A stretch of 48,506 nucleotides of DNA from an uncultured Ruminococcus sp. (GTDB lineage Bacteria; Bacillota; Clostridia; Oscillospirales; Acutalibacteraceae). The DNA lies in assembly GCA_902768825.1 (NCBI GenBank), contig CACXMR010000010.1:1-48506 (forward strand), read 5' to 3'. A program made the translations under genes and the position numbers. Below, piece after piece: positions 1 through 48,506 of the stretch. The notes under the pieces are model-generated. The model worked only from the letters and a program-made list of their open reading frames with translations, had not been told where the DNA came from and searched no databases. Within the stretch, counting starts at the first letter, position 1. Each line of letters opens with the position of its first letter.

Positions 1-476
1 GTTGTGCACACTAAACTGCTGAAATCCCCCGCAAGCCCGGTATTTATGCGGGTTTGGAGGCGATTCTTGGCGCCGGTCACGTTATCGGGGGAGTGCTGAT
101 GAAAATGTGTGCGGTATTCTCTGAAAAAAATCATATTAACCACAGCCGATGATTTGCTCTCAAAAATATTAGCGACATACCGCTCAGTCCCAAAAGTTTT
201 TTCTTTGTTCCGCTGAGGTTGATAATTCAATGGGTATCAGTGAAAATAGTTTAAATATTTATATTTCTGAAGCGAAAATATAAAAAAAATTATAAAAATT
301 GCCAAAAGGCTTGATTTTTAAAAATAATGGTGTATAATGGTACTAAGAATAATTTGTTTCGGAGTTTAGGTTGATGCGTTTCCGGCGCATTGATTTAGGT
401 GTGTTTTTGGGGTCGGCGGATGGCTTTTAGTCCCCAAACGAATTATCGGAAAATGATTATAAAGGAGACCTGCCGC
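1..476. other. Gene-poor left edge
   Basis: No recognisable gene lies in these bases. Positions 30-52 contain a short inverted repeat (CCCGCA with TGCGGG), which may be the hairpin of a terminator for a gene left of the window. One frame is open from base 1 to a stop at 97-99, but its translation resembles nothing I know. From about 260 the sequence is very AT-rich and leads into the promoter at 311-338. Confidence 0.4.
311..338 (+). promoter_or_regulatory. Sigma-A promoter for surface protein gene
   Basis: TTGATT at 311-316 and TATAAT at 333-338 are separated by 16 bp. Transcription would start near 345, leaving a 5' leader of about 130 nt before the ATG at 477. The leader contains no obvious riboswitch. 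Confidence 0.6.
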
Positions 477-1268
477 ATGAAACGAACGGCAAACAAGTTA
501 ATAGCTGTGTTGCTTGCGTCAGTGCTTTTCCTGACAATGTGCGTGACTACGGTATTCGCTGACGAGCTCAGAGCGGGTACGGTTGCAGGATTGCCGGAAA
601 AACTTGTCGTCCTTGATGATAACGGTAACTCTGTCAGCGAGAACGGTGAGTATTTCTTTGAAGTTCAGGATATGGTGCCCGGTGAGATCTATACGAAGAA
701 CATTCAGATCATGAATCTGCGTGAGGACGCCGGATATCAGATTTTCTTCAATGCTCAGCCGATGTCAAAGTATGGAGATATCGACCTGGAGGAAGAGTGT
801 GTCCTGAATCTTTATCTTGACGAAAGACTTATTTACAGCGGCAAGGTCACGGGCGAGGGTGCGCCTGATGTCCGTGATGAACCCCTTTCCCTTGGCAAGT
901 ATGGCCCGGGAGAGAGCCGTATTCTTAAGGCGACTATCGTGTGGAACGATAGCGGCAAGGGTCGTGGCGAAATCGATGAAGGGCATAGAGTCTATGATTT
1001 CAATGGAATCAAGGTTGTAAGGCCTAAGACCGGAAAGGCCCATATTGAGGGCGAGGTAATCTTCAAGTGGATATTCACCGCTGTCGGTGATGTGCCCGGA
1101 GAGAGCAGCGGACCCGGTCCTTATATCGATACAGGTGAGACCATTGCGTATATTGCTATCGGTTTATTTGCCATAGCTATTCCGGTTATGTGGCTGATGG
1201 TTGTAAGTAAGAGGCACAGGAAGGAAAAAGAGGCAAGGGCCGCAAAGAAAGCTAAGACTAAAGAATAA
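477..1268 (+). CDS. Secreted, C-terminally anchored surface protein
   Basis: 263 aa from the ATG at 477, which has a good site (AAAGGAGA) 9 bp upstream; an upstream in-frame start at 399 lacks one. A signal peptide covers residues 1 to about 28. The middle is a beta-rich domain with a 'PGE.YTK.I.I.N' stretch and a 'YGPGES..LKATI.W' stretch, reminiscent of TasA/camelysin-type or pilin-like exported domains. This resemblance is by eye only. The C-terminus carries a YIDTGE motif, a hydrophobic helix (about 222-243) and a Lys/Arg-rich tail, the architecture of a sortase sorting signal, although the motif is not a canonical LPXTG. It may therefore be wall-anchored or simply membrane-anchored. It stands alone between its own promoter and terminator, and no sortase or signal peptidase gene is in the window. 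Confidence 0.6.
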   Translation: MKRTANKLIAVLLASVLFLTMCVTTVFADELRAGTVAGLPEKLVVLDDNGNSVSENGEYFFEVQDMVPGEIYTKNIQIMNLREDAGYQIFFNAQPMSKYGDIDLEEECVLNLYLDERLIYSGKVTGEGAPDVRDEPLSLGKYGPGESRILKATIVWNDSGKGRGEIDEGHRVYDFNGIKVVRPKTGKAHIEGEVIFKWIFTAVGDVPGESSGPGPYIDTGETIAYIAIGLFAIAIPVMWLMVVSKRHRKEKEARAAKKAKTKE

Positions 1269-1276
1269 TAAAAATG

Positions 1277-1302
1277 GGAGAGCTGAAAGGCTCTCCTTTT
1301 TT
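1277..1302. terminator. Bidirectional intrinsic terminator
   Basis: GGAGAGC (1277-1283) pairs with GCTCTCC (1290-1296) around a 6-nt loop and is followed by six T on the plus strand. On the minus strand the same hairpin is followed by CATTTTTATT, so it probably also ends the recombinase operon whose last stop is at 1310. Confidence 0.85.
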
Positions 1303-1309
1303 GTGCCCG

Positions 1310-2905
1310 TTAGTTGATTGCTCCGTGTGCAATGCACCCGTTTGCAAGTGTAACCAGTATCTCGTGTTTGCTGACGGCGTCGATCCTTTTGACGAAGCGG
1401 GTGAGAAGGGTCTCGTCAAAGGCTTTTATGGGTTCATGGGCTATTATGAACCGGTCTGTATCCTCTGCATTAATCAGGTCCCTGTTAAGCAGATCACGAC
1501 GATGCTTCAGATCATCAAGCTTATCCGCGGTCTGAGCTTCAATTTTATTAAGCTCTGCGAGCTCCGAGCTTACCTTATCGATGGTGCTTCCGCTGACAGA
1601 AAATAGCAGTTCGTTTCTTTTAAACTCTATTGCCGCAAGCTCATGGGCTGTAGTTGCAATATTGCTGTTAAGTTCATTTATCTCTTCCGTAATCTTGTTT
1701 TTAAGCCTGTCAGAATCATTCGTAGGTTCATTGTCCATTATTATTGCGTTAAGTACATTCACTATTGCACCCTGCAGGTCGCTTTCACGGTATGAATAGG
1801 AGCCTGAACACTTCCTTCCTGCCATACGGCCTCCGCACCTCCACATTCCTACCTTTCCTTCCTTCAGAATCCATGTGCATCTTTTGTAAAAGCTCCCGCA
1901 AAAAGGACACACAAGACGTCTGCTCAGACCATAGCGTGTCCTGTTACTTTTTTTGCTGAGCCCGTTGTTTCTTCTGCGCTTTTCAAGCTCAAGCCTCACT
2001 GCATCATAGGTTCCTCGGTCTATTATCCCATCGTGGCACCCCTGCACTAAATACATAGGCTTTTGTCCGCTGTTTTTTGCCCGTTCATGTGTAAGGCAGT
2101 TTACAGTGTAGGTTTTCTGCAGAAGCGCATCACCGACGTATTTTTCATTTTTTAATATCTGATAAACGTGAAACCTTTTCCAGACCGCACTGCCGTTTCT
2201 TCTTGCTACGCCGTTTTGGGTGAGTATGTTGGCTATTTCCGTAGCGCCATGCCCTTCGGCATACATTTCAAATATTTTTCTTACTGTCTGAGCTTCCTCA
2301 TCCACAATCTGTGGCTTGCCGCTATTTCCCATCCTGTATCCGAGAGTCCTTCCCAGCTGATAGCGCACATTGCCCTCACGAAATGATTTTTCGATTCCCC
2401 ACACCACATTTTTGCTTATGCTTTCGCTCTCCGCCTGAGCAAAGGACGCATACAGACTGATTGCAAACTCTGAGCTTACGGTGCTTGTATTGATGTTCTC
2501 CTTTTCAAATATTACTGTAACGCCAAGAGCCTTCAGCTCCCTTACATAATCCAGACAATCGACAGTGTTTCTTGCAAAACGGCTTATGCTTTTGCAAAGA
2601 ATAATGTCGATTTCTTTTTTTCTTGCCATCGCTATCATATTATTAAATTGTTTGCGATTTTTAGTCCTGGTACCGCTGATGCCCTCATCAGCAAATATTC
2701 CCGCAAGCTTCCATTCAGGATTTGAGCAAATATATTCTGTATAATAATTAATCTGGGCGGCATAGGAGTTTTTCTGATTATCCTCCTCAGTTGATACCCT
2801 GCAATAAGCCGCTACCCGCATAAGACTCTCTATATCAGAACAAACCCTGTCTCTTGTCTTGGCAGGTATGGTTATCACGTTTCCGCAAATTTTTAAATCA
2901 TTCAT
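1310..2905 (-). CDS. Large serine recombinase (site-specific integrase/invertase)
   Basis: 531 aa; the ATG at 2905 follows an AAAGGAT ribosome site. It has the three-part plan of large serine recombinases. An N-terminal resolvase domain carries the nucleophile Ser in 'AAYCRVSTEE' and the 'DEGISGT', 'KSISRFARN' and 'FAQAESESIS' motifs. A recombinase DNA-binding domain follows (around 190-300). A zinc ribbon has CPFC paired with a later C...C, and a coiled-coil region follows it. Such enzymes cut attP/attB-like sites through a 5'-linked phosphoserine and integrate, excise or invert DNA. It is the last of three co-directional recombinase genes, 42 nt after the preceding one. No cargo genes accompany the trio, so whether it moves an element or acts on a fixed site is open. 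Confidence 0.9.
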   Translation of the reverse strand: MNDLKICGNVITIPAKTRDRVCSDIESLMRVAAYCRVSTEEDNQKNSYAAQINYYTEYICSNPEWKLAGIFADEGISGTRTKNRKQFNNMIAMARKKEIDIILCKSISRFARNTVDCLDYVRELKALGVTVIFEKENINTSTVSSEFAISLYASFAQAESESISKNVVWGIEKSFREGNVRYQLGRTLGYRMGNSGKPQIVDEEAQTVRKIFEMYAEGHGATEIANILTQNGVARRNGSAVWKRFHVYQILKNEKYVGDALLQKTYTVNCLTHERAKNSGQKPMYLVQGCHDGIIDRGTYDAVRLELEKRRRNNGLSKKSNRTRYGLSRRLVCPFCGSFYKRCTWILKEGKVGMWRCGGRMAGRKCSGSYSYRESDLQGAIVNVLNAIIMDNEPTNDSDRLKNKITEEINELNSNIATTAHELAAIEFKRNELLFSVSGSTIDKVSSELAELNKIEAQTADKLDDLKHRRDLLNRDLINAEDTDRFIIAHEPIKAFDETLLTRFVKRIDAVSKHEILVTLANGCIAHGAIN

Positions 2906-2947
2906 TATTGTTCGATCCTTTCTTTTTTATTTGGCTTTGATAATATT

Positions 2948-3463
2948 TCAATTTTCTTTTGTCAGTTCGGCAATGCAATCGTATCTTTCCTTGGCAAGCT
3001 TCAGGATCATCTCCTTTAATCTGTAAATATCAGGTTCAGCTTCATCAAGTGATGAACAGATCTCCTTCTCAATTGACAGCAGTTCTTCGTTTTCCTTGTA
3101 TTCATATAATGCATCACTTGGGTCTGTCAGCTCATCAATCCGGCACCTTCTTGGTTTCTTTGTACGCTTACCCTTGAGCCTTCCCACAGCGTCAAACAGG
3201 TCTGGGTCTATGATGGCAGGGAAGCCCTTGTCTCCCATGTAAATAGAATTGTAAAGTATAGAGCTGACCTTTTTTACCGCCTTGTCCTTTGAAGCCGCAA
3301 AAGACTCTGTGCCACTTTCAAAAAGCTCATTTGCTATTGCAAGGACTCTCTTTCCGCTGCTCCTGCTATCAAATATCCATCTAATTACGTCAGCTTCCTT
3401 TTCGTTAATAATTGTTCTTCCCAATCTGACGGAATAACCGTATGAGGTGCTTCTTGTTTTCAT
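2948..3463 (-). CDS. Stand-alone recombinase-domain protein lacking the catalytic domain
   Basis: 171 aa. The start ATG overlaps the stop of the upstream recombinase as ATGA, implying translational coupling. The sequence begins almost directly in the recombinase DNA-binding domain: 'YGYSVRLGRTIINEKEADVIRWIF' aligns by eye with 'YGYKKENGAIVIDQEKAENVKRIF' in the neighbour, and 'SILYNSIYMGD' is the usual end of that domain. There is no resolvase domain, no nucleophilic serine motif and no zinc ribbon; the last 60-70 residues are charged and helical. It could be a DNA-binding accessory subunit or directionality factor for the two flanking recombinases, or a decayed relic. The intact frame, coupling and start site argue against simple decay. 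Confidence 0.7.
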   Translation of the reverse strand: MKTRSTSYGYSVRLGRTIINEKEADVIRWIFDSRSSGKRVLAIANELFESGTESFAASKDKAVKKVSSILYNSIYMGDKGFPAIIDPDLFDAVGRLKGKRTKKPRRCRIDELTDPSDALYEYKENEELLSIEKEICSSLDEAEPDIYRLKEMILKLAKERYDCIAELTKEN

Positions 3464-4953
3464 TCTAAAACCTCCTTGATTTTTAGTCCTCCTATCAGCT
3501 CAAACTCAATTGTCAGTCCGTCAGTTACGGTTTTGACGAGAATATCATTTGTAATATCCTTATCCTTTCCTGAGTTGAGTATATCATATAGTTTTTTGAG
3601 CTTTTCCGCACTGCTGTCCTTTTGTCTTGTAATGAAAGACAGCTCCTTTTCAGCATTGTAAAGCTCTGAGCTTATTTCAAAATCAGCCTGTGCCAGCCTT
3701 TCGCTTGTAATACACCCGTTTGTGCACAGTGTATAAAGGACATATCTTCTGTCCGATAGCTCCTCTATCCTTGCAAGCAGCTCCTTTTCACGTTTGCCGG
3801 ACTTTGCTTCCTCCAGCTTTTGCATCTGCTTTATACACGGTAGCAATATGATATCCGAAAATCTTTTTAGCTTTACACACACTCTTTTCCATGCTTGGTG
3901 ATAGCTTTTGTCAAAAAACGAATTGTGGCTGCACCTGTTCTGAAACATTTTTTGTCCGGAGCATATCCATATCGGAAGCCGCCCGCTTTCACAGTAATAA
4001 TATGATCTGCCGCATACACATTTCGTTATTCCCCGGAAGGGAGAGCTGTTTGTCCGCTTTGTTATCCGGGTGTTGTTTTTTCTGACAATTTCAGCGGCCT
4101 CCAGCAATTCCCTGGGGATTATTGCCGGCAGTGCATCCTTGATATAGTAGCTTTCCTGCTCGCCGTTATTTTTCATTCCTTTCATCCCCATAAAGACTGA
4201 ATAGGTTTTTTGCCATCTGATATCACCTGCATATTTTTCTTGCCTTAGCATTTTCAGGATAGCGACATTATTCCACTTGATCCCGGTGGGGGAGGGAATA
4301 CCCTCACTGTTAAATACCTCTGCAATGCTGAAAGCCCCATATCCGGAAAGGTACATATCAAATATCCTTTTCACGTTTTCCGCCTTTTCCTGGTCGATAA
4401 CTATTGCCCCGTTTTCCTTTTTATAGCCGTAGGGTATTCTTGCTATGCCGAGTGTGCCGCTCATCATGCGCTTTTTCAGGCTACAGCGTATGTTTTCCGA
4501 AATGGAGGCCGATTCCTCCTGCGCAAGTCCCTCAAGAATGGTTATCATTATCTCGTCGGTCACTCTCGCAGTGTCAATTGCTTCCTTTTCAAAGTAAACC
4601 GATATCCCCAGCCCCTTCAGTTCACGGAGGATAGTGAGACATTCCTTTGTGTTCCTGGCAAATCTGCTGAGGGATTTTGCCACCACCCGGTCAATCCTTC
4701 CGCACCTGCAATCCTCAAGCATCCTGAGCAAATCAGGTCTGTATCTCATGGAGGTTCCGCTGCCTGAGTCTGCATAGATCCTTACAAACTCCTCGCTTTC
4801 AGAATTCATATAAAGCTGTGTGAAGTATTTCTTCTGAGCTTTATAGGAGTGCTGCTGTTCAGACTTATCCGTAGACACCCTGCAATATGCGGCTACCCTT
4901 GTCTTACCCTCCTTGTCATGTTCCTTTGCCGTCATTCTTAAAAGCCCTGTCAT
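3460..4953 (-). CDS. Large serine recombinase (first gene of trio)
   Basis: 497 aa from the ATG at 4953, chosen because AAGGAGG lies just upstream; an in-frame ATG 36 nt further up lacks a site. The N-terminal catalytic domain shows 'AAYCRVSTDKSEQQHSY' with the nucleophilic Ser, 'YADSGSGTS', 'KSLSRFARN' and 'AQEESASISENI'. The recombinase domain (about 175-280) and a zinc ribbon (CVCG ... C ... C) follow, then a long coiled-coil-like segment. Its sequence differs clearly from the other full-length recombinase, so this is not a recent duplication. Two full-length enzymes around a small protein recall paired recombinase modules such as CcrA/CcrB, but the resemblance is only in organisation. Confidence 0.9.
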   Translation of the reverse strand: MTGLLRMTAKEHDKEGKTRVAAYCRVSTDKSEQQHSYKAQKKYFTQLYMNSESEEFVRIYADSGSGTSMRYRPDLLRMLEDCRCGRIDRVVAKSLSRFARNTKECLTILRELKGLGISVYFEKEAIDTARVTDEIMITILEGLAQEESASISENIRCSLKKRMMSGTLGIARIPYGYKKENGAIVIDQEKAENVKRIFDMYLSGYGAFSIAEVFNSEGIPSPTGIKWNNVAILKMLRQEKYAGDIRWQKTYSVFMGMKGMKNNGEQESYYIKDALPAIIPRELLEAAEIVRKNNTRITKRTNSSPFRGITKCVCGRSYYYCESGRLPIWICSGQKMFQNRCSHNSFFDKSYHQAWKRVCVKLKRFSDIILLPCIKQMQKLEEAKSGKREKELLARIEELSDRRYVLYTLCTNGCITSERLAQADFEISSELYNAEKELSFITRQKDSSAEKLKKLYDILNSGKDKDITNDILVKTVTDGLTIEFELIGGLKIKEVLE

Positions 4954-4987
4954 TTTATTCCTCCTTAACATAAAACAAGACCCTGTC

Positions 4988-5027
4988 ATGCAAAGAGCTG
5001 CATAACAAGGTCAGATACAGATGTATC
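4988..5027. repeat. Two short inverted repeats upstream of recombinase operon
   Basis: ATGCA (4988-4992) pairs with TGCAT (4999-5003) across 6 nt, and GATACA (5014-5019) with TGTATC (5022-5027) across 2 nt. They lie 35-75 bp upstream of the first recombinase start and just past the end of the DHHW gene. Position and symmetry fit an operator or a recombinase recognition site; neither role can be proven by reading. Confidence 0.4.
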
Positions 5028-5044
5028 CAGTGTTTGGTTTTTTA

Positions 5045-6343
5045 TCAGCCGGCAAATGCCTCAAGCTGCTCACAGATGAAGGGGGTGGCTGTTGCCATGG
5101 CGTTGTTGATGACGATGATCTCGTCTATTCCGTTGTCCTTGAGATACTGTTTCAGGTCAAGATTAAAGTCACGCATATCTATCATGTGGGTCTCACTGTA
5201 GGTGAATGCGATATACGGACAAAACGCATTGCCGTAGGATTCGTGTACAACTGCGATCTTTTTGCCGTTGCCATCGTTGTTTTTACATACCAGCAGGGGA
5301 TTGTCTCCGCCGAGGAATACGCCATAGGCGAAGGAGCTGGATGCGTAAGTGTGCATAAGGACAGTATCCTGAGGGTCCTGACCATAGCTGTCGTATCTCG
5401 TTGTGGAGGTGTCCTTATCCATGGTGTAATAACGCACCGTGTCGGGGTCAACCAGTGATTCATCTATATAATTGGTAAGACTGCCATAATAGCCGTCTAT
5501 GGTTCCTTCTGTCATCTGAGAAAGGGGAATACAGTCAATGCCGGCCGCATTGCAGAAAGCCTTATATGCATAGTAGGCGGCAAGGCCTGTCCAGTGATGG
5601 TCACTGTTGAAATATACATATTCATCTCTGTGATGAGCTATGATGTCATAGGCGTTAATGCCTGTTATATCCGCAGTGTAGGTGCTTGTGATGGTATCAA
5701 GATATTCCTTTTGATCCGCAATGCCGTACTCACCATAAAACCTGTCAGGGAGGGTTACTCCGCAGTGGGTGGGAATCAGAAGGTTATAGATTTTTATGCC
5801 GTCGCCAAGGGAGCTTTTGAGCTTGGAGATGGCCGCTGAATAGTCCTTTGCAAGGTCATCATATCCGTAAAAAAGCTCGTATGCGGTGCGATTGTAGATG
5901 AGCAGGCCGTTTGACATAAAGCCCACATCGCTTCCGTCGTCATCGGCAAGTGCCGGCAGTGCGCCCTTTTCCTTTTCGTCTGACGGATCAGGTGTTTTGT
6001 GAATAGTCGATTTTGATGTCTCGTCAGAGCTTTCATCCTTGCTTTCTTCAGTGGAGGACTGATCGACGCTTTCTTCACCCTCGGAAGACTCGTCTGTTTT
6101 GCTTTCCTCAGTGCTTTCTTCACCCTCGGATTGCTCGTCAGAGGTCACGTCGGCCTTGCTTTCCTCGCCGTCTTCAGAAGGGGCCTCAGAGCCCTTGTCT
6201 GATACAGCTTCAGATATTGTGCTTGACTTGCTCTCGGTGCTGACCTGACTGCTTGTCTCTGTTTTTGTTCCCGAACAGGCACTGCAGATCAGTATTGTAC
6301 CGCATAGCAGAGCCGCTGTTATGGCTTTTACATTGATTTTCAT
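5045..6343 (-). CDS. DHHW-family lipoprotein (SGNH/AlgX-like), exported
   Basis: 432 aa. A lipoprotein signal ends at Cys23 (CSAC, a slightly unusual lipobox). Residues about 30-125 are a Ser/Glu/Asp-rich spacer that probably spans the cell wall. The globular part (about 140-432) carries the signature DHHW at 248-251 within 'YFNSDHHWT', typical of the DHHW family, which is distantly related to AlgX/AlgJ-type acyltransferases acting on exported polysaccharides. Family members usually sit beside an MBOAT acyltransferase; here none is adjacent, the nearest being at 39.2 kb. The start has AAAGGAG at good spacing and a promoter at 6434-6463. The substrate is unknown. Confidence 0.75.
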   Translation of the reverse strand: MKINVKAITAALLCGTILICSACSGTKTETSSQVSTESKSSTISEAVSDKGSEAPSEDGEESKADVTSDEQSEGEESTEESKTDESSEGEESVDQSSTEESKDESSDETSKSTIHKTPDPSDEKEKGALPALADDDGSDVGFMSNGLLIYNRTAYELFYGYDDLAKDYSAAISKLKSSLGDGIKIYNLLIPTHCGVTLPDRFYGEYGIADQKEYLDTITSTYTADITGINAYDIIAHHRDEYVYFNSDHHWTGLAAYYAYKAFCNAAGIDCIPLSQMTEGTIDGYYGSLTNYIDESLVDPDTVRYYTMDKDTSTTRYDSYGQDPQDTVLMHTYASSSFAYGVFLGGDNPLLVCKNNDGNGKKIAVVHESYGNAFCPYIAFTYSETHMIDMRDFNLDLKQYLKDNGIDEIIVINNAMATATPFICEQLEAFAG

Positions 6344-6433
6344 TACTCAAGCTCCTTTGTGTCGGGCAGTTTTGAAAGGGAAATGCCAGGCTGTTTAGTT
6401 TTGCCGCCCTGTATTTTTTCTTATGATAAATGC

Positions 6434-6463
6434 AGTATAGCATAACAGACAGTTTGATATCAA
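6434..6463 (-). promoter_or_regulatory. Promoter for DHHW lipoprotein
   Basis: Read on the minus strand, TTGATA and TATACT are 18 bp apart, with a TGC just before the -10 element (extended -10). The leader to the ATG at 6343 is about 85 nt. Confidence 0.6.
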
Positions 6464-6602
6464 TAAGCATAACCAAGAATAAATCGGCTTGAATAGTCGG
6501 TTTTATAGCGTTTTTTGCCAAATATAAATTGTTTACAAGTTTCAACAGAGTCTATTGTACATAATTATATGAAAAAAGCGTCTCAGGGCTGTATAAATAA
6601 TA

Positions 6603-6631
6603 TTGAACTTATCAAAAAAAAATGTTATTAT
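6603..6631 (+). promoter_or_regulatory. Promoter for recJ operon
   Basis: TTGAAC (6603-6608) and TATTAT (6626-6631) are 17 bp apart with an extended TG. The expected start of transcription near 6638 gives a very short leader before the recJ ribosome site. Confidence 0.6.
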
Positions 6632-6659
6632 AAAATGAAATAGAAAAGGCGGTGTGGGA

Positions 6660-8690
6660 ATGAAAAAATGGATCCTTTCTGATCTGGATAAAAACAAAGT
6701 AAGGGAGCTTGTCAGTAAATATGGACTGCCCACCTTCACTGCAATGCTGCTCACCATCAGGGGCATAACCTCACAGAAGGATATTGAGAGCTTTTTTGAT
6801 AAGGAATGTACACTGCCCGACCCTTATGAAATAAAGGATATGGACAAGGCTGTAAAAAGGATAAGAGACGCCGTTAAGGACGGCGAGAGAATCTGTGTTT
6901 ACGGAGATTATGACTGTGACGGTGTTACATCCACTGCACTGCTTTTTTCCTATCTTGAATCAATGTTTGCGGATGTTTTATACTATATCCCCGATAGAGT
7001 CAAAGAGGGCTACGGGATGAATATGGATGCCGTAGATCACCTCCATAAGCAGGGCGTAAAGCTCATAGTCACAGTGGATAACGGGATCTCAGCAATTGAT
7101 GAGATATATTATGCAGGTACTCTTGGGATTGACGTTGTGGTTACGGATCATCACACGCCCCAGGATGTTCTTCCCAAGGCCAGCGCAGTTGTGGATCCCC
7201 ACAGACTTGACGATGATTCGTCCTTTAAGGATTACTGCGGAGCCGGTCTTGCTTTGATGCTTGCTATTGCTTTGGAGGACGACAGCACTTCGGTAATAGA
7301 AAACTATTCCGAGCTGGCAGCCTTCGGCACTATCGCCGATCTCGTTCCCCTGAGCGGAGTTAACCGGAATATAGTTTCCGCAGGACTGAGGCAGATAGGC
7401 AACACCGATCGCAGGGGAATTACCGATCTGATCGATGCTGCACAGATAGACAAGATAAGCGCCGGAAATGTGGGGTTCAGACTTGCCCCAAGGATAAACG
7501 CAGCCGGCAGGCTTGGCTCTCCATACGATGCTCTTAACCTGCTTTTGACAGAGGATGAGGAGGTGTCGGTGAGCCTTGCGGCAAAGCTCAGTGAGCTTAA
7601 TTCAAAGCGACAGACCATAGAAAACGAAATATTCGGAGCAATATGCGAAAAGCTGAAAAAGGAAAAGGAGCTTACCTATGACAGAGTCCTTGTTGTTTCG
7701 GACAAGGGCTGGAACCCGGGTGTAATCGGCATCGTAGCATCACGGATAACCGATAAATATGGCAAGCCCTGCATCATCATCTCTGAGGACGATGAGATAT
7801 GCAAGGCATCCGGAAGGAGCGTCCAGGGCTTCTCCATAGTTGACGCCATCTTTGCCTGCTCAGGATATCTTGAAAAATTCGGCGGTCATCCTATGGCAGC
7901 CGGTCTGAGCATAAAGAAAGAGAATATAGGTGCTTTTCGCCGGGCAATAAACGATTATGCGGATAAGCTGGATTCCATGCCGCTGCTTCCCATCAAGATA
8001 GACTGCAACCTCAATCCGGAAACCATTGTTACCGATATGGTGCACCAGCTGTCAAAATTTGAGCCTTTCGGATATGGCAACCCAAAGCCGGTTTTCGGAA
8101 TAAACAATATGAAGCTGGAAAAGGTGATACCTCTTTCGGGAGGAAAGCACATAAAGCTCTCGGTGTCAAGGGGCAATGCAAGACTCAATTTCGTCAGGTT
8201 TTCAACGACCCCTGAGGATTTCCCTTATCCGGAGGGGAGCCAGCTTGATTTTGCTGTGGCGTTGGATATCAATGTTTACCAGCAGAAGGAATATCTTTCC
8301 TTTTCCATCAGAGATATAAAGCCTTCGGGCTTTGACACGGAAAAGGCAATGCTGGAGATACAGCTTTATGACAGTTACAAAAAAGGGGTGCTGAGTCCGG
8401 CACTCTCAGATAAATACCCCTCAAGAGACGAGTTTGCCGCTGTCTACATTTATGTAAAAAAGGCACAGCGGCACAAATACACCATCGACTCGATCCTCTC
8501 CGCACTGAAAAGCACCACTATCGGAGCCTTCAAGCTGCTCATAATACTTGACATTATGAAGGAGCTTGAGCTGATCGAATATGAACGTGCAGGGGATGAG
8601 ATAATTATTACACTGAAGGATACGCCCAAGGTGGATCTTAATTCATCAAATATCTATAAAAGGTTAAAGGAGGATACAAGTAATGTCTGA
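6660..8690 (+). CDS. recJ: Single-stranded-DNA-specific exonuclease RecJ
   Basis: 676 aa from the ATG at 6660; the in-frame GTG at 6654 is too close to the AAGGCGG site. RecJ degrades single-stranded DNA 5' to 3' in recombination and repair. Visible DHH-superfamily motifs are 'YGDYDCDGVTS' (about 81-91), 'VVTDHHTP', 'GAGLAL' and the DHHA1-type 'FGGHPMAAGLSI'. An OB-like segment and a C-terminal extension of about 110 residues make it longer than the E. coli enzyme, as is common in Firmicutes. It opens a co-directional run with rel, dtd and hemZ, an arrangement typical of Clostridia, although the apt gene often found here is missing. Confidence 0.95.
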   Translation: MKKWILSDLDKNKVRELVSKYGLPTFTAMLLTIRGITSQKDIESFFDKECTLPDPYEIKDMDKAVKRIRDAVKDGERICVYGDYDCDGVTSTALLFSYLESMFADVLYYIPDRVKEGYGMNMDAVDHLHKQGVKLIVTVDNGISAIDEIYYAGTLGIDVVVTDHHTPQDVLPKASAVVDPHRLDDDSSFKDYCGAGLALMLAIALEDDSTSVIENYSELAAFGTIADLVPLSGVNRNIVSAGLRQIGNTDRRGITDLIDAAQIDKISAGNVGFRLAPRINAAGRLGSPYDALNLLLTEDEEVSVSLAAKLSELNSKRQTIENEIFGAICEKLKKEKELTYDRVLVVSDKGWNPGVIGIVASRITDKYGKPCIIISEDDEICKASGRSVQGFSIVDAIFACSGYLEKFGGHPMAAGLSIKKENIGAFRRAINDYADKLDSMPLLPIKIDCNLNPETIVTDMVHQLSKFEPFGYGNPKPVFGINNMKLEKVIPLSGGKHIKLSVSRGNARLNFVRFSTTPEDFPYPEGSQLDFAVALDINVYQQKEYLSFSIRDIKPSGFDTEKAMLEIQLYDSYKKGVLSPALSDKYPSRDEFAAVYIYVKKAQRHKYTIDSILSALKSTTIGAFKLLIILDIMKELELIEYERAGDEIIITLKDTPKVDLNSSNIYKRLKEDTSNV

Positions 8691-10863
8691 GATTCAACAC
8701 AAATATTACCAGGATTATCACGAGCTTGTGGAGCTGATGAAAAAAAGTGACCACGGCTATGATTTTGAGCTTGTGGAGAAGGCATACAGATTTGCTGAGG
8801 AAAAACACGGTGATCAGCGCCGTGCGTCGGGCATACCCTATATCCTCCATCCCACTTCTGTTGCCTGTATTCTTGCCGAGCTTGGAATGGATTCGGAATC
8901 CATAGCAGCCGCTCTTCTCCATGACGTGGTAGAGGATACGCCTGTGACCCTCAGCGAGATAGTGAGCCTTTTCGGACAGGAGATAGCAGGACTGATCGAC
9001 GGCGTTACAAAGCTTGGCAAAATTCCCTACTCCTCACGAGAGGAGCAGCAGGCCGAGAATATCCGCAAGATGCTGATAGCCATGTCCAACGATATCCGTG
9101 TCATCATCATCAAGCTTGCGGACAGACTGCATAATATGCGCACACTTGAGTGTATGAAGGAGCAGCATAGGAGGGATAAGGCTCTTGAGGTCATGGAGGT
9201 ATATGCTCCCATAGCTCACCGTCTTGGAATCAGAGCCATCAAGGAGGAGCTGGAGGATCTCTCCATCCGTTACCTTGACCCTGTGGGCTATGCTGAAATA
9301 GAGCGCCAGCTTGAAAACAAGAGCAAGGACAGGATCAATTTCGTTGCCGAGATAAAGCAAAACCTTTATGAGAGGCTCAAGGGTGAAATAAACAATGTTT
9401 ATATTTCCGGCCGTGTAAAAAGCATTCATGGCATTTATAAAAAGACCTTTGTAAAGGGAAAGACTCTGGACCAGATCTTTGATATATTTGCAGTAAGGGT
9501 AATCGTTGATTCGGTAGCCGACTGCTATAACGTGCTGGGTATCGTCCATGATATGTATAAGCCTTTGCCTAACCGTTTCAAGGACTATATATCCACCCCC
9601 AAGCCAAATATGTATCAGTCACTGCATACAACGGTCATAGGCAAGGAGGGCGTCCCCTTTGAGATCCAGATAAGGACCTGGGAGATGCACTACACTGCTG
9701 AATACGGTATTGCCGCCCACTGGAAATATAAGGAGGGCATTACCAAAAAGGACTCTCTCGATGAGCGTCTTGCCTGGATCCGTAAAATGCTTGAAAACCA
9801 GAGCGACAATGACTCCACTGATATTGTCAGAACCATCAAAATGGATCTTGTGCCGGAGGAGGTATTTATTTTCACTCCCAAGGGTGACGTAATCAGCCTG
9901 CCGGCAGGGGCTACGGTCATAGATGTAGCCTATGCGATTCATTCCGGGGTGGGCAACAGGATGATCGGCGCAAAGGTGGATAAGAGGATAGTACCTATAG
10001 ACTACAGGGTAAAGACCGGCGAGATCGTTGAGATCATCACCTCCAAGGAGGAGGGCGGTCCCAAGCGTGACTGGCTTAATATCGTCAAGACCAGTGAGGC
10101 CAGGAGCAAGATCAGACTGTGGTTTAAGCGTGAAAAACGTGACGAAAACATAGTCGAGGGCCGCAACCAGCTTGAAACGGAGTTTAAGCGCCTTAATATC
10201 CATGTGCCTGAAAAGGAGCTGGAGGATTTCCTTGCGGATACTATGCGCCGTCAAAACTGCAATTCCCTGGAGGATTTCTACGCTTCTATCGGATATGGCG
10301 GCATACAGCTGTGGCGTATTCTTCCAAAGCTCAAGGAGGAGTACATCAAGCGTTATTCAGAGCCGGAGCCGGCGCCTGTGGTAATTACAGAGCCTACAAG
10401 GAAAAAGATCAGCGGCGGGGTCCATATTGAGGGTATAGAGGATTGTCTTGTCAAGTATTCCCGCTGTTGTAATCCTCTGCCGGGGGATGAGATCATCGGC
10501 TTCATCACAAGGGGCTACGGCGTTTCCATTCACAAGCGCAGCTGTTCCAACGTGCCAAAGAATATCAGTGAGGCAGATGAGCCTGAGCGCTGGGTAAGGG
10601 CTGAATGGGCAGAGAGAATATCAAACGAGACCTTCCAGTCAACCCTTCAGATCACAGCTACTGACAGGACAGGACTGCTGGCGGATATTACTAACCAGCT
10701 TTCTTCAATGCACCTGTTTATCCATGCACTTAATTCCCGTGAGGCAAAAAATGGAATGGCGGTAGTTGAGGTTACCATTACAGTCAATGGCATTAACCAC
10801 CTCAAAATGGTTATCAGCAGACTGAGCGGTATTAACGGCATAGTCTCTATCGGCAGAGCGTGA
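8683..10863 (+). CDS. rel: Bifunctional (p)ppGpp synthetase/hydrolase (RSH family)
   Basis: 726 aa. It makes and degrades the stringent-response alarmone (p)ppGpp. The HD hydrolase domain is intact (HD at 80-81, ED at 84-85, 'ADRLHNMRTL'). The synthetase domain has 'RFKDYISTPKPNMYQSLHTT' split over its usual positions. A TGS domain ('VFIFTPKGDVISLPAGATVIDVAYAIH') and a C-terminal ACT domain follow. Length matches the long Rel of Firmicutes. The ATG overlaps the end of recJ by 8 bp behind an AAAGGAGG site inside the recJ coding sequence, indicating coupled translation. Confidence 0.96.
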   Translation: MSEIQHKYYQDYHELVELMKKSDHGYDFELVEKAYRFAEEKHGDQRRASGIPYILHPTSVACILAELGMDSESIAAALLHDVVEDTPVTLSEIVSLFGQEIAGLIDGVTKLGKIPYSSREEQQAENIRKMLIAMSNDIRVIIIKLADRLHNMRTLECMKEQHRRDKALEVMEVYAPIAHRLGIRAIKEELEDLSIRYLDPVGYAEIERQLENKSKDRINFVAEIKQNLYERLKGEINNVYISGRVKSIHGIYKKTFVKGKTLDQIFDIFAVRVIVDSVADCYNVLGIVHDMYKPLPNRFKDYISTPKPNMYQSLHTTVIGKEGVPFEIQIRTWEMHYTAEYGIAAHWKYKEGITKKDSLDERLAWIRKMLENQSDNDSTDIVRTIKMDLVPEEVFIFTPKGDVISLPAGATVIDVAYAIHSGVGNRMIGAKVDKRIVPIDYRVKTGEIVEIITSKEEGGPKRDWLNIVKTSEARSKIRLWFKREKRDENIVEGRNQLETEFKRLNIHVPEKELEDFLADTMRRQNCNSLEDFYASIGYGGIQLWRILPKLKEEYIKRYSEPEPAPVVITEPTRKKISGGVHIEGIEDCLVKYSRCCNPLPGDEIIGFITRGYGVSIHKRSCSNVPKNISEADEPERWVRAEWAERISNETFQSTLQITATDRTGLLADITNQLSSMHLFIHALNSREAKNGMAVVEVTITVNGINHLKMVISRLSGINGIVSIGRA

Positions 10864-10881
10864 TAATATGACAAAAATAAC

Positions 10882-10920
10882 CAAGGGATCTCCTTATCAG
10901 ACTGTAAAGAAGATCCCTTG
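10882..10920 (+). repeat. 10-bp hairpin between rel and dtd
   Basis: CAAGGGATCT (10882-10891) is a perfect reverse complement of AGATCCCTTG (10911-10920) with a 19-nt loop. No T-run follows, so it is not a standard terminator; RNA processing or partial attenuation between the two genes is possible. Confidence 0.55.
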
Positions 10921-10955
10921 CCAAAGAATAAACATCAAGGAATGAACAATCAGAA

Positions 10956-11408
10956 ATGAAAGCAGTGATCCAGCTGGTGTCCGAATGCTCGGTCACCGTA
11001 GATGACAGAATAACCGGAAAAATAAACAAGGGCTTTCTGATTCTCTTAGGGGTTGAACAGGGTGACACCCAGAAGCAGGCGGAAAAGCTCAGTGCAAAGA
11101 TTTCCGGACTCAGGGTATTCAAGGACGACCAGGACAAAATGAATCTTTCCCTTACGGATATAGGGGGAGGAGTGCTTGTTGTGTCAAATTTTACCCTCTG
11201 CGGGAATTGCCGTAAGGGGCGGCGTCCGAGCTTTGATATGGCGGCCCGTCCGGAGACAGCTCAGCCTCTATATGAATATTTTTGTGAGTGCATGAAGAAT
11301 AACGGCATTTCTTTGGTGGAAAAAGGAATTTTTGGTGCGGATATGAAGGTAAGGCTGTTGAATGACGGCCCGGTAACTCTCATAATTGACACCAAGGACC
11401 TGGCATAG
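10956..11408 (+). CDS. dtd: D-aminoacyl-tRNA deacylase
   Basis: 150 aa, the usual size. The enzyme hydrolyses D-aminoacyl-tRNAs (and glycyl-tRNA-Ala), protecting translation from D-amino acids. Family marks are the N-terminal 'MKAVIQ.V..CSVTVD', 'GGVLVVSNFTL' (the usual SQFTL motif with Asn) and the cross-subunit 'NDGPVT' near the C-terminus. It follows rel, as in most Clostridia. The ribosome site (AAGGAAT) is rather weak and distant, and a hairpin precedes the gene. Confidence 0.93.
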   Translation: MKAVIQLVSECSVTVDDRITGKINKGFLILLGVEQGDTQKQAEKLSAKISGLRVFKDDQDKMNLSLTDIGGGVLVVSNFTLCGNCRKGRRPSFDMAARPETAQPLYEYFCECMKNNGISLVEKGIFGADMKVRLLNDGPVTLIIDTKDLA

Positions 11409-11459
11409 TGGTGTAAAGTAAAATGCTTAACAACTGAAATCAGGAAAGGAATGGATAAT

Positions 11460-12098
11460 ATGCCTAAGGTAAAATGCTTTCCCTTGGGAGAACTGATGGC
11501 AAATTGCTATTTTGTTTATGATGAGGAGAGCGGGGTGTCATTGGTGGTAGACCCCGGAGACGTGTCGGCAGAGCTTGAGGAATGTATAGATCGGTTTGGC
11601 GCTGATAAGCTAAGATATATTCTCCTTACTCATGGGCATTTCGACCATATTGCAGGCGTAGCCCATCTGAAGCAGGAGTATCCGGATGCAAAGATTGTCA
11701 TTGGCGAGGGCGACAAAAGCTTCACTTCCCAGGACAATCTCAATTTAGGATACCACTTTGGCCTGAGCTGTGATCCTTTCCGGGTTGATATCCCGGTTTC
11801 CGAGGGTGATGAGCTTTCCTTCGGACAAGAAAAGATAAAGGTCCTCTCCACTCCCGGACATACGAGGGGCGGGGTTTGCTATATCATCGGTGATTCTATT
11901 TTTACAGGAGATACCCTGATAAGCGGCACCACAGGACGCACGGATTTTCCCACCGGCAGTCTGCAGGATATGTACAGGTCAATTGCAAGGCTTGCCGCCA
12001 TTGAGGAAAATCTCACTGTCTACTGCGGTCACGGTCCCAGCTCTACAATGGAGCTGGAGAGACAGTACAATATCTATATAAGGAAATTCCTGCCATGA
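11460..12098 (+). CDS. MBL-fold metallo-hydrolase (glyoxalase II-like)
   Basis: 212 aa from the ATG at 11460, nine bases after AGGAAAGGA; an ATG at 11451 is directly against that site and less likely. The metal-binding motif THGHFDH (H58, H60, D62, H63) is followed by 'LSTPGHTRGGVCYI', 'TGDTLISGTTGRTDF' and 'YCGHGPSS', all typical of the YqgX/GloB-like branch. The substrate is unknown. It overlaps hemZ by 4 bp (ATGA) and belongs to the conserved rel-dtd-MBL-hemZ cluster. Confidence 0.9.
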   Translation: MPKVKCFPLGELMANCYFVYDEESGVSLVVDPGDVSAELEECIDRFGADKLRYILLTHGHFDHIAGVAHLKQEYPDAKIVIGEGDKSFTSQDNLNLGYHFGLSCDPFRVDIPVSEGDELSFGQEKIKVLSTPGHTRGGVCYIIGDSIFTGDTLISGTTGRTDFPTGSLQDMYRSIARLAAIEENLTVYCGHGPSSTMELERQYNIYIRKFLP

Positions 12099-13588
12099 TA
12101 ATATATATAAACAACCAGTTCCATTATGAAACCGAAAACCTTGTCCGTTTGTTTTTTCCAAACGACAAAATTAATGTTATCCGTGAGCTTCCTGAGGAAA
12201 GGCCTCAGCCCCTTGTGACCGCCCTTACAGAGGTTAAGGCGGACTGTACCCAGGTCTATGTCTCTGTGGAAAATGGAGATTTCTTTGCTGAGGACAGAAG
12301 CACAGTGACGCCCTCAGAGGATATGGAAAAGGACACCGAGAGGGCAATAGCTCTGTGTCTTTATGGTCTGCTGGTGAGGCTTACAGGCAGGGAACAGCCC
12401 TGGGGAATCCTCACCGGTGTGCGTCCCATCAAGCTATTCCGCAGACTGAGTGAAAAATATGGTGAGGATTATGCAAAAAGCTATTTTACGGATCAGCTTC
12501 TGGTTTCTCAGGAAAAAACAAACCTGAGCGCTCTGACCGAAAAGCATGAGAAGAAGATCCTTTCCCTGAGCAAGCCAAGATCATTCAGTCTTTATGTTTC
12601 GATCCCCTTCTGTCCGTCAAGATGCTCCTATTGTTCCTTTGTGTCACAATCGATAGAAAGCGCCAAAAAACTGATAGATCCATACTTCGAGCTGCTTCTG
12701 AGAGAGATCGGGGCTACAGCCAGAATTGCCGAGGAATGTGAGCTTAGGCTTGAAAGTGTCTATATCGGAGGAGGGACTCCTACCACCTTGAGCCCTGAGC
12801 AGCTTTCAAGGCTCATAGGGGCACTCAGGGACAGCTTTGACATGAGCACCTGTCGGGAGTTTACAGTCGAGGCAGGGCGCCCCGACACAATAGACAGAGA
12901 AAAGCTCATTGCTATAAGGGACGGGGGAGTAGACCGGATAAGCATCAACCCCCAGACCCTCAACGATGATGTGCTAAGGCTCATAGGCAGGCGGCACACC
13001 GCACAGCAAACCCTGGATGCCTTCGCACTTGCCCGTGAGCTGGGCTTCAGGCATATAAATATGGACCTGATCGCCGGGCTTCCCACTGAAAAGGTAGATA
13101 GCTTTACAGCTACTCTTGACAAGCTGTGTAAGCTTTCTCCGGAGAGCATAACAGTGCACACCCTTGCGATGAAACGCTCATCACGCCTGACCTTGCAAGG
13201 CAAAGAGCTTGACACCATAGCCGAATCCCCCGCCGCCGGAATGCTGCGCTATTGTGAGGGAAAGCTTATCAGTGAGGGCTATCATCCTTACTACCTTTAC
13301 AGGCAGACCCGCATGGAGGGGAATCTTGAAAATGTGGGCTGGTCCCGTGAAGGCTATGACGGGATATACAATGTTTTTGTGATGGACGAAACACATACCA
13401 TCCTGGGTGTTGGTGCAGGAGCCGTTTCAAAGCTAAAAAAACCTGCTTCCGAGCAGCTTGAACGAATATTCAACTACAAATATCCGTATGAATATATAAA
13501 CGGCTTTGATGAGCTGTTAAGAAGAAAAGAAAGGGTGAGAGAGTTCTATGCTGAACTGGCTGAATACATATCGCAGATATGCCTGTGA
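12095..13588 (+). CDS. hemZ: Radical SAM coproporphyrinogen dehydrogenase-like protein HemZ
   Basis: 497 aa. The radical SAM cluster motif is C173-x3-C177-x2-C180 ('IPFCPSRCSYC'), preceded by about 165 residues typical of HemZ. 'YIGGGTPT', 'EAGRPDTI' and 'RISINPQTLND' follow, and the HemN-like C-terminus is present. The family is assigned to oxygen-independent oxidation of coproporphyrinogen III, but this role is often uncertain in anaerobes without haem synthesis, and no other haem gene is in the window. The start overlaps the previous stop as ATGA; the end overlaps the next gene by 41 bp. Confidence 0.9.
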   Translation: MIIYINNQFHYETENLVRLFFPNDKINVIRELPEERPQPLVTALTEVKADCTQVYVSVENGDFFAEDRSTVTPSEDMEKDTERAIALCLYGLLVRLTGREQPWGILTGVRPIKLFRRLSEKYGEDYAKSYFTDQLLVSQEKTNLSALTEKHEKKILSLSKPRSFSLYVSIPFCPSRCSYCSFVSQSIESAKKLIDPYFELLLREIGATARIAEECELRLESVYIGGGTPTTLSPEQLSRLIGALRDSFDMSTCREFTVEAGRPDTIDREKLIAIRDGGVDRISINPQTLNDDVLRLIGRRHTAQQTLDAFALARELGFRHINMDLIAGLPTEKVDSFTATLDKLCKLSPESITVHTLAMKRSSRLTLQGKELDTIAESPAAGMLRYCEGKLISEGYHPYYLYRQTRMEGNLENVGWSREGYDGIYNVFVMDETHTILGVGAGAVSKLKKPASEQLERIFNYKYPYEYINGFDELLRRKERVREFYAELAEYISQICL

Positions 13589-14510
13589 TATTGACCGCAT
13601 TAACACGGAGGCAAGAAACAACCCGGAGGATCTGCTTCTAACAGTGGAGAAGATCTTTCATAATGATATTCAGCTCATTACAGACAGGATACTCAGTATT
13701 CCTGTAAAGCACCACATCATCTTTCTCTCCGGACCGTCCAGCAGCGGAAAGACCACTACCGGCAAAAAGATCGCCGAAGCCTTTGAAAAAAAGGGTTGTC
13801 ATACCATAATGGTATCAATGGATGATTTTTACCTTGGCAAGGAATTCATCCGCAAGCTTCCTGACGGGAAATATGATTTTGAGTCTATTGATGCTCTTGA
13901 TATTCCCATGATGAAGGAATGTGTCAGGCTCATGGCGCAAAAGGGCGAGTGTGATATTCCGATCTATGATTTTCCAAACAGCAAGAGAAGCGGCAGAACA
14001 AGACGCCTTGAGCTGAAGGACGGGACCTGTGTTATCATAGAGGGAATCCATGCGCTGAACCCTATCTTTGATGATGCTATTCCCAGGGAGTATGTCAGCA
14101 AGGTGTATGTGGCAGTAAAGCAGGGAGTAAAAAACAACGAGGATTATGTTCTTACAAACAGAGACGTGCGGCTTATCAGGCGTATTGTCAGGGATAATAA
14201 GTTCAGAGGCACTTCTCCTCAGAAGCTTATTGAGATGTGGCCGGATGTGGTTGACGGTGAGCAGAAGAATATCCGCCCATACAGGTATAACAGCGATTTT
14301 ACACTCAATACGATCCACATTTATGAGCCGTGTATCATGAAGGATCAGGCGATTTCACTGCTAAAGGATGTGCCAAAGGACTCTGAGGCAGGGACGATCG
14401 CTGAAAGGCTGATAGCTTCTCTGAGCAGATTTGAGAGCATTGACAGTTCTTTTGTCCCAAAAAATTCCCTGATAAGGGAGTTTATCGGCGGAGGCAGCTA
14501 TGAGTATTGA
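13548..14510 (+). CDS. Uridine kinase-like nucleoside kinase
   Basis: 320 aa. Walker A is 'GPSSSGKTTTGKKI', followed by the 'VSMDDFYLGKE' motif and 'VIIEGIHALNP', diagnostic of the uridine kinase/phosphoribulokinase P-loop family. It probably phosphorylates a nucleoside with ATP. Many Clostridial relatives carry an N-terminal TGS/threonyl-tRNA-synthetase-like region and are about 550 aa; this one has only a short leader before the kinase domain. The start lies inside hemZ with GGGTGAGAG upstream, so it is co-transcribed. Confidence 0.85.
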   Translation: MLNWLNTYRRYACDIDRINTEARNNPEDLLLTVEKIFHNDIQLITDRILSIPVKHHIIFLSGPSSSGKTTTGKKIAEAFEKKGCHTIMVSMDDFYLGKEFIRKLPDGKYDFESIDALDIPMMKECVRLMAQKGECDIPIYDFPNSKRSGRTRRLELKDGTCVIIEGIHALNPIFDDAIPREYVSKVYVAVKQGVKNNEDYVLTNRDVRLIRRIVRDNKFRGTSPQKLIEMWPDVVDGEQKNIRPYRYNSDFTLNTIHIYEPCIMKDQAISLLKDVPKDSEAGTIAERLIASLSRFESIDSSFVPKNSLIREFIGGGSYEY

Positions 14511-14591
14511 CAGGATGCCCATTATCCTATGAAACATTGCTAAAAAACATGTATGATCGATGAAAAACGGGAAATAATCAACTTAAAAGTA

Positions 14592-14620
14592 TTGAAGAAT
14601 CCGACCATTGATGTTATAAT
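14592..14620 (+). promoter_or_regulatory. Sigma-A promoter for zinc-ribbon gene
   Basis: TTGAAG (14592-14597) and TATAAT (14615-14620) are separated by 17 bp; the leader to the ATG at 14658 is about 30 nt and contains AGGAGG. Confidence 0.7.
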
Positions 14621-14657
14621 GAGATAGGATAAAACAAGCTTCACAGGAGGTATTGCT

Positions 14658-15092
14658 ATGAGCATTATGGAAGATGTTTTGATGAACGCAAAAACTGCCG
14701 TTGATACAGTGGGAAAGAAGGCAGGAAAGGTCATCGATAAGTCAAAGCTGAGACTTGCAGCTCTTGATATCAGGACGGAGCTTTCCAAGAAATACCGTTT
14801 GCTTGGAAGAATATGCTATGAGACAAAAACAACTGACAAGAATTATGACAAGAACATAGAAAAGCTTGTAGAGAGTATTACCGAGCTAAAAGATGAGCTT
14901 GCCAGGATAAATGAGCTGATCGCCAAAGCCGAAAACAAGGTCAAGTGCACTGAGTGCGGCACATATAATGTCCATGGGGCTGTTTTTTGCAGCAAGTGCG
15001 GGGTAAAGCTGAAGCATGATGCTGAAAATGAGGATTATTCTCAGGATGAGCTGCTTGATTTTGCCGAGGACATTACGGACGAGGACGTATGA
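14658..15092 (+). CDS. Coiled-coil zinc-ribbon protein, function unknown
   Basis: 144 aa. Residues about 10-95 are helical and charged, with coiled-coil character. They are followed by a zinc ribbon with C97-x2-C100 and C111-x2-C114 ('CTECG', 'CSKCG') and an acidic tail. Proteins of this plan are common in Clostridia but uncharacterised; binding to nucleic acid or protein is plausible. It has its own promoter, an AGGAGG site and a terminator, so it is a single-gene unit. Confidence 0.75.
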   Translation: MSIMEDVLMNAKTAVDTVGKKAGKVIDKSKLRLAALDIRTELSKKYRLLGRICYETKTTDKNYDKNIEKLVESITELKDELARINELIAKAENKVKCTECGTYNVHGAVFCSKCGVKLKHDAENEDYSQDELLDFAEDITDEDV

Positions 15093-15112
15093 TCGGTTTT
15101 TAGGAAATTTTG

Positions 15113-15143
15113 ATGCACCGTATAACGAGCTTATGCGGTGCAT
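15113..15143 (+). terminator. Hairpin terminator after zinc-ribbon gene
   Basis: A 13-bp stem (ATGCACCGTATAA with TTATGCGGTGCAT, one G-T pair) around a 5-nt loop, followed by a weak T-rich stretch (ATTGTTGTT). The strong stem makes a terminator likely despite the poor T-run. Confidence 0.6.
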
Positions 15144-15225
15144 ATTGTTGTTAGGTGGCGGTGCTTGCTTTTGCTGAAATAAAAGCACCCGCAGCCGTTA
15201 TGATTTTCGGAAGGGAAGTGTTTCG

Positions 15226-16986
15226 GTGGGGAAAACGAAGGCAGGCAGAAAATCACAATCTTTTCTCAAGGGCGCCATGGTGCTTGGAACGAGTATGATC
15301 ATCGTCAAGCTCATGGGAATGATATATAAGATACTTCTCTCTAACCAGTATGGAGGAGTGGGAACGGGACTTTTCAATTCTGCGTATGCGCTCTATAATC
15401 CTCTTTTTATGCTCTCAACAGCAGGTTTTCCTATCGCTATATCAAGGATGGTGTCTGAGAGTATTACAAAGAAGCGATACAGAGATGTCAAGCAGATACA
15501 TAGGATATCCGTTCCTATATTTGTTATTGCCGGATGTATATGCTTCCTGATAATGATTCTTGGCGGATTTATCTATGTAAAGCTAATTCATGCGGATAAT
15601 GCCATCTTTGCACTGCTGTGCCTGTCGCCGACCATATTCTTCGGGTGCCTGATGTCGATTTACAGAGGCTACTTTGAGGGTATGAGAAATATGGTGCCGA
15701 CAGCGACTTCGGAGATAATCGAGGCGTCGTGCAAGCTGTTCCTTGGGTTTACTGCGTCTTATGTGGTCACAAAGATCGGTATGAGCAGATATGAGGCCAC
15801 GGGCTATGTTTTCGGAACAAAATGCGCCAATGCGACCGAGGCGGAATCGGTCATTATACCTATAGCTATAGGTGCCGCAATCACAGGCATTTCCCTGGGA
15901 TCGCTTTTTGGCTTTTTGTATTTGTTTATCAGGTATAAGCGTGGAGGTGACGGAATTACAAGGGAGGAGCTTGTCCACTCTCCGAGACCGAGACCCGGAA
16001 ATGTGACCCTCAGAGTAATGATCCGCACGGCTATCCCCATCGGTCTTGGCTCCATAATCATGAGCCTTGCCGATATGGTGGATTCGATGCTTGTCAATAT
16101 CAGGATAAACCAGATAATGCAGACTAATCCCGATGGTCTGCTGAATGTTTACGGGTCGCTGATACCTGATAATATTCTTAACAACGGCGAGACCCATACT
16201 TATCTTTACGGGTGCTACGGCATTGCCCTTACGCTGATGATGCTGGTCACAGCTGTTACACAGGTATTCGGCACTACGGCACTGCCGTCGGTTACAGCCG
16301 CATGGACCACTGGCAATAAGGAGCAGCTGAAAAAGAGTATGGAGACCGTTATGCGAGTCACTACGCTTGTGACTATTCCCTCAGGCATAGGCTTGTCGGT
16401 GCTTGCAGAGCCTCTTTTGTCGCTGATATATCATGGCAGCTCGGTGTCAAACGAGGTTGATATCGGCTCAAAGGTTCTTGTGGTGATGGGTATTTCTGTC
16501 ATCTTTATAGCCACCAGCACGCCGCTTTGCAGTATGCTGCAGGCGGTAGGGAGAATGGATGTTCCACTGAAGCTGTTTGCAATAGGAATGTGTATAAAAA
16601 TCCTTGTTAACTATATCCTTGTGGGCATTCCGGAGATCAATATTCAGGGCGCAAATATCGGTTCTATTGTATGCTACGGATTTGTTACGGTAATGGCGCT
16701 GTTTGTGCTTTGCCGGCAGACAAAGATCGTCCCGGATTTTGTTTCCATTTTTGTCAAGCCTCTTCTTGCAGGACTTGTTTCCGGTGCGGCGGCTTATTTC
16801 TCTGAGATATTTTTTGATCTGTTCTTTAAGCAGACCATTGCGACCATTCTGGCAGTGGGTGCGGCAATCATAGCCTATATCATTGCTTTGTTTATTTTCA
16901 GGGCGATCAAAAAAGAGGACATTTTGCAGATGCCTAAAGGAAATAAAATTGTAAAACTACTTGAAAAACGTAAGCTTATAAGGTAA
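15226..16986 (+). CDS. spoVB: SpoVB/MurJ-like polysaccharide or lipid flippase
   Basis: 586 aa with a GTG start after AAGGGAAG. The protein is almost entirely hydrophobic helices (about 14), with the N-terminal 'SFLKGAMVLGTSMIIVKLMGMIYKILLSNQYGGVGTGLF' signature of the SpoVB/YabM branch of the MOP superfamily, which flips lipid-linked sugars for spore cortex or wall. Its position directly before mazG and the yabO-yabP-yabQ-divIC-yabR genes is the same as in Bacillus, which supports the assignment. A role in vegetative wall synthesis is an alternative. Confidence 0.85.
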   Translation: MGKTKAGRKSQSFLKGAMVLGTSMIIVKLMGMIYKILLSNQYGGVGTGLFNSAYALYNPLFMLSTAGFPIAISRMVSESITKKRYRDVKQIHRISVPIFVIAGCICFLIMILGGFIYVKLIHADNAIFALLCLSPTIFFGCLMSIYRGYFEGMRNMVPTATSEIIEASCKLFLGFTASYVVTKIGMSRYEATGYVFGTKCANATEAESVIIPIAIGAAITGISLGSLFGFLYLFIRYKRGGDGITREELVHSPRPRPGNVTLRVMIRTAIPIGLGSIIMSLADMVDSMLVNIRINQIMQTNPDGLLNVYGSLIPDNILNNGETHTYLYGCYGIALTLMMLVTAVTQVFGTTALPSVTAAWTTGNKEQLKKSMETVMRVTTLVTIPSGIGLSVLAEPLLSLIYHGSSVSNEVDIGSKVLVVMGISVIFIATSTPLCSMLQAVGRMDVPLKLFAIGMCIKILVNYILVGIPEINIQGANIGSIVCYGFVTVMALFVLCRQTKIVPDFVSIFVKPLLAGLVSGAAAYFSEIFFDLFFKQTIATILAVGAAIIAYIIALFIFRAIKKEDILQMPKGNKIVKLLEKRKLIR

Positions 16987-17029
16987 AATAGATAACGCAC
17001 GGTAAAAAGATCTTAGGGGGATAATTCTT

Positions 17030-17821
17030 GTGGATTTTTCATTCAAAGAGCGCTATAACGTATATGATCTGGTTCAGGTCGTGAAGAAGCTTCGTGCGCC
17101 TGATGGCTGTCCTTGGGATAAGATTCAGACCCATGAGACACTCAGAAAGGACCTCATTGAGGAGGTCTATGAGGCTGTGGAGGCTATTGATGAAAAAAGC
17201 AGGGAGCATCTCCGGGAAGAGCTTGGCGACGTGCTTTTGCAGGTGGTTTTCCACTGTGTCCTTGAGACAGAGCAGGGAAGCTTTGATCTTGATGACGTGG
17301 CTGATGAGGTCTGCAAAAAGATGATATTCAGACACCCTCACGTTTTTGGCAATGTGAATGCCGAGACGCCTGAGGAGGTCCTGAAAAACTGGGACCAGAT
17401 AAAAATGCAGTCAAAATCCCAGAGTCTGGCAAGCGAAGCAATGGACAGTGTATCCAAGGCTCTTCCTGCCCTGATGAGGAGCGAAAAGCTCTGGAAAAAG
17501 GCAGAAAGAGGAGGACTTCCGGCAAAATCCTCTGAGGAAGCGTTTGAGGATGTTCAGCGCAGACTCGGTGAGCTGAGAGAGGCAATGGGTGAGCAAAACA
17601 GAGAGGCTTATTCAAAGAAGGTCGGTGAGCTGCTGTTTTCTGTTGTGGGTATGTCAAGGACAATGGATACGGACTGCGAGAGATCGCTGTATGATGCCTG
17701 TGATGATTTTACGAGGCAGTTTAGAAGCCTGGAGGCTTATGCTGCTGAAAAGGGCATTGAGATACAGAAATTAAATCCTGAAGAAGTATCAAAGCTTTGG
17801 GATGACATTTCAACACACTAA
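17030..17821 (+). CDS. mazG: Nucleoside triphosphate pyrophosphohydrolase MazG
   Basis: 263 aa from a GTG with AGGGGG upstream. MazG removes pyrophosphate from NTPs, cleansing the pool of abnormal nucleotides. The N-terminal domain has 'LRAPDGCPWDKIQTHETLRKDL' and the metal-binding 'EEVYEAVEAI' and 'REELGDVLLQVVFH'; a second, more diverged MazG-like half follows. Bacillus YabN carries an extra N-terminal methylase-like domain that is absent here. It lies 44 bp after the flippase gene. Confidence 0.93.
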   Translation: MDFSFKERYNVYDLVQVVKKLRAPDGCPWDKIQTHETLRKDLIEEVYEAVEAIDEKSREHLREELGDVLLQVVFHCVLETEQGSFDLDDVADEVCKKMIFRHPHVFGNVNAETPEEVLKNWDQIKMQSKSQSLASEAMDSVSKALPALMRSEKLWKKAERGGLPAKSSEEAFEDVQRRLGELREAMGEQNREAYSKKVGELLFSVVGMSRTMDTDCERSLYDACDDFTRQFRSLEAYAAEKGIEIQKLNPEEVSKLWDDISTH

Positions 17822-17841
17822 AAATACGGAGGAAAACGCAA

Positions 17842-18117
17842 ATGAACAAGACAGAACTTATCGCTGAGGTAGCTGAAAGAGCGCAGCTCTCAAAGAAGGA
17901 TGCTGAAAAGGCAGTTACAGCAATGATCGATACCATCGTTGAGAATGTTGCTGATGGCAAAGAGATCCGCATTGTTGGTTTCGGTACCTTTGAGCGTCAT
18001 GAGAGAGGCGAGAGAAAGGGCTGCAATCCTCAGACAAAGGAAACTATTACTATTCCTGCATCGAAGGTTCCCACTTTCAAGGCAGGAAAGGCATTCAAGG
18101 ATGCTGTTGATAAGTAA
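17842..18117 (+). CDS. hup: DNA-binding protein HU
   Basis: 91 aa, the standard HU length. 'MNKTELIAEVAERAQLSKKDAEKAV' at the N-terminus and the arm region 'GFGTFERHERGERKGCNPQTKETITIPASKVPTFKAGKAFKDAV' match the family. It bends and compacts DNA as a dimer. It follows mazG by 20 bp with GGAGG upstream and ends in a strong terminator. Confidence 0.97.
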   Translation: MNKTELIAEVAERAQLSKKDAEKAVTAMIDTIVENVADGKEIRIVGFGTFERHERGERKGCNPQTKETITIPASKVPTFKAGKAFKDAVDK

Positions 18118-18130
18118 TAATTTATTTACG

Positions 18131-18159
18131 GAAGCCGATCTCGTGGTCGGCTTCTTTTT
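18131..18159 (+). terminator. Intrinsic terminator after hup
   Basis: GAAGCCGA (18131-18138) and TCGGCTTC (18147-18154) form an 8-bp stem with an 8-nt loop, followed by TTTTT. It limits transcription into rqcP. Confidence 0.9.
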
Positions 18160-18189
18160 GGTATTGGGATAAAGAAAAGGGGTGAGGTA

Positions 18190-18435
18190 ATGAGACTTGA
18201 TAAGTATCTTAAGGTTTCCCGGCTTATAAAGAGAAGAACTGTTGCAAATGAAGCCTGTGATGCAGGCAGGGTGACAGTAAACGATAAACCTGCAAGAGCT
18301 TCCTATGAGGTAAAGACGGGAGATATTATTGTTATCAGCCTTGGGGCGCATCCGATAAAAGCGGAGGTCGTCAGCATTAACGAATATGCCAAAAAGGATG
18401 AGGCTACACTGATGTATAGGATCATCAACGAGTGA
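18190..18435 (+). CDS. rqcP: S4-domain RNA-binding protein RqcP (YabO)
   Basis: 81 aa made of one S4 domain: 'MRLDKYLKVSRLIKRRTVANEACDAGRVTVNDKPARASYEVKTGDII'. RqcP works with RqcH in ribosome-associated quality control, binding the 50S-tRNA complex during alanine tailing of stalled peptides. The gene order (before yabP-yabQ-divIC) is the same as in Bacillus yabO. The start has AAGGGGTGAGG upstream. Confidence 0.92.
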   Translation: MRLDKYLKVSRLIKRRTVANEACDAGRVTVNDKPARASYEVKTGDIIVISLGAHPIKAEVVSINEYAKKDEATLMYRIINE

Positions 18436-18482
18436 TATGGCATATCAGGCGTCCCTTTTGAATATGTATTTATAAAATACAT
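18434..18482. repeat. Two perfect palindromes in rqcP-yabP gap
   Basis: GATATG-G-CATATC (18434-18446) begins at the last base pair of the rqcP stop region, and ATGTATTT-ATA-AAATACAT (18464-18482) ends 18 bp before the yabP start. Both are perfect. They could be operator sites or part of an overlapping sporulation promoter. Confidence 0.5.
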
Positions 18483-18500
18483 GATCGGGAGGCTGAATGT

Positions 18501-18788
18501 ATGCCCGCTGATGATAAGGTGAGCTCTCTGAGAAAAAAACACGGTATAATCCTTGAGGACAGAAAAAGCCTGATCCTTACCGGCGTTAAGGATGTTTCGG
18601 GCTTTGAGGATCAGAAGGTGGTTTTGATAACAGAGCTGGGTGAGCTGATAATCAAAGGAAATGAACTGAGGATCAATGATTTTAGCAACGACACAGGAGA
18701 GATCAGTCTTGAAGGCTCTGTGGATTCACTCATCTATTCCGAGGAGGATCAGCCCAAGGGCAGCTTCTTTTCCAGATTATTCAAGTAA
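18501..18788 (+). CDS. yabP: Sporulation protein YabP
   Basis: 95 aa with the YabP/YqfC fold pattern 'H.I.LEDRKSLILTGVKDVSGFEDQKVVLITELGELIIKGNELRINDFS'. In Bacillus YabP is made in the mother cell under sigma-E and contributes to sporulation. The neighbours yabQ and divIC confirm the assignment. Its presence says that this lineage carries sporulation functions or recently did. Confidence 0.9.
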   Translation: MPADDKVSSLRKKHGIILEDRKSLILTGVKDVSGFEDQKVVLITELGELIIKGNELRINDFSNDTGEISLEGSVDSLIYSEEDQPKGSFFSRLFK

Positions 18789-18800
18789 GGTGGTTGCTCC

Positions 18801-19241
18801 TTGGAACTGACATTATCTCAACAGACCGTCATTTTTCTCTGGTCGTTCCTTTTGGGTGCTATCCTCGCCGGAATCTATACTGTAATAGCTGTCATCAGGG
18901 TCTTGTCGCCGCCGGGTAAGTATATGCTGTTCTTCTCCGACCTTTTGTTTATGCTGGCAGGCGGGTTTGTGAATTTTATCTTTGCCTTGTCCTGCACAAA
19001 CGGAATGATAAGAGGCTACTCGCTTTTTGCGGAGCTTGTTGCCTTTTGTGCTTTATATTTCACCCTCGGAAGGCTTATCCGGAGAAGCTCCTTTATGATT
19101 TATGACCTTTTGCGCAGGGGAATCAAAAAAGTCTTTTCTCCGGTATGCAGGCTGATCCACAGCATATTTTTGCGCACTGGTGCAAAATGTAAAATACTGC
19201 TAAAAAAATTCAAAAAGAATAAAATTTCACTTGAAAAATGA
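18801..19241 (+). CDS. yabQ: Spore cortex membrane protein YabQ
   Basis: 146 aa with a TTG start (18801) behind AAGGTGG. Three to four hydrophobic segments occupy the first 90 residues, starting 'LSQQTVIFLWSFLLGAILAGIYTVI', followed by a basic C-terminal region. YabQ sits in the outer forespore membrane and is needed for cortex formation in Bacillus. Sequence conservation is low in this family; the position between yabP and divIC is the main support. Confidence 0.82.
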   Translation: MELTLSQQTVIFLWSFLLGAILAGIYTVIAVIRVLSPPGKYMLFFSDLLFMLAGGFVNFIFALSCTNGMIRGYSLFAELVAFCALYFTLGRLIRRSSFMIYDLLRRGIKKVFSPVCRLIHSIFLRTGAKCKILLKKFKKNKISLEK

Positions 19242-19260
19242 ATAGTAGCTGTAGTATAAT
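19231..19260 (+). promoter_or_regulatory. Promoter for divIC-S1 genes
   Basis: TTGAAA (19231-19236) overlaps the yabQ end and TATAAT (19255-19260) follows after 18 bp. This would let the division and S1 genes be expressed in vegetative cells independently of the sporulation genes upstream. Confidence 0.65.
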
Positions 19261-19306
19261 AATATGTATCAATTCCGTGTGAAGCTTTGAAGAAGGGGGG
19301 AGAACT

Positions 19307-19660
19307 ATGGCAAAAAGGCACAGCAGGACAGATAAGACTAAAAAGCCTGTAAAAACCAAAAAGTCCGGAAAAAAGGTGTTCTGGTTGATCTATGTGGCGG
19401 TTGTGGCTGTTGTATTGTATGTTGCCGTTTATGTTGTGGATCAGCACCAGAGGATCCAGGTCTCCAGGGACCAGCTCTCCGACCTTAATAACACCATCTC
19501 CATTCAGAAGATAAAGCTGAATGAGCTGAAAGGCGTTGCAGATGCGGCGGAAAAGGAAGATTACGATTCTTTCGCAGATTATATCGAGAGGATCGCAAGA
19601 GAGCAGATGGACTATGTAAAAAGCGGTGAGGTTGTTTATATTAACATTGCCGGAAATTGA
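19307..19660 (+). CDS. divIC: Septum formation initiator DivIC (FtsB-like)
   Basis: 117 aa. A very basic cytoplasmic N-terminus (about 25 residues) precedes one membrane helix (about 26-47) and an extracellular coiled coil, ending in the 'YIERIAREQMDYVKSGEVVYI' segment characteristic of DivIC/FtsB ('A.e.lg.v.pGE'). DivIC joins FtsL and DivIB in the divisome. The AAGAAGGGGGGA site is strong and a dedicated promoter lies at 19231-19260. Confidence 0.92.
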   Translation: MAKRHSRTDKTKKPVKTKKSGKKVFWLIYVAVVAVVLYVAVYVVDQHQRIQVSRDQLSDLNNTISIQKIKLNELKGVADAAEKEDYDSFADYIERIAREQMDYVKSGEVVYINIAGN

Positions 19661-19680
19661 GAGGAGAAAACTGTTAAGCT

Positions 19681-20148
19681 ATGAGTCTTGAGGTAGGAAT
19701 GATCGTAGAAGGTAAGGTTACCGGAATCACAAAATTTGGTGCATTTGTGGAGCTTGAGCCCGGAAAGACCGGAATGGTTCACATTTCAGAGGTTGCTACG
19801 ACCTTTGTTAATGACATCAAAGAGCATCTTAAAGAGGGTCAGACTGTAAAGGTAAAAATTCTCAGCATCGGAGAAGACGGAAAGATCAGTCTCTCCATAA
19901 AAAAGGCTCTGCCTCAGCAGAGCGGCGGCTCTCACAGACCTCCCTATAGGGGGACGTCATCGGCTCAGCAAAAAAATCACAGTCCCAGCACCTATGAGTG
20001 GCAGCCGGCCAGACAGCCTGAGTCATCAAGTTTTGAGGATATGCTTTCAAGATTCAAGCAGTCCAGTGATGAGAAGATCTCTAATCTGAAGCGTGCAAAC
20101 GAGTCGAGACGGGGTTCTTCCAGAAGAGGCGGAAACTCACCGAAATAA
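19681..20148 (+). CDS. S1-domain RNA-binding protein (YabR-like)
   Basis: 155 aa. One S1 OB-fold occupies residues 1-75 ('GMIVEGKVTGITKFGAFVELEPGKTGMVHISEV' and 'VKVKILSIGEDGKISLSIKKA'). It is followed by a disordered Ser/Arg/Gln-rich tail ending in RRGSSRRGG. The order divIC-S1 protein matches Bacillus divIC-yabR. It is probably RNA- or ribosome-associated; no enzymatic role is expected. Confidence 0.9.
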   Translation: MSLEVGMIVEGKVTGITKFGAFVELEPGKTGMVHISEVATTFVNDIKEHLKEGQTVKVKILSIGEDGKISLSIKKALPQQSGGSHRPPYRGTSSAQQKNHSPSTYEWQPARQPESSSFEDMLSRFKQSSDEKISNLKRANESRRGSSRRGGNSPK

Positions 20149-20160
20149 CATAAACCACAA

Positions 20161-20185
20161 AGAGTCGCATTGCGGCTCTTTTTTT
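20161..20185 (+). terminator. Intrinsic terminator after S1 gene
   Basis: AGAGTCGC and GCGGCTCT form an 8-bp stem (one T-G pair) with an ATT loop, followed by six T. It ends the divIC-S1 unit just before the amidohydrolase gene. Confidence 0.85.
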
Positions 20186-20202
20186 GTGAAAAGAGGATGG
20201 CT

Positions 20203-21390
20203 ATGATTATCATTACAAATGCACATATCCATACATTTGAAAACGACATGGAGTATCCCAAGGGCTATGTATGTATCAATGGCTCAAGGATACATTCCTG
20301 CGGGGCGATGAAGGATCTGGTGCTCGACACCATGACGAAGGATGAATATGAGATAATTGACGCTGAAGGCGCAGACGTTTATCCCGGGTTTGTTGACGCT
20401 CATACTCACCTGGGAATGTTCGGGGATTCCCTGACCTTTGAGGGGGATGACGGAAACGAGGACACAGATCCGGTGTTTCCGCAGCTGAGGGCTATCGATG
20501 CCATTGACCCCCAGGATGGTTATTTCAGAGAGGCATTATCCGCCGGAATAACAACTGTTGTTACCGGTCCCGGCAGCGCAAACCCTGTAGCCGGTCAGCT
20601 TGCAGCCATCAAGACCTATGGGCGTGTCGTAGACAGAATGATCGTTAAAGCCCCTGTCGGCATCAAATTTTCACTTGGGGAAAATCCCAAATCAACCTAC
20701 AACGACAAGGACCAGACTCCTGTGACAAGAATGGCTACGGCTGCCCTGATCCGTGAGGCACTTGCAAAGGCAAAGAAGTATTACTGCGATAAGCAGAGAT
20801 ATGAGTCCGACAAGGAAAACTATGATGATCCGGAGCCTGATTTCAAAAACGAAGCTCTTGTGCCCTTGTTTGCAAAGGAAATACCCGCACATTTCCATGT
20901 CCACAGAAGCGATGATATTTTTACTGCAATACGGATAGCCCGGGAGTTTGACATTGATTATGTTCTTGTTCACGCAACGGACGCCTATTTGTTCTGCGAT
21001 GAGCTGAAGGACGAGAGCTTTAAGGGGATACTTTCAGGGCCTGTACTCACCGACCGCAGCAAGCCTGAATTAAGGAACCATAGCCCTAAGGCTGCCGGGA
21101 TAATTTCAAACAGCGGTATGCCTCTGGCTATAATAACCGATCATCCGGAGACGCCTATTCAGTATCTTACCATCTGCGCCGCTGTTGCAGTCAGGAACGG
21201 TATGGATCACGATGAAGCCCTGAAGGCTATTACGATTTATCCTGCTGCTATCTGCGGCCTTGATGACCGGATAGGCTCTATCAGGCAGGGAAAGGATGCA
21301 GATCTTGTATTATTCAGGGGTGATCCCCTTGATTATATGCAAACCCCTTGGATGGTGTTTGCAGGGGGCAGGCTTGTCCGCAATGACTAA
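20203..21390 (+). CDS. Metal-dependent amidohydrolase (imidazolonepropionase-like)
   Basis: 395 aa from the ATG at 20203, six bases after AGAGG; the upstream in-frame TTG falls inside the preceding terminator. The metal-binding HxH is 'VDAHTHLG' (H67, H69), with later 'HFHVHRSDD' and 'ITDHPETP' supplying further His and the catalytic Asp. 'GSIRQGKDADLVLFRGDPLD' closes the composite barrel. Such enzymes hydrolyse cyclic amides or peptides such as imidazolonepropionate or isoaspartyl dipeptides; the substrate cannot be told and no catabolic genes flank it. Confidence 0.85.
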   Translation: MIIITNAHIHTFENDMEYPKGYVCINGSRIHSCGAMKDLVLDTMTKDEYEIIDAEGADVYPGFVDAHTHLGMFGDSLTFEGDDGNEDTDPVFPQLRAIDAIDPQDGYFREALSAGITTVVTGPGSANPVAGQLAAIKTYGRVVDRMIVKAPVGIKFSLGENPKSTYNDKDQTPVTRMATAALIREALAKAKKYYCDKQRYESDKENYDDPEPDFKNEALVPLFAKEIPAHFHVHRSDDIFTAIRIAREFDIDYVLVHATDAYLFCDELKDESFKGILSGPVLTDRSKPELRNHSPKAAGIISNSGMPLAIITDHPETPIQYLTICAAVAVRNGMDHDEALKAITIYPAAICGLDDRIGSIRQGKDADLVLFRGDPLDYMQTPWMVFAGGRLVRND

Positions 21391-21500
21391 GCCTATGACT
21401 ATGGAAATTCTGAATAATACGACAAAATGAGAATAAAGTGATTTGTGAATATGTATAAATTTTATTGGGAAAATTGTTAATATAAATTTGATGAAAACGA

Positions 21501-21528
21501 TTGAAAATTTTGTTAATTGTGTTATAAT
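21501..21528 (+). promoter_or_regulatory. Promoter for hpf
   Basis: TTGAAA (21501-21506) and TATAAT (21523-21528) are separated by 16 bp in a very AT-rich stretch. The leader of about 65 nt contains the competing hairpins at 21536-21567. Confidence 0.7.
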
Positions 21529-21535
21529 ATAGTTG

Positions 21536-21567
21536 AACCTGATACTGATTCCTGGTTGAATCAGGTT
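21536..21567 (+). promoter_or_regulatory. Competing hairpins in hpf leader
   Basis: AACCTGAT (21536-21543) can pair with ATCAGGTT (21560-21567). Alternatively CTGATTC (21545-21551) can pair with GAATCAG (21558-21564) around a 6-nt loop. The two use the same 3' bases and cannot coexist. The AAGGAGG site of hpf starts about 20 nt downstream. Confidence 0.5.
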
Positions 21568-21601
21568 GATGGGACGAAAAAACCTTAAGGAGGTTCGGCT
21601 T

Positions 21602-22141
21602 ATGAAATACAACATTGTAGGAAGAAAGGTAAATCTCAGGGATAACTTTAAGGAGCGTGTTTATAAGAAGCTCGGCAAGTTTGAGAAGATCTATTCTGAA
21701 GATGCTGAGGCTACAGTGACTGTGACTGTAGAAAAAAACAGGCAGACTGTAGAGGTTACCATTCGTGACGGATCGATGGTATATCGTGCTGAGAGCACAG
21801 CACTCGAGATGAACGATGCACTTGATGCGGTTGTAGATATTCTCGGCGGACAGATCAGAAAGAATAAGACCAAGCTCAGCAAGAAGATGAAGGCCGAGTC
21901 TCTGGAGCAGTATTTTATTGAGTATAACGAGCCGACAGACGAGGCTATGAAAGATGATGATTATCAGGTCGTTCGTACAAAGACGATTTCCCTCAAGCCG
22001 CTCAGCGTTGAGGAGGCTATTCTCCAGATGAATCTGATCGGTCATGAATTTTTCATGTTCCTTAACAGCTCGACTAACGTAATAAATGTTGTTTATAAGC
22101 GTAAGAACAACACCTACGGAGTCCTTGAGGCTGCCGAATAA
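21602..22141 (+). CDS. hpf: Ribosome hibernation-promoting factor, long form
   Basis: 179 aa from the ATG at 21602, behind a perfect AAGGAGG; an in-frame ATG at 21566 has no site. The N-terminal S30AE domain (about 1-95) begins 'MKYNIVGRKVNLRDNFKERVYKKLGKFEKIY'. A linker leads to the C-terminal dimerisation domain (about 120-179) with 'LSVEEAILQMNLIGHEFFMFLNSSTNVINVVYKR'. The long form dimerises 70S ribosomes into inactive 100S particles in stationary phase. It has its own promoter and terminator. Confidence 0.96.
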   Translation: MKYNIVGRKVNLRDNFKERVYKKLGKFEKIYSEDAEATVTVTVEKNRQTVEVTIRDGSMVYRAESTALEMNDALDAVVDILGGQIRKNKTKLSKKMKAESLEQYFIEYNEPTDEAMKDDDYQVVRTKTISLKPLSVEEAILQMNLIGHEFFMFLNSSTNVINVVYKRKNNTYGVLEAAE

Positions 22142-22160
22142 GCAGGGTTTCCTGTCTGAG

Positions 22161-22177
22161 GCTCCATGTTATGGAGC
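22161..22177 (+). repeat. Perfect hairpin in hpf 3' untranslated region
   Basis: GCTCCAT-GTT-ATGGAGC is a 7-bp stem with a 3-nt loop lying 20 bp after the hpf stop and 50 bp before the terminator. No T-run follows. It may stabilise the transcript or be part of a small RNA. Confidence 0.4.
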
Positions 22178-22226
22178 ACGAGGCGGGTGTACTGCTGAGA
22201 GGATTCTGACCTGACATAAATAATTA

Positions 22227-22265
22227 CAGACACGGTATAATGCTTGGCTTGCCGTGTCTGTTTTT
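22227..22265 (+). terminator. Intrinsic terminator after hpf
   Basis: CAGACACGG (22227-22235) pairs with CCGTGTCTG (22252-22260), a 9-bp stem followed by TTTTT. The minus-strand gene ending at 22272 converges on it. Confidence 0.85.
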
Positions 22266-22271
22266 GTATAT

Positions 22272-22652
22272 TCAGATTTTTCCGTTTATCTTAGCATATT
22301 CTATTTCTGAGCGATAGCCTGTATGGTCCCAGCTTTCAATGCGAAATACGCCGTTCTCCTCCGAGAGGCTGTACTTTCCCTTTACAGTATAACACTCAAG
22401 CACTCCGGTGATCTTTTTGACCGATGGACAAAAGATCCTGCCGTTTGATTTCTGCACCATGTGAATCTCGCTGAATATCCGGTGTACGTCCTCGGCAGTA
22501 AAAGTCTTTACTCCATAATAATCAAGCACCTCAATGATGCTCCTTATGAGACTGAAGCTGTTGAGATTGCCGTTGTCAATAAGGGTTTCGGGTGAGGTAT
22601 AAAAATACTTTATCTCCCCAAGGTCTACCATCTGAGTGATATCGCTGTTCAT
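22272..22652 (-). CDS. Hypothetical protein downstream of DUF4364 gene
   Basis: 126 aa, no recognised family. It begins 'MNSDITQMVDLGEIKYFYTSPETLIDNGNLNSF' split across a helical N-terminus and has a central segment with two cysteines ('FCPSVKKITGVLECYTVKGKYSL'). No signal peptide or membrane helix is seen. Its ATG overlaps the stop of the DUF4364 gene (4 bp), so the two are translated together and probably work together. The size and helix-strand pattern would fit a small winged-helix or regulatory partner, but this is a guess. Confidence 0.65.
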   Translation of the reverse strand: MNSDITQMVDLGEIKYFYTSPETLIDNGNLNSFSLIRSIIEVLDYYGVKTFTAEDVHRIFSEIHMVQKSNGRIFCPSVKKITGVLECYTVKGKYSLSEENGVFRIESWDHTGYRSEIEYAKINGKI

Positions 22653-23239
22653 AGCAGTTCCTCCAAGGCACTTTTTACAATATCCTTGTCGCCTATTACT
22701 GCGGCAAGGACTACGGAATACAGTCTTTCGGGGTTTTTGTGGAAGTTGCGCTTGACTGCATTTGCCTCCTTGATATCAGGGACGAACAGGGTGAGGGACA
22801 TGAGATCTCTTATTCCGTCAGTGATACGCAGGTTGACATTATAACCGCCGCCTTCCGCCCTTGCTATGCTCACGGGGTTTTCGTGCTCTATCTTTTTCTT
22901 GAGGAGAAGATTTGCTGTCGCAGATGTCGCTCGGTGTCTTATTATAAGCGAAAGCGAGGAGTTTAGCTGTGAAGCTATCAGCTTGCCATTCTTGGTAATG
23001 CTAAGATTCCTGCCTGTTTCGTCGGAGTATTCAATGTTTTTGTTCTTTATCAGCTCGGATACGGCGCTGGTAGTCTCGAAATAATTGGCAAAGCCGTTTT
23101 CCTGGATCAGACCGATCAGATCGTCCTTTGGGAAGGGCTTGCCGATATAGTCGAGTATATAGCAGATCAGTATTCCTATCTCAGAGCGGTTTCTCAGTCC
23201 GCTGGGAGCTATACCCTCTGTAAATGCGTCATTTTTCAT
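22649..23239 (-). CDS. DUF4364 family protein (putative winged-helix regulator)
   Basis: 196 aa from the ATG at 23239, behind AGGAGGGAAA; 30 further upstream residues are open but lack a site. The N-terminal segment 'EIGILICYILDYIGKPFPKDDLIGLIQENGFANYFETTSAVSELIKNKNIEY' has the pattern of the DUF4364 family, whose N-terminus looks like a winged helix. The C-terminal half is strand-rich ('GGYNVNLRITDGIRDLMSLTLFVPD'). Members are conserved in Clostridia and presumed DNA-binding; the target is unknown. A -10 element (TATAAT with extended TG) lies at 23274-23279 on the minus strand. Confidence 0.75.
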   Translation of the reverse strand: MKNDAFTEGIAPSGLRNRSEIGILICYILDYIGKPFPKDDLIGLIQENGFANYFETTSAVSELIKNKNIEYSDETGRNLSITKNGKLIASQLNSSLSLIIRHRATSATANLLLKKKIEHENPVSIARAEGGGYNVNLRITDGIRDLMSLTLFVPDIKEANAVKRNFHKNPERLYSVVLAAVIGDKDIVKSALEELL

Positions 23240-23273
23240 AGTATTTCCCTCCTGAGAAATCTTAACTGCGATT

Positions 23274-23279
23274 ATTATA
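23274..23279 (-). promoter_or_regulatory. Extended -10 element for DUF4364 operon
   Basis: Minus-strand TGATATAAT: a perfect TATAAT preceded by an extended TG. The -35 region is only weakly matched (TTTTGT/TTTGTT). Confidence 0.5.
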
Positions 23280-23323
23280 TCACACTTAAAATAAAAACAA
23301 AAGACATTCATTACAAAAAATAT

Positions 23324-23352
23324 TTGCATTTATGAGAAATATATATTACAAT
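23324..23352 (+). promoter_or_regulatory. Promoter for HAD hydrolase gene
   Basis: TTGCAT (23324-23329) and TACAAT (23347-23352) are 17 bp apart. The leader contains a small hairpin (GGGGGAG at 23369 with CTCTCCC at 23385) ahead of the AGGAG site. Confidence 0.55.
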
Positions 23353-23409
23353 TAAACTATCAAAAAGAGGGGGAGCCTGTCAGACTCTCCCGAATAGGAG
23401 TGTATAAAA

Positions 23410-24147
23410 ATGTACAAGAATTATATTTTTGATCTATACGGCACACTCGTTGATATCCGCACTGATGAGTATAAGGATAGCCTTTGGAAAGATATCGCAA
23501 AGATATACTCGATCAACGGCGCTAAATACAAGGCTGATGAGCTACATAAGCAATACCTTGCCTATCTTGACCAGCAGGTAAAGGCTGTTCCTAAGGAAAA
23601 GTATACTACCAATCCGGAGCCACAGATTGAATATGTATTTCAAAAGCTCTTTACTGATAAAGGAGTTGACTGCGATCTGTCCTTTGCTTCAAGTATCGGC
23701 AGGACCTTCCGTGCTCTCTCCTTGGAATATATCAGGCTTTATGACGGTGTAAGAGAGCTTTTTGATGCGATCCGTTCACATGGGGGAAAGGCGTATCTGC
23801 TTTCCAACGCCCAGAGGATCTTTACAGAGCCTGAGATCAGGATGCTTGGAATCTATGATGAATTTGAGGATGTGATGATCTCATCTGATGAGGGCTGTGC
23901 AAAGCCGGATAAAATGTTCTATAAAAGAATGTTGGATAAGCATGGTCTTGACCCGGCTGAATCCATTATGATAGGCAACGACTATATCACCGATATAAAG
24001 GGTTCCCATGACGCAGGCCTTGATTCTCTTTATCTGCACACGTCTATCTCACCCGAAATCAAGGGAAAGCTCTATGCAAAATATCAGATAATGAGCGGAG
24101 ATTTATTTGAAGCGATCCAGGCTCTCTTTCCCGATATGAAGAAATAA
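23410..24147 (+). CDS. HAD-superfamily hydrolase (YjjG/2-haloacid dehalogenase-like)
   Basis: 245 aa. HAD motif I is 'FDLYGTLVD' (nucleophile D8; the second Asp of the usual DxD is Tyr, as in the haloacid dehalogenase/YjjG branch). Motif II is 'LLSNAQ', motif III lies at 'GCAKPDKMFY' and motif IV is 'IGNDYITDIKGS'. A helical C1 cap occupies about residues 15-100. The enzyme probably dephosphorylates a small metabolite such as a nucleotide; the substrate is unknown. It is a single-gene unit that converges with another HAD gene. Confidence 0.85.
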   Translation: MYKNYIFDLYGTLVDIRTDEYKDSLWKDIAKIYSINGAKYKADELHKQYLAYLDQQVKAVPKEKYTTNPEPQIEYVFQKLFTDKGVDCDLSFASSIGRTFRALSLEYIRLYDGVRELFDAIRSHGGKAYLLSNAQRIFTEPEIRMLGIYDEFEDVMISSDEGCAKPDKMFYKRMLDKHGLDPAESIMIGNDYITDIKGSHDAGLDSLYLHTSISPEIKGKLYAKYQIMSGDLFEAIQALFPDMKK

Positions 24148-24154
24148 TATACCG

Positions 24155-24195
24155 CAAAAAACGGCGCCCCAGTAGCTCAGGCTTCAGGGCGCCGT
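24155..24195. terminator. Terminator between convergent HAD genes
   Basis: ACGGCGCCC (24161-24169) pairs with GGGCGCCGT (24187-24195). On the minus strand the stem is followed by TTTTT, so it is a strong terminator for the leftward HAD gene. On the plus strand it lacks a T-run. Confidence 0.75.
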
Positions 24196-24225
24196 GATAA
24201 AGCTGTGCTTGATGATGGTGCAGGA

Positions 24226-24936
24226 TTATTTGAACAGCTCCTTTATGTGAGACTGCAGTTCATCCCATCCTCCCTGGGGATATCCGGAAATGTCGGTGCC
24301 GTTTTCGTTTATAAGGCAATCCGTCAGCAAAAAAACCTTCATCCCCACGTTGGCTGCGGCCATGTCCTCGTCAACACTGTTTCCCACCATTATACATTCA
24401 TCGGCTTTGGCGGAGAGCTTGCTGAGCAATTCGTTGTAATACATGGGGTTAGGCTTAGTGAATCGGCAGTTTTCGTAGCAGGTGTATAGTGCAAGCTCCT
24501 CCGGATTGATGCCTGCCCATCTTATTCTTGCTTCAATGGCAGTTGCCGGGAAAACAGGGAGCGTGGCTATGGCGACCTGACCGCCAAGAGAACCTACGAG
24601 ATCCACGGTTTCCTTGGCTCTTGGTGTAAAGCCGCACGACTTGCGTATATTGTTGAATTCATTCAGGTAAAACTCATCAAACACCGGTCGTTTTTCCAGG
24701 ATTCCTTCCCCCAGATCCTCGCTGAAGCTGTTCCAGAACACATCTTCATTAATCGATGAACCATCGTTTTTCTGCATTCTTCCGGTTCCGTTCCAGACGG
24801 CCTTCACGAGGGCATCTGCGGTATACCCATGAGGTGCCAGCTTTTTTGCCAGCTCCTTGAAGTAGGCATTTACGAAGGTATTCTGATCCATGGGGAGGAG
24901 CGTTCCGTCCAGATCAAAGAGTACATATTTCATCAT
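24226..24936 (-). CDS. HAD-superfamily hydrolase, C1-cap type
   Basis: 236 aa with a canonical DxDGT motif ('VLFDLDGTLLP', D8 and D10). The motif II Thr ('IATLP'), 'FTKPNPMYY' (motif III Lys) and 'MVGNSVDEDM' (motif IV) follow. A helical cap fills residues 18-90. It is a probable phosphatase of unknown substrate, not closely similar to the HAD protein it faces. Tandem ATGs follow an AAGGTGG site; the first is used here. Confidence 0.85.
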   Translation of the reverse strand: MMKYVLFDLDGTLLPMDQNTFVNAYFKELAKKLAPHGYTADALVKAVWNGTGRMQKNDGSSINEDVFWNSFSEDLGEGILEKRPVFDEFYLNEFNNIRKSCGFTPRAKETVDLVGSLGGQVAIATLPVFPATAIEARIRWAGINPEELALYTCYENCRFTKPNPMYYNELLSKLSAKADECIMVGNSVDEDMAAANVGMKVFLLTDCLINENGTDISGYPQGGWDELQSHIKELFK

Positions 24937-24964
24937 GCATTAACCACCTTATTTGTTTTTTAGC

Positions 24965-24993
24965 ATTATAACATGATCGTCAGTGATTTTCAA
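24965..24993 (-). promoter_or_regulatory. Sigma-A promoter for leftward HAD gene
   Basis: On the minus strand TTGAAA and TATAAT are separated by 17 bp. The leader to the start at 24936 is only about 20 nt. Confidence 0.75.
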
Positions 24994-25032
24994 TCCGATT
25001 TCTTTGGACTCGGAGCTATTTTTCGTGGGATG

Positions 25033-25047
25033 ATAGCATAGTGCTAT
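25033..25047. repeat. Palindrome upstream of trkA
   Basis: ATAGCA-TAG-TGCTAT is a perfect inverted repeat about 130 bp before the trkA start and 40 bp upstream of the minus-strand HAD promoter. It could be an operator for either gene. Confidence 0.35.
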
Positions 25048-25164
25048 TATTTGCTAAAACGGTTACAATAATACTAACTGCTCTGCACTGAATTGTGATA
25101 AAATAGATTGAGATATTGGCTTTTCATTGTTAAACCTATTGTGAGTCAAGAAGGGATGTTTGCT

Positions 25165-26523
25165 GTGAGGATAATTATTGTCGGCTGTGGAAAAATCGGA
25201 GAGAATATTCTTTCGGATCTTACCAAGGAGGATCATGATGTTATCGCTATTGATAACGATCCTGACGTGGTAGGAAATATCGGGAACATATATGATGTCA
25301 TTACGGTTTGCGGCAGCGGTACCGACAGGAGTGTGCTGAAGGAGGCCAGGGTCGAGTCGGCGGAGATGTTCATTGCCTGCACCTCGTCAGATGAGGTAAA
25401 TATGCTGAGCTGCTTCATTGCCCGCAAAATGGGTGCTCAAAACACCATTGCAAGGATCCGCAATCCCGAATATAACCTGGATAATCTTGGTTTTCTCAAG
25501 GAACAGCTTGATCTGTCTCGTGCAATCAACCCCGAAATGCTTGCCGCAAGGGAAATGTTTAACGTGTTAAAGCTTCCCTCGGCTGTAAAGATACAGACCT
25601 TTTCAGTGCGGAATTTTGAGATCATAGAGCTTATCCTGAGGGAAGATTCTCCCCTTACGGGTGTAAAGCTAATGGACCTTCGCAACAAATTCAAGGCAAA
25701 GTTTCTCATCTGTGTAGTCGGCAGGGGAGATAAGGTCTATATCCCTGACGGTAATTTTGTGCTTCAGCCCGGAGATAAGATCGGTCTGACAGCCGAGCCG
25801 ACTGAGATTCAAAAGCTGATGAAGGCTGCCGGCATTGATAAAAAACACGCCAAAAACATTCTTATTCTTGGCGGCAGCCGCATAGCCTTCTATCTTTCAA
25901 AAATGCTTCTTGCTTCCGGTATGAACGTAAAGATAATTGAGATCGATGAGGAAAAATGCAACACACTTTCTCAGCAGCTCCCGAAGGCTGTCATAATCAA
26001 CGGCAATGGCGCTCAGCAGGAGCTTCTTCTCGAAGAGGGGCTTGATTCGGTAGATGCCTTCCTCACTCTTACAGGCATGGATGAAGAGAACATTCTCATT
26101 TCAATCTTTGCCACCACTCATAATGTCCCTACGGTTATTACAAAGGTAAATCATAATACTCTTGCCAACATGGCTGCAAAGCTCGGCCTTGACCGTGTTA
26201 TTTCGCCTAAGGAAATCATGTCCGACGTGCTTGTACAGTATGCCAGAGCCCTTGAAAATACAAAGGGCAGCAACGTGGAGACTCTGTACAACATTATGGA
26301 CGATAAGGCCGTGGTGCTTGAGTTTAATGTCAGTTCAGAGTTTAAGCAGACCGGCATCCCGATAAAGGAGCTTCGTCTCAAGCCAAGTATACTTATCGCC
26401 GGCATAGTGCGTGACCGCATGGCGATTATTCCTACCGGTAATGATTTCATTAAGAAAGGCGACAAGGTCATTATCCTTACAGAAAACAAACGCCTTAATG
26501 ACCTGAGTGACATCCTGAGATAA
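25165..26523 (+). CDS. trkA: Trk potassium uptake regulator TrkA
   Basis: 452 aa from the GTG at 25165, ten bases after AAGGG; in-frame ATG at 25156 touches that site and is less likely. The order is RCK/TrkA_N, TrkA_C, TrkA_N, TrkA_C. The first Rossmann motif 'IIVGCGKIGENI' is intact, with acidic 'AIDNDPDVV' for NAD(H). The second ('ILILGGSRIAFYL') is degenerate at the glycines. This cytoplasmic ring gates the TrkH channel in response to nucleotides. trkH follows 26 bp later. Confidence 0.95.
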   Translation: MRIIIVGCGKIGENILSDLTKEDHDVIAIDNDPDVVGNIGNIYDVITVCGSGTDRSVLKEARVESAEMFIACTSSDEVNMLSCFIARKMGAQNTIARIRNPEYNLDNLGFLKEQLDLSRAINPEMLAAREMFNVLKLPSAVKIQTFSVRNFEIIELILREDSPLTGVKLMDLRNKFKAKFLICVVGRGDKVYIPDGNFVLQPGDKIGLTAEPTEIQKLMKAAGIDKKHAKNILILGGSRIAFYLSKMLLASGMNVKIIEIDEEKCNTLSQQLPKAVIINGNGAQQELLLEEGLDSVDAFLTLTGMDEENILISIFATTHNVPTVITKVNHNTLANMAAKLGLDRVISPKEIMSDVLVQYARALENTKGSNVETLYNIMDDKAVVLEFNVSSEFKQTGIPIKELRLKPSILIAGIVRDRMAIIPTGNDFIKKGDKVIILTENKRLNDLSDILR

Positions 26524-26549
26524 GACAGCTAAGAGAAAGGTAAAGAAAA

Positions 26550-27998
26550 ATGAACCGCAGAATGATATTTTACATAGTAGGAAAGATTATTATGCTTGAA
26601 GCAGTGCTTCTCATGATACCGCTTATAGTATCGCTTTGTTACCATGAGATGAATTGCGTCAATGCGTTTTCCATTACAATCATCTTAGCAGCAGCAGTTG
26701 GTTTTGCTATGTCAATGCTCATGAAGCCCCGTAACAAGGTGATCTATGCCAAGGAGGGCTTTATAATCGTCACATTCGCCTGGATATTCCTGTCCATATT
26801 GGGATGTCTGCCGTTTATTATCGCCGGCGAGATACCTGACTTTTTTGATGCGTTCTTTGAGACCGTCAGCGGTCTGACGACCACAGGTGCTTCCATCCTC
26901 AGGGATGTCGAGGCAATGAGCCGTGGATTGCTGTTCTGGCGAAGCTTTACTCATTGGCTGGGCGGCATGGGAGTGCTGGTGCTCATCATGGCTATACTCC
27001 CTTCGGACTCCGGCAGGGCTATACACATCATGCGTGCTGAGATGGCAGGGCCTGTTGTGGGCAAGATCGTTCCAAAGATCAAGGATACCGCAAAGATACT
27101 CTACATAATTTATTTTGTCCTGACCCTTATTGAGTTTGTTCTTTTGTGCATTGGTCAGATGCCAATATTCGATAGTGCTGTTCATGCTCTTGGCACTGCA
27201 GGAACCGGCGGATTTGGCATAAAGGCTGACTCCATTGGCAGCTACAGCCCCTTTTTGCAGTGGGTGATCACACTTTTCATGGTGCTCTTCGGGGTAAACT
27301 TCAATCTCTTCTATCTTCTCTTGCTCAGGAAATTCAAGCCTGTGTTCACCAACAGAGAGCTGTGGTTCTATCTTGGCATGATGCTGGCTGCTGCTGGAGT
27401 CATAACCTATAGTATCTATCCGATCTACAATAATTTTTCGGATTCCCTCAGACACTCATGCTTCCAGGTGGCCTCCATCGTATCAACCACCGGATATTCT
27501 ACAGTAGACTTCAACCTCTGGCCGGATCTTGCAAAGGGCGTCATCTTCATTCTGATGTTCCTGGGAGGCTGTGCAGGCTCTACCGCCGGCGGTCTGAAGA
27601 TTTCAAGAGTAATTATCATGCTCAAGTCCATTATCCGTGATATCCGGCACCTTCTCCATCCCCGTTCTGTGGAGACTGTCAAATTTGAGGGTAAGACTCT
27701 TGAGCCTGCGGTTATGAACAGCGTAACCACATATTTTGCACTTTATATCGTGCTCATCGGCACTACCTTCTTTATTCTGTGCTTTGAGCCGTCATTTGAT
27801 CTGCAATCAAACCTTACAGCCTCTATCTCCTGCTGTAACAACGTAGGCCCTGGCTTTGGACTTGTGGGGCCGATGGAGGGCTATGGCGGGTATTCCTGGT
27901 TCTCAAAGTTTATACTGACCTTTGCGATGCTGTTTGGAAGACTGGAGATCTATCCAATACTTCTTTCCCTCTATCCGAGAACCTGGACTAAGAAATAA
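26550..27998 (+). CDS. trkH: Trk potassium uptake channel subunit TrkH
   Basis: 482 aa, membrane-spanning. Four pore-loop filters are visible: 'TTGAS', 'GTGGFGIK', 'STTGYSTV' and 'NNVGPGFG', which is the four-repeat arrangement of TrkH/KtrB channels. 'SFTHWLGGMGVLVL' and 'GGCAGSTAGGLKISR' are further family marks. The protein takes up potassium with TrkA as gating partner. The start follows GAGAAAGG. Confidence 0.95.
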   Translation: MNRRMIFYIVGKIIMLEAVLLMIPLIVSLCYHEMNCVNAFSITIILAAAVGFAMSMLMKPRNKVIYAKEGFIIVTFAWIFLSILGCLPFIIAGEIPDFFDAFFETVSGLTTTGASILRDVEAMSRGLLFWRSFTHWLGGMGVLVLIMAILPSDSGRAIHIMRAEMAGPVVGKIVPKIKDTAKILYIIYFVLTLIEFVLLCIGQMPIFDSAVHALGTAGTGGFGIKADSIGSYSPFLQWVITLFMVLFGVNFNLFYLLLLRKFKPVFTNRELWFYLGMMLAAAGVITYSIYPIYNNFSDSLRHSCFQVASIVSTTGYSTVDFNLWPDLAKGVIFILMFLGGCAGSTAGGLKISRVIIMLKSIIRDIRHLLHPRSVETVKFEGKTLEPAVMNSVTTYFALYIVLIGTTFFILCFEPSFDLQSNLTASISCCNNVGPGFGLVGPMEGYGGYSWFSKFILTFAMLFGRLEIYPILLSLYPRTWTKK

Positions 27999-28021
27999 TC
28001 TGACTGAAAAGGATAATGCGA

Positions 28022-28882
28022 ATGAGTAAGCTTACGGATATCAACTACATAAAGAGTATTCTCTCTAAACACGGTTTCACCTTTTCAAAGTCCCTGGGGC
28101 AAAACTTTCTTGTCAATCCATCGGTATGCCCCAAGATGGCTGACCTGTGCGGAGCCGATGATCGCACCGGAGTGATAGAGATAGGTCCGGGAGCGGGTGT
28201 GCTGACAAACGAGCTTGCACTGAGATCCTGCAAGGTGGTGGCTGTGGAGCTTGACAAACGACTCCTTCCTGTGCTGGAGGAAACTCTCAGTGGGCATAAG
28301 AATGTCAGGGTCATTAATGACGATGCTATGAAGCTTGATTTTCATAAGCTGATAGAAGACGAGTTTCCTGACAATGAAGTGGTGATATGTGCAAATCTTC
28401 CTTATTATATTACTTCTCCCATATTGATGCGTCTTTTGGAGGAGAGGCTTCCGGTTAAGGCAATTACCGTGATGGTGCAGAAGGAGGCGGCTGACAGGAT
28501 CTGCGCTTCTCCCGGAACCAGAGCTTGCGGAGCCATCAGCGCTGCAGTGCATTATTATTGTGAGCCTGAGGTCTTGTTCAGGGTGTCACCGGGCAGCTTT
28601 ATCCCTGCGCCAAAGGTTGAGAGTGCCGTTATCAGGCTCAATATCCTAAAGACACCCCCTGTCACAGCAAAGGATGAAAAGCTCTTTTTCAAGGTCATAA
28701 GGGCGTCCTTCCTTCAGCGGCGAAAAACCCTTTCCAATTCTCTGAGTGCCGGTCTGTCGATGCAAAAGGCTCAGATAAATGAAGCTCTTGCAAGGGCAGG
28801 GATACCTGCAAATGCAAGAGCAGAAGAAATGACTATGCAGCAGTTTTCGGATATTACTGATGCTTTATACTGCGGAGTCTGA
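28022..28882 (+). CDS. rsmA: 16S rRNA (adenine1518-N6/adenine1519-N6)-dimethyltransferase
   Basis: 286 aa from the ATG at 28022, nine bases after AAAAGG (an ATG at 28016 is too close). SAM-binding 'VIEIGPGAGVLTNEL', catalytic 'ANLPYYITSPI' (NLPYY) and the C-terminal 'RASFLQRRKTLSNSL' are diagnostic of RsmA/KsgA, which dimethylates two adenines in helix 45 of 16S rRNA. Its 3' end overlaps that of the opposing PAP2 gene by 29 bp. Confidence 0.96.
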   Translation: MSKLTDINYIKSILSKHGFTFSKSLGQNFLVNPSVCPKMADLCGADDRTGVIEIGPGAGVLTNELALRSCKVVAVELDKRLLPVLEETLSGHKNVRVINDDAMKLDFHKLIEDEFPDNEVVICANLPYYITSPILMRLLEERLPVKAITVMVQKEAADRICASPGTRACGAISAAVHYYCEPEVLFRVSPGSFIPAPKVESAVIRLNILKTPPVTAKDEKLFFKVIRASFLQRRKTLSNSLSAGLSMQKAQINEALARAGIPANARAEEMTMQQFSDITDALYCGV

Positions 28883-29411
28883 AAATAGGCTTGTCCCTGT
28901 CGAAGATCATTCCTTCGAGCTTGTATGCGGTTATCGCAAAAGCCACTCCGAATACGGCTCCAAAAAGAACGTCCGTGGGGAAATGTACATAGAGATACAT
29001 TCTTGAGAAGGCCATCAGGCACCCAAAAATGTATGCGGCAATGCCCAGCCATTTGTTGTAGATGAAAAGAATAGTTGCGGCTCCGAAGGCAAACAGCGTA
29101 TGACCTGATGGAAAGGAAGCATCAAAGGGGAGGCCGACAAGGAGCTCCACAGTGTTGTCAAGAACACATGGCCTTGGCCTGTTTACAATCGGCTTGATGA
29201 TGCAGCTTGATGCGATCAGGTTGAATATCATGTCAAAGGTCAGTGAACGTCCTAATTTTCTTGTTTTTCTGAAACATAGACAGGCAGCTGCGATTATCAC
29301 CCACATAAGTGAAAGCTTGCCCATGAATGAAATGACAGGCATCAGCTTGTCAAGAAAATCTGTCCTAATGTTGTTTTGAATGTAATTCAGCAGAGTGAAT
29401 TCCCAATCCAT
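28854..29411 (-). CDS. PAP2-family membrane phosphatase
   Basis: 185 aa from the ATG at 29411, behind GGAGGTGCTGG; 14 upstream residues are open but unsupported. Five to six membrane helices carry the three PAP2 motifs: 'KPIVNRPRP' (73-81), 'PSGH' (101-104) and 'SRMYLYVHFPTD' (136-147). It probably removes phosphate from lipid-linked substrates such as undecaprenyl pyrophosphate or phosphatidate on the outer leaflet. It converges on and overlaps rsmA. Confidence 0.9.
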   Translation of the reverse strand: MDWEFTLLNYIQNNIRTDFLDKLMPVISFMGKLSLMWVIIAAACLCFRKTRKLGRSLTFDMIFNLIASSCIIKPIVNRPRPCVLDNTVELLVGLPFDASFPSGHTLFAFGAATILFIYNKWLGIAAYIFGCLMAFSRMYLYVHFPTDVLFGAVFGVAFAITAYKLEGMIFDRDKPIFRLRSIKHQ

Positions 29412-29524
29412 AACCAGCACCTCCATTATTATCTGATTAATTATAACATACAAATAGAAAAAATAAAATAGCGTTTTGTATTATTTTCATCAGCAGAAAT
29501 AAAAAAAGAAGGGCAGTGAGACAA

Positions 29525-30265
29525 ATGAAAGAAAATATCTGCAGCATTCCCGTTAATGACGTTTTTTTGCCTATGGACGGATGTCCTATGTGCAGAATGA
29601 GGGATATGCTTGAGGAAAGAAAGGCTGAGTATGTGACCGGATCGGCTATGATGGAGCCTATGGTCAGGATAAAGACAAATGAGCAGGGCTTTTGCTATCG
29701 CCATTTTTCGATGATGGTAAAGCAGGGGAAGCGTTTGTCCAATGCCCTCATACTTGAGAGCCATCTGCAGCAGATATCCGAAACGCTTGTGCCGCCCTCA
29801 CCGGGAGGGAAGCCTGATAAAAAGCGTATGGCAGCATTGGAGACACTGCTCCATGACTGTTTTATCTGCCGTGACATAAAGGAAAACATGGAAAATATGG
29901 TGCGTATAGTCCATGCCATGTGGATAAGCGAGCCTGAGTTCCGTGAGCTTTACGCAAAGCAAAAATTCATTTGCCTTGAGCATTTCTATCTCCTGATGAA
30001 TGTTGACCAGAAGGGCCTTGGCAAGAGTCTCCAGGCGTTTTTTGAGGAGACATCAAGGCTTACAGGTGGTTATCTTGTTGAACTGAAAAATGATATAACC
30101 CATTTTTGTAAAATGTTTGACTATAGGAGCGCCGGCTTGTCATGGGGCAACTCTAAGGACAGCATCGAACGCTCAATTGAGTTTCTTACCGGCGACAGGA
30201 TAGAAACCAGCGATATTCCGGGCTTTACCGATGATGATGAGGAAGCAGAGGGGACGGAAATCTGA
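29525..30265 (+). CDS. DUF6062 family protein with duplicated Cys/His module
   Basis: 246 aa from the ATG at 29525 (AGAAGGG about 11 bp upstream). Two matching modules are visible: C20-x2-C23 with C57-x2-H60 ('CPMC', 'CYRH'), and C112-x2-C115 with C150-x2-H153 ('CFIC', 'CLEH'). Each looks like a metal site, giving two zinc-ribbon-like units separated by helices. The family is uncharacterised. The C-terminal 80 residues are helical with an acidic tail. It is not membrane-bound and appears to be a single gene. Confidence 0.72.
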   Translation: MKENICSIPVNDVFLPMDGCPMCRMRDMLEERKAEYVTGSAMMEPMVRIKTNEQGFCYRHFSMMVKQGKRLSNALILESHLQQISETLVPPSPGGKPDKKRMAALETLLHDCFICRDIKENMENMVRIVHAMWISEPEFRELYAKQKFICLEHFYLLMNVDQKGLGKSLQAFFEETSRLTGGYLVELKNDITHFCKMFDYRSAGLSWGNSKDSIERSIEFLTGDRIETSDIPGFTDDDEEAEGTEI

Positions 30266-30312
30266 TAGTTCCTTATATATTACCATATTCTATAGATTTT
30301 TTACTTTTTCTG

Positions 30313-30321
30313 TGTTATAAT
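30313..30321 (+). promoter_or_regulatory. Extended -10 promoter for gpsA-like gene
   Basis: TGTTATAAT is a perfect extended -10 element; the -35 region is poor (TAGATT). The leader is about 30 nt. Confidence 0.5.
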
Positions 30322-30354
30322 AAAAGCACTCAAAACTACTCCGGGGGCGACTTT

Positions 30355-31314
30355 ATGAATATTACTTTGTTGGGCTGCGGCAGATGGGGCTCATTTATCG
30401 GATGGTACCTTGACAAGATAGGCCACAATGTTACCATCTGGGGTCTCAGTGATGCTCCGCAGTTTATAGAGCTAAAAGAAACTCGAAAGAATAATATGCT
30501 GAGCTTCAGGGAGAGCATCACTATGACGGATGACCTTCAGCAGGCCGTGTCAGGCGCAGATGTGATGGTTATTTCTATAAGTGCGCAGGCCTTGCGTTCC
30601 TTCGTGCCCCGTCTGGCTGAGCTTGATATCAAGGATAAAAAGATCGTGCTTTGCATGAAGGGTATTGAGGTCAACACAGGAAAAAGGCTGACCGAAATAG
30701 TGGAGGAGTTTGTCCCTGAGAGTACGCAGGTGGCTGTCTGGGTCGGACCGGGTCATCCTCAGGATTTCAGCAGGGGCATCCCTAACTGCATGGTGATTGA
30801 TTCACGCCATGATGACCTGAAACACTTTTTGATACATGAGTTTTCCAGTGAGCTGATACGTTTCTATGTGGGAAACGATCTTATTGGAACGGAAATCGGC
30901 GCCGCTGCAAAGAATACTATCGGTATCGCTGCGGGAATGCTGGATGGCCTCAATCTGTCATCGCTGAAGGGCGCTCTGATGTCAAGAGGTACCCGTGAGA
31001 TTGCAAGACTCATCAAGGCCATGGGAGGCAACGAGCTTTCGGCCTACGGTCTTTGCCATCTGGGTGATTATGAGGCGACCCTGTTTTCTCCTTACAGTCA
31101 CAACAGACGCTTTGGTGAGATGCTTGTAAAGAATGAAAAGTTCGGACTGCTTGCCGAAGGAGTCGATACAACAAGGGCGCTTATTTATCTTGGCGAAAAG
31201 TATGGTGTTGATCTTCCTATTTGTTCAACCGTCAGGAGCGTTATTGACGGAGAGATAACTGCAGAGCGTGGTTTGTCCGACCTGTTCTTCCGCAGCATCA
31301 AAACAGAGTTTTAA
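30355..31314 (+). CDS. gpsA: NAD(P)-dependent glycerol-3-phosphate dehydrogenase
   Basis: 319 aa. The Rossmann motif 'ITLLGCGRWGSFIGWYL', the 'KGIEVNTGKRLTEIV' stretch, 'WVGPGHPQDFSRGIPNCMVI' and the catalytic 'GTEIGAAAKNTIGIAAGMLDGL' identify the GpsA family, which reduces dihydroxyacetone phosphate for lipid synthesis. It is slightly short and several usual GpsA positions differ (for example GPGHPQDF where GPS.A.E is usual), so it may be a paralogue rather than the main GpsA. A terminator follows. Confidence 0.75.
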   Translation: MNITLLGCGRWGSFIGWYLDKIGHNVTIWGLSDAPQFIELKETRKNNMLSFRESITMTDDLQQAVSGADVMVISISAQALRSFVPRLAELDIKDKKIVLCMKGIEVNTGKRLTEIVEEFVPESTQVAVWVGPGHPQDFSRGIPNCMVIDSRHDDLKHFLIHEFSSELIRFYVGNDLIGTEIGAAAKNTIGIAAGMLDGLNLSSLKGALMSRGTREIARLIKAMGGNELSAYGLCHLGDYEATLFSPYSHNRRFGEMLVKNEKFGLLAEGVDTTRALIYLGEKYGVDLPICSTVRSVIDGEITAERGLSDLFFRSIKTEF

Positions 31315-31332
31315 GTTAAAACCAATAATAAT

Positions 31333-31376
31333 GACCGGCTGTTTATCGATTGCGATGAGACTGCCGGTCTTTTTTT
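31333..31376 (+). terminator. Intrinsic terminator after gpsA-like gene
   Basis: GACCGGC (31333-31339) pairs with GCCGGTC (31363-31369) across a 23-nt loop, followed by seven T. Confidence 0.8.
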
Positions 31377-31510
31377 ATGCAATAATTGAGAAAGTTTAGG
31401 AATTATTCCACAAGGATTCCTAATTCATTCCCTTTTGATTCCAAAATGGGGTTATATAATACTGACATAGAAAACAACAAAACACCGATGAACCTAAGGA
31501 GGTTATCACT

Positions 31511-33133
31511 ATGCTAAAGAAAACAACAGCTATTATAATGACCGCATTACTTATCTGCTCAATGGCAGCCTGCTCAACAAGCACGGACAATACCTGGACT
31601 GACTCAGTGGCATCCATGAGCGTAACGGAAAGCAAGACCATCGACGCAGAAAATCTTTTTGGTGAAAGCAGCGACAGCTCACAGCAGCAGACCAAGGCTT
31701 CTGATAGCGCCACAACTCAGCAGCAGGATGCTTCCTCAAAGGCTTCTGAGGCGGAGAGCACCAGAAAAGAATCTACATCAGATCAGAGCAGCACTCAGTC
31801 TTCTACAAATAACGCTACATCCAATGGCTTTAAGAAGAGAACAATGCCTCAGGAGAATCAGAGCTTCACACCGGCAGCAGAGACTCCATCTTCAAATGAA
31901 TTAACCCCTGCGCCCCAGGCGGCTCCTGATTCAGCAGAAACACCCGATAACGGTTCCGCTGTGTCACAAGATACATCTCCCGCACAGCAGACAGAAGCTC
32001 CGTCCAATACTACAGGAAATACAGATGATTCAGGCAATTCAGGCAGCACCTCAGCTTCAGCCCAGACTATGCTGGATACCTCAGACATCTTCAGCAGCCG
32101 TGACCTTACCCAGACAGCAGACCTCACCGACTCAGTGACTATCACTGCAGAAAGCAACAATACCGTTACTATCACCGAAGCAGGTGTTTATGTGATATCC
32201 GGCAATGCTTCAAACTTTACCATCAGGGTAGAGACGGATAAGGAAAGCAAAATACAGCTTGTGCTTGACGGCACAGAGATCAGCAACGAAAATTTCCCGG
32301 TGATTTATGTGGTTTCAGCCGATAAGGTATTCGTCACCACCACAAATACAGTAAATACACTCTCAGTTACAGGCAGCTTCACATCAGACGGCGATACCAA
32401 CACGGATGCGGTTATATTCTCAAAGGATGATCTTGTATTCAACGGTACAGGCACTCTTGTGATAAACTCCTCAGCAGGCAACGGCATCTCCGGCAAGGAT
32501 GATATAAAGTTTACCGGAGGAACCTATGAGATCACTTCCGCTAAGGACAGCATTGAGGCCAATGACTCTATCGCAGTATATGACGGCAGCTTCGAGATCA
32601 ACAGCTCAAAGGATGGTTTCCACAGTGAAAACGACGATGACGACACTGTAGGCTGGATCTATATCCAGGGCGGCACCTTCAATATCAGGGCTTCCAGCGA
32701 CTCAATTCAGGCTAATACCTTTGCACAGATAGATGGCGGTACATTCAATCTTGTTTCCTCTGAGGGCATTGAAGCTACCTACGTTCTTATCAACGGCGGC
32801 GACATCAGCATAACAGCCTCAGATGATGGCATCAATGCAGCCCGCAAGAGCAACAGCTTTGGCACACCTACCATTGTATTCAATGGCGGCAGCACCACCA
32901 TAGTCGTGGGACAGGGTGATACGGATGCTGTAGATGCTAATGGCAACATCATTGTAAACGGCGGCACTATAAATGTTACTGCTCAGATGTCATCCTTCGA
33001 CTATGACGGTACAGCTCAGTACAATGGCGGCACAATAATCATCAACGGCACACAGGTGGATTCTATTCCCCAGTCAATGATGGGCGGCGGAATGGGCGGC
33101 GGTATGAGAGGAGGCATGAGAGGCGGTTGGTAA
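31511..33133 (+). CDS. Cthe_2159-type carbohydrate-binding lipoprotein
   Basis: 540 aa. A lipoprotein signal ends at Cys21 ('CSMAAC'). Residues about 25-185 are a Ser/Thr/Gln/Pro-rich linker. From about 190 the protein is a right-handed beta-helix-like domain with repeated 'GG..I...' turns ('TGGTYEI', 'QGGTFNI', 'DGGTFNL', 'NGGDISI', 'NGGSTTI', 'NGGTINV', 'NGGTIII'). This matches the carbohydrate-binding family described from Clostridium thermocellum Cthe_2159. The tail is Gly/Met/Arg-rich (GGGMGGGMRGGMRGGW). It probably binds polysaccharide at the cell surface. TAAGGAGG precedes the ATG and a TATAAT lies at 31455-31460. Confidence 0.82.
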   Translation: MLKKTTAIIMTALLICSMAACSTSTDNTWTDSVASMSVTESKTIDAENLFGESSDSSQQQTKASDSATTQQQDASSKASEAESTRKESTSDQSSTQSSTNNATSNGFKKRTMPQENQSFTPAAETPSSNELTPAPQAAPDSAETPDNGSAVSQDTSPAQQTEAPSNTTGNTDDSGNSGSTSASAQTMLDTSDIFSSRDLTQTADLTDSVTITAESNNTVTITEAGVYVISGNASNFTIRVETDKESKIQLVLDGTEISNENFPVIYVVSADKVFVTTTNTVNTLSVTGSFTSDGDTNTDAVIFSKDDLVFNGTGTLVINSSAGNGISGKDDIKFTGGTYEITSAKDSIEANDSIAVYDGSFEINSSKDGFHSENDDDDTVGWIYIQGGTFNIRASSDSIQANTFAQIDGGTFNLVSSEGIEATYVLINGGDISITASDDGINAARKSNSFGTPTIVFNGGSTTIVVGQGDTDAVDANGNIIVNGGTINVTAQMSSFDYDGTAQYNGGTIIINGTQVDSIPQSMMGGGMGGGMRGGMRGGW

Positions 33134-33154
33134 TGCTGCCTCAGCGCCTATAAT
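33127..33154 (+). promoter_or_regulatory. Promoter for repeat-protein gene
   Basis: TTGGTA (33127-33132) overlaps the stop of the preceding gene and TATAAT (33149-33154) follows after 16 bp. The leader of about 150 nt contains a small hairpin (ATCTCC-TAA-GGAGAT, 33263-33277). Confidence 0.5.
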
Positions 33155-33311
33155 ACTTCCCCAATGAAAGCACCGTGAAATAAGTATATACAAAAGGGGT
33201 TGATGCCGATGTTTTAATGAGCTAACCTGCAAAATGATTTTAAGGGAATAAACGAGCCGGCTATCTCCTAAGGAGATGACCATAGATTAAGAAAGAAAGG
33301 ATGGGATTCCA

Positions 33312-33788
33312 ATGAAAAGGGCAAAGCGTATTGCTGTTGTCTGCATGCTTGCGGCAATGATAATCGCAGGAGGCGCAGTATCCGTTTCTGCATCCGAGGC
33401 GACTTCAAAGCCTGCTGAGAGTGAATCGGTTGTCACTGTGGACGGTGACAGCACCGAAACTCAGAAGCCAGCCCGCAAGGCAAAGAGACAGGCAGCGTCT
33501 GCTACCGAGGGAACATCTGACTCCACAGCAGACAACAACACCAAAACTCAGAAGCCTGCCCGCAAGGCAAAGAGACAGGCAGCGTCTGCTACCGAGGGAG
33601 CATCTGACTCCACAGCAGACAGCAGCACAAAGACTCAGAAGCCAGCCCGCAAGGCAAAGAGACAGGCAGCGTCTGCTACCGAGAGAGCATCTGACTCCAC
33701 AGCAGACAACAGCACCAAGACTCAGAAAAGAACCCGCAAGTCCCAGAAGCAGGAGACGTCAAACTCCGATTTGATCGAGATTGCCTAA
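33312..33788 (+). CDS. Secreted basic repeat protein, function unknown
   Basis: 158 aa. A signal peptide (residues 1 to about 28, 'VCMLAAMIIAGGAVSVSASEA') precedes three near-identical 29-residue repeats and a partial fourth. Each repeat joins a basic half (QKPARKAKRQA) to an uncharged/acidic half (ASATEGTSDSTAD). The rest of the protein is nothing else, so it is probably an unstructured, strongly basic exported protein that could bind anionic wall polymers, DNA or polysaccharide. AAAGGATGGG precedes the ATG. A terminator follows. I know no family for it. Confidence 0.7.
   Translation: MKRAKRIAVVCMLAAMIIAGGAVSVSASEATSKPAESESVVTVDGDSTETQKPARKAKRQAASATEGTSDSTADNNTKTQKPARKAKRQAASATEGASDSTADSSTKTQKPARKAKRQAASATERASDSTADNSTKTQKRTRKSQKQETSNSDLIEIA
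33459..33740 (+). repeat. 87-bp in-frame tandem repeat, three copies plus a partial
   Basis: Units start at 33459, 33546 and 33633, each 87 bp and nearly identical; a diverged partial unit starts at 33720. The unit length is a multiple of three, so copy-number change keeps the frame. Replication slippage could alter the length of the encoded protein. Confidence 0.9.
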
Positions 33789-33810
33789 AAAAATAACTGA
33801 AAGGCCAAAA

Positions 33811-33858
33811 AGACCGACACAGTGGTATTCATCCGCCGTGTCGGTCTTTGTCTTTTTG
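33811..33858. terminator. Bidirectional terminator between repeat gene and histidine kinase
   Basis: AGACCGACAC (33811-33820) pairs with GTGTCGGTCT (33838-33847), a 10-bp stem followed by TTTGTCTTTTT. The minus strand reads a T-run too, so it can end both convergent units. Confidence 0.85.
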
Positions 33859-33889
33859 GGAATAATATGTAAGTGATGGTTGAGAGAGA

Positions 33890-35371
33890 TCAGCATAGTG
33901 GAAGCTCGATAACAAAGGTACAGCCTTTATCAGGCTCGTTTCTTGCATAGCACCTGCCGTTGTGCAGCTCAGTTGTTTGCTTGACTATGGCGAGTCCAAT
34001 ACCTGACACGCCCTTTCCTTGTCTCATGCGTGAGGTATAATATCTGTCCCAGATGTGATCGATCTCGCTGTCCGGGATACCGCTGCCGAAATCCCTTACC
34101 TCAACGATTGCTTTTGTTCCTTCTTTTCGCAGTGTAATGCGGACCTTTCTGCTGTCCCTCGTGTGCCTTACCGCATTATCAACAAGATTATACAGCGCTC
34201 TTTCGAGACGGCTCTGGAGACCCGGTGTAAAAACATTGCTTTCGATATTCTCTTCAATAATGTAGCCCTGGTGCTTGTAGAGGGAATCAAAGCTGTCAGC
34301 GGTTTTTTTGACCAATGAGCTCAGATCCACCCTGCTGTGTTCTGTTAGCTCCGAAATGCCGCTGCCATCTGAGTTTTCTGACTGGTTCAGTTTCATATTA
34401 CGGGTTTTCAGCTCGGAGTATTCCATGATCTCATTGACAAGAGCAGTCAGTCTGTCAGCTTCCTTGATGATAACATCTATATCCTTTGTGCACTGAGCTT
34501 CATCCTCACGGGAGATATCCCTTACCATCTCCGCATAACCCTTTATCATAGTAAGCGGCGTTCGCAGATCATGGGATACATCAGCCAGAAGCTCCATCTG
34601 ATAGTTGCGGGATTCAATAAGCTTGCAGTTGGTTTTGTCGAGAGTTTCATTGAGGTCATCAAGCTCAGAACACAGGCCTTTCTTAAATTCTGCTGTATAG
34701 TCGTTTTCTCCCAATCTCTTTGCCTTTTCAGAAAGCTTCTTGACAGGAACGGCAAATTTCCTTGCTATCAGCCATGACAAGAGAAATCCGATTATGAGAG
34801 AGAGGATGGTGACCCACACAAGCATAATGCTGATAACTGTTACGGAAGCTCCCACAGGGTCTATGGATGCAACCACATACAGAACGGACTGTTCATCAGA
34901 GTCATAATAATCAATATACGCTCCATAAGCGAAATAGTTGTCAGTGTAAAATTCGGTGGTTCCGCTGTCAGAGCCTTGCAATGCTGCAAGAAAGCTGTCA
35001 TAGTATTCAGGCAGGGAGCGGAAGCTGTGCTTATCAAGCTTCTTTTCTCCAAAGCCGTTTCCGTTTTTTCCATGGCCTTTTGTTTCCTTAAACGCATCTG
35101 AACTGTAAAGGATAGTACCGTCTGTTTTGGTGACAAAAACCAGCAGGGAGTTTTTGTGAGCGAGGGTGTCGATTGTGCTGTTTATTCCCGGCTCAGAGCT
35201 GCCGCTGATAATCTGCTCGGCTGTCTGCTTGGTGTTGCTTATCAGCATTGCGTTGTAGAAGCTCTGAAGAAAAACCGTCTGCAAAAGCCACAATACAGTA
35301 AATATCAGTGCTGTAAACAAAACAAAATAGATCCACAGCTTGAATCCAAAGGAACGGGTGTTAAGCTTCAA
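33890..35371 (-). CDS. Membrane sensor histidine kinase
   Basis: 493 aa with a TTG start that overlaps the response-regulator gene by 11 bp; GAGGGGTGG lies upstream. Membrane helices at about 11-35 and 176-203 flank an extracellular sensor of about 140 residues that is rich in Tyr, Asp and Ser. A HAMP segment follows, then the phosphoacceptor His267 in 'DVSHDLRTPLTMIKGYAEM', and an ATPase domain with 'NLVDNAVRHTRD', 'DFGSGIPDSE' and 'GIGLAIVK'. It phosphorylates the co-transcribed regulator. Facing the dlt-like operon, it probably senses envelope state or cationic stress (inference). Confidence 0.93.
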   Translation of the reverse strand: MKLNTRSFGFKLWIYFVLFTALIFTVLWLLQTVFLQSFYNAMLISNTKQTAEQIISGSSEPGINSTIDTLAHKNSLLVFVTKTDGTILYSSDAFKETKGHGKNGNGFGEKKLDKHSFRSLPEYYDSFLAALQGSDSGTTEFYTDNYFAYGAYIDYYDSDEQSVLYVVASIDPVGASVTVISIMLVWVTILSLIIGFLLSWLIARKFAVPVKKLSEKAKRLGENDYTAEFKKGLCSELDDLNETLDKTNCKLIESRNYQMELLADVSHDLRTPLTMIKGYAEMVRDISREDEAQCTKDIDVIIKEADRLTALVNEIMEYSELKTRNMKLNQSENSDGSGISELTEHSRVDLSSLVKKTADSFDSLYKHQGYIIEENIESNVFTPGLQSRLERALYNLVDNAVRHTRDSRKVRITLRKEGTKAIVEVRDFGSGIPDSEIDHIWDRYYTSRMRQGKGVSGIGLAIVKQTTELHNGRCYARNEPDKGCTFVIELPLC

Positions 35372-36032
35372 ATTTATATCCCACCCCTCTTATAGTATGA
35401 ATATAGCCGCGGTAATCGCCAAGCTTGCTTCTGAGAAGCTTGATCTGCCAGTCAACAGTTCTGTCGTCTCCGAAATACTCATATCCCCAGACCTCATTCA
35501 AAATCTGATCACGGGACAAAACGATACCCTTGTTTTTTACAAGATAAAGCAATACCGCATACTCTTTTGCTGTCAGCTCAAGCCTGTTACCGTCTATACT
35601 GACGTTATGTCCGAGGGTGTCTATCTCAAGTCCGGAAATCTTGATCGTGCCCGATTTTTTGACAGGATCGGCGCAGTGCCGTCTCAGGATCACCTTTATC
35701 CTTGCCATAAGCTCTTTCGGGGAGAAGGGCTTTGTAACATAGTCGTCCACACCCACTTCAAATCCGAACAGCTTATCAAATTCCGTTCCTCTTGCAGAGA
35801 GCATGAGAATAGGGGTGTCCGAAGTCTCTCTTATTTTACGGCAGGCGGTAAAGCCGTCCATATCAGGCATCATGGCGTCCATGATAATCATATCAAAGCT
35901 TTCCCTTGAGCATATCTCAACGGCGTCGATTCCGTCACCCAGACTTGTGACCTCATAGCCTTCTCTTTCGGCATAGCGGGAGATCAGTGCCGCTATATCC
36001 GGTTCATCATCTACAATAAGTATTCTTGGCAT
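35361..36032 (-). CDS. OmpR-family response regulator
   Basis: 223 aa from the ATG at 36032, seven bases after AAAGGTGG. The receiver domain has the acidic pair 'VDDEPD', phosphoacceptor D52 ('IIMDAMMPDMDG'), the Ser/Thr switch 'MLSARG' and 'YVTKPF'. The C-terminal winged helix has 'LTAKEYAVLLYLVKNKGIVLSRDQILNEVWGYEYFGDDRTVDWQIKLLRSKL'. The likely target is the divergent operon starting at 36256, 224 bp away, and its own promoter. Confidence 0.95.
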   Translation of the reverse strand: MPRILIVDDEPDIAALISRYAEREGYEVTSLGDGIDAVEICSRESFDMIIMDAMMPDMDGFTACRKIRETSDTPILMLSARGTEFDKLFGFEVGVDDYVTKPFSPKELMARIKVILRRHCADPVKKSGTIKISGLEIDTLGHNVSIDGNRLELTAKEYAVLLYLVKNKGIVLSRDQILNEVWGYEYFGDDRTVDWQIKLLRSKLGDYRGYIHTIRGVGYKFEA

Positions 36033-36070
36033 AGTTTTCACCACCTTTGTCTATAGTAACCTCTAAAACC

Positions 36071-36099
36071 ATTATACACTAAATCTACAATTCTATCAA
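36071..36099 (-). promoter_or_regulatory. Sigma-A promoter for two-component system
   Basis: On the minus strand TTGATA and TATAAT are separated by exactly 17 bp. The leader to the start at 36032 is about 30 nt. Confidence 0.75.
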
Positions 36100-36141
36100 T
36101 AACCTGTTGATTATTCTGCTGCTAACAGTCAAATTCTTTCT

Positions 36142-36238
36142 AAAGTGCAAAATACACTTTTGGAGAGCGCATTATAGCCTTGACTTTTTCATATGTAAAA
36201 TATATAATCAACTTGGCAAGTGTCCTATGCAAAAGCAT
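36142..36238. promoter_or_regulatory. Divergent promoter with flanking inverted repeats
   Basis: The plus-strand promoter is TTGACT (36180-36185), 17 bp, TATAAT (36203-36208). Upstream lies AAAGTG-N7-CACTTT (36142-36160), ending 19 bp before the -35 box. Downstream lies ATGC-AAAA-GCAT (36227-36238), just past the transcription start. The first is well placed as an activator site; the second could be an operator or a short hairpin. Confidence 0.6.
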
Positions 36239-36255
36239 TACTCATAATATTCTGA

Positions 36256-37791
36256 ATGAAGGTGAATACTACGATAATTGTTTTGACGATGCTTGAAACA
36301 AGCAGTTTACAACACCCTGGAAAGGTTGCTGTCCGTGAAAGGGAAAAGTTTCTTACCTATTCGGAGCTGAACGAGCTTAGCAAGAGAACCGGTTCCATGC
36401 TTGCAAAGAGGATAGCTCCCCGGACTCCTGTAGGAGTGTATATGGAAAAGGGCATAGACGCTCTCGTGTCGTTTTTTGGGATAGTCTATGCAGGCGGTTT
36501 TTATTCAATGTTCAATACCGAGCTGCCCGATGAGCGGCTAAAGACTATGAAAAGCGTCCTTGATACGGGCTTTATCATAACTACAAGGGAACTGCTTCCC
36601 AAGGCGGAAACACTTTTTTCTGGTGCGGAAATATATATTATTGAGGATCTCATGCAGGCAGAAATTGACGCCTGCGCCCTTGACGCCATCAGGTCACGGA
36701 TGATCGACACCGACCCTCTTTATATAAACTTCACATCAGGCTCTACAGGCATTCCAAAGGGAATTGCGGTATCTCATAGAAGCGTGATCGATTTTATCGG
36801 ATGCTTTACAAGGCTGTTTTCGATTAATGAGGATGATATTATCGCAAACCAGGCGCCCTTTGACTTTGACGTGTCTGTAAAGGATATCTATTCCTCGCTG
36901 TTTGTAGGTGCAGAGCTTGTTATCGTGCCGAGAGAATACTTTTCTGCACCTGTCAAGCTGTTGGATCTCCTGTGTGATAACAAGGTCACGGTTATGATCT
37001 GGGCTGTCTCAGCTCTTTGCCTTATCAGCACCTTCCACGGTCTGGATTATAAAACGCCTGAAACTGTCAAAAAGATCCTTTTCAGCGGCGAGGTAATGCC
37101 CTATAAGCACCTTCGCCAGTGGCAGACACATCTTCCCGGTGCAATGTATGTCAATCTCTACGGCCCCACGGAGATCACCTGCAACTGTACCTATCATATT
37201 CTCCAAAAGGACAGGGATTACTCCGCCGGCATACCCATCGGTATACCGTTTCCAAATGAGGATGTTTTTCTCCTCAGTGCTGACAATAAGAGGATAACCG
37301 AAAAGGGAGTGACAGGCTCTATTGTAGTCAGGGGCACGGCTCTTGCTCTGGGTTATTACAGGGATCCCCAGAGAACCGCTCAGGCATTTGTGCAGGACCC
37401 GATTAATTCCTGCTACCCGGAAACAGTGTATCTTACGGGAGATCTTGGTGAGTACGATGAAAACGGGGAGCTTGTTTTCCGCGGCAGATCCGATAACCAG
37501 ATCAAGTATATGGGGCACCGCATAGAGCTTGAGGAAATAGAACGTGCAATGTCTGCGATTGAAGGCGTAGATCGTTGTATGTGTATCTTTGACGAGTCAA
37601 AACAAAAGCTGAAGGGCTTCTATATGGGAACCATCGAAAAAAACCAGCTCCACACTATAATGCGTGAAACAATGCCTGCTTTTATGGTGCCGGGCTATAT
37701 CCGCAAGGTGGAAGAGATGATACTGACAAAAAACGGCAAGCTTGACAGAAAAAAGACAGCAGAGCTGGTGGGAGGAAGCAAAAATGGATGA
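36256..37791 (+). CDS. DltA-like amino acid adenylating enzyme (carrier protein ligase)
   Basis: 511 aa from the ATG at 36256; a later ATG (36289) would lose 11 residues and neither start has a convincing site. The adenylation core motifs are complete: 'FTSGSTGIPKG' (159-169), 'FDFDVS' (202-207, the Asp that holds an alpha-amino group), 'FSGE' (276-279), 'LYGPTE' (301-306), 'YLTGDLG' and 'GRSDNQIKYMGHRIEL', and the catalytic Lys in 'NGKLDR' (Lys495). It should activate an amino acid with ATP and load it on the carrier protein at 38992. DltA proteins usually have FCGE, where the Cys helps select D-alanine; here it is Ser, so another substrate is possible. The next gene overlaps by 8 bp. Confidence 0.85.
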   Translation: MKVNTTIIVLTMLETSSLQHPGKVAVREREKFLTYSELNELSKRTGSMLAKRIAPRTPVGVYMEKGIDALVSFFGIVYAGGFYSMFNTELPDERLKTMKSVLDTGFIITTRELLPKAETLFSGAEIYIIEDLMQAEIDACALDAIRSRMIDTDPLYINFTSGSTGIPKGIAVSHRSVIDFIGCFTRLFSINEDDIIANQAPFDFDVSVKDIYSSLFVGAELVIVPREYFSAPVKLLDLLCDNKVTVMIWAVSALCLISTFHGLDYKTPETVKKILFSGEVMPYKHLRQWQTHLPGAMYVNLYGPTEITCNCTYHILQKDRDYSAGIPIGIPFPNEDVFLLSADNKRITEKGVTGSIVVRGTALALGYYRDPQRTAQAFVQDPINSCYPETVYLTGDLGEYDENGELVFRGRSDNQIKYMGHRIELEEIERAMSAIEGVDRCMCIFDESKQKLKGFYMGTIEKNQLHTIMRETMPAFMVPGYIRKVEEMILTKNGKLDRKKTAELVGGSKNG

Positions 37792-38968
37792 TCACATCAG
37801 CAGATTGATTAAAGAAAACCAGTGTTCCTTCTATGTGTTTGATATCGGCGAGCTGAAAAGACGCATAGCCTATCTCAGAAATAGTCTGCCCCAATATGTG
37901 GAGCTGTGCTATGCTGTAAAGGCCAATCCCTTTATATCAAAAGAAATAGAAAATGATGTCCAGCGGTTTGAGATCTGTTCTCCCGGTGAAGCGGATATCT
38001 GTAAAGCTCTTGATATTGACAGCAATAAAATGGTCATTTCGGGCATATATAAGACTCCCTCCGTCATTGAACAAATGGTTGCCGATGACAGCTTCAAGGG
38101 GATATTCACTATTGAATCCCTGAGACAGTATGAGCTGCTGCTCGGACTTGCAGAAAAGTATAACAGAAGGCTTGAGGTTTTGCCGAGACTGACAAATGAC
38201 AGTCAGTTTGGCATGGATGAGTCGGATATTGAAATGATCGTTTCACAGCGGCAATCAAGAAAAGCTCTCGAGGTTGTGGGAGTGCAATACTTTTCAGGCA
38301 CACAAAAGACCTCTCTGAAAAAATACAGGAGGGAGCTTGAGCACCTGACGGCATTTCTTGACAGGCTTCGTGAAGAGTATTCCTTCATTGCCCGTGAGCT
38401 TGAATATGGAACAGGCTTTCCTGTTTCTTACTTTGAGGGCGACAAGACAGACGAAAAGGAATTGCTTGCAGGCTTTTCGGAAATACTTGATGAGCTGCCG
38501 CAAAAGCCCCGCATCATTCTTGAGATCGGCAGAAGCATAGCCGCCTCCTGCGGGCGTTATTACACTCATGCAGTGGATATCAAGCAAAACAAAGGGCAGA
38601 GCTATGTGCTGACTGACGGCGGGATGCACCATATAGTCTATTTTGGCCAGTATATGGCGATGAAAAAGCCGTTTGTATCCGTCGTTGGAAAGAATAGCAC
38701 CTGCGATGACAAGCAATGGACTGTCTGCGGTTCCCTTTGCTCTATGAATGATATTCTTGTCAAGCAGATCAGCCTGCCGGATATGGAGGTGGGAGATGTG
38801 CTTTGCTTTGAGAATGCAGGGGCATACTGCATGACAGAGGGTATATCTCTTCTGCTGAGCAGGGATCTTCCTGCGGTTTACCTTGTGAGGGAAAACGGCG
38901 AGCTGTACAGGGTGCGTAAGCCCTTTGAAACCAAAGCACTCAACTGTCCGCAATACGAAAAAATGTGA
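37784..38968 (+). CDS. Fold-type III PLP-dependent decarboxylase (BtrK/LysA/ODC family)
   Basis: 394 aa from the ATG at 37784, preceded by GGGAGGAAG; it overlaps the adenylating enzyme gene. The PLP-binding Lys46 is in 'CYAVKANP'; 'EICSPGEAD', 'YFSGTQ' (171-174), 'YGTGFP' (phosphate loop) and 'LEIGRSIAA' follow. The C-terminal 'CGSLCSMND' (C319) and 'FENAGAY' match the active-site Cys and Tyr of diaminopimelate/ornithine decarboxylases. The fold also includes alanine racemases, but the Cys and FENAGAY motifs favour decarboxylation. BtrK of butirosin synthesis is the relevant precedent: it decarboxylates glutamyl bound to a carrier protein. Dlt operons normally have no such gene. Confidence 0.85.
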   Translation: MDDHISRLIKENQCSFYVFDIGELKRRIAYLRNSLPQYVELCYAVKANPFISKEIENDVQRFEICSPGEADICKALDIDSNKMVISGIYKTPSVIEQMVADDSFKGIFTIESLRQYELLLGLAEKYNRRLEVLPRLTNDSQFGMDESDIEMIVSQRQSRKALEVVGVQYFSGTQKTSLKKYRRELEHLTAFLDRLREEYSFIARELEYGTGFPVSYFEGDKTDEKELLAGFSEILDELPQKPRIILEIGRSIAASCGRYYTHAVDIKQNKGQSYVLTDGGMHHIVYFGQYMAMKKPFVSVVGKNSTCDDKQWTVCGSLCSMNDILVKQISLPDMEVGDVLCFENAGAYCMTEGISLLLSRDLPAVYLVRENGELYRVRKPFETKALNCPQYEKM

Positions 38969-38991
38969 CCAAAAAGAAAGGATGTTTAATT

Positions 38992-39222
38992 ATGGAAAAG
39001 CTTATCGAAATACTTGAGGACATCAAGCCCGATGTTGACTATGCCACCTGCACGAGTCTGATAGACAGCCATATCCTGGAGTCTCTTGATATTATTTCGC
39101 TTATTGCCGAGCTTGAGGAGGAGTTTGATATCACGATTCCTGCTATCGAGATCATTCCCGACAATTTCAACTCCGCAGAGCGCATGATGAAGATGATCGA
39201 GCGTCTGCAAGAGGAGTATTGA
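38992..39222 (+). CDS. Acyl/aminoacyl carrier protein (DltC-like)
   Basis: 76 aa from the ATG at 38992, behind AAAGGATG. The likely phosphopantetheine serine is Ser31 in 'HILESLDIISLI' (usual form DSL). The flanking four-helix pattern ('LIEILEDIKPD', 'EEEFDITIPAIEI', 'MMKMIERLQEEY') is that of a small carrier protein. It should hold the activated amino acid as a thioester. No phosphopantetheinyl transferase is in the window. It follows the decarboxylase by 23 bp and precedes the MBOAT gene by 1 bp. Confidence 0.85.
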   Translation: MEKLIEILEDIKPDVDYATCTSLIDSHILESLDIISLIAELEEEFDITIPAIEIIPDNFNSAERMMKMIERLQEEY

Positions 39223-39223
39223 G

Positions 39224-40858
39224 ATGGATATTGCATCTCTGTTTCTGGGAGGAAGCGGGTCTGTGATGACCTCCTTCTTCTCATTGACTTTTCTCATTGC
39301 ATTTTTGCCTGTCAGTCTTTTAGCCTATGCTGTGGTTCCCCACAAGGCTAAAAAATTCGTACTTCTGATTGCAAGCCTTGTGTTTTTCTGGCTTGTCAGC
39401 AGTGTTCTTATTGTCTATCTGTTTTTGACGATACTTTCTGTTTTTCTTTTCGGAAAATGGCTTGATAAGATCCAGCGCACCATGAAGGAAGTATTGTCAA
39501 AGACCGAAAAGGAGAAGCGCAAAGAAATAAAACAAGGGTTTGTCCATCGTCAGAGAATGGTGCTTCTGCTTGCGGTAATCCTTCATGTCGGGCTTCTGCT
39601 CACCCTGAAGTATTCGGGATTTTTTGCAGACAACATCAACTCACTCCTTTCACTGGTGAACGCTCCCTTTGAGATCCCCGTCCCAAAGCTTATGATGCCT
39701 ATAGGCATATCGTTTTTTACTCTACAGGCTGTATCATATATTACGGATGTCTATCACGGGTTGATAAAGGCGGACGGGAATATCCTCAGGATATCACTTT
39801 TCATCAGCTTTTTCCCGCAGATCGTTGAAGGCCCGATTTGCCGTTATTCGCAGACAGCCGATCAACTCTGGAACGTCAAACAGATCGAGTATAAAAACCT
39901 GACATTTGGTCTGCAGCGTATCTTATATGGCATGATGAAAAAAATAGTCATCGCCGACCGTCTCGACCCTATGGTGAAGGCGATATTTGACGAACCAAAT
40001 AATTACCACGGCGGGATCATTTTTCTTGGTGCGGTTTGCTACACCATACAGCTTTATATGGACTTCTCCGGATCAATGGACGCAGTTATGGGCATTGCGG
40101 AGATATTCGGCGTGAAAATGCCGGAGAATTTTGAAAGGCCATTCTTTTCAAAGTCAGTCTCAGAGTTTTGGAAGCGCTGGCACATCACCCTGGGAACATG
40201 GTTCAAGGACTACATATTCTATCCGGTAACATCCACCAAAAAGATGAAAAACCTGACATCCTCAGCCCGCAAAAAGCTGGGCAACCACTATGGCCCTCTT
40301 ATTGCAGGAGGCGTAGCACTGTTTTGCGTGTGGTTCTGCAACGGCTTGTGGCACGGTGCGGGATGGAATTATATCTTTTTTGGAATGTACCATTTTGTGC
40401 TGATACTCGGGGGCAATATGATCACTCCCCTTGCGAACAGGTTTTTTAAAGCAGTAAAGCTCGATCCTGAATGCTTTGTTTATCGTTTGTTCAGGATAAT
40501 CAGGACAGCGCTGCTTGTTGTGATCGGTGAGCTGTTCTTCCGTTCCACAGGACTTATGAGTGGTTTTGGTCTTTTCGGAAGGATAGTGTCAGACTTTTCC
40601 TTCTCGGGTCTCAACAGTGAGCTGTTAAAGAAGCTTTCCATTGACCCGCAGGATTTCATTATCATCGGAATTACCCTTGTGGCAGTGTTCATCGTCAGCC
40701 TGATGAATGAAAAGGGCATAAGTCTCAGAGATAAGATCGCAAAGAGAGGCATTGTGACCCGGTGGTGCATTTTTTATGCGCTGATCCTCTTTATTATCAT
40801 TTTTGGTGCTTACGGCTTCGGATATATACCTGTAGATCCGATGTACGCAAACTTTTAA
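39224..40858 (+). CDS. MBOAT acyltransferase (DltB/AlgI-like)
   Basis: 544 aa from the ATG at 39224 (GAGGAG 7-12 bp upstream). The ATG at 39266, just before 'SFFSLTFLIAFLPVSLLAYAVVP', matches the usual family start and is a real alternative. Ten or more membrane helices carry 'PIGISFFTLQAVSYITDVYHG', 'FFPQIVEGPI', 'FWKRWHITLGTWFKDYIFYP' and the catalytic His in 'NGLWHGAGWNYIFFGMYH'. It should take the acyl group from the carrier protein across the membrane. The last residues are 'DPMYANF': a Tyr at -4 and a final Phe, like the FxYxxF tail of DltX that accepts D-alanine. Confidence 0.9.
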   Translation: MDIASLFLGGSGSVMTSFFSLTFLIAFLPVSLLAYAVVPHKAKKFVLLIASLVFFWLVSSVLIVYLFLTILSVFLFGKWLDKIQRTMKEVLSKTEKEKRKEIKQGFVHRQRMVLLLAVILHVGLLLTLKYSGFFADNINSLLSLVNAPFEIPVPKLMMPIGISFFTLQAVSYITDVYHGLIKADGNILRISLFISFFPQIVEGPICRYSQTADQLWNVKQIEYKNLTFGLQRILYGMMKKIVIADRLDPMVKAIFDEPNNYHGGIIFLGAVCYTIQLYMDFSGSMDAVMGIAEIFGVKMPENFERPFFSKSVSEFWKRWHITLGTWFKDYIFYPVTSTKKMKNLTSSARKKLGNHYGPLIAGGVALFCVWFCNGLWHGAGWNYIFFGMYHFVLILGGNMITPLANRFFKAVKLDPECFVYRLFRIIRTALLVVIGELFFRSTGLMSGFGLFGRIVSDFSFSGLNSELLKKLSIDPQDFIIIGITLVAVFIVSLMNEKGISLRDKIAKRGIVTRWCIFYALILFIIIFGAYGFGYIPVDPMYANF

Positions 40859-40876
40859 GGGGAGGTGTTTGAATAT

Positions 40877-41857
40877 ATGAAGGTCTTTTTAAAGCACTCC
40901 CTCAAAGCCGTTGTGTTTATGGCGGGTCTGCTGGTGTTTCTCATTGCGGCATCGGCAATCCTGCTCCCTCGGAATAACAGGGAGGAGGACTGGAAGCATG
41001 ATGTTCAGGCACACGGAATACTTGCTGAGCCGGAAAACACTATCGACGTGCTTTTCATCGGTGACAGTGAGGTGTATTCATCAATCAATCCTCTGAGGAT
41101 ATGGCAAAGCTATGGTTATACATCCTATTGTCTCAGCGCAAGCAAGCAGAGGCTGTGGTATAGCCTTGAGTTTTTTAACATGGCTATGCGGACCCAGCAG
41201 CCTAAGATAGTCGTGCTTGAAACAAACAGCCTTTTCAAGGCTTTTCCGGCAGAGGATTCCATGATGCATTCAATGGATCAGGTGCTGCCTGTATTCAAAT
41301 TCCATGATCGCTGGAAATGTCTGAAATTTGAAGATATTTTCCGCTCACCCCAGTATACGCATATCGAAAACAGGAAGGGCTACAGGCTTTATAAGGAATC
41401 CGATCCCGCTGACATAGAGGGATATATGGAGGAATCCGAAAATGTAGAATACATATCCTTCCTGAATAAGATCTATATTAATATTATTGCCAGCACCTGC
41501 AAGCAGCAGGATATAAAGCTTGTCTTTCTTAGCACCCCCAGTACAATGAACTGGAATATGAGAAAGCATAACCGTATGGAGAAGCTGTCTGAGGAGCTTG
41601 GCACTGACTATCTTGACCTGAATCTTGCCCATGATGGGTTTAGTATTGATTGGGAAAAGGATACCAGGGACAAGGGCGATCACATGAATTATTTTGGCGC
41701 TGAAAAGGTAACGGCCTATGTGGGAAGCTACCTTAACAGCACGGGCATCCTTGTGCACCACGAGGAAAAAGCTATTTGCAAGGCTTGGAACAAGGCGCTG
41801 AAAACCTTTACTGATGATGTGGACAAATGGCTTTCCACGCTTGCCGCTTCTGAATAG
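40877..41857 (+). CDS. Membrane-anchored SGNH-type exported protein (DltD-like role)
   Basis: 326 aa from the ATG at 40877, behind GGGGAGG. One N-terminal membrane helix (about 10-30) anchors an extracellular domain. The SGNH block I is 'DVLFIGDSEVYSSINP' and the block V Asp/His pair is probably 'DKGDHMNYFGAEKV'. This matches the DltD/AlgX/PatB-type exported hydrolases that pass acyl groups to polymers. In dlt systems DltD finishes transfer to teichoic acid; the same role here is inferred from position after the MBOAT gene. Overall sequence does not look like classical DltD. Confidence 0.72.
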   Translation: MKVFLKHSLKAVVFMAGLLVFLIAASAILLPRNNREEDWKHDVQAHGILAEPENTIDVLFIGDSEVYSSINPLRIWQSYGYTSYCLSASKQRLWYSLEFFNMAMRTQQPKIVVLETNSLFKAFPAEDSMMHSMDQVLPVFKFHDRWKCLKFEDIFRSPQYTHIENRKGYRLYKESDPADIEGYMEESENVEYISFLNKIYINIIASTCKQQDIKLVFLSTPSTMNWNMRKHNRMEKLSEELGTDYLDLNLAHDGFSIDWEKDTRDKGDHMNYFGAEKVTAYVGSYLNSTGILVHHEEKAICKAWNKALKTFTDDVDKWLSTLAASE

Positions 41858-41865
41858 TGCAATAA

Positions 41866-41904
41866 AAAATCAAGCACCGCTCTCGCATTTGAGAACGGTG
41901 CTTT
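41866..41904. terminator. Bidirectional terminator, dlt-like operon and guaA
   Basis: AAGCACCG (41872-41879) pairs with CGGTGCTT (41896-41903), extended inside by TCTC/GAGA. On the minus strand it is followed by GATTTTTTATT, a good T-run for guaA; on the plus strand the T-run is weak. Confidence 0.75.
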
Positions 41905-41922
41905 AAACATGCTGTTTTTATT

Positions 41923-42903
41923 TTATTCCCATTCGATGGTAGCCGACGGCTTGGGAGTAAGGTCGAAGAGTACACGGTTGACGTTAGAAACCTCTGAGGT
42001 GATCCTTGCTGTGATATGCTGGAGCAGCTCAAATGGTACATTTTCAACAGTAGCCGTCATTGCATCTGTAGTATTTACGGCACGGATGATGACAGGATAT
42101 GCAAATGTACGCTTGCCGTCCTTTACGCCTACCGACCTGAAATCAGGCACGGCTGTAAAATACTGCCATACCTTGCCTGCAAGTCCGTTCTTGGCAAACT
42201 CCTCACGGAGAATAGCGTCAGACTCACGGACAGCCTCAAGTCTGTCTCTTGTGATAGCTCCCAGGCAGCGCACTCCGAGTCCGGGGCCGGGGAAGGGCTG
42301 ACGATATACCATGTTATCCGGCAGACCGAGGGTCTTGCCTACGACTCTTACTTCATCCTTGAAGAGAAGCTTCAGCGGCTCCACAAGCTCAAACTGCAGA
42401 TCCTCAGGCAGTCCGCCTACATTGTGGTGAGCCTTGACTCCGTCGCTCTCAAGAATGTCGGGATAGATAGTGCCCTGAGCCAAAAATTCTATGCCGTCAA
42501 GCTTTCTTGCTTCCTCTTCAAACACACGGATAAACTCAGCGCCGATGATCTTTCTTTTCTTCTCCGGCTCGGCAACACCTGCCAGCTTATCAAGGAAGCG
42601 ATCTGTAGCGTCCACATATATAAGATTTGCATCCATGCGGTTTCTGAATACCTCGATGACCTGCTCCGGCTCACCCTTACGAAGAAGTCCGTGATTGACG
42701 TGTACACAAACAAGCTGTTTTCCGACTGCTTTGATGAGCAGAGCTGCAACAACTGAGCTGTCCACTCCGCCTGACAGTGCAAGAAGCACCTTCTTGTCAC
42801 CGATCTGTTCTCTTAATTCCTTAACCTGCTGGTCAATAAAAGCCTCTGCAAGCTCTGTGGTGGTTATTCTTTCCATTGTTTCCGGTCTTACATTTCCCTG
42901 CAT
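41923..42903 (-). CDS. guaA: GMP synthase ATP-pyrophosphatase subunit, lacking the amidotransferase domain
   Basis: 326 aa against about 510-525 for normal bacterial GuaA. It contains only the C-terminal half: P-loop 'ALSGGVDSSVVAALL' (44-50 core), 'RQPFPGPGLGVRCLGAIT', and the dimerisation domain ending 'LFDLTPKPSATIEWE'. The glutamine amidotransferase domain (Cys-His-Glu) is absent from the gene and from the 327 bp upstream. The ATG has GGAGG and its own promoter, so it is a genuine short gene. It would convert XMP to GMP with ammonia, or with a separate amidotransferase subunit encoded elsewhere, as in archaeal two-subunit enzymes. Confidence 0.9.
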   Translation of the reverse strand: MQGNVRPETMERITTTELAEAFIDQQVKELREQIGDKKVLLALSGGVDSSVVAALLIKAVGKQLVCVHVNHGLLRKGEPEQVIEVFRNRMDANLIYVDATDRFLDKLAGVAEPEKKRKIIGAEFIRVFEEEARKLDGIEFLAQGTIYPDILESDGVKAHHNVGGLPEDLQFELVEPLKLLFKDEVRVVGKTLGLPDNMVYRQPFPGPGLGVRCLGAITRDRLEAVRESDAILREEFAKNGLAGKVWQYFTAVPDFRSVGVKDGKRTFAYPVIIRAVNTTDAMTATVENVPFELLQHITARITSEVSNVNRVLFDLTPKPSATIEWE

Positions 42904-42984
42904 AGCAACCTCCGAAATTGAACTGAAAAAATTTGCTCCTGACAGGATACCGACTTTTCAGCTCCTGAAGAGCATTACACGGAC

Positions 42985-43014
42985 ATTATAGCAGAACAGG
43001 GAGTAAAAAGTCAA
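42985..43014 (-). promoter_or_regulatory. Promoter for guaA
   Basis: On the minus strand TTGACT and TATAAT are 18 bp apart. The transcript leader is about 75 nt and contains GCTC-TTCAG-GAGC and TCCTG-T-CAGGA hairpins. Confidence 0.7.
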
Positions 43015-43085
43015 TAAATCAGTGCAAATCTCATCCCCTTGTTTTTTGCAAACCATTCAAAAGGACTGTATTTTCAATCTCAGTA

Positions 43086-43114
43086 TTGCATTTTTGTATG
43101 ATATAGGCTAAAAT
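43086..43114 (+). promoter_or_regulatory. Promoter for purE operon
   Basis: TTGCAT (43086-43091) and TAAAAT (43109-43114) are separated by 17 bp. The start of transcription near 43121 leaves a leader of about 110 nt. Confidence 0.6.
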
Positions 43115-43121
43115 GATATAA

Positions 43122-43182
43122 GGAATAGTTCATTTGTTCCGATGTATCGCCGACATTGGTTTTTACCGATTGTAGGCTATTC
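43122..43182 (+). promoter_or_regulatory. Structured purE leader with possible attenuator
   Basis: CCGATGT (43139-43145) and ACATTGG (43153-43159, one T-G pair) form a hairpin followed at once by TTTTT, a terminator-like element. The 3' arm can instead pair with CCGAT (43166-43170). An outer stem GAATAGTT (43123-43130) with GGCTATTC (43175-43182) would enclose both. It does not match the guanine, ZTP or PRPP riboswitch patterns I know. Confidence 0.45.
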
Positions 43183-43230
43183 GTTAAGGTATGCATTAAA
43201 TGAAAAAAGATGATAAAGGAGAGTATTACC

Positions 43231-43746
43231 ATGTCCGAACAGAAAAAAGTGGCGGTTATTATGGGAAGTGACAGTGACTTTCCGATTGTAGCAGGCGCAA
43301 TAAAAACTCTTGATGCCTATTCAGTGCCCTTTGAGGTGCACGTCATGTCAGCGCACAGGACCCCTGAGGAGGCTGCGCAGTTCTCTGCAAATGCCAGAAA
43401 GAACGGCTTCGGAGTAATTATCGCAGCAGCAGGAAAGGCTGCTCATCTTGCGGGTGTGCTTGCTGCCCATACTACAGTTCCGGTCATCGGAATACCTGTC
43501 AAGTCGTCAACCCTTGACGGTCTTGATGCCCTTCTTGCAACGGTGCAGATGCCCAAGGGGATACCGGTAGCCACCGTAGCTATTGATGGTGCGGATAATG
43601 CGGCTATCCTTGCAGTGCAGATCCTTGCTCTTTCGGATGAAGCTCTCGCACAAAAGCTTGAGGAAGAAAAGATCAGCATGAGGACAGGTGTAGAAAAGAA
43701 GGATAAGGCAATGCAGCAAAAGGTAGCTGAGCTGCTTGCAAAGTAA
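43231..43746 (+). CDS. purE: N5-carboxyaminoimidazole ribonucleotide mutase
   Basis: 171 aa from the ATG at 43231, behind AAAGGAGAG; seven upstream residues are open but unsupported. '[11 protein letters not shown]', '[12 protein letters not shown]' and '[27 protein letters not shown]' are the PurE nucleotide-binding motifs. It converts N5-CAIR to CAIR in purine synthesis and opens a tight operon, with purF 12 bp downstream. Confidence 0.97.
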
Positions 43747-43757
43747 GGAGTCGGATT

Positions 43758-45179
43758 ATGTCTGAATTACATGATGAATGCGGCGTTATTGGCATCTATA
43801 CCACCGATCCTTCTGTAGATATAGTCGAGGAGACATATCTGTCTCTCTATGCGCTGCAGCACAGGGGACAGGTCGGTGCCGGTATTGCCGTCAGTAACGA
43901 TGGTGCGATAACCTACTATAAGGATCTCGGTATGATACCGGAGGCATTGCCTGAAAAAGAGCTTGACAGGCTCGGCAATGGACAGATCGCCCTTGGACAC
44001 GTTAAATACTCCTCAGGCAACAGGCCGGTGGATCACGAAAACCTGGCTCCTTTGGTGATGAGATATATCAAAGGTCAGCTTGCTCTGTGCATGAACGGTG
44101 CATTGACAAATTATCACGAGCTGAGAGATGAACTCAATCAGGGCGCAGCGATCTTCCAGTCAAACGGAGACACGGAGATCATTGCTTATCTTGTTGCCAG
44201 GGCAAGGATCAACACATCGTCCATCGAGGAGGCTGTACAGCAGGCAGTAAGCCAGCTTAAGGGAGCTTATGCGCTCACCTTTATGGCTCCCCATAAGCTT
44301 ATCGGTGTCCGTGACCCCATGGGTATACGTCCTCTTTGTTATGGCAAGATAGGGTCAAGCTTTGTTATTGCCTCTGAGTCCTGTGTCTTTGACAGCATGG
44401 GCGGGGAATTTATCCGTGATGTGGAGCCCGGCGAAATGATCGTGATCGACAGTGATGGGGTTCACAGCTACAAGGAAAACTGCGGCGGCAAGACGGCCTT
44501 CTGCGTATTTGAGTATATCTTCTTTTCACGCCCTGACAGCGTTGTTGACGGAGTATCGATCAATCTTTCCCGCCAGAGAGCCGGAAAGATGCTTGCACAG
44601 CAGCACCCGGTTGAGGCCGATATTGTGTGCGGCGTTCCTGACTGTGGACTTGAATCAGCCATCGGCTACTCAATGGAGTCGGGGATACCCTATGCCATGG
44701 GTCTTATCAAAAACAAGTATATCGGACGGGCGTTTAATGACAGAAAAAGAAACTCAGAATATCTCATGCGGATAAAGCTCAATGCTTTGAAGAATAATGT
44801 CAACGGAAAAAGAGTTGTCGTGATCGATGATTCCATCGTAAAAGGCATGACCAGCCGGCATATTGTAAATCTACTTCGTCAGGCGGGGGCTAAAGAGGTT
44901 CACATGAGGATAGCTTCACCGCCGTTTAAGTGCCCGTGCTATCTCACCAGCGATTCCACCGTTAAGGAAGAGCTGATAGCGGCTGAGCAGAGCGTCGAGG
45001 AGATGTGTAGTTTTATTGGTGCGGATTCTCTGGGATTCCTTTCACTGGAAAGTCTCCGGGAGCTTGCAAGAGAAAACAAGCATGATCTGTGTGATGCCTG
45101 CTTTACCGGCAATTATCCTCTTGACGTGTCTGATACGTCCAGAGAGGATAAATACTCAAAGCGGATAGAAAAGAAATGA
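43758..45179 (+). CDS. purF: Amidophosphoribosyltransferase
   Basis: 473 aa. It makes phosphoribosylamine from PRPP and glutamine, the first step of purine synthesis. The N-terminal '[12 protein letters not shown]' suggests removal of a short propeptide to expose the nucleophilic Cys8. The PRPP-binding site is '[18 protein letters not shown]'. Cysteines at 'FKCPCYL' and '[11 protein letters not shown]' resemble the 4Fe-4S ligands of Bacillus-type PurF, so the enzyme is probably oxygen-sensitive. Confidence 0.97.
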
Positions 45180-45219
45180 TCCGTGCAGGATCTTATAATA
45201 AAATTACTGGAGGAAAAAT

Positions 45220-46257
45220 ATGAAAAGCTACAGTGACAGCTATAAGGCAGCAGGTGTTGATGTAACGGCAGGCTATAAGGCAGTTGAGCTGATGAAGGCC
45301 CATGTCGCAAGGACTATGACAAGCGGTGTTCTTTCGGGAATAGGCGGCTTTGGCGGCCTTTTTGAGATCGACACTACAGGCATCAGCAAGCCTGTGCTGG
45401 TTTCGGGAACCGATGGCGTAGGAACCAAGATAAAGCTTGCGTTTCTGATGGACAAGCACGATACCGTGGGCATTGACTGTGTCGCAATGTGTGTAAACGA
45501 TATCATCTGCTGCGGCGCAAAGCCCCAGTTCTTTCTTGACTATATAGCAATCGGCAAGAATTATCCTGAGAAGGTTGCAAAGATCGTATCCGGAGTTGCC
45601 GAGGGCTGCGTTCAGAGTGAATGTGCTCTTATCGGCGGCGAGACTGCCGAGCATCCTGGTCTTATGCCTGAGGATGAGTATGATCTGGCAGGCTTTGCTG
45701 TGGGTGTTGTGGACAAGGATAAGATTCTCAAGCCCGAGACCCAGAAGCCGGGAGATGTAATGATCGGTATCAGATCCAGCGGAGTACACTCAAACGGTTT
45801 TTCACTTGTCCGCAAGGTATTTGACATAAACGAAAAGACTATTGCTGTTAAGTATGATGAGCTGGGCATGACTCTGGGCGAGTCTCTCCTTACTCCCACC
45901 AGAATATATGTCAAGGCGATCATGGCTCTGCTTGACAGCGTAAAGGTAAAGTCCATTTCTCACATCACAGGCGGAGGCTTCTATGAGAATATCCCCAGGT
46001 CTCTCCCGAAGGGTATCTCTGCAAGGATCAAGAGGTCTGACGTACAGGTTCTTCCGATATTTGACCTTATTGCCAAGGCCGGAAATGTTCCCGAGCGTGA
46101 TATGTTCAACACATACAACATGGGTGTAGGCATGACGGTTGTTGTTGATGCTGCTGACGTGGACAGTGCTATTGCTTCACTTAAAGCTTCCGGTGAGGAT
46201 GCTTACGTACTGGGTGAGCTGGTATCCTCTGATGAGGGAGTCATTATTGAATATTGA
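45220..46257 (+). CDS. purM: Phosphoribosylformylglycinamidine cyclo-ligase
   Basis: 345 aa, full length. '[19 protein letters not shown]', '[11 protein letters not shown]', '[15 protein letters not shown]', '[11 protein letters not shown]' and '[16 protein letters not shown]' mark the PurM/AIR synthetase family. It closes the imidazole ring (FGAM to AIR with ATP). It lies 40 bp after purF with a TGGAGGA site and is followed by purN. Confidence 0.97.
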
Positions 46258-46275
46258 GGATAGGGTGGTCATCTG

Positions 46276-46899
46276 ATGAAAAATATAGTAGTGCTTGTTT
46301 CAGGCGGCGGCACCAATCTGCAGGCTCTCATAGACGCTCAGGAAAGCGGAATTATCAAAAACGGCAGGATAACCTGTGTAATATCCTCAAAGCCCGGGGT
46401 CTATGCCCTTGAGAGAGCCGCAAAGCATGGCATTTCTTCCAGGGTTATCCCAAGAAAGGATTATCCTGATATCATATCCTACAGCCAGGCAGTGCTGGAT
46501 GCGATCCTTGAAGAAAAAGCCGATCTTGTGGTTTATGCAGGCTTCATGACCATACTTGACGAGCTTGTTGTAAGGGCTATGCCAAATAAGATGATGAATG
46601 TTCATCCTGCCCTGATACCGTCCTTCTGCGGTAAGGGCTATTATGGCCTGAAGGTGCATGAGGAGGCTCTCAAAAAGGGAGTAAAGCTCACAGGAGCTAC
46701 GGTGCACTTTGTTACAGAGGTATGCGATGGGGGACCTATCATTCTCCAGAAGGCAGTGGAAGTCATGGATGACGACACCCCTGAAACATTGCAGAAAAGA
46801 GTAATGGAGCAGGCAGAGTGGAAGCTTCTGCCCAAGGCTGTTTCGCTGTTCTGCGAGGACAGACTTGAGGTCAGGGATTCCCGTGTGTATATCAAATGA
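46276..46899 (+). CDS. purN: Phosphoribosylglycinamide formyltransferase
   Basis: 207 aa. 'VLVSGGGTNLQALIDA' binds the ribonucleotide; 'NVHPALIPSFCGKGYYGLKVHE' carries the catalytic Asn and His; 'GATVHFVTEVCDGGPII' supplies the catalytic Asp. It transfers a formyl group from 10-formyl-THF to GAR. The start has GGGTGGT at a fair distance. Position in the pur operon is as expected. Confidence 0.95.
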   Translation: MKNIVVLVSGGGTNLQALIDAQESGIIKNGRITCVISSKPGVYALERAAKHGISSRVIPRKDYPDIISYSQAVLDAILEEKADLVVYAGFMTILDELVVRAMPNKMMNVHPALIPSFCGKGYYGLKVHEEALKKGVKLTGATVHFVTEVCDGGPIILQKAVEVMDDDTPETLQKRVMEQAEWKLLPKAVSLFCEDRLEVRDSRVYIK

Positions 46900-46924
46900 A
46901 AAACTATGGAAAGGACTTGTTGAA

Positions 46925-47632
46925 ATGACAGATCTGAAAGCTGAAATATCATCTACCACCTACCCCGGAAGAGGTATTATCATCGGCATGAGTGACGATG
47001 GCAAAAAGGCCGTTATCGGTTACTTTATCATGGGCAGAAGCACCAACAGCCGCAACCGTGTTTTTGTGGCTGAGGGCAAGGACCTCAAGACTCAGGCTTT
47101 TGATCCCTCAAAGCTTGTGGACCCTTCACTTATCATCTATGCGCCGGTGCGCACTCTTGAAAATTCTACCGTTGTGACCAACGGAGATCAGACCGACACT
47201 ATCAGAGATTTTATCCTTGAGGGCAAGAGCTTTGAGGAAGCCCTTCGCACACGCACCTTTGAGCCTGACCCGCCAAACTTCACCCCCAGAATCTCAGGCA
47301 TCCTTGACTTTGCCGAGGGAGGCTTCTCTTATAAGCTTTCTATCCTGAAGAGCAACTGCGGCAGGGAAGAGTCCGTTCTGCGCTTCTTCTATGAATATGC
47401 ACAGCCTGTTCCCGGTGAGGGACACTTTATCCATACATACAAGTGTGACGGCAATCCTATTCCTTCCTTTGAAGGCGAGCCTACCCTTGTGAATATTGAG
47501 GGGGATATCGACACCTTTACATCAAATGTATGGAACTCTCTCAATGAGGATAATAAGGTCTCTCTTTATACAAGGTTCATCGACCTTGCTACCGGTGAGT
47601 TTGAGGACAGGATAGTAAATAAGAATAAATGA
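46925..47632 (+). CDS. purO: PurO-type IMP cyclohydrolase
   Basis: 235 aa from the ATG at 46925, behind GGAAAGGA. The sequence 'TTYPGRGIIIGMSDDGKKAVIGYFIMGRSTNSRNRVF' and 'EPDPPNFTPRISGI' are marks of the IMP_cyclohyd family (PF07826), first known as archaeal PurO. It closes FAICAR to IMP, the step done by the N-terminal half of PurH in most bacteria. The gene directly before the stand-alone AICAR formyltransferase confirms the role. Confidence 0.9.
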   Translation: MTDLKAEISSTTYPGRGIIIGMSDDGKKAVIGYFIMGRSTNSRNRVFVAEGKDLKTQAFDPSKLVDPSLIIYAPVRTLENSTVVTNGDQTDTIRDFILEGKSFEEALRTRTFEPDPPNFTPRISGILDFAEGGFSYKLSILKSNCGREESVLRFFYEYAQPVPGEGHFIHTYKCDGNPIPSFEGEPTLVNIEGDIDTFTSNVWNSLNEDNKVSLYTRFIDLATGEFEDRIVNKNK

Positions 47633-47658
47633 TCTCACGACAGAAAGGATAACACAAC

Positions 47659-48506
47659 ATGAACGAGTTAGAATTAAAATATGGCTGCAACCCTAACCAG
47701 AAGCCTTCCAAGATCTATATGCAGGACGGCTCAGAGCTGCCTGTGACAGTGCTTAACGGCAGACCGGGCTACATCAATTTCCTTGACGCCTTCAACAGCT
47801 GGCAGCTTGTTACCGAGCTCAAGGCTGCTACCGGACTTCCTGCCGCTGCTTCCTTCAAGCATGTAAGCCCTGCAGGCGCAGCTGTTGCTACAGAGCTTTC
47901 CGACACCCTCAAGAAGATCTACTTTGTTGACGATCTGGAGCTTTCACCTATTGCAAGCGCTTATGCAAAGGCAAGAGGAGCAGACAGAATGTCATCCTAT
48001 GGTGATTGGGTAGCTCTTTCCGATACCTGCGACAAGCAGACCGCACTTCTTCTCCAGAGAGAGGTTTCGGATGGTATCATCGCTCCTGATTACACCGATG
48101 AGGCTCTTGCTATCCTCAAGACAAAGCGTAAGGGCACCTACAATGTTGTCAAGATCGATCCTTCCTACGTTCCTGCAGCCATTGAGCACAAGCAGGTCTA
48201 TGGCATAACCTTTGAGCAGGGAAGGAATGACATTAAAATAGATGAGGAAATACTGAAGAATATCGTTACAGAAAACAAGGATTTCCCCGACGAGGCTAAA
48301 AGAGATCTTATCATTGCTCTTATTACCCTTAAATACACCCAGTCAAACTCCGTCTGCTACGCTAAGGACGGACAGGCTATCGGCGTAGGTGCCGGTCAGC
48401 AGTCAAGAATCCACTGCACACGTCTGGCAGGCAATAAGGCTGATATCTGGTATCTCCGTCAGTGCCCGAAGGTGCTTGCACTGCCCTTCCGTGATGATAT
48501 CCGCAG
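47659..48506 (+). CDS. purH: Stand-alone AICAR formyltransferase, cut by window end
   Basis: 282 codons are visible and the frame is open at the window edge; relatives are about 390 aa. The ATG follows AGAAAGGAT. The catalytic Lys-His pair is in '[12 protein letters not shown]' (K67, H68), and '[35 protein letters not shown]' is the AICARFT signature. There is no inosinicase (IMPCH) domain. It transfers a formyl group to AICAR; the preceding PurO-type gene finishes the pathway to IMP. Confidence 0.95.

Follow-up and report, generated by a model that had tools for sequence, protein, structure and literature searches.

The window, a 48,506-nucleotide stretch of DNA from an uncultured Ruminococcus species, carries five packed genes on the forward strand at positions 36256–41857 (Table 1). 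The earlier note had read these as an adenylating ligase, a fold-type III PLP decarboxylase, a carrier protein, an MBOAT and an SGNH protein, and our analysis confirms both the parts and their packing. All five frames lie at these coordinates free of inner stops, and the ATG of the PLP gene overlaps the end of the ligase gene by 8 nt. The possible promoter upstream is a weak candidate since the whole scan gave 12 sites compared with 10.5 in shuffles. The hairpin sits between the SGNH gene and a convergent gene. The largest cluster of other neighbour genes is found at only 39 of 95 loci, with varying position and strand, and therefore no sixth gene is claimed.

Table 1. Features of the operon and its flanks in the window.
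Feature	Position	Strand	Detail
Divergent two-component system (kinase and response regulator), possible regulator of the operon	33890–36044	-	Pfam
Possible promoter, TTGACT-17-TATAAT	36180–36208	+	47 bp upstream of ligase; 11/12 consensus matches
Stand-alone amino acid adenylating ligase (DltA/NRPS A-domain kin)	36256–37791	+	511 aa; Pfam AMP-binding 4.7e-61
Fold-type III PLP decarboxylase, BtrK/exosortase-associated type	37784–38968	+	394 aa; ATG start; Lys46 and Cys319 kept
Acyl/peptidyl carrier protein	38992–39222	+	76 aa; Ser in HILESLDI
MBOAT acyltransferase with WHG His	39224–40858	+	544 aa; fused C-terminal shuttle peptide PMYANF
SGNH transferase, Ser68 and His273	40865–41857	+	330 aa; GTG start
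Hairpin, possible terminator	41872–41903	. (stem listed on -)	13-pair stem

The search of other genomes that the earlier note had proposed recovered the same five-gene order at 74 of 90 distinct loci (from a set of 95, five of them repeats), the remainder being six loci cut by contig ends and ten variants; these order counts describe near relatives, since the loci were chosen by similarity of the PLP enzyme. The five-gene order exceeds chance. Going upstream from the PLP gene, the first operon-family gene reached is the ligase at 87 of the 90 distinct loci and the carrier at the other three. In the alignments, repeats make up five of the 96 rows for the PLP enzyme and seven of the 102 for the ligase, and the MBOAT, SGNH and carrier row counts given below include repeats too. 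Gut and rumen Clostridia, Ruminococcus bromii among them, carry the operon, as seen in the best 80 of at least 571 relatives, which were those examined. For comparison, 51 further stretches were taken by MBOAT-anchored sampling; the 62 stretches L165–L226 held a usable ligase in 36 cases and none in 26, mostly through no ligase being recognised beside the MBOAT or the ligase being cut. Sister operons either lack the decarboxylase or carry a GNAT in its slot.

The PLP enzyme matches the Pfam families Orn_Arg_deC_N (1.6e-17) and Orn_DAP_Arg_deC (1.7e-15), and in alignment the Schiff-base lysine is kept in 96 of 96 rows and the catalytic cysteine in 95, with a gap in the other. Its pocket signature is BtrK-like rather than LysA-like. 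The distal arginine of LysA (19/19 LysA rows) is replaced by tyrosine in 95 of 96 operon rows, the C-E motif (19/19) becomes C-T or C-S in 95 of 96, and K-F-G (18/19) becomes Q-F-G in all 96, while a third LysA residue, a tyrosine, is variable and present in the enzyme of the window. The distal arginine is likewise missing, and C-T and Q-F-G are found, in BtrK, in the exosortase-associated enzyme and in two enzymes from Streptomyces clusters. BtrK nevertheless retains the HxxIxTG loop region that is deleted in the operon enzyme, so the two cannot simply be equated. BtrK is the top PDB match (1e-29, or 2.7e-51 with a profile), and the best NCBIfam match is the exosortase-associated decarboxylase TIGR03099 at 165.6 bits, below the cut-off of 478.45. 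In a tree of 66 rows, a subset of those available, the operon group and carrier-type enzymes stand opposite LysA (SH-aLRT 99); this tree has long branches and does not settle the kinship of the operon group with BtrK. For the structural model, Foldseek placed BtrK directly below a DAP decarboxylase from a plant, a fold comparison that fails to separate BtrK from LysA; the model is weakest (pLDDT below 50) at residues 282–292, around the site of the lost arginine.

These residues bear directly on the DAP-to-lysine role that the earlier note had offered as an alternative, in which DAP would be loaded via its L-centre and trimmed at its D-centre to give a lysyl-carrier and a lysyl ester, or free lysine would be made. 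DAP decarboxylase belongs to the same fold family, and the operon enzyme reaches 155 bits with the LysA model TIGR01048, below its cut-off of 297.9. Against such a role, the distal arginine and C-E have been lost, direct loading of lysine would be possible, and all 16 of the operon genomes tested have a lysA-like gene apart from the operon; five of these 16 matches, that of the window genome included, score 268–288 bits, just below the same cut-off, and still carry the LysA arginine and C-E. We therefore reject LysA function or a supply of free lysine, and consider the DAP-to-lysine role unsupported and very unlikely. A racemase role for the PLP enzyme, providing D-Ala or another amino acid to a ligase that works as DltA does, is extremely unlikely. 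The weak match to Ala_racemase_N (24.8 bits) falls in an N-terminal barrel common to both kinds of enzyme, but the C-terminal domain is Orn_DAP_Arg_deC with the catalytic cysteine kept, Pfam gives no match to the alanine racemase C-terminal domain, and the ligase pocket is missing the residues of DltA, as described below. The pocket signature fits a putative carrier-bound decarboxylase of the BtrK/VinO type, and its gene adjoins those of the ligase and carrier.

The ligase scores 326.5 bits with TIGR01733 (cut-off 317.4) and 265.1 bits with the DltA model TIGR01734, well short of the cut-off of 559.85. Alignment gives it the pocket code DVKSLSLCN-K, in which Lys209 corresponds to GrsA position 239. 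Relative to two DltA relatives, one of which (L044) itself lies below the DltA cut-off, lysine replaces methionine or leucine at position 239 and serine replaces cysteine at position 301, and with the low model score this led us to reject the ligase as a DltA. Position 239 is basic in 95 of 95 distinct ligases of decarboxylase operons (91 Lys, 4 Arg). Lys239 also occurs outside these, in both of the GNAT operons and in six of the 23 untailored ones, and pocket codes follow clades in a ligase tree of 66 rows (a subset of those available), which argues for few independent origins. Five of 96 operon ligase rows, each shorter than 450 aa, were excluded from the pocket codes, and two of the seven NRPS domains of the window's own genome were kept for comparison. 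Sizing the pocket by side-chain volumes failed to tell the operon ligase (sum 1154) from DltA (1150 and 1204) or GrsA-Phe (1163); this comparison drew on pocket codes for GrsA, Glu, Asp and Orn.

The conserved basic residue favours loading before decarboxylation. In the reverse order, free Asp or Glu would be decarboxylated first and the ligase would then activate free beta-alanine or GABA, leaving the final ester unchanged. The earlier note had set this aside on the grounds that a free amine could not be adenylated, an argument that is incomplete given that beta-alanine and GABA retain a carboxyl through which adenylation is possible; the sequence of steps is also not fixed by gene order alone. 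However, the basic pocket residue of all 95 distinct decarboxylase-operon ligases would be ill-suited to a substrate with only an ammonium group besides, and the PLP enzyme, without the distal arginine, resembles BtrK, whose substrate is carrier-bound. Decarboxylation ahead of loading is thus unlikely. The pocket lysine could instead bind the side-chain carboxylate of Glu (pocket code DAKDLGVVD) activated at its alpha-carboxylate, in which case alpha-decarboxylation would be impossible. As substrate, Asp may be somewhat likelier than Glu.

The carrier matches PP-binding at 5.4e-4 (20.6 bits, just below the Pfam cut-off of 20.8) and the DltC model PRK05087 at 1.9e-9, below its cut-off, and its serine motif is found in 89 of 89 homologue rows. 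The MBOAT protein (Pfam MBOAT, 1.4e-16) scores 159.5 bits with the DltB model TIGR04091, below the cut-off of 375, and all 91 MBOAT rows have both WHG and a C-terminal Y-x-x-F/Y, two of them ending Y-x-x-Y. In the window the motif is PMYANF, with proline in place of the first F of FXYXXF, the acyl shuttle borne by PatA and DltX (PMC12148441). Like PatA, the MBOAT appears to bear a tyrosine shuttle at its own C-terminus, and between the five operon genes there is no room for a separate DltX microprotein. The SGNH protein has no Pfam match and is assigned from its confident AlphaFold2 model (mean pLDDT 95.7), Foldseek hits that are mostly SGNH/GDSL enzymes (DltD 6pfx at rank 37), and Ser68 and His273, which are invariant in a 54-row alignment that includes the window. 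A GDSE-type pattern is seen in 81 of 92 SGNH rows and a GxH/YxN pattern in 91, and the N-terminal helix at residues 2–33 is probably a membrane anchor. The hallmarks of an MBOAT–SGNH acyl-tyrosine shuttle are hence all present: the MBOAT histidine, the C-terminal Y-x-x-F peptide and the partner SGNH protein.

A different outcome, that the five genes yield a secreted small molecule or lipid without decorating a polymer, draws on the related decarboxylase, ligase and carrier sets of antibiotic-type clusters and on relative L175, where ligase, PLP enzyme and carrier occur with no MBOAT nearby. We judge this decidedly unlikely, given that an MBOAT follows downstream at 85 of the 90 distinct loci (at L118 a weak match, 72 bits) with the other five ending at a contig edge, and that an MBOAT–SGNH pair with a shuttle peptide is described as an arrangement for acylating envelope polymers (PMC12148441). 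For the acceptor, the teichoic polymerase PF04464 was tried as a marker and rejected: 10 of the 16 operon genomes have it and six lack it, compared with 11 of 14 others that have it (one below cut-off), and it does not track with the operon.

Carrier-bound decarboxylation followed by Dlt-like transfer, as the earlier note proposed, is the best-supported reading. From the parts and their conserved order, the residues lost and kept and the shuttle motif, all legible in the sequence itself, we infer a substrate, a carrier-bound order of steps and an acceptor, and consider it reasonably probable that an aminoacyl ester is built and exported by the products of the operon via dicarboxylic loading, on-carrier decarboxylation and a Tyr/Ser relay. 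The ligase would adenylate a small dicarboxylic amino acid at its distal carboxylate, with the other carboxylate resting on pocket Lys209, and load it onto the carrier. The BtrK-like PLP enzyme would then strip the free alpha-carboxylate to leave a beta-alanyl- (or GABA-) carrier. The MBOAT would shift this group to the tyrosine of its own C-terminal PMYANF, outside the membrane, from where the SGNH protein may accept it on Ser68 and esterify a surface polymer. Precedents for the carrier-bound step include VinN-VinO-VinL, where 3-MeAsp is decarboxylated after loading, and FlvN, which accepts Asp in a pathway whose starter is beta-alanine (both PMC11284099), as well as BtrK, whose substrate is Glu-BtrI (PMC7857480). 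More tentatively, and at slightly less than even chances, gut Clostridia may use a second and widespread chemistry for aminoacylating bacterial surfaces, in which an envelope polymer receives beta-alanyl or GABA esters formed by decarboxylation on the carrier; the operon would then be modular, its slot after the ligase holding a decarboxylase, a GNAT or nothing, each giving a different surface group. On general chemical grounds, esters of beta- and gamma-amino acids should be slower to hydrolyse near neutral pH than those of D-alanine, and this could be the advantage of such surface groups.

In well-studied Firmicutes, D-Ala esters set surface charge. DltA exceeds its cut-off in only one of 149 sampled genomes of the window's phylum, and DltB exceeds the TIGR04091 cut-off in none of 30 genomes of the window's family. 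The operon may stand in for D-alanylation in such bacteria, with a group chemically unlike D-Ala. Whether the MBOAT–SGNH export route accepts carrier-tailored cargo could be tested directly on it, with five genes and one residue (Lys209) as targets.

Judged by titles and abstract openings, none of the papers listed in searches of the open-licence PMC literature describes the operon. It resembles the Dlt pathway (DltA, DltC, DltB, DltX and DltD) in bringing together ligase, carrier, MBOAT and SGNH protein, with the MBOAT fed by a carrier. It differs in an altered ligase pocket and a score below the DltA cut-off, in the added decarboxylase, in a shuttle peptide fused to the MBOAT with no DltX gene among the five, and in an SGNH protein only remotely DltD-like. 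PatA–PatB peptidoglycan O-acetylation and other MBOAT–SGNH pairs share the MBOAT C-terminal Y-x-x-F and the SGNH partner, but are described as having no carrier and using acyl-CoA (PMC12148441), whereas the operon encodes both carrier and ligase. In the exosortase-A-associated TIGR03098/TIGR03099 pair of Sinorhizobium, ligase and decarboxylase are also adjacent, although the operon proteins score far below both cut-offs; no MBOAT is annotated in the 13 kb Sinorhizobium region, and nothing on the function of that pair was found in the open-licence PMC literature searched. VinN-VinO-VinL, FlvN and BtrK-BtrI share loading of an amino acid onto a stand-alone carrier followed by PLP-dependent decarboxylation there, and BtrK is by sequence the closest solved structure to the operon PLP enzyme. 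Their products feed polyketide or aminoglycoside synthesis, whereas that of the operon would feed an exporting acyltransferase pair.

Our results provide a model for a Dlt-like operon in which the decarboxylase would act between amino acid loading and export. The earlier note had described five packed genes here, and this finding is sound, as all five are intact, with four (ligase, PLP enzyme, carrier and MBOAT) matched by Pfam and NCBIfam models and the fifth recognised by its modelled fold. Scores fall far below the cut-offs of the DltA model for the ligase (265 bits against 560), the DltB model for the MBOAT (160 against 375), and the exosortase decarboxylase and LysA models for the PLP enzyme (166 against 478 and 155 against 298). 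The SGNH protein has no Pfam match, and its AlphaFold2 model (mean pLDDT 95.7, 54-row alignment) predicts an SGNH fold with a long N-terminal helix. Foldseek places GDSL/SGNH enzymes first among its matches; Enterococcus DltD (6pfx) comes at rank 37, its TM-scores (0.39 and 0.35) being low. A two-component system recognised by Pfam, a candidate regulator, lies upstream and divergent. For the GMP synthase in the table, a 517-aa frame including the glutaminase domain is found elsewhere in the window's genome (G000:C12). No Rfam family at threshold and no tRNA gene were found in the window.

Features of the window and of compared loci
Feature	Position	Strand	Length (aa)	Observation
Window operon	36256-41857	+		Junctions in order -8, +23, +1, +6 nt
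Ligase			511	
PLP enzyme			394	
Carrier			76	
MBOAT			544	
SGNH protein			330	
GMP synthase, window	41923-42903	-	326	ATPase part only, no glutaminase match; convergent with operon
Small protein, window	33312-33788			About three tandem copies of KPARKAKRQAASATEG-like repeat; adjoins two-component system
GNAT-like protein, sister operon L167	1528-2367			Acetyltransferase-like; between ligase and carrier, in decarboxylase slot (also in L193)
Locus L175	6949-10170			Ligase-PLP-carrier, then SEC-C protein; no MBOAT/SGNH recognised nearby
Streptomyces plasmid cluster L127	5941-10048			Annotated DAP decarboxylase (lacks LysA Arg; has C-T and Q-F-G), holo-ACP synthase, ligase, carrier

The alternative that the PLP enzyme makes lysine from diaminopimelate (DAP) is not decided by fold alone, as Arabidopsis DAP decarboxylase and BtrK match the enzyme alike. 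By sequence, BtrK is the nearest solved relative (1e-29; 2.7e-51 with a 15-sequence profile). Of 96 aligned operon rows (91 distinct), every one has the Schiff-base Lys and 95 have the catalytic Cys, the remaining row having a gap there. The marks compared with 19 LysA rows are presumably residues holding the distal part of DAP. The LIRPxxY Arg and the Glu following the catalytic Cys, both 19/19 in LysA, become Tyr (95/96, gap in one) and Thr or Ser (95/96), respectively; the LIRPxxY Tyr is variable (Tyr in 14/96, including the window), all 96 rows have gaps at the columns of the HxxIxTG loop, and K-F-G (18/19 LysA) reads Q-F-G in 96/96. The region of the lost Arg is modelled at low confidence. 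The Thr and the Q-F-G, without the Arg, are also seen in BtrK, the exosortase-associated enzyme and two enzymes of Streptomyces clusters, which, unlike the operon enzymes, still have residues at the loop positions. A tree of 66 rows gathers the operon enzymes into one group (SH-aLRT 99) and puts it on the side of the carrier-type enzymes, away from LysA (99, with a program warning of long branches), but does not resolve its kinship with BtrK. A separate LysA-type gene is found in all 16 operon genomes tested (11 over the model cut-off, five just under), which together with loss of the Arg and Glu makes the lysine route, raised in the earlier note, unlikely.

Ligase pocket positions were assigned by motif on GrsA numbering, which we take as the convention for placing these residues. 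The window ligase has D235 V236 K239 S278 L299 S301 L322 C330 N331 and catalytic K517, and the same positions in two DltA relatives are D L M/L S L C T/L V A. Among 95 full-length, distinct ligases from decarboxylase operons, 91 have Asp235 and Lys239 and four Ile235 and Arg239, so that a basic pocket residue is present in all. According to a review of macrolactam starters (PMC11284099), beta-amino acid substrates are held by their amino group at an Asp that is conserved in adenylation enzymes. Judged by its residues, a pocket with Asp235 and Lys239 would suit a substrate that carries a second carboxylate as well as an amine, and would suit free beta-alanine or GABA badly. It is this pocket that argues for loading before decarboxylation, replacing the argument that a free amine could not be adenylated; the interpretation it served, carrier-bound decarboxylation followed by Dlt-like transfer, stands as the most likely reading. 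Glu activated at its alpha-carboxylate would likewise use Lys239. However, alpha-activated Glu could not then lose that carboxylate, so action of the decarboxylase on the carrier would require activation through the distal one. The predicted substrate is Asp, Glu or a rarer dicarboxylic amino acid, with Asp235 in the main group suggesting a weak preference for Asp over Glu; speculatively, the minor group lacking Asp235 might take Glu.

Sister operons were sought with the MBOAT in 300 family genomes, 81 of which gave a match at 1e-60; 51 further stretches brought those mapped to 62, with a usable ligase from 36. The slot after the ligase holds the decarboxylase, nothing recognised (untailored) or a GNAT. 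Of 23 distinct untailored operons, 17 have the ligase code S-M-L/T/S...A-L-D-I, in which position 239 is not basic, and six have D-A-K...G-M/I/V. Both GNAT-slot operons (L167, L193) carry DVKSMSLCN, a code also found in some decarboxylase operons. Lys239 thus does not mark decarboxylation alone: it occurs in every tailored operon compared and is missing from 17/23 untailored ones. As the codes follow clades, they represent a handful of lineages rather than 120 independent cases. Ligases without Asp235 from decarboxylase-less operons (L165, L166, L168 and 14 among L184-L222) share the code SM[LTS][ST][LM]ALDI, and the cargo of these operons may be a compound with no alpha-amino group, perhaps a hydroxy acid. 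All 62 sampled operon ligases form one group in the ligase tree, apart from DltA and two NRPS domains of the window's genome (99). Frames of 1186-6016 aa with at least one adenylation domain, probably NRPS, lie on contigs C4, C13, C36, C43 and C52 of that genome, one domain having the code DAKQTGTID.

The PLP enzyme occurs in 16/200 same-family genomes (E ≤1e-40) and, by profile at 1e-60, in 4/398 genomes drawn from the phylum, the window's own counted in both. The best 80 of at least 571 relatives in a named-genome scan include Ruminococcus bromii ATCC 27255 and 5AMG, Catenibacillus scindens, Agathobaculum and Pseudoflavonifractor. The sole same-genus genome in the family set (G121) has no PLP enzyme and carries a PLP-less sister operon, and in two more genomes of the genus no such MBOAT was found at 1e-60; presence of the operon therefore varies within the genus. 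The search for the same five-gene order, proposed earlier, found it uninterrupted in 74 of 90 distinct loci picked by PLP-enzyme similarity (95 rows, five repeats); in seven of the 74, one gene has an additional or split copy alongside. The remaining 16 comprise five that stop at a contig edge after ligase-PLP, one that stops after the MBOAT, three ordered ligase-carrier-PLP, three with two MBOAT-SGNH pairs and four other variants (L079, L085, L118, L123). Upstream of the PLP gene, the first operon-family gene encountered is the ligase in 87/90 loci and the carrier in 3/90.

The MBOAT retains its WHG motif in 91/91 rows and ends in Y-x-x-F in 89 and Y-x-x-Y in two, the window terminus being PMYANF and those of the minor group FIYMQF or FVYMQF. 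A 2025 study (PMC12148441) shows that PatA acetylates the Tyr of an FXYXXF peptide at its own C-terminus (FIYANF in N. gonorrhoeae) and that a peptide acetylated in this way is able to feed PatB; the shuttle motif of the Dlt pathway is located on DltX. In the window operon the motif is instead fused to the MBOAT C-terminus, and the gaps between the five genes leave no room for a separate DltX gene. The presence of both carrier and fused shuttle joins a Dlt input to a Pat-type output. PF04464 polymerases occur in 10/16 operon genomes versus 11/14 others, which gives no link between the operon and any one polymer. Multiple acceptors are hinted at by loci that have, beside one ligase and one carrier, two MBOAT-SGNH pairs (L035, L036, L110) or a row of four SGNH genes (L088).

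On-carrier decarboxylation is already known chemistry. Published work describes 3-methylaspartate loaded on VinL and then decarboxylated by VinO for vicenistatin, Asp taken by FlvN for fluvirucin B2, whose starter is beta-alanine (both PMC11284099), and glutamyl-BtrI decarboxylated by BtrK to a GABA thioester (PMC7857480). Its pairing with an MBOAT-SGNH exporter was not found described in the literature searched. The operon is best placed as a variant among the Dlt and other MBOAT-SGNH systems, with a decarboxylase added.
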